This document shows positions 1 to 47,711 of a stretch of 47,711 nucleotides of DNA, in pieces. Numbering within the stretch: the stretch's first letter is position 1; the number at the start of each line of letters is the position of its first letter. The DNA comes from Desulfobacterales bacterium (lineage in GTDB: Bacteria; Desulfobacterota; Desulfobulbia; Desulfobulbales; BM004), in the NCBI GenBank assembly GCA_021647905.1, contig JAKITW010000012.1:1-47711 (forward strand), in the 5' to 3' direction. The position numbers were made by a program, and so were the translations under genes. Below the pieces are notes generated by a model that was not told where the DNA came from, made no database searches, and saw only the letters and a list, made by a program, of their open reading frames with translations.

Positions 1-587
1 TCGATTGTGGCCTTGATCGGCTCGAAATCCACCAACCAGGCTTTAAAAATGGCCTGGGCGATTTGCTCCAAAGTCTGGTTGATCTGGCGGTTGAGTTCGA
101 TTTTGTCATCAATGGAACACAATATATCGACTATCGTGTCTTGTTCTTTTCTATTGGGAAGCAAGACCTTTACATTGGAAAAATGTCCTTTATTTAATAT
201 TGGCGTCGCTGATCCACTGGCTATACCTTTTAACTCATCCTGTCGTGTTGAAAGATTGTAATAAACAAATTCTGCATTAAATTTTTCTTCATCAACAATT
301 ATGGTATTTATTTGCTGATTGGTAACACTCGGCTTTGCAACCATGACGACCTTACCCATATCTGATCCTATACACGAAACCGCAACACCGCGAGGGGGAA
401 CAAGACTATTTTTAACAGCACCTAATCCGCTTTCCGACAAATATCTCTCCGTAGTATCACTCCATTTCCTGCCATCCATATCTCTTGGCGTAATAAATGG
501 GGTATCCCCACCATAAGCGTCTTTTATTTTTCCTGGCGGGGTCTTGCCGGTCTTTATCTCGCCTAAAGCACTTAAACAGTACTCCAT
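1..587 (-). CDS. hsdS: Type I restriction-modification specificity subunit HsdS, N-terminal part (runs off the window)
   Basis: This frame is open from an ATG at 587 down to the window edge, about 195 codons. It starts 4 nt after the hsdM stop, so the two genes are translationally linked. The N-terminus (MEYCLSALGEIKTGKTPP) is typical of a HsdS target-recognition domain. Further on, a block with KGIASGSATPILNKGHFSN, then a helix with DDKIELNRQINQTLEQIAQA, matches the end of the first recognition domain and the start of the conserved central spacer helix. HsdS reads the two halves of the bipartite DNA target and holds two HsdM subunits. The second recognition domain lies outside the window, so specificity and integrity cannot be judged. 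The DNA is AT-richer than its neighbours, as is common for recognition domains exchanged by transfer. Confidence 0.9.
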   Translation of the reverse strand, partial: MEYCLSALGEIKTGKTPPGKIKDAYGGDTPFITPRDMDGRKWSDTTERYLSESGLGAVKNSLVPPRGVAVSCIGSDMGKVVMVAKPSVTNQQINTIIVDEEKFNAEFVYYNLSTRQDELKGIASGSATPILNKGHFSNVKVLLPNRKEQDTIVDILCSIDDKIELNRQINQTLEQIAQAIFKAWLVDFEPIKATI

Positions 588-591
588 CCAA

Positions 592-2253
592 TCAGATGCC
601 ATACCCTAACCCCGCCAAGTTCTGCTTGATCTGTTCTTCCAGCTTGTCACTATCGGCAAACTGTTCCTTGAGCTGGGCTGTCAATCGGGCCATCTTTTCG
701 GCAAAAGGTTCGCCGTCGTCCTCTTCCTCCGGTGCTCCCACATATCGACCAGGAGTGAGCACATAATCGTGTTGTTTTATTTCGTCTATATTTACAGACT
801 TCCATAGCCCGGCCAGATCAGCATATCCTTCGCCTCTTTGCCAGTTATGATAAGTAATGGCGAATTCCTTGATCTCATCAGCGGTAAAGTCACGCAAAAC
901 CCGGTCTTTCATATATCCCATGCTGCGGACATCCATGAAAAGGACTTCACTGGTCCGGTCGCGGAGACCATTTCTCTTTTTTTTGTTTCTGGTTAGAAAC
1001 CAGATGCAGGCTGGAATCTGGGTATTGGTGAAAAGCTGACCGGGCAGGGCCACCATGCACTCCACCAGGTCATTTTCAATCAGGGCCTTTCGTATCTGTC
1101 CTTCATTGTTGGTATTGGAACTCATGGAACCATTGGCCAGCAGCAGGGCCATGGAACCGTTGGGTGCCAGGTGGTAGAGCATGTGCTGCAGCCAGGCAAA
1201 GTTGGCATTGTTGGTCGGCGGTTTGCCATATTGCCAGCGCGGGTCGTCGTCGCTGACCCCGGTATCCCATTCCTTCATATTAAAGGGAGGATTGGCCATG
1301 ATGAAGTTGGCCCTGAGATCCGGGTGCTGGTCATTGGTAAAAGTGTTGGCCGGTTCCTTGCCGAAGTTGAACTCGATACCGCGAATCACCATGTTCATGG
1401 CAGCGAGCTGCCAGGTGGTGTGGTTGTATTCCTGGCCGTAGATGGAGACATCGCCCAGCCTGCCGCCATGGCCCTTGATGAATTTTTCGCTCTGCACAAA
1501 AAAGCCGCCCGAGCCCATGGCCGGATCGTATACCCTGCCCTTGAAAGGCTGGAGCATCTCGACAATCAAGGTGACGATCGACTTGGGCGTATAGAACTGG
1601 CCGCCTTTCTTGCCTTCAGCCAGGGCGAACTGGCCAAGAAAATATTCATACACATGGCCGAGGATGTCCTTGGCATGCAGTGATTTATGTTCAAAGGGGA
1701 TAGTGGCGATCTGATCGATCAACTCGCCGAGCTTGGCCTGGTCGATCTGCAAACGGCCATACTGTTTGTTGAGGATCCCTTTGAGTTTGGGATTGTCCTT
1801 TTCAATGGCATCCAAGGCGTCGTCGATCAACCGACCCACACTGCGAAAAATGTATGTGCGTTTTTTGCCGTTGGTAATCTCGATCTCAGTTCCCGGCGCC
1901 AACTTCGAATTATCCTGCAGGGTCTGCCAGCGGGCCAGTTCAGGCACCCAGAAGACATTCTTCTCGGTGTAGTAGTCGCGAATTTCCAGTTCATCGTTGA
2001 TCTCGTCCTGGTATTCCTCCGGCGAGTCGTAGTCGTCCGGATCGAGAAAATATTCATGGCCCGGGTCCTCGAACTGCTCGAACAACTCCTGCCGGCGCAT
2101 CTCAAAGGCATCTGACACATACTTGATAAACAACAGGCCCAACACCGCATGCTTGTATTGGGCCGCATCCAGGGTGGAGCGCAGTTTGTCCGCCGCGGTC
2201 CACAACTTCTTTTCAAGATCGTTTAGAAATTTCTGCTCTTCTTGCTGTGTCAT
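592..2253 (-). CDS. hsdM: Type I restriction-modification DNA adenine methyltransferase HsdM
   Basis: HsdM methylates adenine N6 in the hemimethylated target and forms the M2S core of the type I enzyme. From the ATG at 2253 the protein is 553 residues, the normal family length. Residues 1-50 resemble the HsdM N-terminal helical domain (KKLWTAADKLRSTLDAAQYK). The SAM-binding motif I DPAMGSGGF is at about 243-251 and the catalytic NPPF (motif IV) at about 321-324; GGQFYTP precedes motif I as usual. The frame stays open upstream to 2514 and could be read from a TTG at 2493, giving 633 residues, but that extra part is a DUF1016 remnant, so I chose the ATG, which has AAGG about 10 nt upstream. hsdS follows 4 nt downstream. 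No hsdR is seen in the window; it may lie to the left. Confidence 0.93.
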   Translation of the reverse strand: MTQQEEQKFLNDLEKKLWTAADKLRSTLDAAQYKHAVLGLLFIKYVSDAFEMRRQELFEQFEDPGHEYFLDPDDYDSPEEYQDEINDELEIRDYYTEKNVFWVPELARWQTLQDNSKLAPGTEIEITNGKKRTYIFRSVGRLIDDALDAIEKDNPKLKGILNKQYGRLQIDQAKLGELIDQIATIPFEHKSLHAKDILGHVYEYFLGQFALAEGKKGGQFYTPKSIVTLIVEMLQPFKGRVYDPAMGSGGFFVQSEKFIKGHGGRLGDVSIYGQEYNHTTWQLAAMNMVIRGIEFNFGKEPANTFTNDQHPDLRANFIMANPPFNMKEWDTGVSDDDPRWQYGKPPTNNANFAWLQHMLYHLAPNGSMALLLANGSMSSNTNNEGQIRKALIENDLVECMVALPGQLFTNTQIPACIWFLTRNKKKRNGLRDRTSEVLFMDVRSMGYMKDRVLRDFTADEIKEFAITYHNWQRGEGYADLAGLWKSVNIDEIKQHDYVLTPGRYVGAPEEEDDGEPFAEKMARLTAQLKEQFADSDKLEEQIKQNLAGLGYGI

Positions 2254-2514
2254 TAATTTCAACCTTACTAAATGAAAACCGGATTTCCGCGTCATCCGGA
2301 TATAGAACTCTCGTTCCTGCGGGTCTTTGCAGCGCTGAAGGATGGTTAGGTTGTGGGTCCAGCCGATTTGCGCAACCAGTGGTTGCACTTTTGGCAGGTC
2401 GCAATACGCGAGGTATAATTCCCGCATGTAGAAGACATTCCTGCGGGAATAACCGCTCACGCCGGGAAATTCGCGGCGAAGGTCCGCTGCCAATTGCCTT
2501 ATCTTTCTTGACCG
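2254..2514 (-). pseudogene. Remnant of a DUF1016 (YhcG-like) gene, in frame with hsdM
   Basis: The stretch upstream of the hsdM ATG is open from a TGA at 2514 and encodes LAADLRREFPGVSGYSRRN, then FYMRELYLAY and REFYIRMTRKSGF. These match the N-terminal domain of DUF1016 proteins (PDDEXK nuclease, YhcG type), which often sit inside type I restriction operons. Only about 75 residues of that domain remain: the usual start and the whole C-terminal nuclease domain are missing. The remnant runs straight into MTQQEEQ, the natural N-terminus of HsdM. A deletion that removed most of a DUF1016 gene and joined the frames explains this best. Translation from TTG 2493 (AAGG 4 nt upstream) cannot be excluded and would make a fusion protein. 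Confidence 0.7.
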
Positions 2515-2541
2515 TCACGCCGCCTTTACGAAAAAAAGCCT

Positions 2542-2970
2542 CTATTCGAGTTTTGTTTTGTATGGATCAGCACCTGCTTTCGGCATTCCATTCCCTTGTT
2601 TTCTTTTCTTCCTCACCGTTCCATCAAATCCCGGGCAACCGGTGTTTTCCGCGTGTTCCCTTGACAGGGGATAATTCCTGCAATGTTCGGGTTTCATGTC
2701 CTGGATGCGGCAGATATATTTATTTTTTCCAGGCAACTTACGCAGCCAGGGACACCTGGCAACATCATCACCGGTCGTTGGACTGACCCAGATGTCATAT
2801 ACTTGATGGCCTTCACCGATAGATATGACGTCAACCCATGCCAGAATATCAGCGCGATCATTCTCTTCCCAGCGCCGAATATCCTCTTCGGTGGCGCATA
2901 CATCAATCGCTCCCGAGAGATTCAGGCAACAATGGCCGCATTGTTTGCAGTTAAAGTCTGCCAAGGGCAT
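2542..2970 (-). CDS. YkgJ-family cysteine-cluster protein
   Basis: This 142-residue protein has the cysteine pattern of the YkgJ/UPF0153 family, thought to bind zinc or an Fe-S cluster: FNCKQCGHCC near the N-terminus (residues 6-16), then ARCPWLR, YICRIQDMKPEHCRNYP, and a late GCPGF. The exact function of the family is not established. The start ATG at 2970 lies just before the first cysteine cluster, as usual. The C-terminus after GCPGFDG is a lysine-rich tail without recognisable motif. It stands alone between the DUF1016 remnant and a repeat element, on the same strand as its neighbours. Confidence 0.8.
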   Translation of the reverse strand: MPLADFNCKQCGHCCLNLSGAIDVCATEEDIRRWEENDRADILAWVDVISIGEGHQVYDIWVSPTTGDDVARCPWLRKLPGKNKYICRIQDMKPEHCRNYPLSREHAENTGCPGFDGTVRKKRKQGNGMPKAGADPYKTKLE

Positions 2971-3014
2971 ATTGTTTTACCATGTTTAACGAGATATTCT
3001 AACCCGGCGGAGTT

Positions 3015-3110
3015 GGATAAGACCCTTTACGGCCCAGAGATCATCAGAGGGTTGGTTGCCCTTGTCGCAAGATACACGCTTTTTCGTAGATCTTTAGGAC
3101 AAAGGGTCTA
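3015..3110. repeat. Family B palindromic repeat, copy 1 (about 96 bp)
   Basis: The element begins GGATAAGACCCTTTACGG and ends TTTAGGACAAAGGGTCTA. The same ends, with a different middle, recur twice in tandem at 12262-12467. The termini are inverted (AAGACCCT versus AGGGTCT), so the element can fold on itself. The upstream flank CCCGGCGGAG resembles the CCCGGCGATG before copy 3, suggesting the unit may extend a little to the left. Its last bases provide the stop codon of the gene at 3108-3419. Confidence 0.8.
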
Positions 3111-3419
3111 ATGAATTGTCCCCTCACTCATATCCCATACCAATCCCTGCCAGCCGTCGATAAGGCCCTCGTCCCCGCATTCAGGGCAGAACCAGTGAAT
3201 CCGGTCGTCCATCTCAAGCTGGATTTTCAATCTGCCCTTGCACGGTTTTCTTTTCGGCCGCCGCCAGCATTTCGGCGCCTCTCCCACCGACAGACCGCGG
3301 TCGCGTGACGTTATCCAGGTTATGATCTCCGCCAGCTTTTTCACCTTCAACCTCAGCTGCGGGAGAGCCGGGCCGTCCTGCTGTTCGTTCAACCAGTGTC
3401 TTATGTCAATCACCCACAT
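3108..3419 (-). CDS. Conserved small protein with a zinc-ribbon-like C-terminus
   Basis: The protein has 103 residues from the ATG at 3419 (MWVIDIRHWL). The N-terminal half is helical; the C-terminal half carries two cysteine pairs, CWRRPKRKPC and FCPECGDEG, followed by LIDGWQGLVWDMSEG. I recognise this as a conserved hypothetical family of about 100 residues that ends near the W-D motif; no function is known to me. The stop codon TAG is formed by the end of the family B repeat, and the last residues (TIH) are probably not ancestral. An upstream in-frame ATG would add seven residues; the chosen start fits family N-termini better. Confidence 0.7.
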   Translation of the reverse strand: MWVIDIRHWLNEQQDGPALPQLRLKVKKLAEIITWITSRDRGLSVGEAPKCWRRPKRKPCKGRLKIQLEMDDRIHWFCPECGDEGLIDGWQGLVWDMSEGTIH

Positions 3420-3672
3420 ACGCAATCCCCAACCCAAAACCAGTACCTGTTTCGCTCAGCCGATATCTCTGCTGGAGTAAATTATCCAACTACCTTCCAA
3501 GATAGCGCTCTGGTAGCGCTCTGGGGTCTGGCTTGACTTGTTGACATTTGATGCTTCGGACCCCGGCACGGAACGTATTTTGGCGCCGTGCATATTCTTT
3601 ACGGTTCCTTCAAGTATTTCGTGATATGATTATCATGTTAGTACCACGTTTATTGCCATATTAATGTGGTCA

Positions 3673-4731
3673 TTACCTTAATTCCCCGGCAATTCGACGC
3701 CAGCGGGCGTCCCGGCCACGTCCCAAAATCTCCAGCTTGCCTTGCTTGCGCCAACTGTTCATCACCCTGCGGATCATTTCGCGACTTACATTAGGACAGA
3801 GCTGTTCAATCTCGGCGATTCCAAACGGCCTTGTCATGCTGCGCAGGGCATACTCCACAATCTCGGTCTTGGCGCCACGCGGACTTTTGGTCCGGCCCAC
3901 TCTTTCCTCAAACTCCTTATAGACCACCTTAAGAATCGACAACAGATAATTCACGTAGGGCCAGGGATCATGGCGGCCTTCGCGCCAGTGGATGGAACTT
4001 TGCGCCAGGGTTTCATAGTACCTCTCCTTATTCTGCTCGATGATCCGTTCGATGCTGATAAAACGACCCGCCTCGAAGCCGAGATGATAGCACTGCAACA
4101 GCAGGAGCAGCCTGGAAACCCGGCCGTTGCCGTCCCGGAAAGGATGAATGCAGAGAAAATCGAGATTAAAGGCAGCCATGGCCACCAGCGGATGCACCCA
4201 GCGTTCCTCCAAGCACCGGTCCCAAAGATCGAGCAACTCGCGCATGGCGGCCGGCGTGTCCGCCGCCGCGACCGTCTTGAAGCGGACTCTTGATCTGCCG
4301 TCGGCAAACCTCTCAATGATATCGCTTTCCTTTTCCTTATATTTGCCGGCATCCCAGATATCGCCGCGGGTCAACCGGTGCAGTTCGCATATGGTCTCCT
4401 CGGAAAGAGGCAGGGAGTCACCCTGTTCGTGAATGAGATTCAGGGCGTTGCGGTATCCCCGGACTTCCTCTTCGTCCCGGTCCTGGAGCGGAGCCTGACC
4501 GAGAACAATCGATTGAACCCGGGCCTGTTCAACCTGAACGCCCTCAATCCGGTTGGAGGAAACCGCGCTTTCGATCAAGGCGTGTTCGCGCAACGCTTTC
4601 AGTTTCTGTGGGGCCTGACGGAAAAAAAGCTCCTGCCGGCCCCGGGCTTCCGACAGATCACCGATGTACCATGCGCTAGCCGCGGGTATGGTCCGTGGTT
4701 TTGCAGCGAATTTTCTAAGGGTCATCATCAT
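3673..4731 (-). CDS. Fic-domain protein (likely AMP-transferase) with C-terminal winged helix
   Basis: Fic enzymes usually transfer AMP from ATP to a protein hydroxyl group. This 352-residue protein has the catalytic motif HPFRDGNGR at about 196-204, with H196 as the expected base, and an N-terminal autoinhibitory motif SNRIEG at about 59-64 (S-x3-E-G), so it looks like a self-inhibited class II Fic protein. The C-terminal about 70 residues (GIAEIEQLCPNVSREMIRR) look like a winged helix, as in the larger Fic family with N-terminal DUF4172-like helices. The ATG at 4731 has GGAG 5 nt upstream. The open frame extends much further upstream to 5136, but there it lies antisense to nothing conserved and in the shadow of the ferredoxin gene, so the long version is rejected. 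No antitoxin gene is adjacent. Confidence 0.9.
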   Translation of the reverse strand: MMMTLRKFAAKPRTIPAASAWYIGDLSEARGRQELFFRQAPQKLKALREHALIESAVSSNRIEGVQVEQARVQSIVLGQAPLQDRDEEEVRGYRNALNLIHEQGDSLPLSEETICELHRLTRGDIWDAGKYKEKESDIIERFADGRSRVRFKTVAAADTPAAMRELLDLWDRCLEERWVHPLVAMAAFNLDFLCIHPFRDGNGRVSRLLLLLQCYHLGFEAGRFISIERIIEQNKERYYETLAQSSIHWREGRHDPWPYVNYLLSILKVVYKEFEERVGRTKSPRGAKTEIVEYALRSMTRPFGIAEIEQLCPNVSREMIRRVMNSWRKQGKLEILGRGRDARWRRIAGELR

Positions 4732-4891
4732 AGAAACTCCGTTATTGACTACGTTGACAAACGAACGGAAAACCGGGACAGAACTTTTTTCTCTGGCCGA
4801 CGACGGAAAATTGGTCGGGCGTCGGTACTCTTGAATATTGAGGAAAAACCCAACAAATAAAATTAGGTGACTACCCTTGCCCCTCTCGCCA

Positions 4892-5692
4892 TTACCGCAA
4901 GGCAATTGCCCCGTGCGGGCAGTGGTTGCGGCAGAGGCCGCAGCCGTAGCATTTATCCGGATCGACCACGGCGACCGTGTTGACGCCTTCTGTACGGCCG
5001 GCAATGGCAACGAACCGGCAGCTCTCGGCACAGAGGCCGCAGCCGTCGCAAAGAGTTGGGTCCACCCGGGCCTTGTATTCGCCCGGGGCCAGGGTCTCAA
5101 CCTGCATCGCGATGGTGCGCAGGCCCAGGCATGCATGGCTGGTGCAGTTGCAGATCGCCCCGATAAAGGGGGTGATCATGGTCCAGATGGTGTGTATCGC
5201 CCCCTCTTCCTCCAGGGCCTCCATCTGGGCCATGGCCTTGGCCGGACTCACCGTTTCGAAGCCCTTGTCCAACGCCTTGCCGAAATAGCTCATGTCCAGA
5301 TCCCGGTGCCAGGTCTCCGGCGAATAGCTCACCGAATAGCAGCAACGTTTTTCCGTCCGGTCAACGGCCCAGCGGCAGGCGCAGGGCATCCGCACCACGG
5401 TGGCGGCCTGGCCGACGATGGCCTTGACATCCTCCAGGGGCACCACCTGGCCGAAATGCTCCTCCCGGGCCTTTTCCTCCATGGCCCGGACCAGGCGGGC
5501 CGGCAGTTTTTTTTTCTTGCGATAAATGGTCTCCAGCCGGCCGAGGCTGACAATTCCCTCGCCGATGGTCGACTGGAGAAAGCTTGAGATATATTGGCGG
5601 CGCCTGAGATCGGCAATCAGGTCGCGGGCGTAATTCCTGGCGTTCTTGTACCAGATCGCCCCGTCGCCGTGTTTTGTACAGAATTCACACAT
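4892..5692 (-). CDS. 4Fe-4S ferredoxin-domain protein
   Basis: This 266-residue protein ends in two classical 4Fe-4S motifs, CDGCGLCAESC and CYGCGLCRNHC followed by PHGAIALR, in the last 55 residues. The N-terminal part has other conserved cysteines: MCEFC at the start, MPCACRW, KRCCYS, and CNCTSHACLG. It has no membrane segment or signal peptide, so it is presumably cytoplasmic. I recognise similar proteins from sulfate reducers, where they are annotated only as 4Fe-4S binding proteins; the electron partners are unknown. The start MCEFCTKHG is well placed. It stands alone here, so context gives no further hint. Confidence 0.85.
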   Translation of the reverse strand: MCEFCTKHGDGAIWYKNARNYARDLIADLRRRQYISSFLQSTIGEGIVSLGRLETIYRKKKKLPARLVRAMEEKAREEHFGQVVPLEDVKAIVGQAATVVRMPCACRWAVDRTEKRCCYSVSYSPETWHRDLDMSYFGKALDKGFETVSPAKAMAQMEALEEEGAIHTIWTMITPFIGAICNCTSHACLGLRTIAMQVETLAPGEYKARVDPTLCDGCGLCAESCRFVAIAGRTEGVNTVAVVDPDKCYGCGLCRNHCPHGAIALR

Positions 5693-6023
5693 GTTTTTTC
5701 CTGATTCTTTTGCTGTTTTTGCGGCACCGTTCCAATTCCGGAGAGATTACGAGGTCAGGCGGAAGCCCTGCTCCAGCATCTCCAGCATGGTCAGGGTGAT
5801 GATCCTGAACTCGGTGCAGCCAACGGGTATAAACCAGGAGCCGGCAAGGCTGGACAGATAGGTCCGCCGCTCCAGGGCCGTATGTCGAGCCGGGAAGGGG
5901 GCTGGGGGAGATTCCTCAGTCAGAATTTGCCGGCACCATGGCGTAGTTACAGGTATTCGATGCGGTTGGATTCAGTCATTCCCCGGCCCTTTTTCGTCAT
6001 CCCACAAATCTCGATACCCGGTA
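5693..6023. other. Intergenic stretch, possibly with degraded gene remnants
   Basis: No intact gene is visible in these 331 bp. On the minus strand, a frame bounded by TGA at about 5974 and TAA at about 5748 ends with a plausible protein-like tail (LAGSWFIPVGCTEF, then LTMLEMLEQGFRL) but has no start codon. A tiny ORF just above it reads MTESNRIEYL and stops; it resembles the first residues of AlbA_2-domain regulators. Both could be scraps of lost genes; neither is certain. Confidence 0.3.
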
Positions 6024-7670
6024 TCAGGTCGGCAGTCCCTTTTGCCGGACAGCCTTCCAGAGGTTGCGCCGCCTTTTGTGCTCCGTCTTCCAGTTGGACA
6101 GAATGCGGTTGAAAAAATCCCTGTCAATATCATGAACCGCGGCCAGCCACAGGGCGTGGACATCATAATTGGATTTTTCAGCCGATTCCGGAGCAGGGAT
6201 GAATTTATCAATGTCATGTTGCCAGGCGCTAAGAATATCGTCCAGTAATTCTTCCGCCTTGAATTTTCTAAGCCAGGCATGGCGGATTTTCTTGTTTTTG
6301 CCACCGCCATAAACCAGGCTGTTGACTGCCTGGCGCAGATTTGCATAACGGCCGGCAGCACCGGCTATTTGCAAAATATCGTCTGTCAGCAGGCAATAGC
6401 TTTTCACCTGGTAATTATCCGCTAATATTTCCCTAGGCTTCAGGCTGCTGCCAAGGCTGTGCAACCAGTTCCCGACCCGGTCGTGGAAATATTCGCGGTT
6501 TTCTTGGTTTATACCGGTTTTCAGCAAAAAGAAGAGCCAGTCAGGGGTGGTATTGCTCAGGCGGCCGAAACCGAGGCCCAGGGTAACGGTTACCGTGTAC
6601 TCCATCCACTGTCGGCACAGTCCCCGGATCACCTGCTCAGCGGGAGAGGCGGAAAAATCACGGACCAGAGCGGCGATCCGGTCCCAGGCATGCGGATCAT
6701 GGTAAACGGCCAGTTGAAACGCCAGGGCGGCCTTCAGAACATGCTTTTCTTCTTTCCCGGCAATATCCAGCCAATGATCGAATACTGAGCAGAGTTCCGT
6801 ATCTGCATTACCGTATCCGTAACAAAGCCTGTTGATGAGAAGAACTTTTTCCGGGTCCCAACTTTTCTGCCCTCTCCTGCCGAGATAACTCTTGAAAACT
6901 TGTTTGATGATTTCCTCAGCCCCGGCCCGGTCTCCTTTCATGAGCCGGTCTTCGATAACCGGCAGACCATAATGCCAGTCCCGGGCAAGAAGCTTCCCGC
7001 AATCCTTGAGATAAGTATCCTGGTTGAAACACTTTGCCAGGGCATGATACACGTGATGCCAGCCGGACCATGGCGAGGCCAATCGTTCTTGCCAGAAAGA
7101 ACGGCCGCGATTTTCAGTTATGAATTCATAGATCTCCTGCTTTTGCTCCGAAGAAAAGTCATCCAGGAAATCGATAAAGGCCTTTGTATCCAGCAGGCAG
7201 CGCCATCCCGCCTCAAGGTCGGCCAACCTGTCGGCAAAAGAAGCGGCTGAATCGGCGTGCAGCTTTTCCCAGGTCAGCAGGCAGCGGGTGAATACAGGCC
7301 CCACATAGATCTCTTCATGGTCAAAATCACACATCCATTCCGGGTAACTCTTGATATTGTCTTCTATTTCATCTATCGCCCCCGCGAAAATCTCCAGGTC
7401 TTCCTCGCCGGTGTTGTGGATTGTATCAAGCAACGGCAGCATTTTTTCCGCAACCTCATCAAGGTCATCGGCCAGGGAGCCGCAATCGAAACAAGGCGGT
7501 TCCCAATGGACATCCTGATAAGCATAGCGGCCTTCCTCGTCACCAACTTCAATGACCAGGTTATGCCATTGATTCCAGAGCTGATGCCAGATTTCCAGAT
7601 ACTTGGCGGTTGACGGCCGTCCCTCTTTTTTCTTCTTTTTCTTGTCGCCTTTTTTAAGGTAACCGTTCAC
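6024..7670 (-). CDS. Uncharacterised protein, 3' part of a gene split by a MITE
   Basis: The open frame gives 548 residues when started at the GTG at 7670, but that GTG and the next codons (MNGY) belong to the terminal repeat of the inserted 152-bp element, and no ribosome-binding site precedes it. From LKKGDKKKKKKEG onward the sequence is native. Removing the element and one 8-bp target duplication joins this frame exactly to the small ORF 7807-7977, giving a 597-residue protein. The native part is mostly helical and acidic, tryptophan-rich (WHQLWNQWHNL), with PPCFDCGSLADDLDEVAE near residue 60, and a basic C-terminus (KTEHKRRRNLWKAVRQKG). It may be a helical-repeat protein. I do not recognise the family. 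Expression of this fragment is doubtful. Confidence 0.6.
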   Translation of the reverse strand: MNGYLKKGDKKKKKKEGRPSTAKYLEIWHQLWNQWHNLVIEVGDEEGRYAYQDVHWEPPCFDCGSLADDLDEVAEKMLPLLDTIHNTGEEDLEIFAGAIDEIEDNIKSYPEWMCDFDHEEIYVGPVFTRCLLTWEKLHADSAASFADRLADLEAGWRCLLDTKAFIDFLDDFSSEQKQEIYEFITENRGRSFWQERLASPWSGWHHVYHALAKCFNQDTYLKDCGKLLARDWHYGLPVIEDRLMKGDRAGAEEIIKQVFKSYLGRRGQKSWDPEKVLLINRLCYGYGNADTELCSVFDHWLDIAGKEEKHVLKAALAFQLAVYHDPHAWDRIAALVRDFSASPAEQVIRGLCRQWMEYTVTVTLGLGFGRLSNTTPDWLFFLLKTGINQENREYFHDRVGNWLHSLGSSLKPREILADNYQVKSYCLLTDDILQIAGAAGRYANLRQAVNSLVYGGGKNKKIRHAWLRKFKAEELLDDILSAWQHDIDKFIPAPESAEKSNYDVHALWLAAVHDIDRDFFNRILSNWKTEHKRRRNLWKAVRQKGLPT

Positions 7671-7810
7671 CGGGGGTACGGATTTATGGTAATCTCATGC
7701 CCGTAAGCGTTCACCAGTGGCTTAGATTCGTTCATTTGGGACTGCGAAGCATACTGGTGCTATTCGAGCAGGCCAAAATGGGCGAAGATGAGGTGCTGGT
7801 GAACGCTTAC
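7659..7810. mobile_element. 152-bp MITE (family A, IS66-like ends), copy 1, with 8-bp target duplication
   Basis: The element runs from GTAACCGTTCACCGGGGG to GGTGAACGCTTAC. Its ends are imperfect inverted repeats (GTAACCGTTCACC versus GTAAGCGTTCACC, 12 of 13). It is flanked on both sides by TTTTTAAG (7651-7658 and 7811-7818), a perfect 8-bp duplication. A second 152-bp copy, differing at only a few positions, lies at 12012-12163. It encodes no transposase. Ends starting GTAA and 8-bp duplications are features of the IS66 family, so it was probably moved by an IS66-type transposase elsewhere in the genome. Confidence 0.93.
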
Positions 7811-7977
7811 TTTTTAAGTATGTTGCGCACGGTCGTTGCAATATCGGCTTGCAGGCCGCCCAAGACATCTTGCCGCTGAGATTCGGACAGAGTTGATATA
7901 CAGGCCGAAAGCAGGCGGGCGGTCTGCTCGTCAGTCAGGAAATTCATTATTTTCTTGCCAATTTCTTGCTTGCTCAT
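7807..7977 (-). CDS. 5' fragment (56 residues) of the MITE-split gene
   Basis: The ORF starts at ATG 7977 (MSKQEIGKKIMNFLTDEQ) with AGGGA about 7 nt upstream and ends NILKK followed by TAA. The stop codon is the TAA inside the GTAAGCG terminus of the inserted element. Without the element the frame continues into the 6024-7670 ORF at the shared KKGDKKKK region. The fragment is helical and looks like the natural N-terminus of the longer protein. It may still be translated, but as a truncated product. It lies downstream of tRNA-Leu and its likely terminator. Confidence 0.6.
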   Translation of the reverse strand: MSKQEIGKKIMNFLTDEQTARLLSACISTLSESQRQDVLGGLQADIATTVRNILKK

Positions 7978-7989
7978 ATCAATCCCTGC

Positions 7990-8020
7990 GTAAACATTCA
8001 GTAAACCCCCTCCTATCGGG
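7990..8020. repeat. Family D repeat fragment
   Basis: The 31 bp starting GTAAACATTCAGTAAAC and ending CTATCGGG match the terminal part of the 127-bp family D element seen at 20892-21018 and 47585-47711. The remaining about 95 bp of the element are absent here. The piece can fold as AAACCC/GGGTTT. Confidence 0.65.
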
Positions 8021-8043
8021 TTTTTGATTGCTGACGGTCCAGA

Positions 8044-8068
8044 CAAAAAAAGGACCGTAACCCTTTTC
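8044..8068 (-). terminator. Possible terminator downstream of tRNA-Leu
   Basis: Read on the minus strand, AAAAGG is followed by an 8-nt loop, CCTTTT and further Ts (seven in all), 26 nt after the tRNA 3' end. An overlapping alternative hairpin ACGGTCC/GGACCGT (8034-8058) places the T run in the loop. The stem is short, so the call is tentative. Confidence 0.4.
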
Positions 8069-8093
8069 AGGATTACAGCCCCTTTTATGAAAA

Positions 8094-8179
8094 TGGTGCC
8101 GAAGGCCGGACTCGAACCGGCACGGGCGTGGCCCACTACCCCCTCAAGATAGCGTGTCTACCAGTTCCACCACTTCGGC
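8094..8179 (-). tRNA. tRNA-Leu (anticodon GAG)
   Basis: The 86-nt gene folds into a class II tRNA. Acceptor GCCGAAG pairs with CTTCGGC, followed by A and an encoded CCA. The anticodon stem-loop is CTATC-TTGAGGG-GGTAG with GAG in the loop. A long variable arm precedes the T arm (GGTTCGAGTCC). It lies 13 bp beyond secG on the same strand, so it is probably co-transcribed with gap-pgk-tpiA-secG and released by processing. The secG-tRNA-Leu arrangement is common in proteobacteria. Confidence 0.97.
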
Positions 8180-8192
8180 ACACAACTTGAAA

Positions 8193-8549
8193 CTACTCAG
8201 CTGTTTTCCCTCCGGAGTCGCTCGGTATCTCCGCCGGCGGCAGGGCAGGCTGTGCCGGGGCCTGGGTGGACATGGGCACGGCGGTGGGGGCAAAACCGCT
8301 CATCACCGATCCGGTGCTCCGGTTGGCCGAAAGATAGGCCAGGGAAATGGAGGTCATCATGAAGATAACCGCGGCAGCGGTGGTGATCTTGTTCATCAAC
8401 GGCACCGGTCCCTCGGAACCGAAAAGGGACTCGCCGCCGCCACCGCCGAAGGTGGCGCCCACATCGGCGCCCTTGCCTTGCTGGAGGAGGACAATTGCCA
8501 CCAGAAAAACACAGACAGCAACATGAATGATAATCAGGATGGTTTCCAT
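8193..8549 (-). CDS. secG: Preprotein translocase subunit SecG
   Basis: SecG is the small accessory subunit of the SecYEG channel in the inner membrane. The 118-residue protein has the two expected membrane helices: residues about 2-20 (ILIIIHVAVCVFLVAIVLL) and about 54-74 (ITTAAAVIFMMTSISLAYLS). Between them is the conserved LLQQGKGADVGATFGGG stretch with FGSEG. The C-terminal 40 residues are a proline/alanine-rich tail, typical of Desulfobacterota SecG. It begins 7 bp after tpiA, a common operon arrangement. Confidence 0.95.
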   Translation of the reverse strand: METILIIIHVAVCVFLVAIVLLQQGKGADVGATFGGGGGESLFGSEGPVPLMNKITTAAAVIFMMTSISLAYLSANRSTGSVMSGFAPTAVPMSTQAPAQPALPPAEIPSDSGGKTAE

Positions 8550-8556
8550 TTATTAT

Positions 8557-9318
8557 TTATACCGTAGAAAAGGAGATGATCCGGATAAAGGAATCAGCGT
8601 CAAGGGCCGCACCGCCCACCAGGACCCCGTCTATATCCTCCTGACTCATCAGGCTATCGATATTATCCGGTTTAACCGAGCCACCATACAATATTCTCAT
8701 TTGACCGGCAATAGTTTTCTCGTAGAGTTCGCCCACCACCTGCCGGATAAAAACATGGACCGTTTGCGCCTGCTCTTTGGTTGCGGTCTTGCCGGTACCA
8801 ATGGCCCAGACCGGTTCATAGGCGATCACCAGTTCCGTGGCCCCGGACGGGTCCACCCCGGCCAGCCCGGCCCGCAACTGGCCTTCCAGGACCGCCGTGG
8901 TGCTGCCGGCCTCCCGCTGGGCAAGGGTCTCGCCAATGCATAATACCGGGGTAATCCCTGCGGCCAGGGCCCCGAGAATCCGTTTGTTGATCATCGCGTT
9001 GTTTTCGCCAAAGAGGTGACGCCGCTCGGAATGACCGATGATGGCGGCGGAGCCGCCCACGTCCCTGAGCATTGCCGGTGAGATCTCACCGGTAAAGGCG
9101 CCTGACTCCTGCCAGTGAATGTTCTGCGCGGCCAGCATCACCCCGGAGCCGGCCAGGACCTCGGCCACGGCGACCAGGGCCGTGCAGGGCGGCGCCACCA
9201 TCACATCCCGGTCGCCGACCTTCCGGCTTGCCTCGGCCACGGCCGCGGCCAGTTCCCTGGCCCCGGCAATTGTTTTATGCATCTTCCAGTTGCCGGCGAT
9301 CAGCGGTCTTCGCATCAT
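8557..9318 (-). CDS. tpiA: Triosephosphate isomerase
   Basis: The enzyme interconverts dihydroxyacetone phosphate and glyceraldehyde 3-phosphate in glycolysis and gluconeogenesis. The 253-residue protein has the normal length and all catalytic residues: N10 and K12 in AGNWKMHK, H96 in IIGHSERR, and E168 in AYEPVWAIGTG. The phosphate-binding YGGSV and LVGGAALD motifs are near the C-terminus. It lies in the gap-pgk-tpiA-secG cluster, 120 bp after pgk. That gap holds a degenerate piece of the family A element. Confidence 0.97.
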   Translation of the reverse strand: MMRRPLIAGNWKMHKTIAGARELAAAVAEASRKVGDRDVMVAPPCTALVAVAEVLAGSGVMLAAQNIHWQESGAFTGEISPAMLRDVGGSAAIIGHSERRHLFGENNAMINKRILGALAAGITPVLCIGETLAQREAGSTTAVLEGQLRAGLAGVDPSGATELVIAYEPVWAIGTGKTATKEQAQTVHVFIRQVVGELYEKTIAGQMRILYGGSVKPDNIDSLMSQEDIDGVLVGGAALDADSFIRIISFSTV

Positions 9319-9344
9319 TTTTACCCCACTTCAACGGTTGTTGT

Positions 9345-9395
9345 TTCGTACAAGTTCACCAGCACCTCATCTTTGCCTGTTCTGGCCTCCTCACA
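9345..9395. repeat. Degenerate family A (MITE) end
   Basis: The segment GTTCACCAGCACCTCATCTT at 9350-9369 and the following about 23 bp match, in inverted orientation, the right end of the 152-bp element at roughly 38 of 43 positions by eye. The rest of the element is not recognisable and no target duplication was found. It looks like an old, decayed copy between tpiA and pgk. Confidence 0.6.
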
Positions 9396-9438
9396 TCTGC
9401 CAAGGATCGGTTCGGATTTCATCCGGACGGCCCATATT

Positions 9439-10623
9439 TTATTGTTTGGCCTTCAGGGCGGCCACCCCGGGCAGCTCCTTGCCCTCCATCAGCATCAGAA
9501 AGGCGCCGCCGCCGGTTGAAATATAGGAGATATTGTTGGACTCTCCGGCCCGGTGTACGGCCACATCGGTATCCCCGCCCCCGACGATGGTCAGGGCGTG
9601 GGAGGCGGCCACCTTGCGGACCATGGCCATGGTGCCCCGGGAAAAGGCATCAATCTCAAAGGCCCCCATGGGTCCGTTCCAGATAATGGTCCGCGCATTG
9701 TCCAGGGCCTCGCCAAAGAGCAGGGTGGAGGCCGGGCCGATGTCGAGAACCATCCAGTTCTCAGGCACCTCCTGGATGGTGGTGGTCTTGATTTCGGCCT
9801 TGGCATCGAATTGCTCGGCCACAATACAGTCCACCGGCAGATAGAGCTTCACTCCATGTTCCCGGGCCTTGTCGAGCAGTTCCCGGGCCGTGTCAAGGAG
9901 GTCTTCTTCAATTCTGGACCGGCCCACCTCATAGCCCATGCTTTTGATAAAGGTATTGGCCATGGCCCCGCCGATGATCATCTTGTCGACCCGGTCAAGC
10001 AGGTTGCGCAACGCCCCCAGTTTGCTGGAGACCTTGGCCCCGCCGATGATCGCCACCAGCGGCCGGCGGGGGTCGCTCACCGACCGGTGAAAATAATCCA
10101 TCTCCTTCTGGAGCAGGAAACCGGCCCCGCACTTGTCCATCTGCTCGACCACCCCCACGGTGGAGGCATGGGTCCGGTGGGCAACGGCAAAGGCGTCGTT
10201 TATGAATATATCGGCCAGCCCGGCAAGCTGGCGGGCAAACTCCGGATCATTGTCCTGCTCCTCCTTATGAAAACGGAGGTTCTCCAGGAGAAGTACATCG
10301 CCGGGCCGCATCCGGGCCACCATCTCCCGGACCTCGGGGCCGATACAGTCAGGGGCCATCCGCACCTCCTTGTCGATCAACCTGGAGAGCCGCTTGGCCA
10401 CCGGCGCCAGGCTGTATCTCTCCGACCGCTGCCCCTTGGGTCGGCCGAGGTGAGAACAGATAATGATCTTTGCCTGCTCGTCCAAGGCGTAATTGATGGT
10501 CGGCAGCACCCCGCGAATCCGGATATCGTCGGTGATGTTTCCCTGCTCATCCATGGGCACATTGAAATCCACCCGAATAAGCACCCTCTTTTCCCGGATA
10601 TCCAGGTCCCTGATGTTTTTCAT
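9439..10623 (-). CDS. pgk: Phosphoglycerate kinase
   Basis: Pgk transfers phosphate between 1,3-bisphosphoglycerate and ADP. The protein has 394 residues, normal for bacteria. It begins with the [20 protein letters not shown] block and carries SHLGRPKG, the [13 protein letters not shown] region, [10 protein letters not shown], and a C-terminal [10 protein letters not shown], where most bacterial enzymes have GGGDS(V/A)AA; the nucleotide-binding glycine motif is kept. STGGGAFL near the end is also typical. It is preceded by gap (97 bp away) and followed by tpiA. Confidence 0.97.
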
Positions 10624-10719
10624 TGCTGCCCCTGTTCTGTTTGATGTAATAAAAGTGTCGGCTGGCCGCGTTTGTCCCGGATGGGCCTAATGGCGATATC
10701 CAAAAGATATGGCGCCGGG

Positions 10720-11931
10720 TTACACCATCCTGTCCGCCACCGAGACGACCAGATCGCCGAGCATATTGGCGTAGCTGCCCAGTTCGTTATCGTACCAGCC
10801 GTAGATCACCGCCTGGGTTACCGGCACGTCGATCACCTGGCCTCCTTCGCAGCCGACCACCTTGGCCTTGTCCAGGTTGACCCGGATATTGGCGGTGCGG
10901 GTATGGGTCTCGGTTGCCTCGATCACCGTGGCGGCCTTGGGCGTGCCGATGATGTCCGAAGAGACGTTCTGTTCCTCGCTGTAGCCCAGGTACTGGTTCT
11001 GATTCGCATACTCCCTGTACACCGAGTTGATCAACCTTCGCTTGATCGGACTGGCGAGATCATCCTGCAGGTTCAGCACCAGGATGATCAACGAACCGGT
11101 GGAGGTGGGGATCCGCACCGACTCGGCGATAAAGCCGATATTCTTCATCTCCGGGATCACCAGGCCCAGGGCCCGGGCCGCACCGGTGGTGGTAAGAATG
11201 ATATTGTTGAAGATCGACCGGTTCTTGCGCAGATCGTGGCTGCCGGCGCCCGGCAGCCGGTCCAGGACCTGCTGGCTGCCGGTGGCCGCATGCACGGTCA
11301 TCACCGAGGCGCTCAAGAAATTGTCCGCCCCGAAGTGGTCCATCAGCGGCTTGATCATGTAGGACAGGCAGGTGGTGGTACAGGAGGCAGCGGAAATCAA
11401 ATGGTGCCGGCTCGGATCATAATCGTCGTCATTGATCCCCATCACCGTGGTCACCGCATCCTTCGGCATCTCCATTCCCTGGGCCTTGATCTTGAACGGT
11501 GCCGACAGCATCACCTTTTCCGCCCCGGCGGCGAGATGACCGCGCAAAGCGCCCCGGGCCGCATCCGCCTCGGCAGTGGGATCGTTAAACACGCCGGTGG
11601 TATCCACCACCAGGCGCACGTCGTTGTCCCGCCACCTGATATCCATGGGGTTGCGCGCCTCCCGCAGGATCGTAACCGGGACCCCGTTAATGGTCATGGT
11701 GCCCTGGTCCTCGTTCAAGTTCTCAATGACCCGGGGGCTGTTATGTCCATGAAGATAGTTGCTCAACCGGCCATAACTGCTGTCCCGCTCAATGGCGGCG
11801 GCCAGGTCTTCAAGACTTCTGCCCACCGCGCGGCCGATATTGCAAACCAGTCCGGAAAAATGCTTCCGGGAAACATGATGCCAAAGCGATAACTTGCCGA
11901 TCCGGCCCAGTCCGTTCACTCCAAGTTTCAT
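10720..11931 (-). CDS. gap: Glyceraldehyde-3-phosphate dehydrogenase, divergent long form
   Basis: This enzyme oxidises glyceraldehyde 3-phosphate with NAD(P) and phosphate. The 403-residue protein begins with the Rossmann signature VNGLGRIGK and has the catalytic cysteine in ISAASCTTTC (the usual form is SCTTNC), followed by MTVHAATGSQQ with the catalytic histidine region, and a C-terminal YGWYDNELGSYANML block. It is about 65 residues longer than usual; the segment after the first Rossmann strand (residues about 30-60) is unusual and lacks the standard N-D-L. Cofactor choice is therefore uncertain. AAGGAGA precedes the ATG. The MITE copy at 12012-12163 lies only about 80 bp upstream and may have disturbed its promoter. 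Confidence 0.92.
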   Translation of the reverse strand: MKLGVNGLGRIGKLSLWHHVSRKHFSGLVCNIGRAVGRSLEDLAAAIERDSSYGRLSNYLHGHNSPRVIENLNEDQGTMTINGVPVTILREARNPMDIRWRDNDVRLVVDTTGVFNDPTAEADAARGALRGHLAAGAEKVMLSAPFKIKAQGMEMPKDAVTTVMGINDDDYDPSRHHLISAASCTTTCLSYMIKPLMDHFGADNFLSASVMTVHAATGSQQVLDRLPGAGSHDLRKNRSIFNNIILTTTGAARALGLVIPEMKNIGFIAESVRIPTSTGSLIILVLNLQDDLASPIKRRLINSVYREYANQNQYLGYSEEQNVSSDIIGTPKAATVIEATETHTRTANIRVNLDKAKVVGCEGGQVIDVPVTQAVIYGWYDNELGSYANMLGDLVVSVADRMV

Positions 11932-12011
11932 CGAAACGAATCTCCTTATTCAGTTCTGGCTCTACCGGCGCTGATCTCTTGAAGAAAGACCCTGCCGACG
12001 TTGATATTAAC

Positions 12012-12163
12012 GTAACCGTTCACCGGGGGTACGGATTTACGGTAAACTCATGCCCGTAAGCGTTTACCAGTGGCTTAGATTCGTTCATTCGGGACTGCGA
12101 AGCATACTGGTGCTATTCGAGCAGGCCAGAATGGGCGAAGATGAGGTGCTGGTGAACGCTTAC
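12012..12163. mobile_element. 152-bp MITE (family A), copy 2, with 8-bp target duplication
   Basis: This copy is nearly identical to 7659-7810 and has the same ends (GTAACCGTTCACCGGGGG and GGTGAACGCTTAC). It is flanked by perfect ATATTAAC duplications at 12004-12011 and 12164-12171. It is inserted between the divergent gap and metK genes, about 80 bp upstream of the gap start codon. Two copies with different intact duplications show that this element has moved as a unit, and recently. Confidence 0.95.
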
Positions 12164-12261
12164 ATATTAACAAAGCGAGCCGGCCAGCAACGGCCGTAAC
12201 TCCAACATGCTGTTACTTCACGAAAAGTCAAGAAAGAAACAGGAACCTGGCCCACCAGGGC

Positions 12262-12358
12262 CGGATAAGACCCTCTACGGTCCGAACCGGGGTGATAGCC
12301 TCTTCGACCGGTTCGTCACCTATACACTTTTACATAGATGTTTAGGCCAGAGGGTCTA
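12262..12358. repeat. Family B palindromic repeat, copy 2
   Basis: This 97-bp unit is identical to the next one at 12371-12467 by eye. Outer inverted ends (AAGACCCTCT and AGAGGGTCT) enclose an inner perfect inverted pair, CGAACCGG and CCGGTTCG. The outer ends are shared with copy 1 at 3015-3110, where the middle differs. Confidence 0.85.
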
Positions 12359-12370
12359 GCCCGGCGATGC

Positions 12371-12467
12371 CGGATAAGACCCTCTACGGTCCGAACCGGG
12401 GTGATAGCCTCTTCGACCGGTTCGTCACCTATACACTTTTACATAGATGTTTAGGCCAGAGGGTCTA
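12371..12467. repeat. Family B palindromic repeat, copy 3 (tandem with copy 2)
   Basis: It is a direct tandem repeat of 12262-12358, separated by a 12-bp spacer (GCCCGGCGATGC). It lies 85 bp upstream of the putative metK promoter. The perfect identity of copies 2 and 3 suggests a recent duplication. Confidence 0.85.
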
Positions 12468-12552
12468 AAATTATATGCCAAGGGCTGGCTGACATGCAAG
12501 AAAAACTTTCCGCCCGGCGCGTTCTTTCCCGGGAATTTTCACGCATTTTGTC

Positions 12553-12581
12553 TTGACAGAAACCATGTTACCAGCCATATT
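12553..12581 (+). promoter_or_regulatory. Predicted sigma-70 promoter of metK-ahcY
   Basis: TTGACA (12553-12558), a 17-bp spacer and CATATT (12576-12581) make a strong -35 and a moderate -10. Transcription would start near 12588, leaving a leader of about 98 nt that contains the pseudoknot candidate. Confidence 0.6.
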
Positions 12582-12619
12582 TATGTGTTTTTCGTTCCGA
12601 TTCAGTCCTTAATCCAGAT

Positions 12620-12660
12620 GGGTGGTCACCACGTCAAGTGCCCACCCATAATATATTGAC
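12620..12660 (+). promoter_or_regulatory. Candidate H-type pseudoknot in the metK leader (possible SAM-responsive riboswitch)
   Basis: Stem 1 is GGGTGG (12620-12625) with CCACCC (12642-12647), extended after a mismatch by CAC/GTG. The hairpin loop contains GTCAA (12633-12637), which is complementary to TTGAC (12656-12660) after an A/T-only linker ATAATATA. This is the layout of a compact H-type pseudoknot, like those of the SAM-II and preQ1 classes. The second strand of stem 2 ends 13 nt before the AGGAG of metK (12674-12678), so folding could control ribosome access. It does not match a specific known class in my memory. Confidence 0.45.
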
Positions 12661-12685
12661 TAGCCAGAGTTTCAGGAGAAAAACC

Positions 12686-13852
12686 ATGCCCAATTACCTG
12701 TTTACTTCAGAGTCTGTTTCCGAAGGCCATCCCGACAAGGTGGCCGACCAGATATCAGACGCCATTCTTGATGCGATCATGACCCAGGATACCGGCTGCC
12801 GGGTGGCCTGCGAGACCATGGTCACCACCGGCATGGCCTTGGTCGCCGGCGAGATCACCACCAGCGCCTGGGTGGACATGCCCCAGATTGTCCGCGACAC
12901 GATCAAGGAGATCGGCTACAATTCCTCGGAGATGGGATTCGACTCCCAGTCCTGTGCCGTGCTCACCAGCATTGACAAACAGTCCCCGGATATCGCTCAG
13001 GGGGTCAACGAGGGGACCGGGCTTGACCTTGACCAGGGGGCCGGCGATCAGGGATTGATGTTCGGCTACGCCACTTCCGAGACCAAGGTGCTGATGCCGA
13101 TGCCGATCACCTATGCCCACCGGCTGATGAAACGCCAGGCCGAGGTGCGCAAGACCGGCCATCTCCCCTGGTTGCGGCCGGACGCCAAGAGCCAGGTCAC
13201 CATTGAATATAATGATCACGGGCCCAAGCGGGTCGAGGCGATCGTTATCTCCACCCAGCACGACCCGGTGATCGATTACGGTGACCTCAAGGAAGCGGTG
13301 ATAGAGGAGATCGTCAAGCCGGTTATTCCCGAACGCATGGTGGACGAAAACACCAAGTACTTCATCAACCCTACCGGCCGTTTCGTTATCGGCGGACCGG
13401 CGGCCGACTGCGGGGTGACCGGCCGCAAGATCATCGTTGATACTTACGGCGGCATGGGCTCCCACGGCGGCGGCGCCTTTTCCGGCAAGGATCCCTCCAA
13501 GGTCGACCGTTCCTCCTCCTACATGGGGCGCTATGTGGCCAAGAATATTGTCGCCGCCGGACTGGCAAAAGAGCTTGAGGTGCAGATCGCCTATGCCATC
13601 GGCATCGCCCAGCCGGTCTCCATCAATGTTGTTTCCTTCGGCACCGGCAAGGTCAGCGACCAGAGGATCAGACAGCTTATTACCGAACATTTCGATCTCA
13701 GGCCCAAGGCGATTATCCAGCAGCTGGATCTGCTGCGGCCGATTTACAAAAAGACCGCGGCCTACGGCCATTTCGGCAGGGAGCGGGATGAGTTCACCTG
13801 GGAAAAAACCGACAAGGCGGAAATTCTCCGCGATGCAGCCGGCTTAAAATAG
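12686..13852 (+). CDS. metK: S-adenosylmethionine synthetase
   Basis: MetK makes S-adenosylmethionine from methionine and ATP. The protein has 388 residues from the ATG at 12686, which has AGGAG 7 nt upstream; an upstream in-frame ATG at 12638 lies inside the leader hairpin and has no family support. Signature motifs are GHPDK at 14-18, [12 protein letters not shown] at about 118-129, and the [16 protein letters not shown] loop at about 265. The N-, central and C-terminal domains are complete. ahcY starts 17 bp downstream, so SAM production and removal of its by-product S-adenosylhomocysteine are co-transcribed. Confidence 0.98.
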
Positions 13853-13869
13853 CAAGGAGTTAGAATTCC

Positions 13870-15285
13870 ATGTCCGATACAGTTGAATTTACCGATTATA
13901 AGGTCGCAGATATCACCCTGGCCGACTGGGGCCGTAAAGAGATCTCCATTGCCGAAACCGAGATGCCCGGCCTGATGGCGCTCCGCCGGGAGTACGCCGG
14001 CAAAAACCCCTTGGCCGGTGCCCGGATTACCGGCTCACTGCATATGACCATCCAGACGGCGGTGTTGATCGAAACCCTGATCGATCTCGGCGCCCGGGTC
14101 CGCTGGGCCTCCTGCAACATCTTCTCCACCCAGGACCACGCCGCCGCGGCCATCGCCGCGGACAACATCCCGGTCTATGCCTGGAAGGGCGAAACCATTG
14201 AGGAGTACTGGTGGTGCACCGAGCAGGCCATCAACTGGCCCGACGGCCAGGGTCCCAATATGATCCTGGACGATGGCGGTGACGCCACCCTGCTGCTCCA
14301 CAAGGGGGTCGAATTTGAAAAGGCCGGCGCGGTTCCCGAGCCCGTTGCCGACGACAACCAGGAGTGGACTGCGGTCCTGGGCCTGCTGAAACGAACCTTT
14401 GCCTCGGACAACCGTACCTGGACCAGGATGGCGGCCAATATCCGCGGGGTGACCGAGGAGACCACCACTGGTGTCCACCGCCTCTATCACATGGAGAACG
14501 AAGGCACCCTGCTCTTTCCGGCGATGAACGTCAACGACTCGGTTACCAAATCCAAGTTCGACAATCTCTACGGCTGCCGCGAGTCGCTGCTCGACGGCAT
14601 CAAGCGGGCCACCGATGTGATGATTGCCGGCAAGATCGCCTTGGTTCTGGGCTATGGCGATGTGGGCAAGGGCTGTGCCCAGGCATTCCGCGGCATGGGG
14701 GCCACGGTCTGGATCACTGAAATTGATCCCATCTGCGCCCTGCAGGCGGCCATGGAGGGCTACCGGGTGGTGACCATGGAAGAGGCTGCCCCGCAGGCCG
14801 ACATATTCGTCACTGCCACCGGCAACCTCAACGTGATCAATCACGACCATATGGCGGCCATGAAGGACCAGGCCATTGTCTGCAACATCGGCCATTTCGA
14901 TTCCGAGATCGATATTGCCTCCCTGCGCAAGTACCAGTGGGAGAATATCAAACCCCAGGTAGACCATGTCATCTTCCCGGACAACAAACGGATCATCGTC
15001 CTGGCCGAGGGGCGTCTGGTTAACCTGGGCTGCGCCACCGGCCATCCGAGCTTCGTGATGTCCGCCTCCTTTACCAACCAGGTGCTGGCCCAGATCGAAT
15101 TATTCTCCAATCGCGACAGCTACGAGAACAAGGTCTACGTGCTGCCCAAGGTCCTGGACGAGAAGGTGGCGTGGCTCCACCTGCAAAAGATCGGCGCCAA
15201 GATCACCACCATGACCCATGAACAGGCCGAGTATATAGGGGTTCCCCGGCAAGGGCCGTTCAAACCGGAACACTATCGCTATTAG
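13870..15285 (+). CDS. ahcY: Adenosylhomocysteinase (SAH hydrolase)
   Basis: AhcY splits S-adenosylhomocysteine into adenosine and homocysteine, closing the methyl cycle begun by metK just upstream. The 471-residue length includes the roughly 40-residue insert typical of many bacterial enzymes (residues about 100-150, with the WTAVLG segment). Substrate motifs GSLHMT and [10 protein letters not shown] are at about 55-90; the NAD-binding [10 protein letters not shown] is at about 260. The C-terminus KPEHYRY is the conserved end that contacts the cofactor of the neighbouring subunit. The start codon has AAGGAG 11 nt upstream. Confidence 0.98.
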
Positions 15286-15323
15286 ACGACCTACAGCATG
15301 CTGCCGGGGCGGGAACAAAGGCC

Positions 15324-16472
15324 ATGCAAATAAAATATTTTTTTTCCGCACCGGGCCAGGATATCCCGGTCACCGATTCGGCCCGGGACCAGCCCTTTCT
15401 CGTGGCCCCGGACACCCCTCATCCCTTTCTGAGCCTGGGCGACTACCTTGACGCGATAGCCGGTTTTCTCCTTGATAATGACGGCAGGATGCTGGCGGCC
15501 GGCCTGCGGTCCCGGCCCGGGCCCGCCGCGCCGCAGGATATCCGGGAGCTGATCATCCGCACCGAGAAACACGGGGCCCTCTACCATATCGCCAGCGCGG
15601 AATGCCGGTTTGCCCGGGGGAGGGTCAAGCTTGCACTCACCACCGCCGTTACCAGGGCAAACCGCAGCCGGCTTACCCGTGAATTCGCTTTACTCAGAGA
15701 TTTATATCCAAAGAGCCCGGATGCACTGCCAACGGTTTACTCCCTTGGCGATCAATCCGGTCCAGCCATGAACAACGGGCGGGCCGTTTTCACCATCATG
15801 CTCGGCCAGTGGCTGGATGATTTCCACGAATGGCACCTGGCCCGGGCGGAAGATCACATAATCCGGATCCGGCTCTGGGATTATGAGCGGGGTTATTGTT
15901 TTCTCGATTCCGGTGAGGAGGCCGTGCTGATCAGCCGGGCCGCCGCCATCCTGACCCGTCATTACGACCTTGAATCCGGGTGCCAGATCTATCCCTGGCA
16001 CCATGCGGCCGGTGATTTCGTGGTCTCAAGACGCAAGCAGGGGATCCGGGTCCGGTTGGTCACCGTGCGTGACTACGCGCCGATCTTGAGTTTTCCGGCC
16101 GATGCCGGTCTGTTGCCCGGCCTGATCACCTTTTTTCTGCACCTTACCCTGCGGCTGCGGCTGGACCGGCTGGACGGGGTCGGTGCGCCGGCCTGGCTGG
16201 CCGGCCATGTCGTTCCCGCGATCATAGCTGGCTTTTTTTCCGGCCTTGAGGCCGGCCAGGGGGGGCTGTCCCCGGCGCAACTGCTTGATATTTTAAAAAT
16301 ATTTTCGCTTGATGATCTACAGCAAGGGTGCGGGCCGCTGCTGGCCCTCTATCAGGAGGAAGACCCCGGGGAGGCGGCCCTGATCCGGTCCCGGCTGGCT
16401 GATCACTGTTGCCGGGTCAGGGCCGGGCTTAAGGGGTTTTTCCTGAAGAAGGACAATCGAACAACCGAATGA
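15324..16472 (+). CDS. Uncharacterised protein
   Basis: The protein has 382 residues and starts MQIKYFFSAPGQDIP with AAAGG in front. I do not recognise a named family. The middle carries AECRFARGRVKLALTTAV (strand-rich, like an N-lobe) and later YPWHHAAGDFVV. These could be read as a kinase or aminoglycoside-phosphotransferase-like fold, with HHAAGDF in the place of the catalytic loop, but this is only a guess. It has no signal peptide or clear membrane helix. It is 38 bp downstream of ahcY on the same strand and may be in the same operon, converging with birA. Confidence 0.7.
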   Translation: MQIKYFFSAPGQDIPVTDSARDQPFLVAPDTPHPFLSLGDYLDAIAGFLLDNDGRMLAAGLRSRPGPAAPQDIRELIIRTEKHGALYHIASAECRFARGRVKLALTTAVTRANRSRLTREFALLRDLYPKSPDALPTVYSLGDQSGPAMNNGRAVFTIMLGQWLDDFHEWHLARAEDHIIRIRLWDYERGYCFLDSGEEAVLISRAAAILTRHYDLESGCQIYPWHHAAGDFVVSRRKQGIRVRLVTVRDYAPILSFPADAGLLPGLITFFLHLTLRLRLDRLDGVGAPAWLAGHVVPAIIAGFFSGLEAGQGGLSPAQLLDILKIFSLDDLQQGCGPLLALYQEEDPGEAALIRSRLADHCCRVRAGLKGFFLKKDNRTTE

Positions 16473-16487
16473 CGAATAAAAAAATCC

Positions 16488-17285
16488 TCACTCGCGGTTC
16501 GTGATTCGATTATTCAAATTCCCTGTATCCATGGCAAGATCACCGGATAGTACTTCATGGCTGATCCCGGCCTGGTCGCGGATATGATAGTGGCCGTGGT
16601 CGTCGATGCCCAGGGCCTTGCCGGTAATCCGCTGACCGGAAATGGTTACCCAGGTCAGGGTGTTGCCGATCAACCCGTCCCGGGCCTGCCACTGATCAAA
16701 CACCTCCTTCTTCTTGCCCCCTTCCAGCGCATCCATTACCGTTTGTAGCGCCTTGACAATGGCATCCAGCAGATCGTGCCGTGAATAGCGATTTCCGGTG
16801 GCAATGGCAAGAGAGATCGCCTGTTCTCTCAATTCGGACGGCAACTGCGCAGCCCGGGTGGTCACATTGATGCCGATGCCGATAATGGTTGCCGGCTGGT
16901 CCGCCCCGGTGAGAGATTCGCTTTCGATGAGGATTCCGCCCAGCTTGCGGCCATCGAACAGGAGATCATTGGGCCACTTGATGGCCGGAGAGACGCCACA
17001 CACGCTCTCAACCCCCCTGCATACCGCCACTGCGGCGGCCAAGGTGACCAGGGGCAGCTCCTGTAGCTCAAGCCGTGGCCGGAGAACCACTGAAAAATAG
17101 AGCCCCACCCCAGGCGGCGAGACCCAGGTCCGTTTGAGCCGGCCCCGGCCCCCGGTCTGGGTGTCGGCCGCAACAACTGTCCAGGCAGGGGCAGCGTTGC
17201 GGGCCTTTTGCAGGGCCAGGGAATTGGTGGATTCTGTCGACGCGAACCACTCGAGGATATAGAACCCAGCTTCCCCGTCCACCAT
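16488..17285 (-). CDS. birA: Biotin-[acetyl-CoA-carboxylase] ligase, monofunctional
   Basis: The enzyme attaches biotin to the biotin carboxyl carrier protein through biotinyl-AMP. The protein has 265 residues and begins directly with the catalytic domain (WFASTESTNS); there is no N-terminal DNA-binding domain, so it should not repress biotin genes. The biotinyl-AMP loop GGRGRLKR is at about 45-52 and KWPNDLLF with GRKLGGILIE at about 103-121. The C-terminal SH3-like part is present. It lies downstream of dsrD but is separated from it by two hairpins that probably end dsr transcription. Confidence 0.93.
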   Translation of the reverse strand: MVDGEAGFYILEWFASTESTNSLALQKARNAAPAWTVVAADTQTGGRGRLKRTWVSPPGVGLYFSVVLRPRLELQELPLVTLAAAVAVCRGVESVCGVSPAIKWPNDLLFDGRKLGGILIESESLTGADQPATIIGIGINVTTRAAQLPSELREQAISLAIATGNRYSRHDLLDAIVKALQTVMDALEGGKKKEVFDQWQARDGLIGNTLTWVTISGQRITGKALGIDDHGHYHIRDQAGISHEVLSGDLAMDTGNLNNRITNRE

Positions 17286-17306
17286 AAATCATCAACTCCA
17301 AAAAAC

Positions 17307-17356
17307 AAAAAAGTCGTCACCTGCCCGTTATGCGGGATTACAGGAAACGACTTTTT
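17307..17356 (-). terminator. Bidirectional-looking hairpin between dsrD and birA
   Basis: AAAAAGTCGT (17307-17316) pairs with ACGACTTTTT (17347-17356); inside, CCTG-CCCG pairs with CGGG-CAGG around small bulges. The stem ends in A/T runs on both sides, so it could stop transcription in either direction. Confidence 0.65.
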
Positions 17357-17396
17357 CGAAAAGTATTGAAGCAAGGGCGGAATACACCGCCCTTGC
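17357..17396 (-). terminator. Terminator-like hairpin of the dsrABD operon
   Basis: The 10-bp perfect stem GCAAGGGCGG/CCGCCCTTGC with a 6-nt loop lies at 17371-17396, 28 bp after the dsrD stop. On the minus strand it is followed by TTCAATACTTTTCG, a weak T tract, and then by the second hairpin. Confidence 0.7.
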
Positions 17397-17423
17397 TTCT
17401 CAGACAGCATCTCCGCGAGGAAT

Positions 17424-17669
17424 CTAAACTCCCCGCTTGTCCTCGTCTTTTACCCTGTCAGGCAGTGCATACATGGTGCTGCTGCCGCTGGACCAGAACA
17501 TCAGCTTGCTCTCTCTGACCATCTCGTTGGCAACATTTTTGATCAACCGGGGTTTCACCGAGGGATCATCCTTGAACCATTTATGCATGTCCTTGAGATA
17601 CAAGGCCGGTTTCTTGGCCTTGGTCAACTTCTCAATGATTACTGCCTTGATTTCATCTTTGTCAGCCAT
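17424..17669 (-). CDS. dsrD: DsrD, winged-helix protein of dissimilatory sulfite reduction
   Basis: The 81-residue protein (EIKAVIIEKLTKAKKPALYL, later KPRLIKNVANEMV) is DsrD, a small winged-helix fold protein found with reductive-type dsrAB. It has been reported to stimulate sulfite reductase activity. Its presence separates reducers and disproportionators from sulfur oxidisers, which usually lack it. It is the third gene of the operon, 26 bp after dsrB, with GGAG upstream of the ATG. Confidence 0.95.
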   Translation of the reverse strand: MADKDEIKAVIIEKLTKAKKPALYLKDMHKWFKDDPSVKPRLIKNVANEMVRESKLMFWSSGSSTMYALPDRVKDEDKRGV

Positions 17670-17695
17670 TCACTCACTCCTTGGTAAAAAGAGTT

Positions 17696-18823
17696 TTATT
17701 TAATATGGTTCGTGAACTTGAACTGGGTAGTGGTTCTCCAGGTGTCATATGCCAGGCGGTAATCGTCGATGGTCTTATCCGAGAACGGAATGTCGCATTT
17801 TTCAAAGAACTTCTCCCAGCCGATCCGTTCGGCCCATTCGCCGAGCCGCTCGTACTTATTGGCGTCCGCGGCATAGACCTCAAGGATATTCTTCACCGCG
17901 GCAACGGTTTCCGGCCAGCGCGGCGGAGTGTTGGGCAGGAAGGGGATAACCATTTTGGAGAATTTCGGCATTGACCGGGAGTTGGAGATCTTGCCGCCCA
18001 CCAGGATGGCAATCCCGTCGCCCTCAGGATCAGCAAGCGGCATGGAAGGGCACATGGTGTAACAGTTGCCGCAGAACATGCAGCGCTCGTTTTTTACCGT
18101 GACGCTCTTAACCTCTTCCCCGGCGCTGTTGATACCCTTGGCAGGTTTGATCGCGCCCAGCGGACAGGCGGCAATGGCCAGGGGCAGCTCACAGACCGCG
18201 GTGATGGTATCGTGATCGACCAGCGGCGGCTTGCGATGCACACCGAGGATGGCGATATCGGAGCAGTGAACCGCACCGCACATGTTGAGGCAGCAGGCCA
18301 GGGCCACGCGCACCTTGGCCGGCAGGGTCATGCTGGTGAAGTAATCGAACAGCTCATCCATGACCGCCTTGACCACGCCCGAGGCATCGGTTGCCGGGGT
18401 ATGACAGTGGACCCAGCCCTGGGTATGAACCGGGTTGGACACACCGGCGCCGGTGCCGCCGACCGGCAACATGCCATGGGCGTTACAGGCATCAACCAGG
18501 GGCTGGACCTTGTCAGCGGAGTCGACCATGAACTCAACGTTGTTCCGGGTGGTGAAACGGAGAACCCCGTCACAGTGGGCGTCGGCGATATCGCATATGT
18601 CAAGGATCAGCGAGGTACTGATCAGCCGGGCACTGGCTACCCGAACGGTATAACATTCGGCGCCGGTCTCGCTGACATGCAACAGTACGCCGGGCTGGAT
18701 AATCTCGTGATACAGCCACTTGCCCTTGTTTTCCTTGATCACCTGCGGGTAGAACTGCGCAAAATGGGGCGGACCAATATCAGTGATTCTATCTTTCATT
18801 GGATTTTCAGGATCAAAGCCCAT
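17696..18823 (-). CDS. dsrB: Dissimilatory sulfite reductase beta subunit
   Basis: DsrB pairs with DsrA in an A2B2 enzyme that reduces sulfite with six electrons, passing sulfur to DsrC. The protein has 375 residues and starts [19 protein letters not shown]. The cofactor-binding cysteines are seen in [18 protein letters not shown] and [13 protein letters not shown], and the inserted ferredoxin domain has [32 protein letters not shown] is a strongly conserved DsrB segment. An ideal AGGAGG precedes the ATG. It lies 82 bp after dsrA. Confidence 0.98.
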
Positions 18824-18905
18824 AACAAAACCTCCTTATTTTCTCATCTGTTGTGATGATTAGGTATACGTAACATCCTTTCCAGTTTTATTCCAGGTCG
18901 CCGGA

Positions 18906-20186
18906 TTACATCGGGTTCCGGGCGCGGAACTCGGCGAGTGAGCGCTCAAAGCCGCCGGGGACCTCTTCCGATTGCCAGAAGACATATGGGTTGGAGCGCG
19001 GCTCCTTGGTGTGCTGCGGAATCGGCTCGATTTCCATAACCTTCAGAAAGGTGGGCAGGCCGACACGCTGCATGGTCTCACCGATCCGCTCGCGGTTCTT
19101 GCCTTCCTCCATCCACCAGTCCCAGGACTTCTCGAGGATCTCCTTGTACTCCTCGAAATCGTTTTCAGCATCCATCTTGATAAACGGCACGATCATGGTG
19201 GCGATCTGGGCACCGTCGAGGATCGGGGCCTTGGCGCCGAACAGGATGGTGGCGCCTTGCTCAACACCGGGGCGCAGGGCCCTGGGCATTATGTTGATGC
19301 AATGCATGCAGTGGGTACACTCAGCGTTGTCGATCTTCAGCTCATCGCCTTCCATCCACATACAGCCGGTGGGGCATAGGTCGATAACCTCTTTCTGGAT
19401 GTCGAAAGGACCCCAGTCGCGGCCGGAATGGGCGCCGCCGTTGGGCGGGAACTCACCGGCAATATAACTCTTGACCGCGGCCTGATCCATGCGGATATCA
19501 TCGCGCCAGTTGCCGATAGCAGCCATGTCGGAACGCACCCCGGCCGCAACACAGTCATTGGGGCAGCCGGAGAATTTGGTCTTGAACTTGTAGGGGAAGG
19601 CCGGCCGATGCAACTCATCCTGATAAGCCATGGTGATCTCATGGCAGGCGGATGCGGTATCATAACAGGCCCACTCGCAACGGGCCTGGCCGAGACAGCA
19701 GGAGGGGGTTCGCAGGTTGCCGCCGGAACCGCCGAGGTCCACGCCGACATCATGGGTCAACTCATAAAAAATCTCTTCCAGTTCCTCGGTAAAGGTGCCG
19801 AGCAGTACCATGTCACCGGTGGAACCGTGCATATTGGTCATCCCGCTGCCGCGCCGGTCCCAGATCTCGCAGATCTGTCTTAAGAGTTTAGTGCTGTAGA
19901 ATTTACTGGACGGCTGATTGACTCGAACGGTATGGAAGTGGGCCACCCCGGGAAATTTCGTGGGCTGGTCGGAGTAACGGCCGACAATACCACCGCCGTA
20001 ACCGAAGACACCAACGATGCCGCCATGTTTCCAGTGGGTGATCTTATCTATATAAGATAACTCCAGTTGGCCCAGAATATCCCAGCATGCGGGGTTTTTC
20101 TCGGCCTGCCTCTTAAGGTCCTTGACAAAACTCGGCCACGGGCCACTTTCCAGTTGGTCCAACAACGGCGTGTCATGCTTTGGCAT
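18906..20186 (-). CDS. dsrA: Dissimilatory sulfite reductase alpha subunit
   Basis: The 426-residue protein is the alpha subunit of the cytoplasmic sulfite reductase. The siroheme-[4Fe-4S] ligands are C-x5-C in CCLGQARCEWAC and C-x3-C in SGCPNDCVAAG. The inserted ferredoxin domain shows CPTGCMW and CTHCMHCINIMP. HGGIVGVFGYGGGIVGRYSD near residue 55 is a DsrA signature. The start MPKHDTPLLDQLESGPWPS has TAAGGAGGAG upstream, an excellent ribosome-binding site for a highly expressed gene. It opens the dsrABD operon; promoter and operator-like sites lie at 20321-20388. No dsrC, dsrMK or dsrN is in the window. Confidence 0.98.
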   Translation of the reverse strand: MPKHDTPLLDQLESGPWPSFVKDLKRQAEKNPACWDILGQLELSYIDKITHWKHGGIVGVFGYGGGIVGRYSDQPTKFPGVAHFHTVRVNQPSSKFYSTKLLRQICEIWDRRGSGMTNMHGSTGDMVLLGTFTEELEEIFYELTHDVGVDLGGSGGNLRTPSCCLGQARCEWACYDTASACHEITMAYQDELHRPAFPYKFKTKFSGCPNDCVAAGVRSDMAAIGNWRDDIRMDQAAVKSYIAGEFPPNGGAHSGRDWGPFDIQKEVIDLCPTGCMWMEGDELKIDNAECTHCMHCINIMPRALRPGVEQGATILFGAKAPILDGAQIATMIVPFIKMDAENDFEEYKEILEKSWDWWMEEGKNRERIGETMQRVGLPTFLKVMEIEPIPQHTKEPRSNPYVFWQSEEVPGGFERSLAEFRARNPM

Positions 20187-20320
20187 CTTAAACTCCTCCT
20201 TAACGGTCTATTGTTTACAACCTAACTTTGTCAGGTTACGGACGAACCTACCCTCTACACGTTTTTCCCCTGCCGCGGCAACCGGGCCTGCCGTACCGCG
20301 AAAAACAGGGAAAAATAATT

Positions 20321-20388
20321 GAATACTCATTCAGTATTCTCGGGACAATATCTCCCTGTCCATTCTTTGTCAACAAAAAATGACAACA
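20321..20388 (-). promoter_or_regulatory. Predicted dsrABD promoter with two overlapping palindromes
   Basis: On the minus strand TTGACA (20373-20368), a 17-bp spacer and TATTGT (20350-20345) form a near-consensus sigma-70 promoter. The -35 lies inside a palindrome TTGTCA-N8-TGACAA (about 20367-20388). A second palindrome GAATAC-N7-GTATTC (20321-20339) covers the expected start point near 20338. Both could be regulator sites. The leader would be about 150 nt, and it also holds a small AACCT/AGGTT hairpin near 20220-20238. Confidence 0.6.
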
Positions 20389-20891
20389 ACGACGTAGTTA
20401 TCACCGCCTTTTTTTGCCGGGCCATTCTCTTTATTCCCGGTTCGCCGCCTTGCAACGGCACCTATCCCGTCGGCGGCCGGGGCCCGGCTCTGTTTCGCGG
20501 CTCCGTTGATATTTTCCGCCACGGATCAGGTAACCCTGAAAACCGCTCCATCGGCCGCCACGGCTGAAAAAGCTCCTTGACATCAATAGGTTTGCCTGCT
20601 ATGTGACAACAATCGTTCAGAATTATCCTTGAAGGCGCAGAACGTGTCGGCTTAACAGGCAACGGCTGCATGCAGCCCCGGCAAGCCGGGTGTCAGCACA
20701 ATAAATTCAGTATGTTGCACTGTACCCATTCAAGGTCTGTTGGTAAGGTTTCGGTAAACTCCGTACGTTTAACATTGGACCGGGAAAGGGGTTTTCTTAT
20801 ACCGAACGGTGTAGCGGACCCTGAGCCGCAGCCGTGACGGCAAAAGCGGAAATTGAAACAACTTCAGCATAATATGCTTATGGCTTCCGAA
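20389..20891. other. Intergenic region between dsrA and bamA, no gene seen
   Basis: About 500 bp without a convincing ORF on either strand. It contains a perfect 14-bp palindrome, GGCTGCATGCAGCC (near 20665), directly followed by CCCGG-CAAG-CCGGG, which can form adjacent hairpins. The short ORFs here have no family resemblance. Confidence 0.5.
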
Positions 20892-21018
20892 TCGCCGTTG
20901 CGGCGAAGCGAGTTCCTGCTTGATAGCCTGTTTATGAACAGCCGGCCCTTCTCAATGGAGCGGCCGTTGGTAGAAGAAAACCCCTTTCCCGACAGGAGGG
21001 GGTTTACTGAATGTTTAC
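20892..21018. repeat. Family D repeat, copy 1 (127 bp)
   Basis: It runs from TCGCCGTTGCGGCGAAG to CTGAATGTTTAC and recurs almost unchanged, inverted, at 47585-47711, where the window ends. A 31-bp piece is at 7990-8020. It contains hairpins CTGTT/AACAG and AACCCC/GGGGTT, and no coding potential. It lies about 75 bp upstream of the bamA start. Confidence 0.85.
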
Positions 21019-21094
21019 GTCTGTTGTGCAGAATGGCGGCCCCTGCTCGCTCCGTCCTCCTGCCCTTGAGACCGACACGAGAAAGGCAAACATA

Positions 21095-23821
21095 ATGAAA
21101 CGGTTCCCTGTAGTCTCATCCCTTTCGGTCCTTCCGTCCCTGGCAAGGGCCCCTCGGCCCTTTATCCGCTCCCTGTACCTGCTCTTCCTCTGCTGTCTTG
21201 CCGGGAGCTTGCTGGCGCCTGCTTCGGCCCGGGCCGCAACCCGGCAGAACACCATTTTTCTGCCGTTGCAGATCAACGCCTCCACGGACCGCGAACAGCT
21301 TACCGTCCAGGCCGACACCATCCTGAAGGAGGTCCTTGCAGGCTCTGACGCCTTTCGCCGGACCTTCCGGCTTGTCAACCGGGCGGAAGCGGAAAAATTA
21401 ATCGACTACCAGGGGACATGGCCGCCGCCGGTCAAGGCCCTGCAGGCCATCGGCGGCACCGGCGCCGACTATGTGGTGGCCGGCAGCCTCACTCAGTTAG
21501 GCCGGCTCCGCAGCATTGATCTCAAGGTTTTTGATCTGCTGGCCCCTGCCTCACCAGCCTATTTTTTTGTCGAGGTCAAGGAAGGGGAGACCCTGGCCCA
21601 GGCCGTTGATAAGTTGGCGGCCCAGGTTCTGGCCCATGTCGGCCGGCAATTTCTCATTGCCAGGATCACTCCCCAGGGCAATGTCCGGATCGACTCCGGT
21701 GCCATTCGCCATCAGATCAAAAGCAAGGTCGGAGACATTTATGAACCGGCCCGGCTCCAGCAGGATCTCAAAAACGTCTTCAAAATGGGTTATTTTGACG
21801 ATGTCCGGATCAAGGTGATCGACACGGTAAAAGGCAAGGAACTCATATTTGCGGTCAAGGAAAAACCGCTCATCGGCCAGGTGGTGATCACCGGCGCCAA
21901 GGAGTTGAAAGAGAAGACAGTGCGCGAGTCCATCTCGATCATGCCCAATACCATTGTCAATCCCCACAAAGTCAAAGAGGCTGCCGCCAATATCCGCGCC
22001 CTGTACAAGGAAGAAGGGTTCTACAACACCACGGTCAAGGCCGAGATCACCGCGCCCAAAAAAGGGCGGGTAAATGTCCGCTTTCTCATCGACGAGGGGA
22101 GCAAGGTCTACATCAAGGAGGTACGCTTTGTCGGCAACAAATCATACAAGGCGCGCAAGCTGAAGAAGGTGATCCAGACCTCGGCAAAGGGTATTTTTTC
22201 CTGGTTTACCGACTCCGGGCTGCTCAAGCAGGAGGTCCTTGACCAGGACGTGGCCCGGCTCACCGCCTATTATTACAACCTCGGGTACATTGAGGCCAGG
22301 GTGGGCCAACCAGAGGTGGTTCAAAAAGGGAACTGGCTCTACATAACCTTTAATATCTTTGAGGGGCAACGCTATCGGGTGGGCAGGATCACCATAACCG
22401 GTGATCTGATCGAGGCAGAGTCCGCCCTGCTCGCCCGGCTCAAACTCAAGGACGAAGAGTATCTGAGCCGGAAGATTCTGCGCGAGGATATCCTCAGGCT
22501 GACCGATTACTATTCGGAAAAGGGGTATGCCTATGCCGAGGTCAACCCGGCGGTATCTGAAAGCGGTACGGAAAAAAGGGTGGATGTCACCATCAATATT
22601 TCCAAGGGAGAACTGGTCCACTTCCAACGGATCACCATCTCCGGCAATACCCGGACCCGGGACCGGGTGATTCGCCGGGACCTGGACATCAAGGAAGGTG
22701 GCATCTTCAACTCCAAGGCCCTGCGTACCAGCCACCAGAAACTTTATCGACTCGACTTTTTCGAGGACATTCAAATCACTCCGGAACAGACCGACGACAA
22801 GACGAAAATGGATGTCAAGGTCGAGGTCAAGGAGAAACCCACCGGGGCTTTCAGTATCGGCGCCGGCTATAGCTCGGTGGACAACGTGATGCTCATGGCC
22901 GAGATCAGCCAGAATAATTTCCTGGGCAAGGGCCAGCGGCTGGCCTTTGACGTCAATCTCAGCAGCACGACCAACCGCTACAACATCAGTTTCACCGAAC
23001 CCCGGGTAAACGATTCCAAATTACTGGTGGCGGTCAACCTCTACAACTGGAGAAAGATTTTTTCCGACTACACCAAGGACTCCACCGGCGGCTCCCTCTG
23101 GTTATCCCACCCGATCTGGGAGAAGTGGCAGGGGGGGCTGGGCTATGGGTACGACAATGCCAACCTCACCGATGTCTCGGCCGCGGCATCGCAGATAATC
23201 ATCGATTCGGCCGACATTCACGTTACCAGCTATGTTCTCCTCGGACTCACCCGGGACACCCGGGACAGCCGCCTTGATCCGGGCAAGGGTTCGATAAATT
23301 CGATCAACGTCAAATATGCCGGCGGCCCCCTGGGCGGTGACAGCGCCTTTACCAAGACCGAGGTCACCAGCAGCTGGTTCTTCCCCTTTGTCAAGGAAAC
23401 CACCTTTCACATCAAGGGCTCGGCCGGGCAGTTGGTGCGCAATCCCGACGGCGAGCTGCCGGTATTCGAGAAGTTCTACCTCGGCGGGATCAACACCATC
23501 AGGGGCTTCAGCTCCAACAGGATCAGCCCCGTGGACCCGGCCACCGGGGAGCGGATCGGCGGCACCAGAATGTGGTATACCAACATCGAATGGATCTTCC
23601 CGCTGTTCGAGGACGCCGGTCTCAAGGGGGTGGTCTTTTTTGACGCCGGCAATGTCTATGAAGACGAATGGGATCTCGGCCGGATCAAAAAAAGCATTGG
23701 CGGCGGTTTCCGCTGGGCCTCGCCCATGGGACCGCTGCGGCTGGAATGGGGCTATGTCATCGGACCGGAGGCCAATGAAGAACAGAGCAACTGGGACTTC
23801 AGCATCGGTGGGAGTTTCTGA
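21095..23821 (+). CDS. bamA: Outer membrane protein assembly factor BamA with TolB-like N-terminal domain
   Basis: BamA inserts beta-barrel proteins into the outer membrane. The ATG at 21095 gives 908 residues with a signal peptide (SLYLLFLCCLAGSLLAPASA, cleavage near residue 47). Residues about 52-185 (NTIFLPLQINASTDREQL, later GADYVVAGSLTQLG) resemble the TolB N-terminal or CsgG-like fold and are additional to standard BamA. About five POTRA repeats follow (about 190-560), each with the G-Y-F/L-D pattern (FKMGYFDDVRIKV). The C-terminal barrel carries IRGFSSNR, the conserved (V/I)RGF motif of the Omp85 family, and ends in SIGGSF with a terminal aromatic. The upstream in-frame ATG at 21011 lies in repeat D and is rejected. 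mfd follows 36 bp downstream. Confidence 0.95.
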   Translation: MKRFPVVSSLSVLPSLARAPRPFIRSLYLLFLCCLAGSLLAPASARAATRQNTIFLPLQINASTDREQLTVQADTILKEVLAGSDAFRRTFRLVNRAEAEKLIDYQGTWPPPVKALQAIGGTGADYVVAGSLTQLGRLRSIDLKVFDLLAPASPAYFFVEVKEGETLAQAVDKLAAQVLAHVGRQFLIARITPQGNVRIDSGAIRHQIKSKVGDIYEPARLQQDLKNVFKMGYFDDVRIKVIDTVKGKELIFAVKEKPLIGQVVITGAKELKEKTVRESISIMPNTIVNPHKVKEAAANIRALYKEEGFYNTTVKAEITAPKKGRVNVRFLIDEGSKVYIKEVRFVGNKSYKARKLKKVIQTSAKGIFSWFTDSGLLKQEVLDQDVARLTAYYYNLGYIEARVGQPEVVQKGNWLYITFNIFEGQRYRVGRITITGDLIEAESALLARLKLKDEEYLSRKILREDILRLTDYYSEKGYAYAEVNPAVSESGTEKRVDVTINISKGELVHFQRITISGNTRTRDRVIRRDLDIKEGGIFNSKALRTSHQKLYRLDFFEDIQITPEQTDDKTKMDVKVEVKEKPTGAFSIGAGYSSVDNVMLMAEISQNNFLGKGQRLAFDVNLSSTTNRYNISFTEPRVNDSKLLVAVNLYNWRKIFSDYTKDSTGGSLWLSHPIWEKWQGGLGYGYDNANLTDVSAAASQIIIDSADIHVTSYVLLGLTRDTRDSRLDPGKGSINSINVKYAGGPLGGDSAFTKTEVTSSWFFPFVKETTFHIKGSAGQLVRNPDGELPVFEKFYLGGINTIRGFSSNRISPVDPATGERIGGTRMWYTNIEWIFPLFEDAGLKGVVFFDAGNVYEDEWDLGRIKKSIGGGFRWASPMGPLRLEWGYVIGPEANEEQSNWDFSIGGSF

Positions 23822-23857
23822 TCCAGCGGTCGTACCCGCGCCGCACCATTGCTCTTC

Positions 23858-26800
23858 ATGAATCGTTTCCTTGCCGCACTGACCCCTGGTCGGAACTGTA
23901 ATCTCATCGGCCTGCGGGGCAGCGCCGCTGCCATGGTCAGCGCCCGGGCGGCGGCAGTGCCGCCGCTGCCCGGCACTGTTCTCTGCGTTGCCGCCAGTGA
24001 ACATCATGCCGAGGTCCTGGAACAGGACCTCGGCTTTTTTGCCGCGCGGCCGGTGGTCCGTTACCCGGCCTACGATATCCCGCCCTACATCCCTTTGTCG
24101 CCGGACCCGGCCACGGTGGCCACCCGGCTGGCCACTCTCTATCAGCTGTTCAGCGCGGAGACGCCGCTGATCGTGGTCACCTCGGCCGAGGCCCTGCTTC
24201 GCCGGGTTCTTCCACCAGGCGTGCTTTCCAGTCTGGCCGAACTGGTCATCAGCAATGAGGAGTGCGACCAGGACGAGCTGCGGCAGCGGTTGATAAATGC
24301 GGGCTATGAATCCGTGGCCCTGGTCCGGACCGTGGGAGAGTTCAGTGTCCGGGGCGGGATCTTCGATGTGTTCCCCCCTGGTTTTACCACTCCGGTCCGG
24401 CTGGATTTTTTTGGCGACCTGGTGGAGTCGATCCGCACCTTTGACCCGGTTTCCCAACGTTCCCTGGATCAATTGCAGGAGGTGGTCCTGCTGCCGGCCG
24501 GTAATATTCTCTTCCCGGATCCAGCGGATTCAGCACGCAACGAATTCATCAACCGTTTTCGACAACCGCGGGACGCGGTAAACTGGCACGGTCCCAAACT
24601 AGACGAGTTACTCGACCGGATCAAACGTAGCCGCCGCTTTCCGGGGATCGAATTTCTTCTGCCGCTCTTTTATCCCGGCCTGTCCACGGTGCTGGATTAT
24701 CTCGGCCCGGATACCACGGTGATTCTCGTTGATCCCGTGGAAATCAGCCGCAGCCAGAAACTTGCCTGGGAACGGATAACCGCCAATTTTAAAGAAGCCG
24801 AGGCCATGGGCGTCCCGGCCCTGCGGCCCGCGGCCCTGTTCCTCGGGCTGGAAGCGTTTGCCGGAAAACTGGCTCGTTTTTCAACGCTGCGGCTGTATGA
24901 TCTGCCTGACCCGGAGATGGGGCCCGGACCAGGCCTGGAGATCAACGCCCGGGATCACCGGCTGCTCAAACAGGAACTGACCCTGCACCGGAAAAAACAG
25001 GGCCTGCTGGCGCCGCTGGCCGAGAAAATCAAATTCTGGCTGAACCAGGGCCATTCCGTGGCCATGGCCTGCCGCTCCCCTCGCCACGCCCGCCACCTCG
25101 CCGAACTGCTCAGCGCCCGCCATATTGATATCTCAATGGCGGAAACCCCGTTTAGGCCGGGTCCCGCCGGTCCGGAGGCCAACACCCTTATTCTTTACGA
25201 CCACCCCCTGTCCCAGGGGTTTGATCTGAAAGACGAACAGCTCCATCTGCTCTCTGAAAGTGAGTTGTTCGGCGCCCAACGGCTGGGACCCCGGCGCAAG
25301 GGGAGGGCCAAGAGCGCACCCCCGGACCGGGAGGTGCGCTTCGAAGAGCTGACCCTTGGTGATGTGGTGGTCCACCGCGACCACGGCCTTGGCATATATG
25401 AAGGGTTGATCAGTCTGGAGCTGCAGGGGATAACCAATGATTTTCTCCAGATAACTTACCGGGGCGGCGACAAGCTCTACCTGCCGGTGGACCGGATCAA
25501 TACCGTGGGCAAGTACCAGGGCCTGGCCGACAAGACTCCCAGGATCGATAAGCTCGGCTCCGGCTCCTGGATTCTTACCAAGAAAAAGGTCAAGGAAGCG
25601 GTCTGGGCCGTGGCCCAGGACCTGCTCAAGCTCTATGCCCAACGCGAACTCCTGCAGGGCCATGCCTTTTCTCCGCCCAGCGGACTGTTCCGGGAGATGG
25701 AGGAATCCTTCCCGTTCGAGGAGACCCCGGGCCAGGCCCGGGCCATCTCGGAGGTCCTGGCCGATCTTGCCTCGGACAAACCCATGGACCGGCTGGTGTG
25801 CGGCGATGTGGCCTACGGCAAGACCGAGGTGGCGGTCCGGGCCGCCTTCAAGGTGGTGGAAGACGGTTTTCAGGTGGCGATCCTGGTGCCGACCACGGTG
25901 CTGGCCGAACAACATGCCGCCACCTTCAACGAGCGGCTCCGGGAACTTCCGGTTACCGTGGCCAGCCTCAACCGTTTCCGGCCGCCGGCCGAGCAACGGC
26001 GGCTGATCAACCTGTTGGCCGAGGGGAGGCTGGACATTGTCATCGGCACCCACCGGCTGCTCTCCCGGGATATTAAGTTTAAGAAGCTGGGGCTGCTGAT
26101 CATTGACGAGGAACATCGCTTCGGGGTCAGCCACAAGGAGAAAATAAAAAAACTGCGCCAGCATGTCGATGTCCTGACCCTTACCGCCACCCCGATCCCG
26201 CGGACATTGCAGATGTCGCTGCTCGGGGTTCGGGACCTGTCGGTGATCAATACCCCGCCGGAACACCGGCGCCGGGTTCTCACCTTTGTCGCCCGCCATG
26301 ACGACCTGGTGATCAAGGAGGCGGTGATCCGCGAACTGCAGCGGGGCGGCCAGGTCTTTCTGGTTCACAACCGGGTCCGCTCCATCCATCAAATGGCGAT
26401 GCGGGTGGAAAAGCTGGCGCCCTCGGCCCGGGTGGCGGTGGCCCACGGCCAGATGGCTGGCAAGGAACTTGAAAAGATCATGGTCAATTTTGTCAACCAG
26501 GAGATCGATGTCCTGGTCTGCACCACGATCATCGAGTCGGGTCTCGACATCACCAACGCCAACACCATCATCATCAGCCGGGCCGACCGGCTGGGCCTGG
26601 CCGAGATCTACCAGCTGCGCGGCCGGGTGGGCCGGGGCAGCAAACAGTCCTATGCCTACCTGCTGGTGCCCTCCATGGAACTGTTGAGCAGGGATGCCAA
26701 GGAACGGCTGCGGGCAATCATGGACTGCGGCGAGATCGGCGGCGGCTTCAAGCTTGCCTTGAGCGATCTGCAGATCCGCGGCGGCGGCAACATCCTCGGG

Positions 26801-27361
26801 ATTTCCCAGAGCGGTCATATCGCGGCCGTGGGCTATGACCTCTACCTGGATCTCCTGCAAAAGACGGTAACCGATCTCAAACGCAAGGCCGCGCACCGGG
26901 AAGAGGCCCGGACAGAGGTTGACCCGGAGATCAACCTGCGGATCTCCGCCCATATCCCGGCTAATTATATCCCTGATCCGGACCAGCGTTTCATTGCCTA
27001 TCGTAAACTGGCCGGGCTGGCCGGGCCCGAAGAACTGGACGATCTGGCCGAGGAGTTGCGGGACCGTTACGGCTCTCTGCCCATTGAGACCGCCAACCTC
27101 ATGGAGATCATGACCATCAAGCTTTCCCTCAAGCGGCTGCTGATCAGCAAACTGGAGCAGGGCCGCAACAACCTGGTCTTCACCTTTCACCCTGATACGC
27201 CGGTGCAGCCGGAACAGATTCTCGGGATGCTGGAGACCGCTGACAACCCCACCCGGTTCACCCCCGACTCCCGGCTGGTGGTCCAGCTGCCGGAGGGACG
27301 TGAAGACGCGGCCACCATCCTTGCCGTGGCCCGGGAGACCCTCAGTCCCTTAAGCGAATAA
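23858..27361 (+). CDS. mfd: Transcription-repair coupling factor Mfd
   Basis: Mfd releases RNA polymerase stalled at DNA damage and recruits UvrA. The protein has 1167 residues from the ATG at 23858, close to the usual length. Residues 1-400 form the UvrB-homology and connecting region (GEFSVRGGIFDVFPPG at about 165). The RNA polymerase-interacting domain includes LGDVVVHRDHGLGIYEGL at about 500. The RecG-like motor has a Walker A-type GDVAYGKTEVAVRAAF at about 648, DEEHRFGV at about 749, and RAD/GRVGRGSKQSYAYL motifs. The C-terminal TRCF domain (YIPDPDQRFIAYRKLA) is complete. Most Mfd proteins read GDVGFGKTEV; the A-Y change is conservative. Confidence 0.97.
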   Translation: MNRFLAALTPGRNCNLIGLRGSAAAMVSARAAAVPPLPGTVLCVAASEHHAEVLEQDLGFFAARPVVRYPAYDIPPYIPLSPDPATVATRLATLYQLFSAETPLIVVTSAEALLRRVLPPGVLSSLAELVISNEECDQDELRQRLINAGYESVALVRTVGEFSVRGGIFDVFPPGFTTPVRLDFFGDLVESIRTFDPVSQRSLDQLQEVVLLPAGNILFPDPADSARNEFINRFRQPRDAVNWHGPKLDELLDRIKRSRRFPGIEFLLPLFYPGLSTVLDYLGPDTTVILVDPVEISRSQKLAWERITANFKEAEAMGVPALRPAALFLGLEAFAGKLARFSTLRLYDLPDPEMGPGPGLEINARDHRLLKQELTLHRKKQGLLAPLAEKIKFWLNQGHSVAMACRSPRHARHLAELLSARHIDISMAETPFRPGPAGPEANTLILYDHPLSQGFDLKDEQLHLLSESELFGAQRLGPRRKGRAKSAPPDREVRFEELTLGDVVVHRDHGLGIYEGLISLELQGITNDFLQITYRGGDKLYLPVDRINTVGKYQGLADKTPRIDKLGSGSWILTKKKVKEAVWAVAQDLLKLYAQRELLQGHAFSPPSGLFREMEESFPFEETPGQARAISEVLADLASDKPMDRLVCGDVAYGKTEVAVRAAFKVVEDGFQVAILVPTTVLAEQHAATFNERLRELPVTVASLNRFRPPAEQRRLINLLAEGRLDIVIGTHRLLSRDIKFKKLGLLIIDEEHRFGVSHKEKIKKLRQHVDVLTLTATPIPRTLQMSLLGVRDLSVINTPPEHRRRVLTFVARHDDLVIKEAVIRELQRGGQVFLVHNRVRSIHQMAMRVEKLAPSARVAVAHGQMAGKELEKIMVNFVNQEIDVLVCTTIIESGLDITNANTIIISRADRLGLAEIYQLRGRVGRGSKQSYAYLLVPSMELLSRDAKERLRAIMDCGEIGGGFKLALSDLQIRGGGNILGISQSGHIAAVGYDLYLDLLQKTVTDLKRKAAHREEARTEVDPEINLRISAHIPANYIPDPDQRFIAYRKLAGLAGPEELDDLAEELRDRYGSLPIETANLMEIMTIKLSLKRLLISKLEQGRNNLVFTFHPDTPVQPEQILGMLETADNPTRFTPDSRLVVQLPEGREDAATILAVARETLSPLSE

Positions 27362-27551
27362 AAAAAATCGTTCTTGCCTTCTCGGGTAAATTCCTTTAAC
27401 CTGCGCTGCTTTCATCGATCTCGTTAAGAGTCGCCACGCCATTTATAGATGGCGGGACTTCAGTTACCAAGGTAAGCGAATAAAGGGGTTGCCGCCATCT
27501 ATGCCGACTCATGCCCCGTGATCAGTTATTAAAAGAGAGAATATTTATATA

Positions 27552-29327
27552 ATGGACCGAAACAAGATCAGAAACATTGCCATTATCGCCCACGTGGATC
27601 ACGGCAAGACCACCCTGGTGGACCAGCTCTTCCAGCAAAGCGGCATGTTCCGCGACAACCAGGTGGTGACGGAGCGGCTGATGGATTCCATGGATCTCGA
27701 GCGGGAGCGGGGAATCACCATTACCTCGAAAAATGGCTCCTACCGCTACCGGGATTACCGGATCAATATCATCGACACCCCGGGCCATGCCGATTTCGGC
27801 GGCCAGGTGGAACGGGTGCTGCGGATGGCGGACGGCTGCCTGCTCCTGGTGGATGCCCAGGAAGGACCGATGCCCCAGACCTATTTTGTTCTGAAAAAGG
27901 CCCTGGCCATCTCCCTGCCGATTATCGTGGTGATCAACAAGATCGACAAACCGGCGGCCCGGCCGGACTGGGCCGTGGACCAGGTCTTTGATCTCTTTGT
28001 CAAGCTGAACGCACCGGACGAACTGCTCGATTTCCCGGTGATCTATGCCTCGGCCAAGGCCGGTGTCGCCTCAAAAGAGCTGGAAGACGGCAGTACCACC
28101 ATGGAGCCGTTGTCCGCGGAGATAATCGCCCGCATCCCGGCCCCGGCCGGTGACCCCGACGCGCCGCTGCAGATGCAGGTCAATACCATTGACTACTCCC
28201 TTTATCTCGGCCGGCTGGGGATCGGCAAGGTGGTGAACGGTACGCTGAACATCAATAAAAGCGTGGTGGTGGCCAGGCGTGACGGTTCGGTGGTCCCGGT
28301 CCGGATCAGCAAGATTTTCCGGTTCGAGTGCGACCAGAAGGTTGCCGTTGAGCAGGCCGGGGTCGGCGAGATCGTGGCCGTGGCCGGCCTGGACGACATC
28401 ACCGTGGGGGTCACCTTTACCGATGCCCATGATCCCCGGCCGCTGCCGCTGATCGAGATCGACCCGCCCACCATTGCCATGAACTTCATCCCCAACGACT
28501 CACCCTTTGCCGGCACAGAAGGGAAATTCGTCACCTCCCGCCATATTGAGGAGCGGCTGCGGCGGGAGACCCTGGCCGATGTGGCCCTGGTGGTGGAACC
28601 GCTCGCCGACTCGGTGGGGTATAAGGTTTCTGGTCGCGGCGAACTGCATCTCTCGATCCTGATCGAGAAAATGCGGCGAGAGGGCTATGAGTTCCAGGTG
28701 ACCCGGCCCCAGGTAATCATGCGGCGGGAAAACGGGCAGTTCCTTGAGCCTTACGAAGAGTTGACCATCGATGTAGAGGACCGGTACAAGGGCGCGGTCA
28801 TTGAAAAACTGGGCAACCTCAAGGGGCAGATGCTGGAGATGTATCAGGAAAACGGCATGGCCCGCATGGTCTATAAACTGCCCACCCGCGGCCTCCTCGG
28901 GTTCCGTTCCGAGTTCATGACCGACACCAAGGGGATGGGGATCATGAACTATGTCTTTGCCGAGTACGGCCCCCATGCCGGTGAAATCAAGAACCGGATC
29001 AACGGGGTGCTCATGGCCAAGGAACCCTGCACCACCGTGGCATACGCCCTGTTCAACCTCCAGGACCGGGGCCGGCTGTTTCTCGGCCCCGGGGTCAAGG
29101 TCTATCCGGGCCAGATCATCGGCGAACACTGCCGGGCCAGCGACCTGGTGGTCAACCCGGCCAAGGGCAAGAAACTCACCAATATGCGGGCCTCCGGCAC
29201 CGATGAAAACGTGGTCCTCACCCCGCCGGTGGCCATGACCCTGGAGGACTGCATCGCCTATATCAATGACGATGAACTGGTGGAGGTGACCCCCAAGTCG
29301 ATCCGATTGCGGAAACGGCCGAGGTGA
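27552..29327 (+). CDS. typA: Ribosome-associated translational GTPase BipA/TypA
   Basis: BipA binds ribosomes and helps 50S assembly and stress adaptation. The 591-residue protein has the GTPase motifs [11 protein letters not shown] (about 12-22), ERGIT in switch [11 protein letters not shown] and [12 protein letters not shown]. The EF-G-like domains and the BipA-specific C-terminal domain ([15 protein letters not shown]) are complete. The gene stands 190 bp after mfd on the same strand; a hairpin CGCCAT/ATGGCG near 27440 lies between them. An array of ACAGAGG heptamers begins 1 bp after the stop codon. Confidence 0.97.
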
Positions 29328-29328
29328 T

Positions 29329-29363
29329 ACAGAGGACAGAAGACAGAGGACAGAGGACAGAGG
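29329..29363. repeat. Heptanucleotide array, (ACAGAGG)5
   Basis: Five tandem 7-bp units, ACAGAGG with one ACAGAAG variant, start directly after the typA stop. An inverted, more degenerate array of the same type is at 32226-32272. Confidence 0.9.
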
Positions 29364-29467
29364 GCGGGATAAGCCGAGGGAACGTTATCTTTTTTACGAC
29401 GCCATCCTTTTTTTGATTGTTGACGAACCGGAGATTTTTTACTATACAACTCGCTTCAAATTGATAT

Positions 29468-29543
29468 TCCTCCGTAGCTCAGTTGGTAGAGCAGGTGGCT
29501 GTTAACCACCCTGTCGCTGGTTCGAGTCCGGCCGGGGGAGCCA
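29468..29543 (+). tRNA. tRNA-Asn (anticodon GTT)
   Basis: This is a complete 76-nt cloverleaf with CCA encoded: acceptor TCCTCCG/CGGGGGA with a wobble pair, D arm GCTCAGTTGGTAGAGC, anticodon arm GGTGG-CTGTTAA-CCACC, and T arm GCTGG-TTCGAGT-CCGGC. It is followed by a strong terminator. A damaged copy lies 290 bp downstream. Confidence 0.97.
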
Positions 29544-29552
29544 GAACTTTCA

Positions 29553-29580
29553 AAGCCAAGGCCACAAGCCTTGGCTTTTT
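29553..29580 (+). terminator. Terminator of tRNA-Asn
   Basis: AAGCCAAGGC-CACAA-GCCTTGGCTT is a perfect 10-bp stem, followed by TTT, 9 nt after the tRNA CCA. Confidence 0.9.
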
Positions 29581-29590
29581 ATTGGCTGCT

Positions 29591-29848
29591 ATGAATTTCT
29601 GGGTGTACGTGATTGAAAGCGAGACCACAGGGAAACGATATACCGGCCACTCGGCAGACTTGGACCGGCGTCTGCGCGAACATAATGATCCGACTGTCGG
29701 CAGGGCGAGATATACTCGCAAACAACAAGGACCGTGGCGATTAGTTTACAGCGAGCAGCTTGCCTCCCGCGCCGAGGCCATGGCCCGCGAAAAATTCTTG
29801 AAAAGCGGTCAGGGCCGGGCCTGGTTACAAGCCCGGCTCAGTTGGTAG
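29591..29848 (+). CDS. GIY-YIG nuclease-domain protein between a tRNA-Asn and its broken copy
   Basis: The protein has 85 residues from the ATG at 29591 (MNFWVYVIES). It has the compact GIY-YIG fold signature: VYVIES, then GKRYTGHSADLDRRLREHN with the catalytic arginine region, and a C-terminal EKFLKSGQGRAWLQ. This is the size of free-standing UvrC-like GIY-YIG proteins. The final residues RLSW and the stop TAG are encoded by CGGCTCAGTTGGTAG, the D-arm of the broken tRNA copy. The open frame also extends upstream through the intact tRNA-Asn, but that reading is not a real N-terminus. The gene starts 10 bp after the tRNA terminator. It may be a selfish tRNA-associated nuclease gene. Confidence 0.85.
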   Translation: MNFWVYVIESETTGKRYTGHSADLDRRLREHNDPTVGRARYTRKQQGPWRLVYSEQLASRAEAMAREKFLKSGQGRAWLQARLSW

Positions 29849-29907
29849 AGTCCGCCTCTGGCGGATTAACCACCCTGTCGCTGGTTCGAGTCCGGCCGGG
29901 GGAGCCA
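29833..29907 (+). pseudogene. Broken tRNA-Asn copy
   Basis: The D-arm (GGCTCAGTTGGTAGAG) and everything from TTAACCACCCTGTC to the CCA match the intact tRNA-Asn exactly, and identity continues about 15 bp into the 3' flank (CAGAA-TTTCAAAGCC with one change). The 5' acceptor strand is missing, and the 5' side of the anticodon arm is replaced by TCCGCCTCTGGCGGA, a separate hairpin. It cannot fold into a working tRNA. Confidence 0.9.
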
Positions 29908-29916
29908 GAATTTTCA

Positions 29917-29948
29917 AAGCCGCTATCCGTTAAGGAAGCGGCTTTTTT
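29917..29948 (+). terminator. Terminator after the broken tRNA-Asn
   Basis: AAGCCGCT pairs with AGCGGCTT across a 12-nt loop, ending in a run of six Ts. It stands in the same position as the terminator of the intact gene but has a different stem sequence. Confidence 0.8.
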
Positions 29949-30010
29949 CTTGACGGGGTCCATGGCCTTGAGGTAGTGAATAGAGCTTCTTTTCACTGGG
30001 GAAAAATGAT

Positions 30011-30088
<78 letters not shown>

Positions 30089-30106
30089 AAAAAGATAAGA
30101 AGAATC

Positions 30107-30140
30107 GGCAGATCAAGGGTTACCCTGATCTGCCTTTTTT
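30107..30140 (+). terminator. Terminator of tRNA-Pro
   Basis: GGCAGATCA-GGG pairs with CCC-GATCTGCC around a short loop, followed by six Ts. Confidence 0.9.
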
Positions 30141-30349
30141 ATTGGTTTTTGCCCAAAAGCTGCTGATCAAATGCAGGCCTTCTTTGCAACCCGAGGGGAA
30201 ACCCCCTGAAAATTCGATTAAAGGCCTTCACGTTAATCCTCTCTTCATGATGGCGAGTTACATTGTTGTCAAACGGCACGAGTACGGCATGATTGTCTTG
30301 CCGATATTGGTGCCTAAAAATCTGACAGGGAGCACTGGCCGAGATCTGG

Positions 30350-30690
30350 TTGAATTTTCCTATGAAACTTGTTGTTATAACTGCAACCGATTATCGTTAT
30401 CTGGCTGCCCCCCGCAATATCCAAATAGAGACCAGTCTGCCCCGGCAACGCATGGTGACGGGAAATAGTGAAAAGTTGACCCGCGCATTTTCAAATATAT
30501 TGGATAATGCCATCAAGTATAACGTCGACGGCGGCCGGGTAGAGGTGGTCGGCAACCAATCCGGTATCGACCTGACGATAACGGTAATCAATACTGGTCC
30601 GGGCGTTGCCGAGACTGAAATCGACAAGGTATTCGAACAATTCTATCGAGTGGAACAGTCCCGCTCGTCCCGGCATGAAAAAAGAGAAGA
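30350..30690 (+). pseudogene. Fragment of a sensor histidine kinase (ATPase domain only)
   Basis: The frame encodes part of a HATPase_c domain: EKLTRAFSNILDNAIKYN (N box), VINTGPGVAETEIDKVF (G1 box) and FEQFYRVEQSRS (F box). It breaks off before the G2 box and has no sensor or phospho-acceptor domain. The 260 bp before it, after the tRNA-Pro terminator, contain no recognisable gene. The fragment runs into the start of the MFS gene in another frame, so a recombination joint probably lies near 30675. Confidence 0.8.
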
Positions 30691-31973
30691 TAAACAGTGG
30701 GCCATGGAAACAAGTTTTTCAGGGCAACGTCTTCGCCTTCGGCCTGGTCAGTTTTCTAAACGACCTTTCAACCGAGATGATCTATCCGCTCTTGCCGGTC
30801 TTTTTCAGCGGGCTTGTGCCGCCGGCTACAGTCGCTGTCTATATCGGCCTGATGGAAGGTCTGGCGGAAGCCACCGCCAGCCTGCTCAAGTTTTACGCTG
30901 GCCATCTCAGCGACCGCTTCAAACGGCGCAAACCGTTGGCCCTGGCCGGCTATGCAATTTCCAGCGCTGTTCGGCCGTTTACCGCCATTGCCGGGGTTGG
31001 CTGGCAGGTGGTGGCTCTTCGCCTGGGCGACCGAATCGGCAAGGGGATTCGCACCGCGCCCAGGGATGCCCTGCTCAGCGAATCGGTAACCAGAGATGTC
31101 CGGGGCCGGGCATTCAGCTTTCATCGATTGATGGATCATGCCGGGGCGGTAACCGGCCCCTTGGTAGCGGCGGCCTTTTTATACCTGATGCTGGGTCGCG
31201 ACTTATTATGGCACCATGGCAATAATGCGGCCGGCCCCGAGGAGATGGCCGCCTTGCGTTGGTTGTTCGCCTTGGCGGCTCTTCCTGGTCTTGCGGCAAC
31301 CATCTCCTTATGGAGGCTGGTTCAGGAAAAAAACCGGCCTGCCGGAACCCGAGATCTGCCCAAGGAAGGTCGGCCCCTCCGAACACCAAGACTTTCTTCC
31401 CGGTTTTTCATTTTTCTGCTTGCGGTGGTGCTCTTCACCCTTGGAAACAGTTCTGATTTATTTCTGATTTTCTACGCCCAAACCCGATTCGGCCTGGGCC
31501 TCGGCTGGGTGATCAGCCTGTGGGTCTTACTCCATCTTGCAAAGATTCTTTTCAGCCTGCCGGGCGGCTGGCTCGCGGACCGGGTCGGACGTAGAGCGGC
31601 AATCATTACCGGCTGGGTGATCTATGCGGCGGTGTACATTGCAATGCCCTTTGCGTCACATTTTGGCACAGTCTGCACCCTACTGCTTTGCTATGGCGTT
31701 TACTACGGGATGACGGAAGGGGCGGAACGCGCCCTGGTGGCTGATTTCGTTCCGGCCAAGGATCGTGGCAAGGCATATGGTTGGTATCATGGCGCTGTCG
31801 GTCTGGCCACTTTGCCGGCATCCTTGTTATTTGGGGTTTTCTGGGCCAGGCTCGGTCCGAAGGTGGCGTTTCTTGTCGGCGCTTCGTTGGCGGCCGGGGC
31901 GTTGTTAGTCTTAACCTGCTGTTTTTCCGGGAGAAAAAATGCTCCGGCCCGTCTACACGGAAATCGAACTTGA
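30675..31973 (+). CDS. MFS transporter
   Basis: The 432-residue protein starts MKKEKINSGPWKQVFQGNVF and has about 12 hydrophobic segments. The loop between helices 2 and 3 carries the MFS motif GHLSDRFKRRKP, and its equivalent in the second half is GGWLADRVGRRA. LGDRIGKGIRTAPRDALLSE is a strongly conserved segment of a bacterial MFS subgroup of unknown substrate. It should act in the inner membrane. It is the cargo between tRNA-Pro and a broken tRNA-Pro copy, preceded by a kinase fragment, so it was probably acquired by transfer. A start further upstream (30606) overlaps the kinase fragment and is rejected. Confidence 0.9.
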   Translation: MKKEKINSGPWKQVFQGNVFAFGLVSFLNDLSTEMIYPLLPVFFSGLVPPATVAVYIGLMEGLAEATASLLKFYAGHLSDRFKRRKPLALAGYAISSAVRPFTAIAGVGWQVVALRLGDRIGKGIRTAPRDALLSESVTRDVRGRAFSFHRLMDHAGAVTGPLVAAAFLYLMLGRDLLWHHGNNAAGPEEMAALRWLFALAALPGLAATISLWRLVQEKNRPAGTRDLPKEGRPLRTPRLSSRFFIFLLAVVLFTLGNSSDLFLIFYAQTRFGLGLGWVISLWVLLHLAKILFSLPGGWLADRVGRRAAIITGWVIYAAVYIAMPFASHFGTVCTLLLCYGVYYGMTEGAERALVADFVPAKDRGKAYGWYHGAVGLATLPASLLFGVFWARLGPKVAFLVGASLAAGALLVLTCCFSGRKNAPARLHGNRT

Positions 31974-32003
31974 TCCGTTTCCGTCTCATCGGGAACGGAT
32001 GAT

Positions 32004-32066
32004 CGGGGCGTAGCGCAGCCTGGTTAGCGCGCCGACCTTGGGAGCAGAATCCTCTCGCCCCGACCA
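32004..32066 (+). pseudogene. Broken tRNA-Pro copy
   Basis: The sequence matches tRNA-Pro(TGG) from CGGGGCGTAGCGCAGCC to the CCA but lacks 15 nt covering the variable region and the 5' side of the T arm; CTGC of the anticodon stem is changed to CGAC. Five bases upstream of it (ATGAT) also match the intact locus. It cannot form a working tRNA. Confidence 0.92.
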
Positions 32067-32194
32067 TTTCCAGCCACGAGACAGCTTGTAAGCTTTCTCG
32101 CGCAAGGTACAAGGCGCCACGCGCTCTGCTCTTTGCGTTTCCGCCATGCCCTGTGGCTTTTGCATTGTTGAGCCTGCAAGCTTGTCATCCGCCC

Positions 32195-33364
32195 TCAGCA
32201 CTCATTGCTGCCCCCCGGCCCCTCCGTCTTCTGCCCTCTGTCCCCTGTCCCTGTCCTCTGTCTTCTGTCCATCCCGCCCTTCACGTACTGGTCATAATTT
32301 TCCAGGTAGATTTCCGCCAGGGTGAGAAAGGTGGTGACGATCAGCGGACCATAGATGATTCCCAGGACCCCGAAGACCTTGAGTCCGCCGAGGATGGCGA
32401 GAAAGACCAGCAGGGTATGCATCTTTACCCGCCGGCCGACCAGTCTGGGCTTGAACAGGTACTCAATGCCAAAGGAAAGCACGGCATAGAAGATGATCAG
32501 AAAGACGCCGACGCCGATACTGCCCTTTAAGAACATGATCAGGGCCGCCGGCAGGAGGACCAGGCCGATGCCGAAGATCGGCAGGAAGGCGAGGATGGCC
32601 ATGATTCCGCCCCAGAGCAGGGGCGGGCCCAGGTCGAACAGGGCAAAGACGAGGCCGCCCAATACCCCCTGAATAATGCCGCAGATGCCGTTGCCGATCA
32701 GGACCGCGCCGGCGATCTCGACAAACTTGGTGACCAGTTGCTGTTCCTGGTCATCGGGCAGCGGGGAGAGCCGCATCATAAAATCGAGAAACCGCTGGTG
32801 CTCGCTTAAATAAAAGAAAATAACAATGATCATCAGGAAAAAGCTGATCACGAAGTTCATGATATTGGCGGCCCAGGCGCTCACCTGGCCATAGATAAAC
32901 AGGCCTATGGCCGTGCTGACTTCCGCCAGGGTATTGCTCAATTTCTGCGGCTCCAGGTCAAACCCGAAGCCAGCGAATATTTCCCGGGCCTGGGTGACCA
33001 TTGGCGCCTGGATCAGCTCCTTGAGCTTCAACCCCAGGTCGGTGCCCTTGATCTGCTGGTAAAAGCCGAGCATCTCCTGGGACAAGGCCCCGACAAAAAA
33101 GAGGAGCGGCACAAAGACCAGCAGCACGATCAGGATGCAGGTGGCCAGGGAAGAAAAGGTGGCGGTAAAGCGCTTCCGCAAAAGAAAGAGATAGACCGGC
33201 CGGAAGAGTCCGGCCAGCAAAAAAGAGAGAATAAGGATCGAGGCAAAGGGCCAGAGCAGACGCCCAAGGGCCAGGATGGCCCCCAGAAACAGGAGCAGGA
33301 AGTATCTCAAGACCATGGGGCTGGGCGGTTCGCCGCGGCCGGACGAGCATGTTTGCTGCGACAT
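32195..33364 (-). CDS. AI-2E family (PerM/YdiK-type) membrane transporter
   Basis: The 389-residue protein has about eight membrane segments in the layout of the UPF0118/AI-2E family: two N-terminal helices, a long amphipathic middle (LSQEMLGFYQQIKGTDLG), and a C-terminal group with GGIMAILAFLPIFG, KGSIGVGVFLII and the signature FKPRLVGRRVKMHTLLVFL. Substrates in this family vary (autoinducer-2, Na+/H+ exchange). The last about 20 residues (DRRQRTGTGDRGQKTEG) are encoded by a heptanucleotide array and are not part of the family. The start could also be at an internal Met (MVLRYFLLLF), 16 residues later. Confidence 0.9.
   Translation of the reverse strand: MSQQTCSSGRGEPPSPMVLRYFLLLFLGAILALGRLLWPFASILILSFLLAGLFRPVYLFLLRKRFTATFSSLATCILIVLLVFVPLLFFVGALSQEMLGFYQQIKGTDLGLKLKELIQAPMVTQAREIFAGFGFDLEPQKLSNTLAEVSTAIGLFIYGQVSAWAANIMNFVISFFLMIIVIFFYLSEHQRFLDFMMRLSPLPDDQEQQLVTKFVEIAGAVLIGNGICGIIQGVLGGLVFALFDLGPPLLWGGIMAILAFLPIFGIGLVLLPAALIMFLKGSIGVGVFLIIFYAVLSFGIEYLFKPRLVGRRVKMHTLLVFLAILGGLKVFGVLGIIYGPLIVTTFLTLAEIYLENYDQYVKGGMDRRQRTGTGDRGQKTEGPGGSNEC
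32226..32272. repeat. Heptanucleotide array (TCYTCTG type), inside the 3' end of the transporter gene
   Basis: About six degenerate 7-bp units (TCTTCTG, CCCTCTG, TCCCCTG, TCCTCTG, TCTTCTG), the complement of the ACAGAGG type at 29329-29363. It encodes the C-terminal tail of the AI-2E-type transporter. Just outside, 32097-32135 shows another G-rich 7-bp rhythm (GCGCAAG, GTACAAG, GCGCCAC). Confidence 0.8.
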
Positions 33365-33577
33365 GAGGTATCCTGATTGGGCAGGTAAGCGAAGGTGTTA
33401 AGGCCCCGTAACGACTATTTCCGGCTGGACACTGGAGAGGAAGCTCTTGGCGAAATGATATTTTTCGCCTCTTTCCGCGCGGTTCGGTGTTGGCGAACCC
33501 TGGCAGACATGTTACATATATTCCCCCACCGGGAAAAGGAAAAAATGGTCATGTGCATCTGAAGGAGAACTTTTACC

Positions 33578-34648
33578 ATGAATATTCGGCTGGAAAAGGC
33601 GGACAGCAGTCAGCTCAGGGAGAAACCCGATGAAAACGATCTGGGCTTTGGCCGATATTTCGCCGACCACATGTTTGTGATGACCTATGATGCCGACCGG
33701 GGCGGCTGGCATGATGCGGTGATCAAGCCATACCAGAACTTTTCCCTGGACCCGGCCGCCATGGCGCTCCATTACGGCCAGGCGATTTTCGAGGGGTTGA
33801 AGGCCTATCGCGGCCGCGACAATGGAATCTATCTGTTCCGGCCCAAGGACAACCTGCGGCGGATGAACATCACCGCGGAGCGGATGTGTATGCCCGCCAT
33901 CCCGGTGGACGAGGTGTTTGAGGCGCTGAAGTCGCTGCTCCGGTTAGACGATGGCTGGATTCCCGGCGCCCCGGGCGCCACCCTCTACATCCGGCCGACC
34001 ATGATCGCCATTGAGGCGGGCCTCGGGGTCCGGCCGGCCCGGCAGTACCTGTTTTTCATCATTAACAGCCCGGTGGGCGCCTATTATCCCGAGGGTTTCA
34101 ACCCGGTCAAGATCTTTGTCACTGACAAATATGTGCGCGCCGTGCCCGGCGGGGTCGGCCACGTCAAAACAGCCGGCAACTACGCGGCCAGCATCATGGC
34201 GGCGGTGGAGGCCCAGAAACAGGGCTTCACCCAGGTGCTCTGGCTCGACGCCAAGGAGCGGAAATACGTGGAAGAGGTCGGCACCATGAACATCTTTTTC
34301 GTGATCAACGACGAGGTCATCACCCCGCCGCTTACCGGCAGCATCCTGCCGGGCATCACCCGGGATTCGGTGCTTTGCCTGACCCGGGACTGGGGATACA
34401 CGGTGAGCGAACGGACGATCTCCATCGACGAGGTCCTGGATGCCAATGAAAACGGCACCATGCAGGAGATCTTCGGTACCGGCACCGCCGCGGTGATCTC
34501 GCCGGTGGGCGAACTCCACTATAAGGGCCGGACCACCAGGATCAATCACGGTCAAACCGGCCCCCTTTCCCAGCGGTTGTTCGACGAAATCCAGGCCATC
34601 CAGAACGGCTTTAAGCAGGATCCTTACGGCTGGGTCGTGAAGATATAA
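33578..34648 (+). CDS. ilvE: Branched-chain amino acid aminotransferase
   Basis: IlvE transfers the amino group between glutamate and the keto acids of valine, leucine and isoleucine. The 356-residue PLP fold type IV enzyme has HYGQAIFEGLKAYRG, the Schiff-base lysine in GHVKTAGNYAAS (about residue 196), and EVGTMNIFFV and GSILPGITRDSV near the cofactor pocket. Its length puts it in the longer BCAT group shared with Bacillus and eukaryotes. GAAGGAG precedes the ATG. A hairpin GGCGAA/TTCGCC lies in its upstream region near 33453-33473. Confidence 0.95.
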   Translation: MNIRLEKADSSQLREKPDENDLGFGRYFADHMFVMTYDADRGGWHDAVIKPYQNFSLDPAAMALHYGQAIFEGLKAYRGRDNGIYLFRPKDNLRRMNITAERMCMPAIPVDEVFEALKSLLRLDDGWIPGAPGATLYIRPTMIAIEAGLGVRPARQYLFFIINSPVGAYYPEGFNPVKIFVTDKYVRAVPGGVGHVKTAGNYAASIMAAVEAQKQGFTQVLWLDAKERKYVEEVGTMNIFFVINDEVITPPLTGSILPGITRDSVLCLTRDWGYTVSERTISIDEVLDANENGTMQEIFGTGTAAVISPVGELHYKGRTTRINHGQTGPLSQRLFDEIQAIQNGFKQDPYGWVVKI

Positions 34649-34757
34649 ATTTGATGAACTCGTAACAACCCGAAAGGCTTCAAATGCCACAGAGTGAAAT
34701 CAACAAGTTACAGCATGAAACACGTCCGTCTCGCGATTTTTGCGAGACCGACAATTT
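34649..34757. repeat. Family C repeat, copy 1
   Basis: It is about 105 bp with conserved blocks CGTAACAACCCGAAAGG, TTCAAATGCCAC, CACGTCCGT and GCGAGACCGACAA. It begins right at the ilvE stop codon. Other copies are at 37230-37342 (same direction) and two inverted copies in tandem at 45528-45745. Confidence 0.85.
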
Positions 34758-34773
34758 TTTTATCTCACCCCCC

Positions 34774-34802
34774 TTGATTTATGAAAAACCCATGCCTATA
34801 GT
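34774..34802 (+). promoter_or_regulatory. Predicted groES-groEL promoter
   Basis: TTGATT (34774-34779), a 17-bp spacer and TATAGT (34797-34802) fit sigma-70. A palindrome AGGGAGC-N10-GCTCCCT (34878-34901) lies in the leader. The standard CIRCE element (TTAGCACTC-N9-GAGTGCTAA) is absent, so HrcA control is not supported here. Confidence 0.5.
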
Positions 34803-34944
34803 TTCGGCCAGCTTGGAACTACTGCCGGTTGGGCTTTGATTTTATGAAGTTTTTTACCGGCAACGCCTGCAACATCTAGGGAGCCTTGCGAGCTGCTCCC
34901 TGGCAAACAAATCCGTAATCGAACATAATGGAGGGTATACAGTT

Positions 34945-35232
34945 ATGAAAATTCGTCCGTTGAATGACCGTATTCTGGTCAAAAGATTGGAAGAAGAGGC
35001 AAAAACCAAGGGCGGGATCATCATCCCTGATTCAGCCAAGGAAAAACCGGCCGAGGGCGAGGTGGTGGCCTGCGGGCACGGTAAACTCAATGACAAGGGC
35101 GAGCGCATAGCTCCCGAGCTGAAAGCGGGCGACCGGGTGCTGTTCAGCAAATATGGCGGCACTGATGTCAAGATCGACGGAGAAGATTATCTGATCATGC
35201 GCGAGGATGACATCCTGGCTATTGTCGAATAA
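34945..35232 (+). CDS. groES: Co-chaperonin GroES
   Basis: GroES caps the GroEL cavity during protein folding in the cytoplasm. The 95-residue protein has normal length and motifs: [18 protein letters not shown], the mobile loop [15 protein letters not shown] at about 23-37, and [11 protein letters not shown] with [12 protein letters not shown] at the end. A GGAGGG ribosome-binding site precedes the ATG. It is followed by groEL after 124 bp that contain a hairpin. Confidence 0.98.
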
Positions 35233-35270
35233 TCCGGCACCGGAACGAACATAACAAGACCTTGCAGCAG

Positions 35271-35310
35271 ATCCACCGTTAGAACGCATACCTTGCCCGG
35301 CACGGTGGAT
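35271..35310 (+). promoter_or_regulatory. Intercistronic hairpin between groES and groEL
   Basis: ATCCACCGT (35271-35279) and ACGGTGGAT (35302-35310) form a perfect 9-bp stem with a 22-nt loop, and no T run follows. It may be an mRNA processing or stability element allowing unequal groES and groEL levels; partial termination is less likely. Confidence 0.55.
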
Positions 35311-35353
35311 TCACTTCCTGTATAACTCTGCAACGAAGCGAAAGGAGATATGA

Positions 35354-37024
<1,671 letters not shown>

Positions 37025-37149
37025 GGTGGCCAAGATGCGGAGAGCATGGCGCCTGGCGTGAAAAGATTTCTGCCTTGCGGCCATGCGCTTAACGCCTTGC
37101 ACCTTGCGCGAAAAAGCCGCCGACCAGGCTCAGCTTCAATCATTCCCAA

Positions 37150-37188
37150 GGCCGGGCGCCTGAAACTCAGGCGCCCGGCCTTTTTTTT
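37150..37188 (+). terminator. Rho-independent terminator of groES-groEL
   Basis: The 13-bp perfect stem GGCCGGGCGCCTG/CAGGCGCCCGGCC with a 5-nt loop is followed by eight Ts. Between the groEL stop and this site (37040-37115) is a degenerate GCCTTGC/ACCTTGC heptamer-like stretch. Confidence 0.95.
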
Positions 37189-37229
37189 CCGGTTGACAAG
37201 GACGCTGAAATCTTACATAGTGGTCCGGC

Positions 37230-37342
37230 AAAATTGGTGGTGCCGTAACAATCCGAAAGGCTTCAAATGCCACCGAATAATATCAAGAGGCTAAAACGTA
37301 ACACACGTCCGTAGAGCGTTATTTTGCGAGACCGACAAAATT
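37230..37342. repeat. Family C repeat, copy 2
   Basis: It contains the family C blocks CCGAAAGGCTTCAAATGCCAC, split here only by chance variation, then CACACGTCCGT and GCGAGACCGACAAAATT. It ends 10 bp before tRNA-Met. Confidence 0.85.
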
Positions 37343-37352
37343 ACAACCATAT

Positions 37353-37429
37353 GGCGATGTAGCTCAGCTGGTTAGAGCACACGGCTCATATCCGTGGTGT
37401 CCGGGGTTCAAGTCCCTGCATCGCCACCA
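37353..37429 (+). tRNA. tRNA-Met (anticodon CAT, elongator type)
   Basis: The 77-nt tRNA has acceptor GGCGATG/CATCGCC, A73 and encoded CCA, anticodon arm CACGG-CTCATAT-CCGTG and T arm CCGGG-GTTCAAG-TCCCTG. The first acceptor pair is G-C, which argues against the initiator. A tRNA-Ile with lysidine-modified CAT cannot be fully excluded. Confidence 0.93.
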
Positions 37430-37462
37430 AGTCATAGTCCGGAGAAATTCGGTAAAGTCGAG

Positions 37463-37497
37463 AACCCCGGGTCCTGCAAAGGATTTCGGGGTTTTTC
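37463..37497 (+). terminator. Terminator of tRNA-Met
   Basis: AACCCCG pairs with CGGGGTT, with TCCT/AGGA pairing inside the loop, followed by five Ts. Confidence 0.85.
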
Positions 37498-37589
37498 TTT
37501 TAAGGGAAACATAACCAATCACAGGGTAAGGCGCCGGCAATCCGGTAAACTCCAGGCCGGTTTACCCAGATAAGCGGATAGTCAAAAAA

Positions 37590-40268
37590 ATGGCACCCAA
37601 ACAACTTGATGCCGTAATGATGCCGGATGGCACGATCCAGCTCGAATGGGCGCCTGCCTCCGGGCGGATCAATAACCACGGCGAGTTATTGCAAAACCAG
37701 ATCCATGCCCACTATTCGACCGACCCCGACAATTGGCTCTTTTTTCTTGGCTTTTGCAATAAGAAGATACCCTTGTCCCCTTCCTTGAGTTTCTGGCGCA
37801 GCTTCTCAGGCCTTTTCATCCGTAAACTTAAGCTGACCCCTGACATTGAAGCCCGGCGGGGCGGGATTCGCATCCCCCTTGCCGAGGAGGAGCTTGCGCA
37901 ACTGCGGGACCAGGTGCCCTCGATGCCCGGCGGTGAGTATCTGGATGAAGAGCTGTTGTCAACATTATGGGATTGGCTGGCGGAAATATTCTCCCGAAAA
38001 ATTGAGGCGTATGATGGCTCGGTCGAGGAGTTTGTCAAGGAATACAGCCCGGATCTCCACCTGGTCGGCCGGATCTATTTTCACCTGGTCGAGAACAAGA
38101 CCGGCGATGCCTCTTTTGCTTTTCTGGCCACCTATTCGACCAGGCTGAACGATGAAGGGGAGTCCAGGCATCTGCCGTTGAAATATGCCTTGGAAGAATA
38201 TGAAGATGACAATGAAAAACTTCTGCAACTTCTGGTTACCGTTCATGAGGCAGCGCGGCAGAGCCGGCTGGTCAACGACCTGCTCGAGTCCGGTGAGTTG
38301 TTTTATCCCTTGGCCTGGTCTGCAAAAGAGGCGTTTACATTTCTGCAGGAGATACCGATTTATGAAGAAGCCGGCATTCTCTGCCGGATTCCCAATTGGT
38401 GGAAGAGCAAGACCGCAAATATCGGATTTGATCTCAGGGTAGGGGATAAAACGCCCTCAACGGTCGGCCTGGACGCCCTGCTCGATTTCCAGCCCCGGCT
38501 CATGATCGGCGATGCCGAGATATCCGAGAGCGAGGCCCGGCGCCTGCTTGACCAGTCCGAGGGGCTGGCTTTTCTAAAAAATAAATGGGTTGCCGTTGAT
38601 CCGGAAAAATTAAAACAGGTTCTGGATGCATATGAAAAGGCAAAAAAACTGAACTCCGAAAAGGGAATCAGTGTCCTGGACGCCATGCGTCTGTCACTCA
38701 ACCCGCGGAAACTGCTTGACGCCGCGGAAGGAGAAACGCCTTTCAGGGTATCCAGCGGTGAATGGCTGCAAGCGGTTTTTGAAAAATTAAACCGGCCGCA
38801 GACAATTGCTACGGTTAAAACAGCCGGGACATTTAAGGCCAGGCTGCGCGGATATCAGCAGGACGGCCTGAAATGGCTCTTCTACCTGCACAAGTTGAGA
38901 CTGGGCGCCTGTCTGGCCGATGACATGGGCCTGGGCAAGACGGTGCAGGTGCTCGCGTTCCTCAATGTCCTCAAAGCTGAAAAAAAGAAGGCCAAGGGGG
39001 CGGCAAGGGCCTCTTTGTTGATCATTCCGGCATCGCTGCTCTCAAACTGGCTCAATGAAATAAACGCCTTTTTCCCAAGCCTGGTCTGTTTCGCGGCCCA
39101 TCCCGATCTGCATAAACCGGGGAAGGTGCCAACGCTTGATCCGGAAAAACTGGGCGCATTCGATCTTGTGATAACCACTTACGCCCTGGTCCAGAGATAT
39201 GAATGGCTCCGGGCCTACTCCTGGAACTATGTTATTCTGGATGAAGCGCAGGCGATCAAGAATCCCGGCACCAAGCAGACCAGGGCGGTTAAAGGGCTTG
39301 CCGCGGACAATAGAATCATCATGACCGGTACCCCGGTTGAAAACAGGTTGTCCGATCTCTGGTCCCTTTTCGACTTTTTGAACCCGGGACTGTTGGGAAA
39401 TGCAAAAGAGTTCGCTGGCTTTACCAAAACGCTTGCCAAGGACCCGCATGGTTATGCCGGGCTGCGCAAGGTGGTCAACCCCTTTATTCTGCGGCGGTTG
39501 AAGACCGACAAGTCGATCATTTCCGACCTGCCCGACAAGGTGGAGGTAAAGACCTGGGCGCCAATGAGTAAAAAACAAACCGTACTCTACCAAGAAATCA
39601 TCCGGGGAATCAGGGAGGTCATTGAAAACTCGGAGGGGATGCAAAGAAAAGGTCTCATCTTGTCGGCCCTGATGAAGTTCAAGCAGCTCTGCAACCATCC
39701 ATCCCAGTATCTTGGCCTGGATATGTTCGCGGAGGCCGAGAGCGGCAAGTTCGGCAGGTTGCGCGAGATCTGTGAAACCATCTACGAAAAAAGGGAAAAG
39801 GTCCTGGTCTTTACCCAGTTCAAGGAAATAACCGGGCCGCTGGCCAGGTTTATGGCAACCATATTCAAGCGGGAGGGGTTGATCCTGCACGGCAGCGTTC
39901 CGGTGGGCAAGAGAAAGGAATTAATAGAAAAATTTCAAGGCAGCGAGTATGTACCGTTCTTTGTTCTCTCTCTTAAGGCCGGCGGAGTCGGGCTGAACCT
40001 GACCGCGGCCAACCATGTGATCCATTTCGATCGCTGGTGGAACCCGGCGGTGGAGAATCAGGCAACGGACCGGGCCTTTCGTATCGGTCAGAAAAAAAAT
40101 GTCATGGTCCATAAATTTCTGACCAAGGGCACCATAGAGGAAAAAATCGATGCAATGCTCACCCGGAAGTCGAAACTATCCGATGAGGTGGTTGTCGCAT
40201 CCGGTGAAAACTGGATAACCGAGATGAGTAATGACGAACTGTTTGATCTGTTCAGCTTGAAACCATAA
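37590..40268 (+). CDS. SNF2-family DNA helicase/ATPase
   Basis: The 892-residue protein has a long N-terminal region seen in bacterial SNF2 proteins (about 1-415; YSTDPDNWLFFLGF near residue 42) and the double RecA motor: Walker A DDMGLGKTVQVLAF at about 445, DEAQAIKNP at about 552, MTGTPVENRLSDLW, and the helicase C domain with LKAGGVGLNLTAANHVIHFD and ATDRAFRIGQ. SNF2 motors move along double-stranded DNA and remodel protein-DNA complexes. A SWIM zinc-finger gene follows 36 bp downstream, a recurrent bacterial pairing. Their joint role is not established; DNA repair, chromosome maintenance and defence have all been considered for related sets. Confidence 0.93.
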   Translation: MAPKQLDAVMMPDGTIQLEWAPASGRINNHGELLQNQIHAHYSTDPDNWLFFLGFCNKKIPLSPSLSFWRSFSGLFIRKLKLTPDIEARRGGIRIPLAEEELAQLRDQVPSMPGGEYLDEELLSTLWDWLAEIFSRKIEAYDGSVEEFVKEYSPDLHLVGRIYFHLVENKTGDASFAFLATYSTRLNDEGESRHLPLKYALEEYEDDNEKLLQLLVTVHEAARQSRLVNDLLESGELFYPLAWSAKEAFTFLQEIPIYEEAGILCRIPNWWKSKTANIGFDLRVGDKTPSTVGLDALLDFQPRLMIGDAEISESEARRLLDQSEGLAFLKNKWVAVDPEKLKQVLDAYEKAKKLNSEKGISVLDAMRLSLNPRKLLDAAEGETPFRVSSGEWLQAVFEKLNRPQTIATVKTAGTFKARLRGYQQDGLKWLFYLHKLRLGACLADDMGLGKTVQVLAFLNVLKAEKKKAKGAARASLLIIPASLLSNWLNEINAFFPSLVCFAAHPDLHKPGKVPTLDPEKLGAFDLVITTYALVQRYEWLRAYSWNYVILDEAQAIKNPGTKQTRAVKGLAADNRIIMTGTPVENRLSDLWSLFDFLNPGLLGNAKEFAGFTKTLAKDPHGYAGLRKVVNPFILRRLKTDKSIISDLPDKVEVKTWAPMSKKQTVLYQEIIRGIREVIENSEGMQRKGLILSALMKFKQLCNHPSQYLGLDMFAEAESGKFGRLREICETIYEKREKVLVFTQFKEITGPLARFMATIFKREGLILHGSVPVGKRKELIEKFQGSEYVPFFVLSLKAGGVGLNLTAANHVIHFDRWWNPAVENQATDRAFRIGQKKNVMVHKFLTKGTIEEKIDAMLTRKSKLSDEVVVASGENWITEMSNDELFDLFSLKP

Positions 40269-40304
40269 CGCAGCTTCGCTGTGTACCATCCAGGGGAAAT
40301 TATT

Positions 40305-41321
40305 ATGAGTTACCGGGGATATCCGCGCTATGTTTCCGTTGCCGAAAAAAAGGCCAGGGCAGCGAAAAAATTGAAACAGCTTAAGAAAAAAATGCCGGAG
40401 ATCAGACCGGTCGTAATCAAGGGCAGTGGTCTGGCCCGCACCTGGTGGGGAAAGTCGTGGAACAAAAACCTTGAACGATACGCAGACTATACCAATCGTA
40501 TCGGCAGGGGCAGAAGTTATGTGCGCCACGGAGCGGTTCTTGACCTTGCGATAGATTCCGGAAAAGTGACGGCCCTGGTCCAGGGGACCCGGGCCAAACC
40601 CTATGAGGTGACGATAGAGATAAAGGCGATCAGCAAGACCAATTGGCGGGCCATCAAAAAACAATGCCAGGGGCAGTTGAAATCACTGCAGGACCTGCTT
40701 GCCGGCAAATTCCCCAAGGCCCTGGGCGAGATTTTTTTCACCAAGGGCAAGGGGTTGTTCCCCGGCCCGCAGTCAATCAGTTTCAATTGCAGCTGCCCGG
40801 ACTGGGCCTTGATGTGCAAGCATGTCGCTGCCACCCTTTACGGCATCGGTGCCAGGCTGGATGAAGATCCTTCCTTGTTCTTCAAATTACGGCAGGCGGA
40901 TACTGAAGATCTCGTTGCCCGGGCGGTAAAAGATAAAACAGGGGAACTGCTGGCCAGGACCAGCAAGAAAAGCGCCCGGGTCATTGATAATGGTGACCTC
41001 TCCGCTATTTTTGGCATTGACATGGAGGGTAAACCGGATTTTGCCGTCAACAAAAGAAAACCGGTGGTGAAGAAAGCGGTCGCGGCTAAAAAAACAACAC
41101 CCGCCGACCGGGAAAAGAAGCGGAAGAATACGCGGAAGACCCGCAAAAAAGCCACAGACCTGGTGGCGGAGATAATCGTCGGGAACAAGTCGGGCACAAC
41201 CGTGGCCATGCTGGCGGAGCGGACCGGGTTTTCACCAACAAAAATTTACGGCATAACCAGCAGACTGCGGCAACAGGGCAGGATTACATATGTATCCCAG
41301 GGAGTCTACGGCGCCCCATGA
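40305..41321 (+). CDS. SWIM zinc-finger protein with basic tail and winged-helix-like C-terminus
   Basis: The 338-residue protein starts at ATG 40305 (MSYRGYPRYVSV) with AGGGG upstream. The N-terminal domain has WWGKSWNKNLERYADY, typical of SWIM proteins beside SNF2 genes. The SWIM finger C-x-C-xn-C-x-H is in NCSCPDWALMCKHVA at about residues 163-177. From about 245 to 290 comes a lysine/arginine-rich, alanine-containing stretch (VVKKAVAAKKTTPADREKKR) like a histone H1 tail, then a helix-turn-helix-like end (VAMLAERTGFSPTKIYGI). The last two parts suggest direct DNA binding. It is the second gene of the SNF2 operon. Confidence 0.9.
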   Translation: MSYRGYPRYVSVAEKKARAAKKLKQLKKKMPEIRPVVIKGSGLARTWWGKSWNKNLERYADYTNRIGRGRSYVRHGAVLDLAIDSGKVTALVQGTRAKPYEVTIEIKAISKTNWRAIKKQCQGQLKSLQDLLAGKFPKALGEIFFTKGKGLFPGPQSISFNCSCPDWALMCKHVAATLYGIGARLDEDPSLFFKLRQADTEDLVARAVKDKTGELLARTSKKSARVIDNGDLSAIFGIDMEGKPDFAVNKRKPVVKKAVAAKKTTPADREKKRKNTRKTRKKATDLVAEIIVGNKSGTTVAMLAERTGFSPTKIYGITSRLRQQGRITYVSQGVYGAP

Positions 41322-41341
41322 AATGTATTGCTCATGATCGT

Positions 41342-41593
41342 CTAATGATCCTCGGAAGCCGGGGCCGGGGATATCGCTTGCTCCTCTTCTTCGGCCTTGG
41401 TCCTCTTGACCGGCGGCAAGACGATGACGCTGATCTTCTCAATCTCCTGCTTCACACCGGGGTCGGCAAGACACTCTTCACATTCGGCAAGGTGCTGGTG
41501 CATGAAAGAAACCATCCGGGCCGGGGCCATGGTTTCGCTCTGGACCTGGAGGTACCAGTTTTTTATCTGCTTCTTCAATCTATCACAGTTCAT
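41342..41593 (-). CDS. Small protein with zinc anti-sigma-like motif
   Basis: The protein has 83 residues from ATG 41593 (MNCDRLKKQIKNWYLQ). It has H-x3-C-x2-C (HLAECEEC) after an N-terminal cysteine, the pattern of ZAS/zf-HC2 zinc-binding anti-sigma domains. There is no membrane helix, and no sigma factor gene is nearby. The C-terminus is acidic and proline-rich. Similar small proteins occur in Desulfobacterota; the function is unknown to me. GGGAG lies upstream of the start. It converges with the SWIM gene. Confidence 0.65.
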   Translation of the reverse strand: MNCDRLKKQIKNWYLQVQSETMAPARMVSFMHQHLAECEECLADPGVKQEIEKISVIVLPPVKRTKAEEEEQAISPAPASEDH

Positions 41594-41829
41594 ACATTGT
41601 ACTCCCGCGGACCTGGCGGTCCGCAACTCAACTTTTTTTCTTATTCCTCTGTTCGTGATCAGCGTTCACGGTTGAAAATGCCTTTCCGGATCAACGCAGC
41701 CCCTTACCCTTTTTTTACGATGGTTAAAAAACAAAATATCCGTGTCATCCCGGTAACAGGCAATGGGGTGTCATGCAAAAAAAATGTTTCCTAGATCAAC
41801 AACCGATACTATACTATCGATCCCTGCGC

Positions 41830-41927
41830 GGAAGTGGAAAGGGCACTGGTGGCCCTCCCGGACTTCAAATCCGGTGCACCGGGTTAACAGCCCGGTGGGT
41901 GGGTTCGATTCCCATGCACTTCCGCCA
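41830..41927 (+). tRNA. selC: Selenocysteine tRNA (anticodon TCA)
   Basis: The 98-nt gene has an acceptor GGAAGTG/CACTTCC with encoded GCCA, an anticodon arm CCGGA-CTTCAAA-TCCGG with TCA, an extended D arm (AGGGC-ACTGGTG-GCCCT) and a long variable arm CACCGGG/CCCGGTG. These are the features of bacterial tRNA-SeC, so the organism makes selenoproteins. selA, selB and selD are not in the window. Confidence 0.97.
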
Positions 41928-41939
41928 TTGTTTTAAATT

Positions 41940-42069
41940 GTAAAATGTAAAAAGTGAAAAGATCGATAGTCATGGGGGAGAGTACGAGGTCAACCTGGCG
42001 CCATCCACACTTTCCCCTTTCCTTTAACTATTCACCGTTTACATTTCACTGTTCACTCTCCCTATTCAC
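41940..42069. repeat. GTGAAAA-type heptanucleotide arrays in inverted arrangement, between selC and glyQ
   Basis: Three units (GTAAAAT, GTAAAAA, GTGAAAA) at 41940-41960 face an inverted set of about five (TATTCAC, CGTTTAC, ATTTCAC, TGTTCAC, TATTCAC) at 42029-42069. The two sets could form an imperfect hairpin. The glyQ stop TGA (42066-42068) lies within the last unit. Confidence 0.8.
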
Positions 42070-42938
42070 TTACCTTTCAGTAACGGATATCCCATCTCCT
42101 GCCGCTGTTCGGTGTACCTGACCGCCACCTTGCGGGCGATATTACGGATCCGGCCGATGTACCTGGTCCGCTCGGCCACGGAAATCGCCTTGCGCGCATC
42201 GAGCAGGTTAAAGGTGTGTGAGCATTTCAAGCAGTAGTCATAGGCCGGCAGAATGAGTCCCTTGTCAACCAGCTTGAGCGCCTCCTGCTCATAGCTGTCG
42301 AAAAACAAGACCAGCTTGTCAACATTGGCCTCCTCGAAGTTGAAGGCGGAGAACTCCTTTTCAGCCTGGTGATAGATCTGGCCGTAGGTCACCTCCCGGT
42401 TCCAGGCAATGTCGTAGACACTGTCCACCCCTTGGAGATACATGGCAATCCGCTCCAGGCCGTAGGTGATCTCCACGGTGATCGGATCCAGGTCCAGGCT
42501 GCCGGCCTGCTGAAAATAGGTGAACTGGGTGATCTCCATGCCGTCCAGCCAGACCTCCCAGCCCAACCCCCAGGCGCCCAGGGTCGGGGACTCCCAGTCA
42601 TCCTCCACAAAACGGATATCATGTTCGAGCAGGTTGAGGCCGAACCGTTTGAGACTCTCCAGGTACAGCTCCTGCACCTCAAGCGGCGACGGTTTGAGCA
42701 CCACCTGGTATTGATAATAATGCTGGAGCCGGTTGGGATTCTCGCCATAGCGGCCGTCGGTGGGCCGGCGGGAGGGCTGCACATATGCGGCCTTCCAGGG
42801 CTCCGGCCCCAGGGACCGGAGCAGGGTTGCCGGATGAAAGGTCCCGGCACCCACCTCCATATCGTAGGGTTGCAGGAGCACACACCCTTTTTCCGCCCAA
42901 TAGCGGTTCAGCTCCAGAATGATGTCCTGAAAGTACAT
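42066..42938 (-). CDS. glyQ: Glycyl-tRNA synthetase alpha subunit
   Basis: GlyQ is the catalytic alpha chain of the bacterial alpha2-beta2 glycyl-tRNA synthetase. The 290-residue protein is complete, with [33 protein letters not shown] (class II motif 2 region) and [11 protein letters not shown] (motif 3). The beta subunit gene glyS, which normally follows directly, is not present downstream; instead there are heptamer repeats and selC on the other strand. The last residues (PLLKGK) and the stop overlap a heptamer array, but the domain is complete. Confidence 0.97.
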
Positions 42939-43227
42939 TGTTTTTTTGTTTATCCTTTTCGTGCGGGCACGTCTTACGGTGTAAGTGAATAGCGGGATTA
43001 CTGATCTTGACGATCGTTCATGCCCTTATGATCAGTTACCTTGCGGTTGTCTGCTTAAAAAAAATCCTGTACTCTTACCGGATCTCATTTCAGAACTCCT
43101 TTATGTACCACAAGGCCCGGTCCGGACAAAATCATTTTTTTATCCTATGGACAAGTTTTCTTGTACAAAAAAACCGTGGTCCACGAAATAGATTTCAAAC
43201 TCTCACCCCGCGCCTGGAAGGAATACC

Positions 43228-44694
43228 ATGAACCATTCAGACAAACTCCGCCGATATACCAGGGAACTCACCGCCCTGGAACGGATCATGGCCCTGTTGC
43301 AATGGGACCAGGAGGTGACCATGCCGGCCCGGGCCGCCAATGACCGGGCCGAACAATTCGCAATCCTAAGCGGAATCATCCATCAAAAGATCATTGCCCC
43401 GGAACTGGGCGAACTGCTTGACCGGGCGGCAGAGGCCCCGGACCAGGCCGAGATCGACCGGGCCTTGATTCGCAACGTCGGCCGGGAGCGGGACCGTTCC
43501 GGCAAACTCCCTGAATCCTTTGTCCGGGAATTTGCCTCGCTTACCGGCCGGGCACTGCCCGCCTGGGCCGAGTCGCGGAAAGGCGCTGACTTTTCCCTGT
43601 TTGCCCCCTTTCTCGAAAAGATAGTGGCCATGTGCCGGCAAAAGGCCGATTATCTGGGCTATGAGACCGAGCCATATGACGCCCTCCTGGACCTGCACGA
43701 AGAAGGGCTTAACACGGCAACGGTTAGCAGGCTCTTTGCCGTACTCGTACCCCGGCTCACCGCCCTGCTCAAAAACCGGGCCGGCCGGGACCAGGTTCGG
43801 CCGGTTAACCCGCCCATGTCGCAAAACGACCAGATCGCCTTTGCCGAAAGGGTGCTGACCATTATCGGCTATGATTTCACCAGGGGCCGCCAGGACCTGT
43901 CCGCCCATCCCTTTTCCACTGCCATCAGCCACAACGACCGGCGGCTCACCAACCGCTATGCCCCGGATTCCCTGGAGTTTATCTTCAGCGCCATGCATGA
44001 AGGAGGTCATGCCATGTACGAACAGGGGGTGGCCCCGGAGCTGGCCAACACCCCCCTGGACGACGGCGTCTCCCTGGGGATCCACGAATCCCAGTCCCGG
44101 CTCTGGGAGAACATCATCGGCCGCAGCCGGCCGTTCTGGGAGTTTTTATATCCGGAATTACAAAAAACCTTTGCCCCCCAATTTGCCGGCCTGGACCTGA
44201 ACGATTTTTTTAGAAATATCAATGTGGTACATCCGGGCCCTATCCGGGTCGAGGCCGACGAGGTCAGCTACAACCTGCATGTCCTGATCCGTTTTGAACT
44301 GGAAAAGGGGCTGATGGCCGGCGAGATCGCGGTCCGCGACCTGCCCGGACTCTGGAATGAAAAATATGAAACATACCTGGGGGTGAAGGTGGCCTCGGAC
44401 AGCGACGGCCTGCTCCAGGACATCCACTGGGCCCACGGCAGCATCGGTTATTTTCCCACCTATACCGTCGGCAACCTGGCCGCGGCCCAATTCTGGCACG
44501 CCTATTGCCGGTTCGACCCTGATTATCGCCAGACCCTGGCCTCCGGTAGACTGGAGCGGGTGCGGGAGTGGTTGACCACGGCCATCTATAGCCACGGTTC
44601 GGTCTATCCACCGGAGGAGTTGCTCCTGAGGGTAACCGGCGAAAAACTGAACAGCCGCTATTTTCTCGACTATCTCGAAAAAAAATATGGCTGA
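43228..44694 (+). CDS. Carboxypeptidase Taq (M32 family metallopeptidase)
   Basis: The 488-residue protein is an M32 carboxypeptidase, which removes C-terminal amino acids with a bound metal ion. The active-site HEGGH is at about 257-261 (consensus HEXXH), with a further HESQSRLWEN about 28 residues later, carrying the third metal ligand. LLQWDQEVTMPARA near the N-terminus and IRVEADEVSYNLHVLIRFE are family signatures. It should be cytoplasmic; there is no signal peptide. AAGGAA precedes the ATG. It ends 9 bp before the convergent queH gene. Confidence 0.95.
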   Translation: MNHSDKLRRYTRELTALERIMALLQWDQEVTMPARAANDRAEQFAILSGIIHQKIIAPELGELLDRAAEAPDQAEIDRALIRNVGRERDRSGKLPESFVREFASLTGRALPAWAESRKGADFSLFAPFLEKIVAMCRQKADYLGYETEPYDALLDLHEEGLNTATVSRLFAVLVPRLTALLKNRAGRDQVRPVNPPMSQNDQIAFAERVLTIIGYDFTRGRQDLSAHPFSTAISHNDRRLTNRYAPDSLEFIFSAMHEGGHAMYEQGVAPELANTPLDDGVSLGIHESQSRLWENIIGRSRPFWEFLYPELQKTFAPQFAGLDLNDFFRNINVVHPGPIRVEADEVSYNLHVLIRFELEKGLMAGEIAVRDLPGLWNEKYETYLGVKVASDSDGLLQDIHWAHGSIGYFPTYTVGNLAAAQFWHAYCRFDPDYRQTLASGRLERVREWLTTAIYSHGSVYPPEELLLRVTGEKLNSRYFLDYLEKKYG

Positions 44695-44703
44695 ATTAAA
44701 AAC

Positions 44704-45246
44704 TCAGCACTCAGCACTATCTTTATCATACCGCTCCTGCTCGCTGTAGATGCAGCCGCAGTAGGCCTGGCGGTAGAGGCCCATCTCAAGGGAGAGATCA
44801 ATCCCCTGCTGCCAGCCCTCCCGGAAATCCTGATAATAAAAGGGGACCCCATATTCCTCTGCCACGGCCTCGCCGGTCTTGCGGATCAACCCATGCTTCT
44901 GATACCGGCTGTAGAGCAGGGTGGTGGTAAAGGCCTCGGCGCCCACCAGCCTGGCCTGTTCGGCCGCGGCCGTGAGCCGCATGGCGTAGCAGAGAGCGCA
45001 CCGCCCGGTTTCGTGAAACACCACCTGGCGCAGGAACCCGGTGAGTCCGTATTGACGCTGGTAATCCACACGAAGCCCGCTGGCCGCGACGAACTGCTCC
45101 ACCGCGGCGAGACGCCTCTTGAATTCACGAAAGGGATGGATGTTGGGGTTATAAAAAAAACCGCGCAGGGTCATCCCTTGGGCCTGCAGGAGGGTTACCG
45201 GATAGGCGGCGCAGGGACCGCAACAGATGTGCAGGAGAAGAGACAT
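44704..45246 (-). CDS. queH: Epoxyqueuosine reductase QueH
   Basis: QueH performs the last step of queuosine tRNA modification, reducing epoxyqueuosine; it replaces the cobalamin enzyme QueG in many bacteria. The protein has 180 residues from ATG 45246 (MSLLLHICCGPCAAYP). The two cysteine pairs that bind metal and an Fe-S cluster are HICCGPC near residue 8 and YCGCIYSEQERY near the C-terminus; FFYNPNIHPFREFKRR is a strong family motif. An in-frame upstream extension runs through heptamer repeats and is rejected. Confidence 0.94.
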   Translation of the reverse strand: MSLLLHICCGPCAAYPVTLLQAQGMTLRGFFYNPNIHPFREFKRRLAAVEQFVAASGLRVDYQRQYGLTGFLRQVVFHETGRCALCYAMRLTAAAEQARLVGAEAFTTTLLYSRYQKHGLIRKTGEAVAEEYGVPFYYQDFREGWQQGIDLSLEMGLYRQAYCGCIYSEQERYDKDSAEC

Positions 45247-45261
45247 GGTTATTTGATAACC

Positions 45262-45357
45262 GTGAAAAGTGAACAGTAAAATGTGAAATGATGACAATCT
45301 ACTGATACAATAAACAATCAACCATAAACTTTTTACTTTTCACGGTTCACATTTCAC
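45262..45357. repeat. GTGAAAA-type heptanucleotide arrays in inverted arrangement, between queH and tRNA-Ser
   Basis: GTGAAAA, GTGAACA, GTAAAAT and GTGAAAT at 45262-45289 face TTTTTAC, TTTTCAC, GGTTCAC and ATTTCAC at 45330-45357. The periodicity of 7 bp is exact within each arm. The arrangement mirrors the one next to glyQ and selC. Confidence 0.85.
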
Positions 45358-45417
45358 TGTTTTTCTCATTATTGACAGCAGGGGCCTGAAATGGTACATA
45401 CCCTTGTGCCTCGCGCC

Positions 45418-45503
45418 GGAGGGATGGCCGAGTGGTTTAAGGCGGCGGTCTTGAAAACCGTTGAACGAAAGTTCCGTGGGTTCGAATCCTACTCCCTCCG
45501 CCA
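45418..45503 (+). tRNA. tRNA-Ser (anticodon TGA)
   Basis: The 86-nt class II tRNA has acceptor GGAGGGA/TCCCTCC with GCCA, anticodon arm CGGT-CTTGAAA-ACCG and a variable arm GAACGAAAGTTC. It is followed by a T run. Confidence 0.97.
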
Positions 45504-45527
45504 TGAACGGAACATTTTTTTTATTAG

Positions 45528-45632
45528 ATTTTGTCGGTTTCGCAAAAAGCGCTCTACGGACGTGTGTTACGTTTTAGCCTATTGTTATTATTCGGTGGCA
45601 TTTGAAGCGTTTGTTTTTTTTGCGAGTTGATC
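45528..45632. repeat. Family C repeat, copy 3 (inverted)
   Basis: It reads as the reverse of copies 1 and 2, with TTGTCGGTTTCGC, ACGGACGTG and GTGGCATTTGAA. It directly joins copy 4. Confidence 0.85.
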
Positions 45633-45745
45633 AATTTTGTCGGTCTCGCAACAACCCGCTCGACGGACGTGATTCGTCTTGTAACTTGTTGATTTTATTG
45701 GGTGGCATTTGAAACCTTTCGGGTTGTTACGAGTTCATCAATTTT
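45633..45745. repeat. Family C repeat, copy 4 (inverted, tandem with copy 3)
   Basis: It contains TTGTCGGTCTCGC, ACGGACGTG, GTGGCATTTGAA and CCTTTCGGGTTGTTACGAG. Here the two ends are clearly inverted (CTCGTAACAACCCG versus CGGGTTGTTGCGAG), so a long hairpin is possible. It ends 6 bp before tRNA-Ser(GCT). Confidence 0.87.
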
Positions 45746-45751
45746 CAAGTC

Positions 45752-45844
45752 GGAGAGATGACCGAGCTGGCCGATGGTGCTCGCCTGCTAAGCGAGTGTG
45801 GGGGTTAAACTCCACCGAGGGTTCGAATCCCTCTCTCTCCGCCA
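45752..45844 (+). tRNA. tRNA-Ser (anticodon GCT)
   Basis: The 93-nt class II tRNA has acceptor GGAGAGA/TCTCTCC with GCCA, anticodon arm CTCGC-CTGCTAA-GCGAG and long variable arm GTGGGGG/CTCCAC. A T run follows the CCA. Confidence 0.96.
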
Positions 45845-45869
45845 TTTTTTTACACATTACCTCCCCCGC

Positions 45870-46946
45870 CTACCCCTTCCCATACAGCCGCCGGCGCAGC
45901 CAGATCCGCATCAGGTGCTTGATGTTGAAAGACAGAACAACCATCCCGGCAAAATAGAACATGAAGCTGGCAAACAGGTAATGATCCGGCACGCTGTTCA
46001 TGGTTCCGGCAATGGCCAGCCCCGAGAACAGCACGGAGATGGCCAGGATGACGCCGACCGACTTCTTTTTCGACAGCCCGAACCGGGTGAGGATATGGTG
46101 CAGGTGGTAGCGGTCGGCCCGGAACGGATTCTTGCCCTGCAACAGCCTTTTGGACATGATAATCAGGGTGTCGACGATGGGCACGGTCAGGACCAGAAGT
46201 GCGGCCGCCGGCCGGACCACACTGCCCTGGCTCTGGGTCAGGGAAATGGCCATAAAGGCCAGAGCAAAGCCCAGGGAGAGGCTGCCGGCATCGCCCATGA
46301 ACAATCGCGCCGGCGGCCAATTGTAGCGGAGAAATCCGATCAACACTCCGATCAGGGCCACATTGAGAAAAAACAGCTCCTGGTAGTTTTCCAGCCCGGC
46401 AAGCCCGGCAAAGGCGGCAAAAGCAACCAGTGAAACGCCGCCGGCCAGGCCGTCCAGGCCGTCTATCATGTTGATGGAGTTGATCACGCCCATTGCACAG
46501 AATACGGTGAGCGGCGCGCTCAGCCAGATACTGCCCAGATTAATGGGCCCGAGAGATACCAGATCACCAAAGGTCACCAGAAAAATCCGGCTGAAAAACA
46601 TCATCACCCCTATTGCCAGGATCTGGGCCAGGAATTTGACCTTTGGCCCCAGTTCCCGGTAGTCGTCAAGAAAACCGACGGTGACCATGATCACCACCCC
46701 GCTGAAAAAACCGCGTAAGTTGGTGAAAGGCGCCCACAAAAGGCAGGTGAATGCCAGGGCCATGACCATGCCCAGACCGCCGACCAGGGGCTTGGCCGTG
46801 CGGTGCATCTTGCGCCGGTTACCGGGCAGGTCGACCAGGCCCATTTTCAGGGCGATCTGGGCCAGGCGCGGCAGTACCGCCGCGCTTGCGGCACTGCCGG
46901 TCAGAAGAATCAGCGCTGTCTTGATTTCAACAGGTATTATCACCAT
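45870..46946 (-). CDS. wecA: Undecaprenyl-phosphate sugar-1-phosphate transferase (WecA/TagO type)
   Basis: Enzymes of this family transfer a GlcNAc-1-phosphate-type group from UDP-sugar to undecaprenyl phosphate, starting O-antigen or similar glycan synthesis at the inner membrane. The 358-residue protein has about 10-11 membrane helices and the MraY/WecA motifs: VGFLDDYRELGPK, NMIDGLDGLAGG, MGDAGSLSLGF and DRYHLHHIL, the histidine motif typical of WecA-like proteins. AGGAG precedes the ATG. It follows rfbC by 38 bp in one operon. The exact sugar cannot be told. Confidence 0.92.
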   Translation of the reverse strand: MVIIPVEIKTALILLTGSAASAAVLPRLAQIALKMGLVDLPGNRRKMHRTAKPLVGGLGMVMALAFTCLLWAPFTNLRGFFSGVVIMVTVGFLDDYRELGPKVKFLAQILAIGVMMFFSRIFLVTFGDLVSLGPINLGSIWLSAPLTVFCAMGVINSINMIDGLDGLAGGVSLVAFAAFAGLAGLENYQELFFLNVALIGVLIGFLRYNWPPARLFMGDAGSLSLGFALAFMAISLTQSQGSVVRPAAALLVLTVPIVDTLIIMSKRLLQGKNPFRADRYHLHHILTRFGLSKKKSVGVILAISVLFSGLAIAGTMNSVPDHYLFASFMFYFAGMVVLSFNIKHLMRIWLRRRLYGKG

Positions 46947-46984
46947 GACTCCTGTAAATTAGCCCATCACCTTATCAGTCAAAA

Positions 46985-47527
46985 TCAGTCAAAGACCTCG
47001 GCGTCCCGCAACGCCATACCGGACTGGTCTTTGGCCGAGAGGAGCGGCGCTCCTGCCAGGGGCCACTGGATGTTGATCTCCGGATCATTCCAGGCGATGG
47101 TCCGCTCATGTTCCGGGGCAAAATAATCAGTTGTCTTGTACACAAAATCGGCGCTTGGGGAAAGCACCAGGAAGCCGTGCGCAAATCCTTCAGGAATCCA
47201 CATCTGCCGGTTGTTTTCCGCTGAAAGGCGCTCCCCCACCCACTGGCCGAAAAAGGGGGAACCGCGGCGCAGATCAACGGCCACGTCGAAAACCTCGCCT
47301 TGGGTCACCCGGACAAGCTTACCCTGGCAACATTTAATCTGGTAGTGCAGACCGCGGAGAGTAGAGCGGCAGGACCTGCTATGATTGTCCTGAACAAAAT
47401 CCCCGTCGATTCCGTGGGCCGAAAATAGATCCCGGCGCCAGATCTCCATGAAAAAACCGCGCTGATCGCCGAACAGGTCCGGCTCAACCAGAACAACATC
47501 GGGAATGGATAGCGGAATGAATTTCAT
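46985..47527 (-). CDS. rfbC: dTDP-4-dehydrorhamnose 3,5-epimerase
   Basis: RfbC (RmlC) makes the third step of dTDP-L-rhamnose synthesis, by double epimerisation. The 180-residue cupin has DQRGFFMEIWR, QDNHSRSCRSTLRGLHYQ with the catalytic histidine, and WIPEGFAHGFLVLS. Length is normal. It is the first gene seen of a cell-surface polysaccharide operon continuing into the wecA-like gene; rfbA, rfbB and rfbD are not in the window. Upstream is repeat D. Confidence 0.95.
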   Translation of the reverse strand: MKFIPLSIPDVVLVEPDLFGDQRGFFMEIWRRDLFSAHGIDGDFVQDNHSRSCRSTLRGLHYQIKCCQGKLVRVTQGEVFDVAVDLRRGSPFFGQWVGERLSAENNRQMWIPEGFAHGFLVLSPSADFVYKTTDYFAPEHERTIAWNDPEINIQWPLAGAPLLSAKDQSGMALRDAEVFD

Positions 47528-47584
47528 GGGAGTAGGGGACAGGTTATTGGGTGAAGATATGGTTAATGGTTATTTGTTATCAGT

Positions 47585-47711
47585 GTAAACATTCAGTAAC
47601 CCCCCTCCTGTCGGGAAAGGGGTCTTCTTCTACCAACGGCCGCTCCATTGAGAAGGGCCGGCTGTTCATAAACAGGCTATCAAGCAGGAACTCGCTTCGC
47701 CGCGGCGGCGA
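47585..47711. repeat. Family D repeat, copy 2 (inverted, reaches the window end)
   Basis: It starts GTAAACATTCAGTAAC and matches the reverse complement of 20892-21018 almost throughout, including CGGCCGCTCCATTGAG and CAAGCAGGAACTCGCTTCG. The element may continue beyond the window. Confidence 0.85.

Follow-up and report, generated by a model that had tools for sequence, protein, structure and literature searches.

The locus and its features

The window, meaning the whole stretch of DNA analysed here, covers 47,711 nucleotides of contig JAKITW010000012.1 from a Desulfobacterales bacterium (assembly GCA_021647905.1). Between positions 6024 and 7977, two open reading frames on the minus strand are set apart by a short repeat-bounded element, a MITE, of which the window contains a second copy. 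The features discussed below are:

7807-7977, minus strand: 5' fragment of the broken gene, a 56-aa ORF that takes its TAA stop from the element
6024-7670, minus strand: 3' fragment of the broken gene, a 548-aa ORF whose GTG lies within the element, with 6024-7658 belonging to the gene itself
7659-7810, plus strand: non-autonomous MITE of 152 bp with IS66-like ends, with about 40 copies in the genome and 4 differences from the family consensus
7651-7658: target-site duplication TTTTTAAG, copy 1
7811-7818: target-site duplication TTTTTAAG, copy 2
7659-7671, plus strand: outer left terminal repeat GTAACCGTTCACC
7703-7715, plus strand: inner terminal-repeat copy GTAAGCGTTCACC
7798-7810, minus strand: right terminal repeat GTAAGCGTTCACC
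7703-7810: hairpin within the element, 108 nt, covarying across the order
12012-12163, plus strand: second MITE copy, intergenic, with an exact duplication ATATTAAC

The second copy is flanked by a GAPDH-like gene and a SAM synthetase gene. The region 592-8179, adjoining the 3' end of a tRNA-Leu gene (8094-8179, minus strand), encodes an HsdM-like N-6 methylase and a Fic-domain protein in addition to the broken accessory gene. In the ORF at 592-2493, a DUF1016 N-terminal part is fused to the HsdM N-6 methylase. The tRNA-Leu 3' end was considered as an island boundary and rejected, as the window holds no repeat of the tRNA end. A selenocysteine tRNA gene is located at 41830-41927.

Reconstruction of the interrupted gene

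The first-pass annotation of this DNA had proposed that a 152-bp element, lying between perfect 8-bp TTTTTAAG duplications, cuts a single gene in two. The boundaries at 7659-7810 proved exact to the base. Scripted removal of the element together with one duplication (7659-7818) leaves 1794 nt on the minus strand, bounded by ATG 7977 and the stop at 6024, that is, 597 codons and a stop codon, with no internal stop. Also as proposed, the element donates the TAA to the upstream ORF through its right end, and GTG 7670 to the downstream ORF through its left end. The inserted 160 nt are no multiple of three, so the insertion adds a stop and also shifts the frame. Of the gene's own residues, 544 are retained in the 3' fragment, in an intact frame.

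Apart from the insertion, both frames are intact, which makes a recent event probable. The identical duplications and the uneroded frames agree with its earlier description as recent. That both parts are still open may reflect either little time since the insertion, or a body that is still in use.

Homologues across the joint

Uninterrupted homologues that span the joint were found on Nostoc and Aulosira plasmids, in Deltaproteobacteria MAGs and in other cyanobacteria. The 544-residue part has full-length relatives at 26-30% identity, covering 95-97%. The 619-aa proteins on plasmids of Aulosira laxa and Nostoc sp. UHCC 0870 (WP_237997004.1, BAZ78374.1) share 27-29% identity throughout, at 97% coverage, and have a similar length and domain order, but their gene is uninterrupted, whereas ours is split by the MITE. 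In six of the seven aligned homologues, the N-terminal 50-odd residues resemble the 56-residue small ORF, in frame and with the order of the parts preserved; none of 500 shuffles reached the score.

Within the same phylum, four further genomes carry homologues of the large part; one phylum match (L035) encodes a protein 100% identical to that of a Deltaproteobacteria record (L114), which places the window in the phylum of this MAG. Two weak phylum matches (G427 and G570) were treated as chance. Further named homologues came from a contig profile search, in which an alignment query worked and a single-protein query found nothing. They belong to Deltaproteobacteria MAGs, Nostoc linckia, Calothrix, Tolypothrix, Leptolyngbyaceae and Oculatellaceae, and also to Verrucomicrobiales, KSB1 and Bacterium BMS3Abin06 (truncated or partial, yet spanning the joint). 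Most of them align from residue 3-6 of the query, and thus include the N-terminal segment.

Homologues starting at the large ORF had been named beforehand as evidence against a single gene. A single one does so (L037, 1486-3321), having no N-terminal segment in any frame just upstream, against the six aligned homologues that carry both parts. The L037 homologue begins close behind another gene. Since it starts without the N-terminal segment, the large part can occur naturally by itself, as it would also have done if the MITE had landed in the gap between two originally separate genes. Such an origin is nonetheless highly unlikely, given that the six aligned homologues and the further named loci hold both parts in a single frame, and that the target duplication lies inside this frame. 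Draft contigs of this genome commonly terminate in the MITE repeat (e.g., C6, C11, C31 and C73), as they might if unrelated loci had been fused through a high-copy repeat during assembly. We consider an artefact of this kind extremely improbable here, because homology places both flanks in one gene, and because the flanks have the 8-bp duplication in common and give back an exact reading frame. At the level of sequence, the joined frame and its homologues demonstrate that the two parts were formerly one continuous gene.

A third plasmid homologue, from Nostoc sp. ATCC 53789, is itself interrupted. It lies on pNsp_b (L034, 5001-7855), with a different transposase gene splitting it, which brings the breaks in this gene to at least two. 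The gene was absent from all 257 other genomes of the order that were searched, and a search of phages and viral contigs found no relatives of its product. Because of this patchy distribution (absent in the order, plasmid-borne elsewhere) and its transposase-broken state in Nostoc sp. ATCC 53789, the gene looks dispensable.

The gene product

The gene had been described as uncharacterised, and this description holds, with no Pfam, NCBIfam or PADLOC family matching the window protein. Searches of its relatives against Pfam returned weak chance matches only, and a PDB sequence search with the gene product gave nothing convincing. A structural model of the 544-residue part is nearly all helical (mean pLDDT 77, pTM 0.56), with residues 1-13 of this part unstructured and a pLDDT of ~35 in the first block. 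In the model, the insertion sits in a predicted disordered linker, rich in lysine, that connects the small N-terminal segment with the alpha-helical body. The best structural matches are helical-repeat subunits (a middling Z of 8.6; best Foldseek E 8e-3, which is weak). The Foldseek and VIA-align matches were rejected as a specific identity, being generic for helical repeats. We read the 544-residue part as a putative alpha-solenoid, in which tandem helical hairpins, as in TPR proteins, would form a superhelix. Its role is probably that of a protein-binding scaffold.

Copies of the element in the genome and the order

The element at 7659-7810 is a MITE: it is short, non-coding and multi-copy, ends in terminal inverted repeats (13 bp, one mismatch between the ends), and is flanked by a duplication of fixed length. 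A BLAST search with a 168-base query found about 40 distinct copies in the 2.7-Mb draft genome (47 rows, some of them one copy read on the opposite strand). Exact 8-bp duplications at identical ends flank 22 of the 27 complete copies with both flanks; among the remaining five, three show a single mismatch, one has its duplication displaced by a base, and one has no duplication. As these 22 copies share ends and exact duplications, the ends at 7659-7810 are not a product of chance. Across the genome, 225 exact matches to the terminal motif GTAASCGTTYACC were counted, and none to its reversed control. The genome also contains a related 154-bp subfamily, and relatives of the MITE were found across the order in 79 of 251 genomes and 30 of 69 genera.

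Two pairs of copies, L003/L026 (G000:C2:54109 and G000:C22:5930) and L002/L028, have pairwise identical flanks on separate contigs, with the L026 copy carrying a 23-bp insertion relative to its L003 partner. A duplicated region, a strain mixture or assembly redundancy are alternative explanations for these pairs.

Hairpin and three-repeat architecture

The MITE is laid out as an outer left repeat, ~31 nt, an inner repeat, and a long hairpin closing in the right repeat. Pairing of the right end with the inner repeat, the third copy of the terminal repeat, gives a hairpin of 39 pairs and 108 nt. The whole element has a folding energy of -56.6 kcal/mol (z -6.5). Across 20 elements, 97.3% of the cells in the hairpin pairing are paired, and two-sided changes occur at 21 pairs, compared with a shuffle mean of 9.3 (reached in 0 of 500 shuffles) and with 5-11 in slid controls. 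No Rfam family covers the hairpin. Throughout the order (window 7703-7810, L042-L077), the family with three terminal-repeat copies comprises two terminal-repeat subfamilies, GTAACCGTTCACC and GTAACTATTCAGC, with one common core.

The 108-bp inner part was rejected as the mobile unit, because exact or near-exact duplications flank the outer unit, while 6-8 mismatches are usual at the inner boundary. In the elements examined, the mobile unit usually measures 150-154 bp, with duplications at its outer ends. Since both ends must fit one transposase, it is no surprise that the terminal repeats have changed. For the changes within the inner stem (columns 67-91 with 117-141), two causes suggest themselves: the hairpin is under selection, or one arm is corrected against the other during replication. 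As a tentative and rather doubtful extension, this would be an order-wide MITE with an unusual three-repeat architecture, whose hairpin is selected, either as structured single-stranded DNA during transposition or, after transcription, as RNA, and whose terminal repeats have evolved together with the hairpin in two or more subfamilies.

Insertion and fate of the gene

The locus almost certainly arose when a non-autonomous IS66-type MITE inserted itself into the 5' part of a gene encoding a 597-residue alpha-helical repeat protein. Its probable mobiliser, an IS66-type transposase acting in trans, would have put it into the lysine-rich linker, duplicating 8 bp of the target and leaving a 56-residue peptide and an orphan 544-residue body.

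The gene has probably been inactivated, mostly or wholly, because translation must restart past a stop and a strong hairpin, at a GTG without a visible ribosome-binding site. L037 weakens the certainty of this inactivation, and leaves the insertion itself unaffected. If the N-terminal segment were dispensable, as its natural absence from L037 might suggest, the split gene could still function, with the body translated alone from the GTG of the element or from a later start. The 544-residue frame is intact and the predicted site of insertion is a disordered linker, both of which would favor continued function, and the MITE Chunjie, according to a title cited in PMC10969869, resides in an operon without disturbing it. 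We nevertheless regard a functional split gene as unlikely. GCAGGG precedes the original ATG 7977, whereas no ribosome-binding-like sequence is visible before GTG 7670; the stop and the hairpin intervene; and the next in-frame ATG lies inside the conserved body.

Overall, this is a well-proven and ordinary gene disruption by a MITE, in which the hairpin is the more interesting part. Besides offering a clean and checkable case, the locus fixes the true N-terminus and the extent of an uncharacterised protein family of cyanobacterial plasmids and several other phyla; here, automated annotation would report two hypothetical ORFs with no relation to each other. A MITE family with a covarying hairpin, found in at least 30 genera of the order, could also be a system for studying why some MITEs keep long hairpins.

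Comparison with IS66 elements and with Chunjie

Insertion sequences of the IS66 family have ends of the form GTAAGCG (GTAA(G/C)CG) and 8-bp direct repeats (PMC11946415). With GTAASCG ends and 8-bp duplications, the MITE matches IS66-family insertion sequences of the same order, but is unlike them in its length of 152 bp and in having no transposase gene. The IS66-type elements inspected in the order were located by the transposase model PF03050 (L087, L090, L091, L093, L102 and L104). They have ends GTAAGCGCC..., GTAACCGTC... or GTAACTA..., hence terminal motifs GTAAGCG/GTAACCG or GTAACTA, and exact 8-bp duplications. Past the first 7 bases, the ends of the MITE diverge from those of the order's IS66 elements, five of which gave no extended-end match; the form to be matched in an IS66 partner is GTAASCGTTCACC. 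Judged by its end motif GTAA(G/C)CG and its 8-bp duplication, the element would be classed as an IS66-derived MITE.

The host's own draft genome has no match to the IS66 transposase (PF03050). Since a search for a transposase-bearing partner in 20 regions around further terminal motifs returned 154-bp elements only, we infer that an IS66-family transposase moved the MITE in trans.

Geobacter belongs to the deltaproteobacterial group. PMC10969869 describes the MITE Chunjie of Geobacter uraniireducens as 178-235 bp long, with 38 copies, terminal and direct repeats, and one copy in an operon. The MITE in our window differs from Chunjie in size. Like Chunjie, it is multi-copy, has terminal and direct repeats, and resides in a host of the deltaproteobacterial group.
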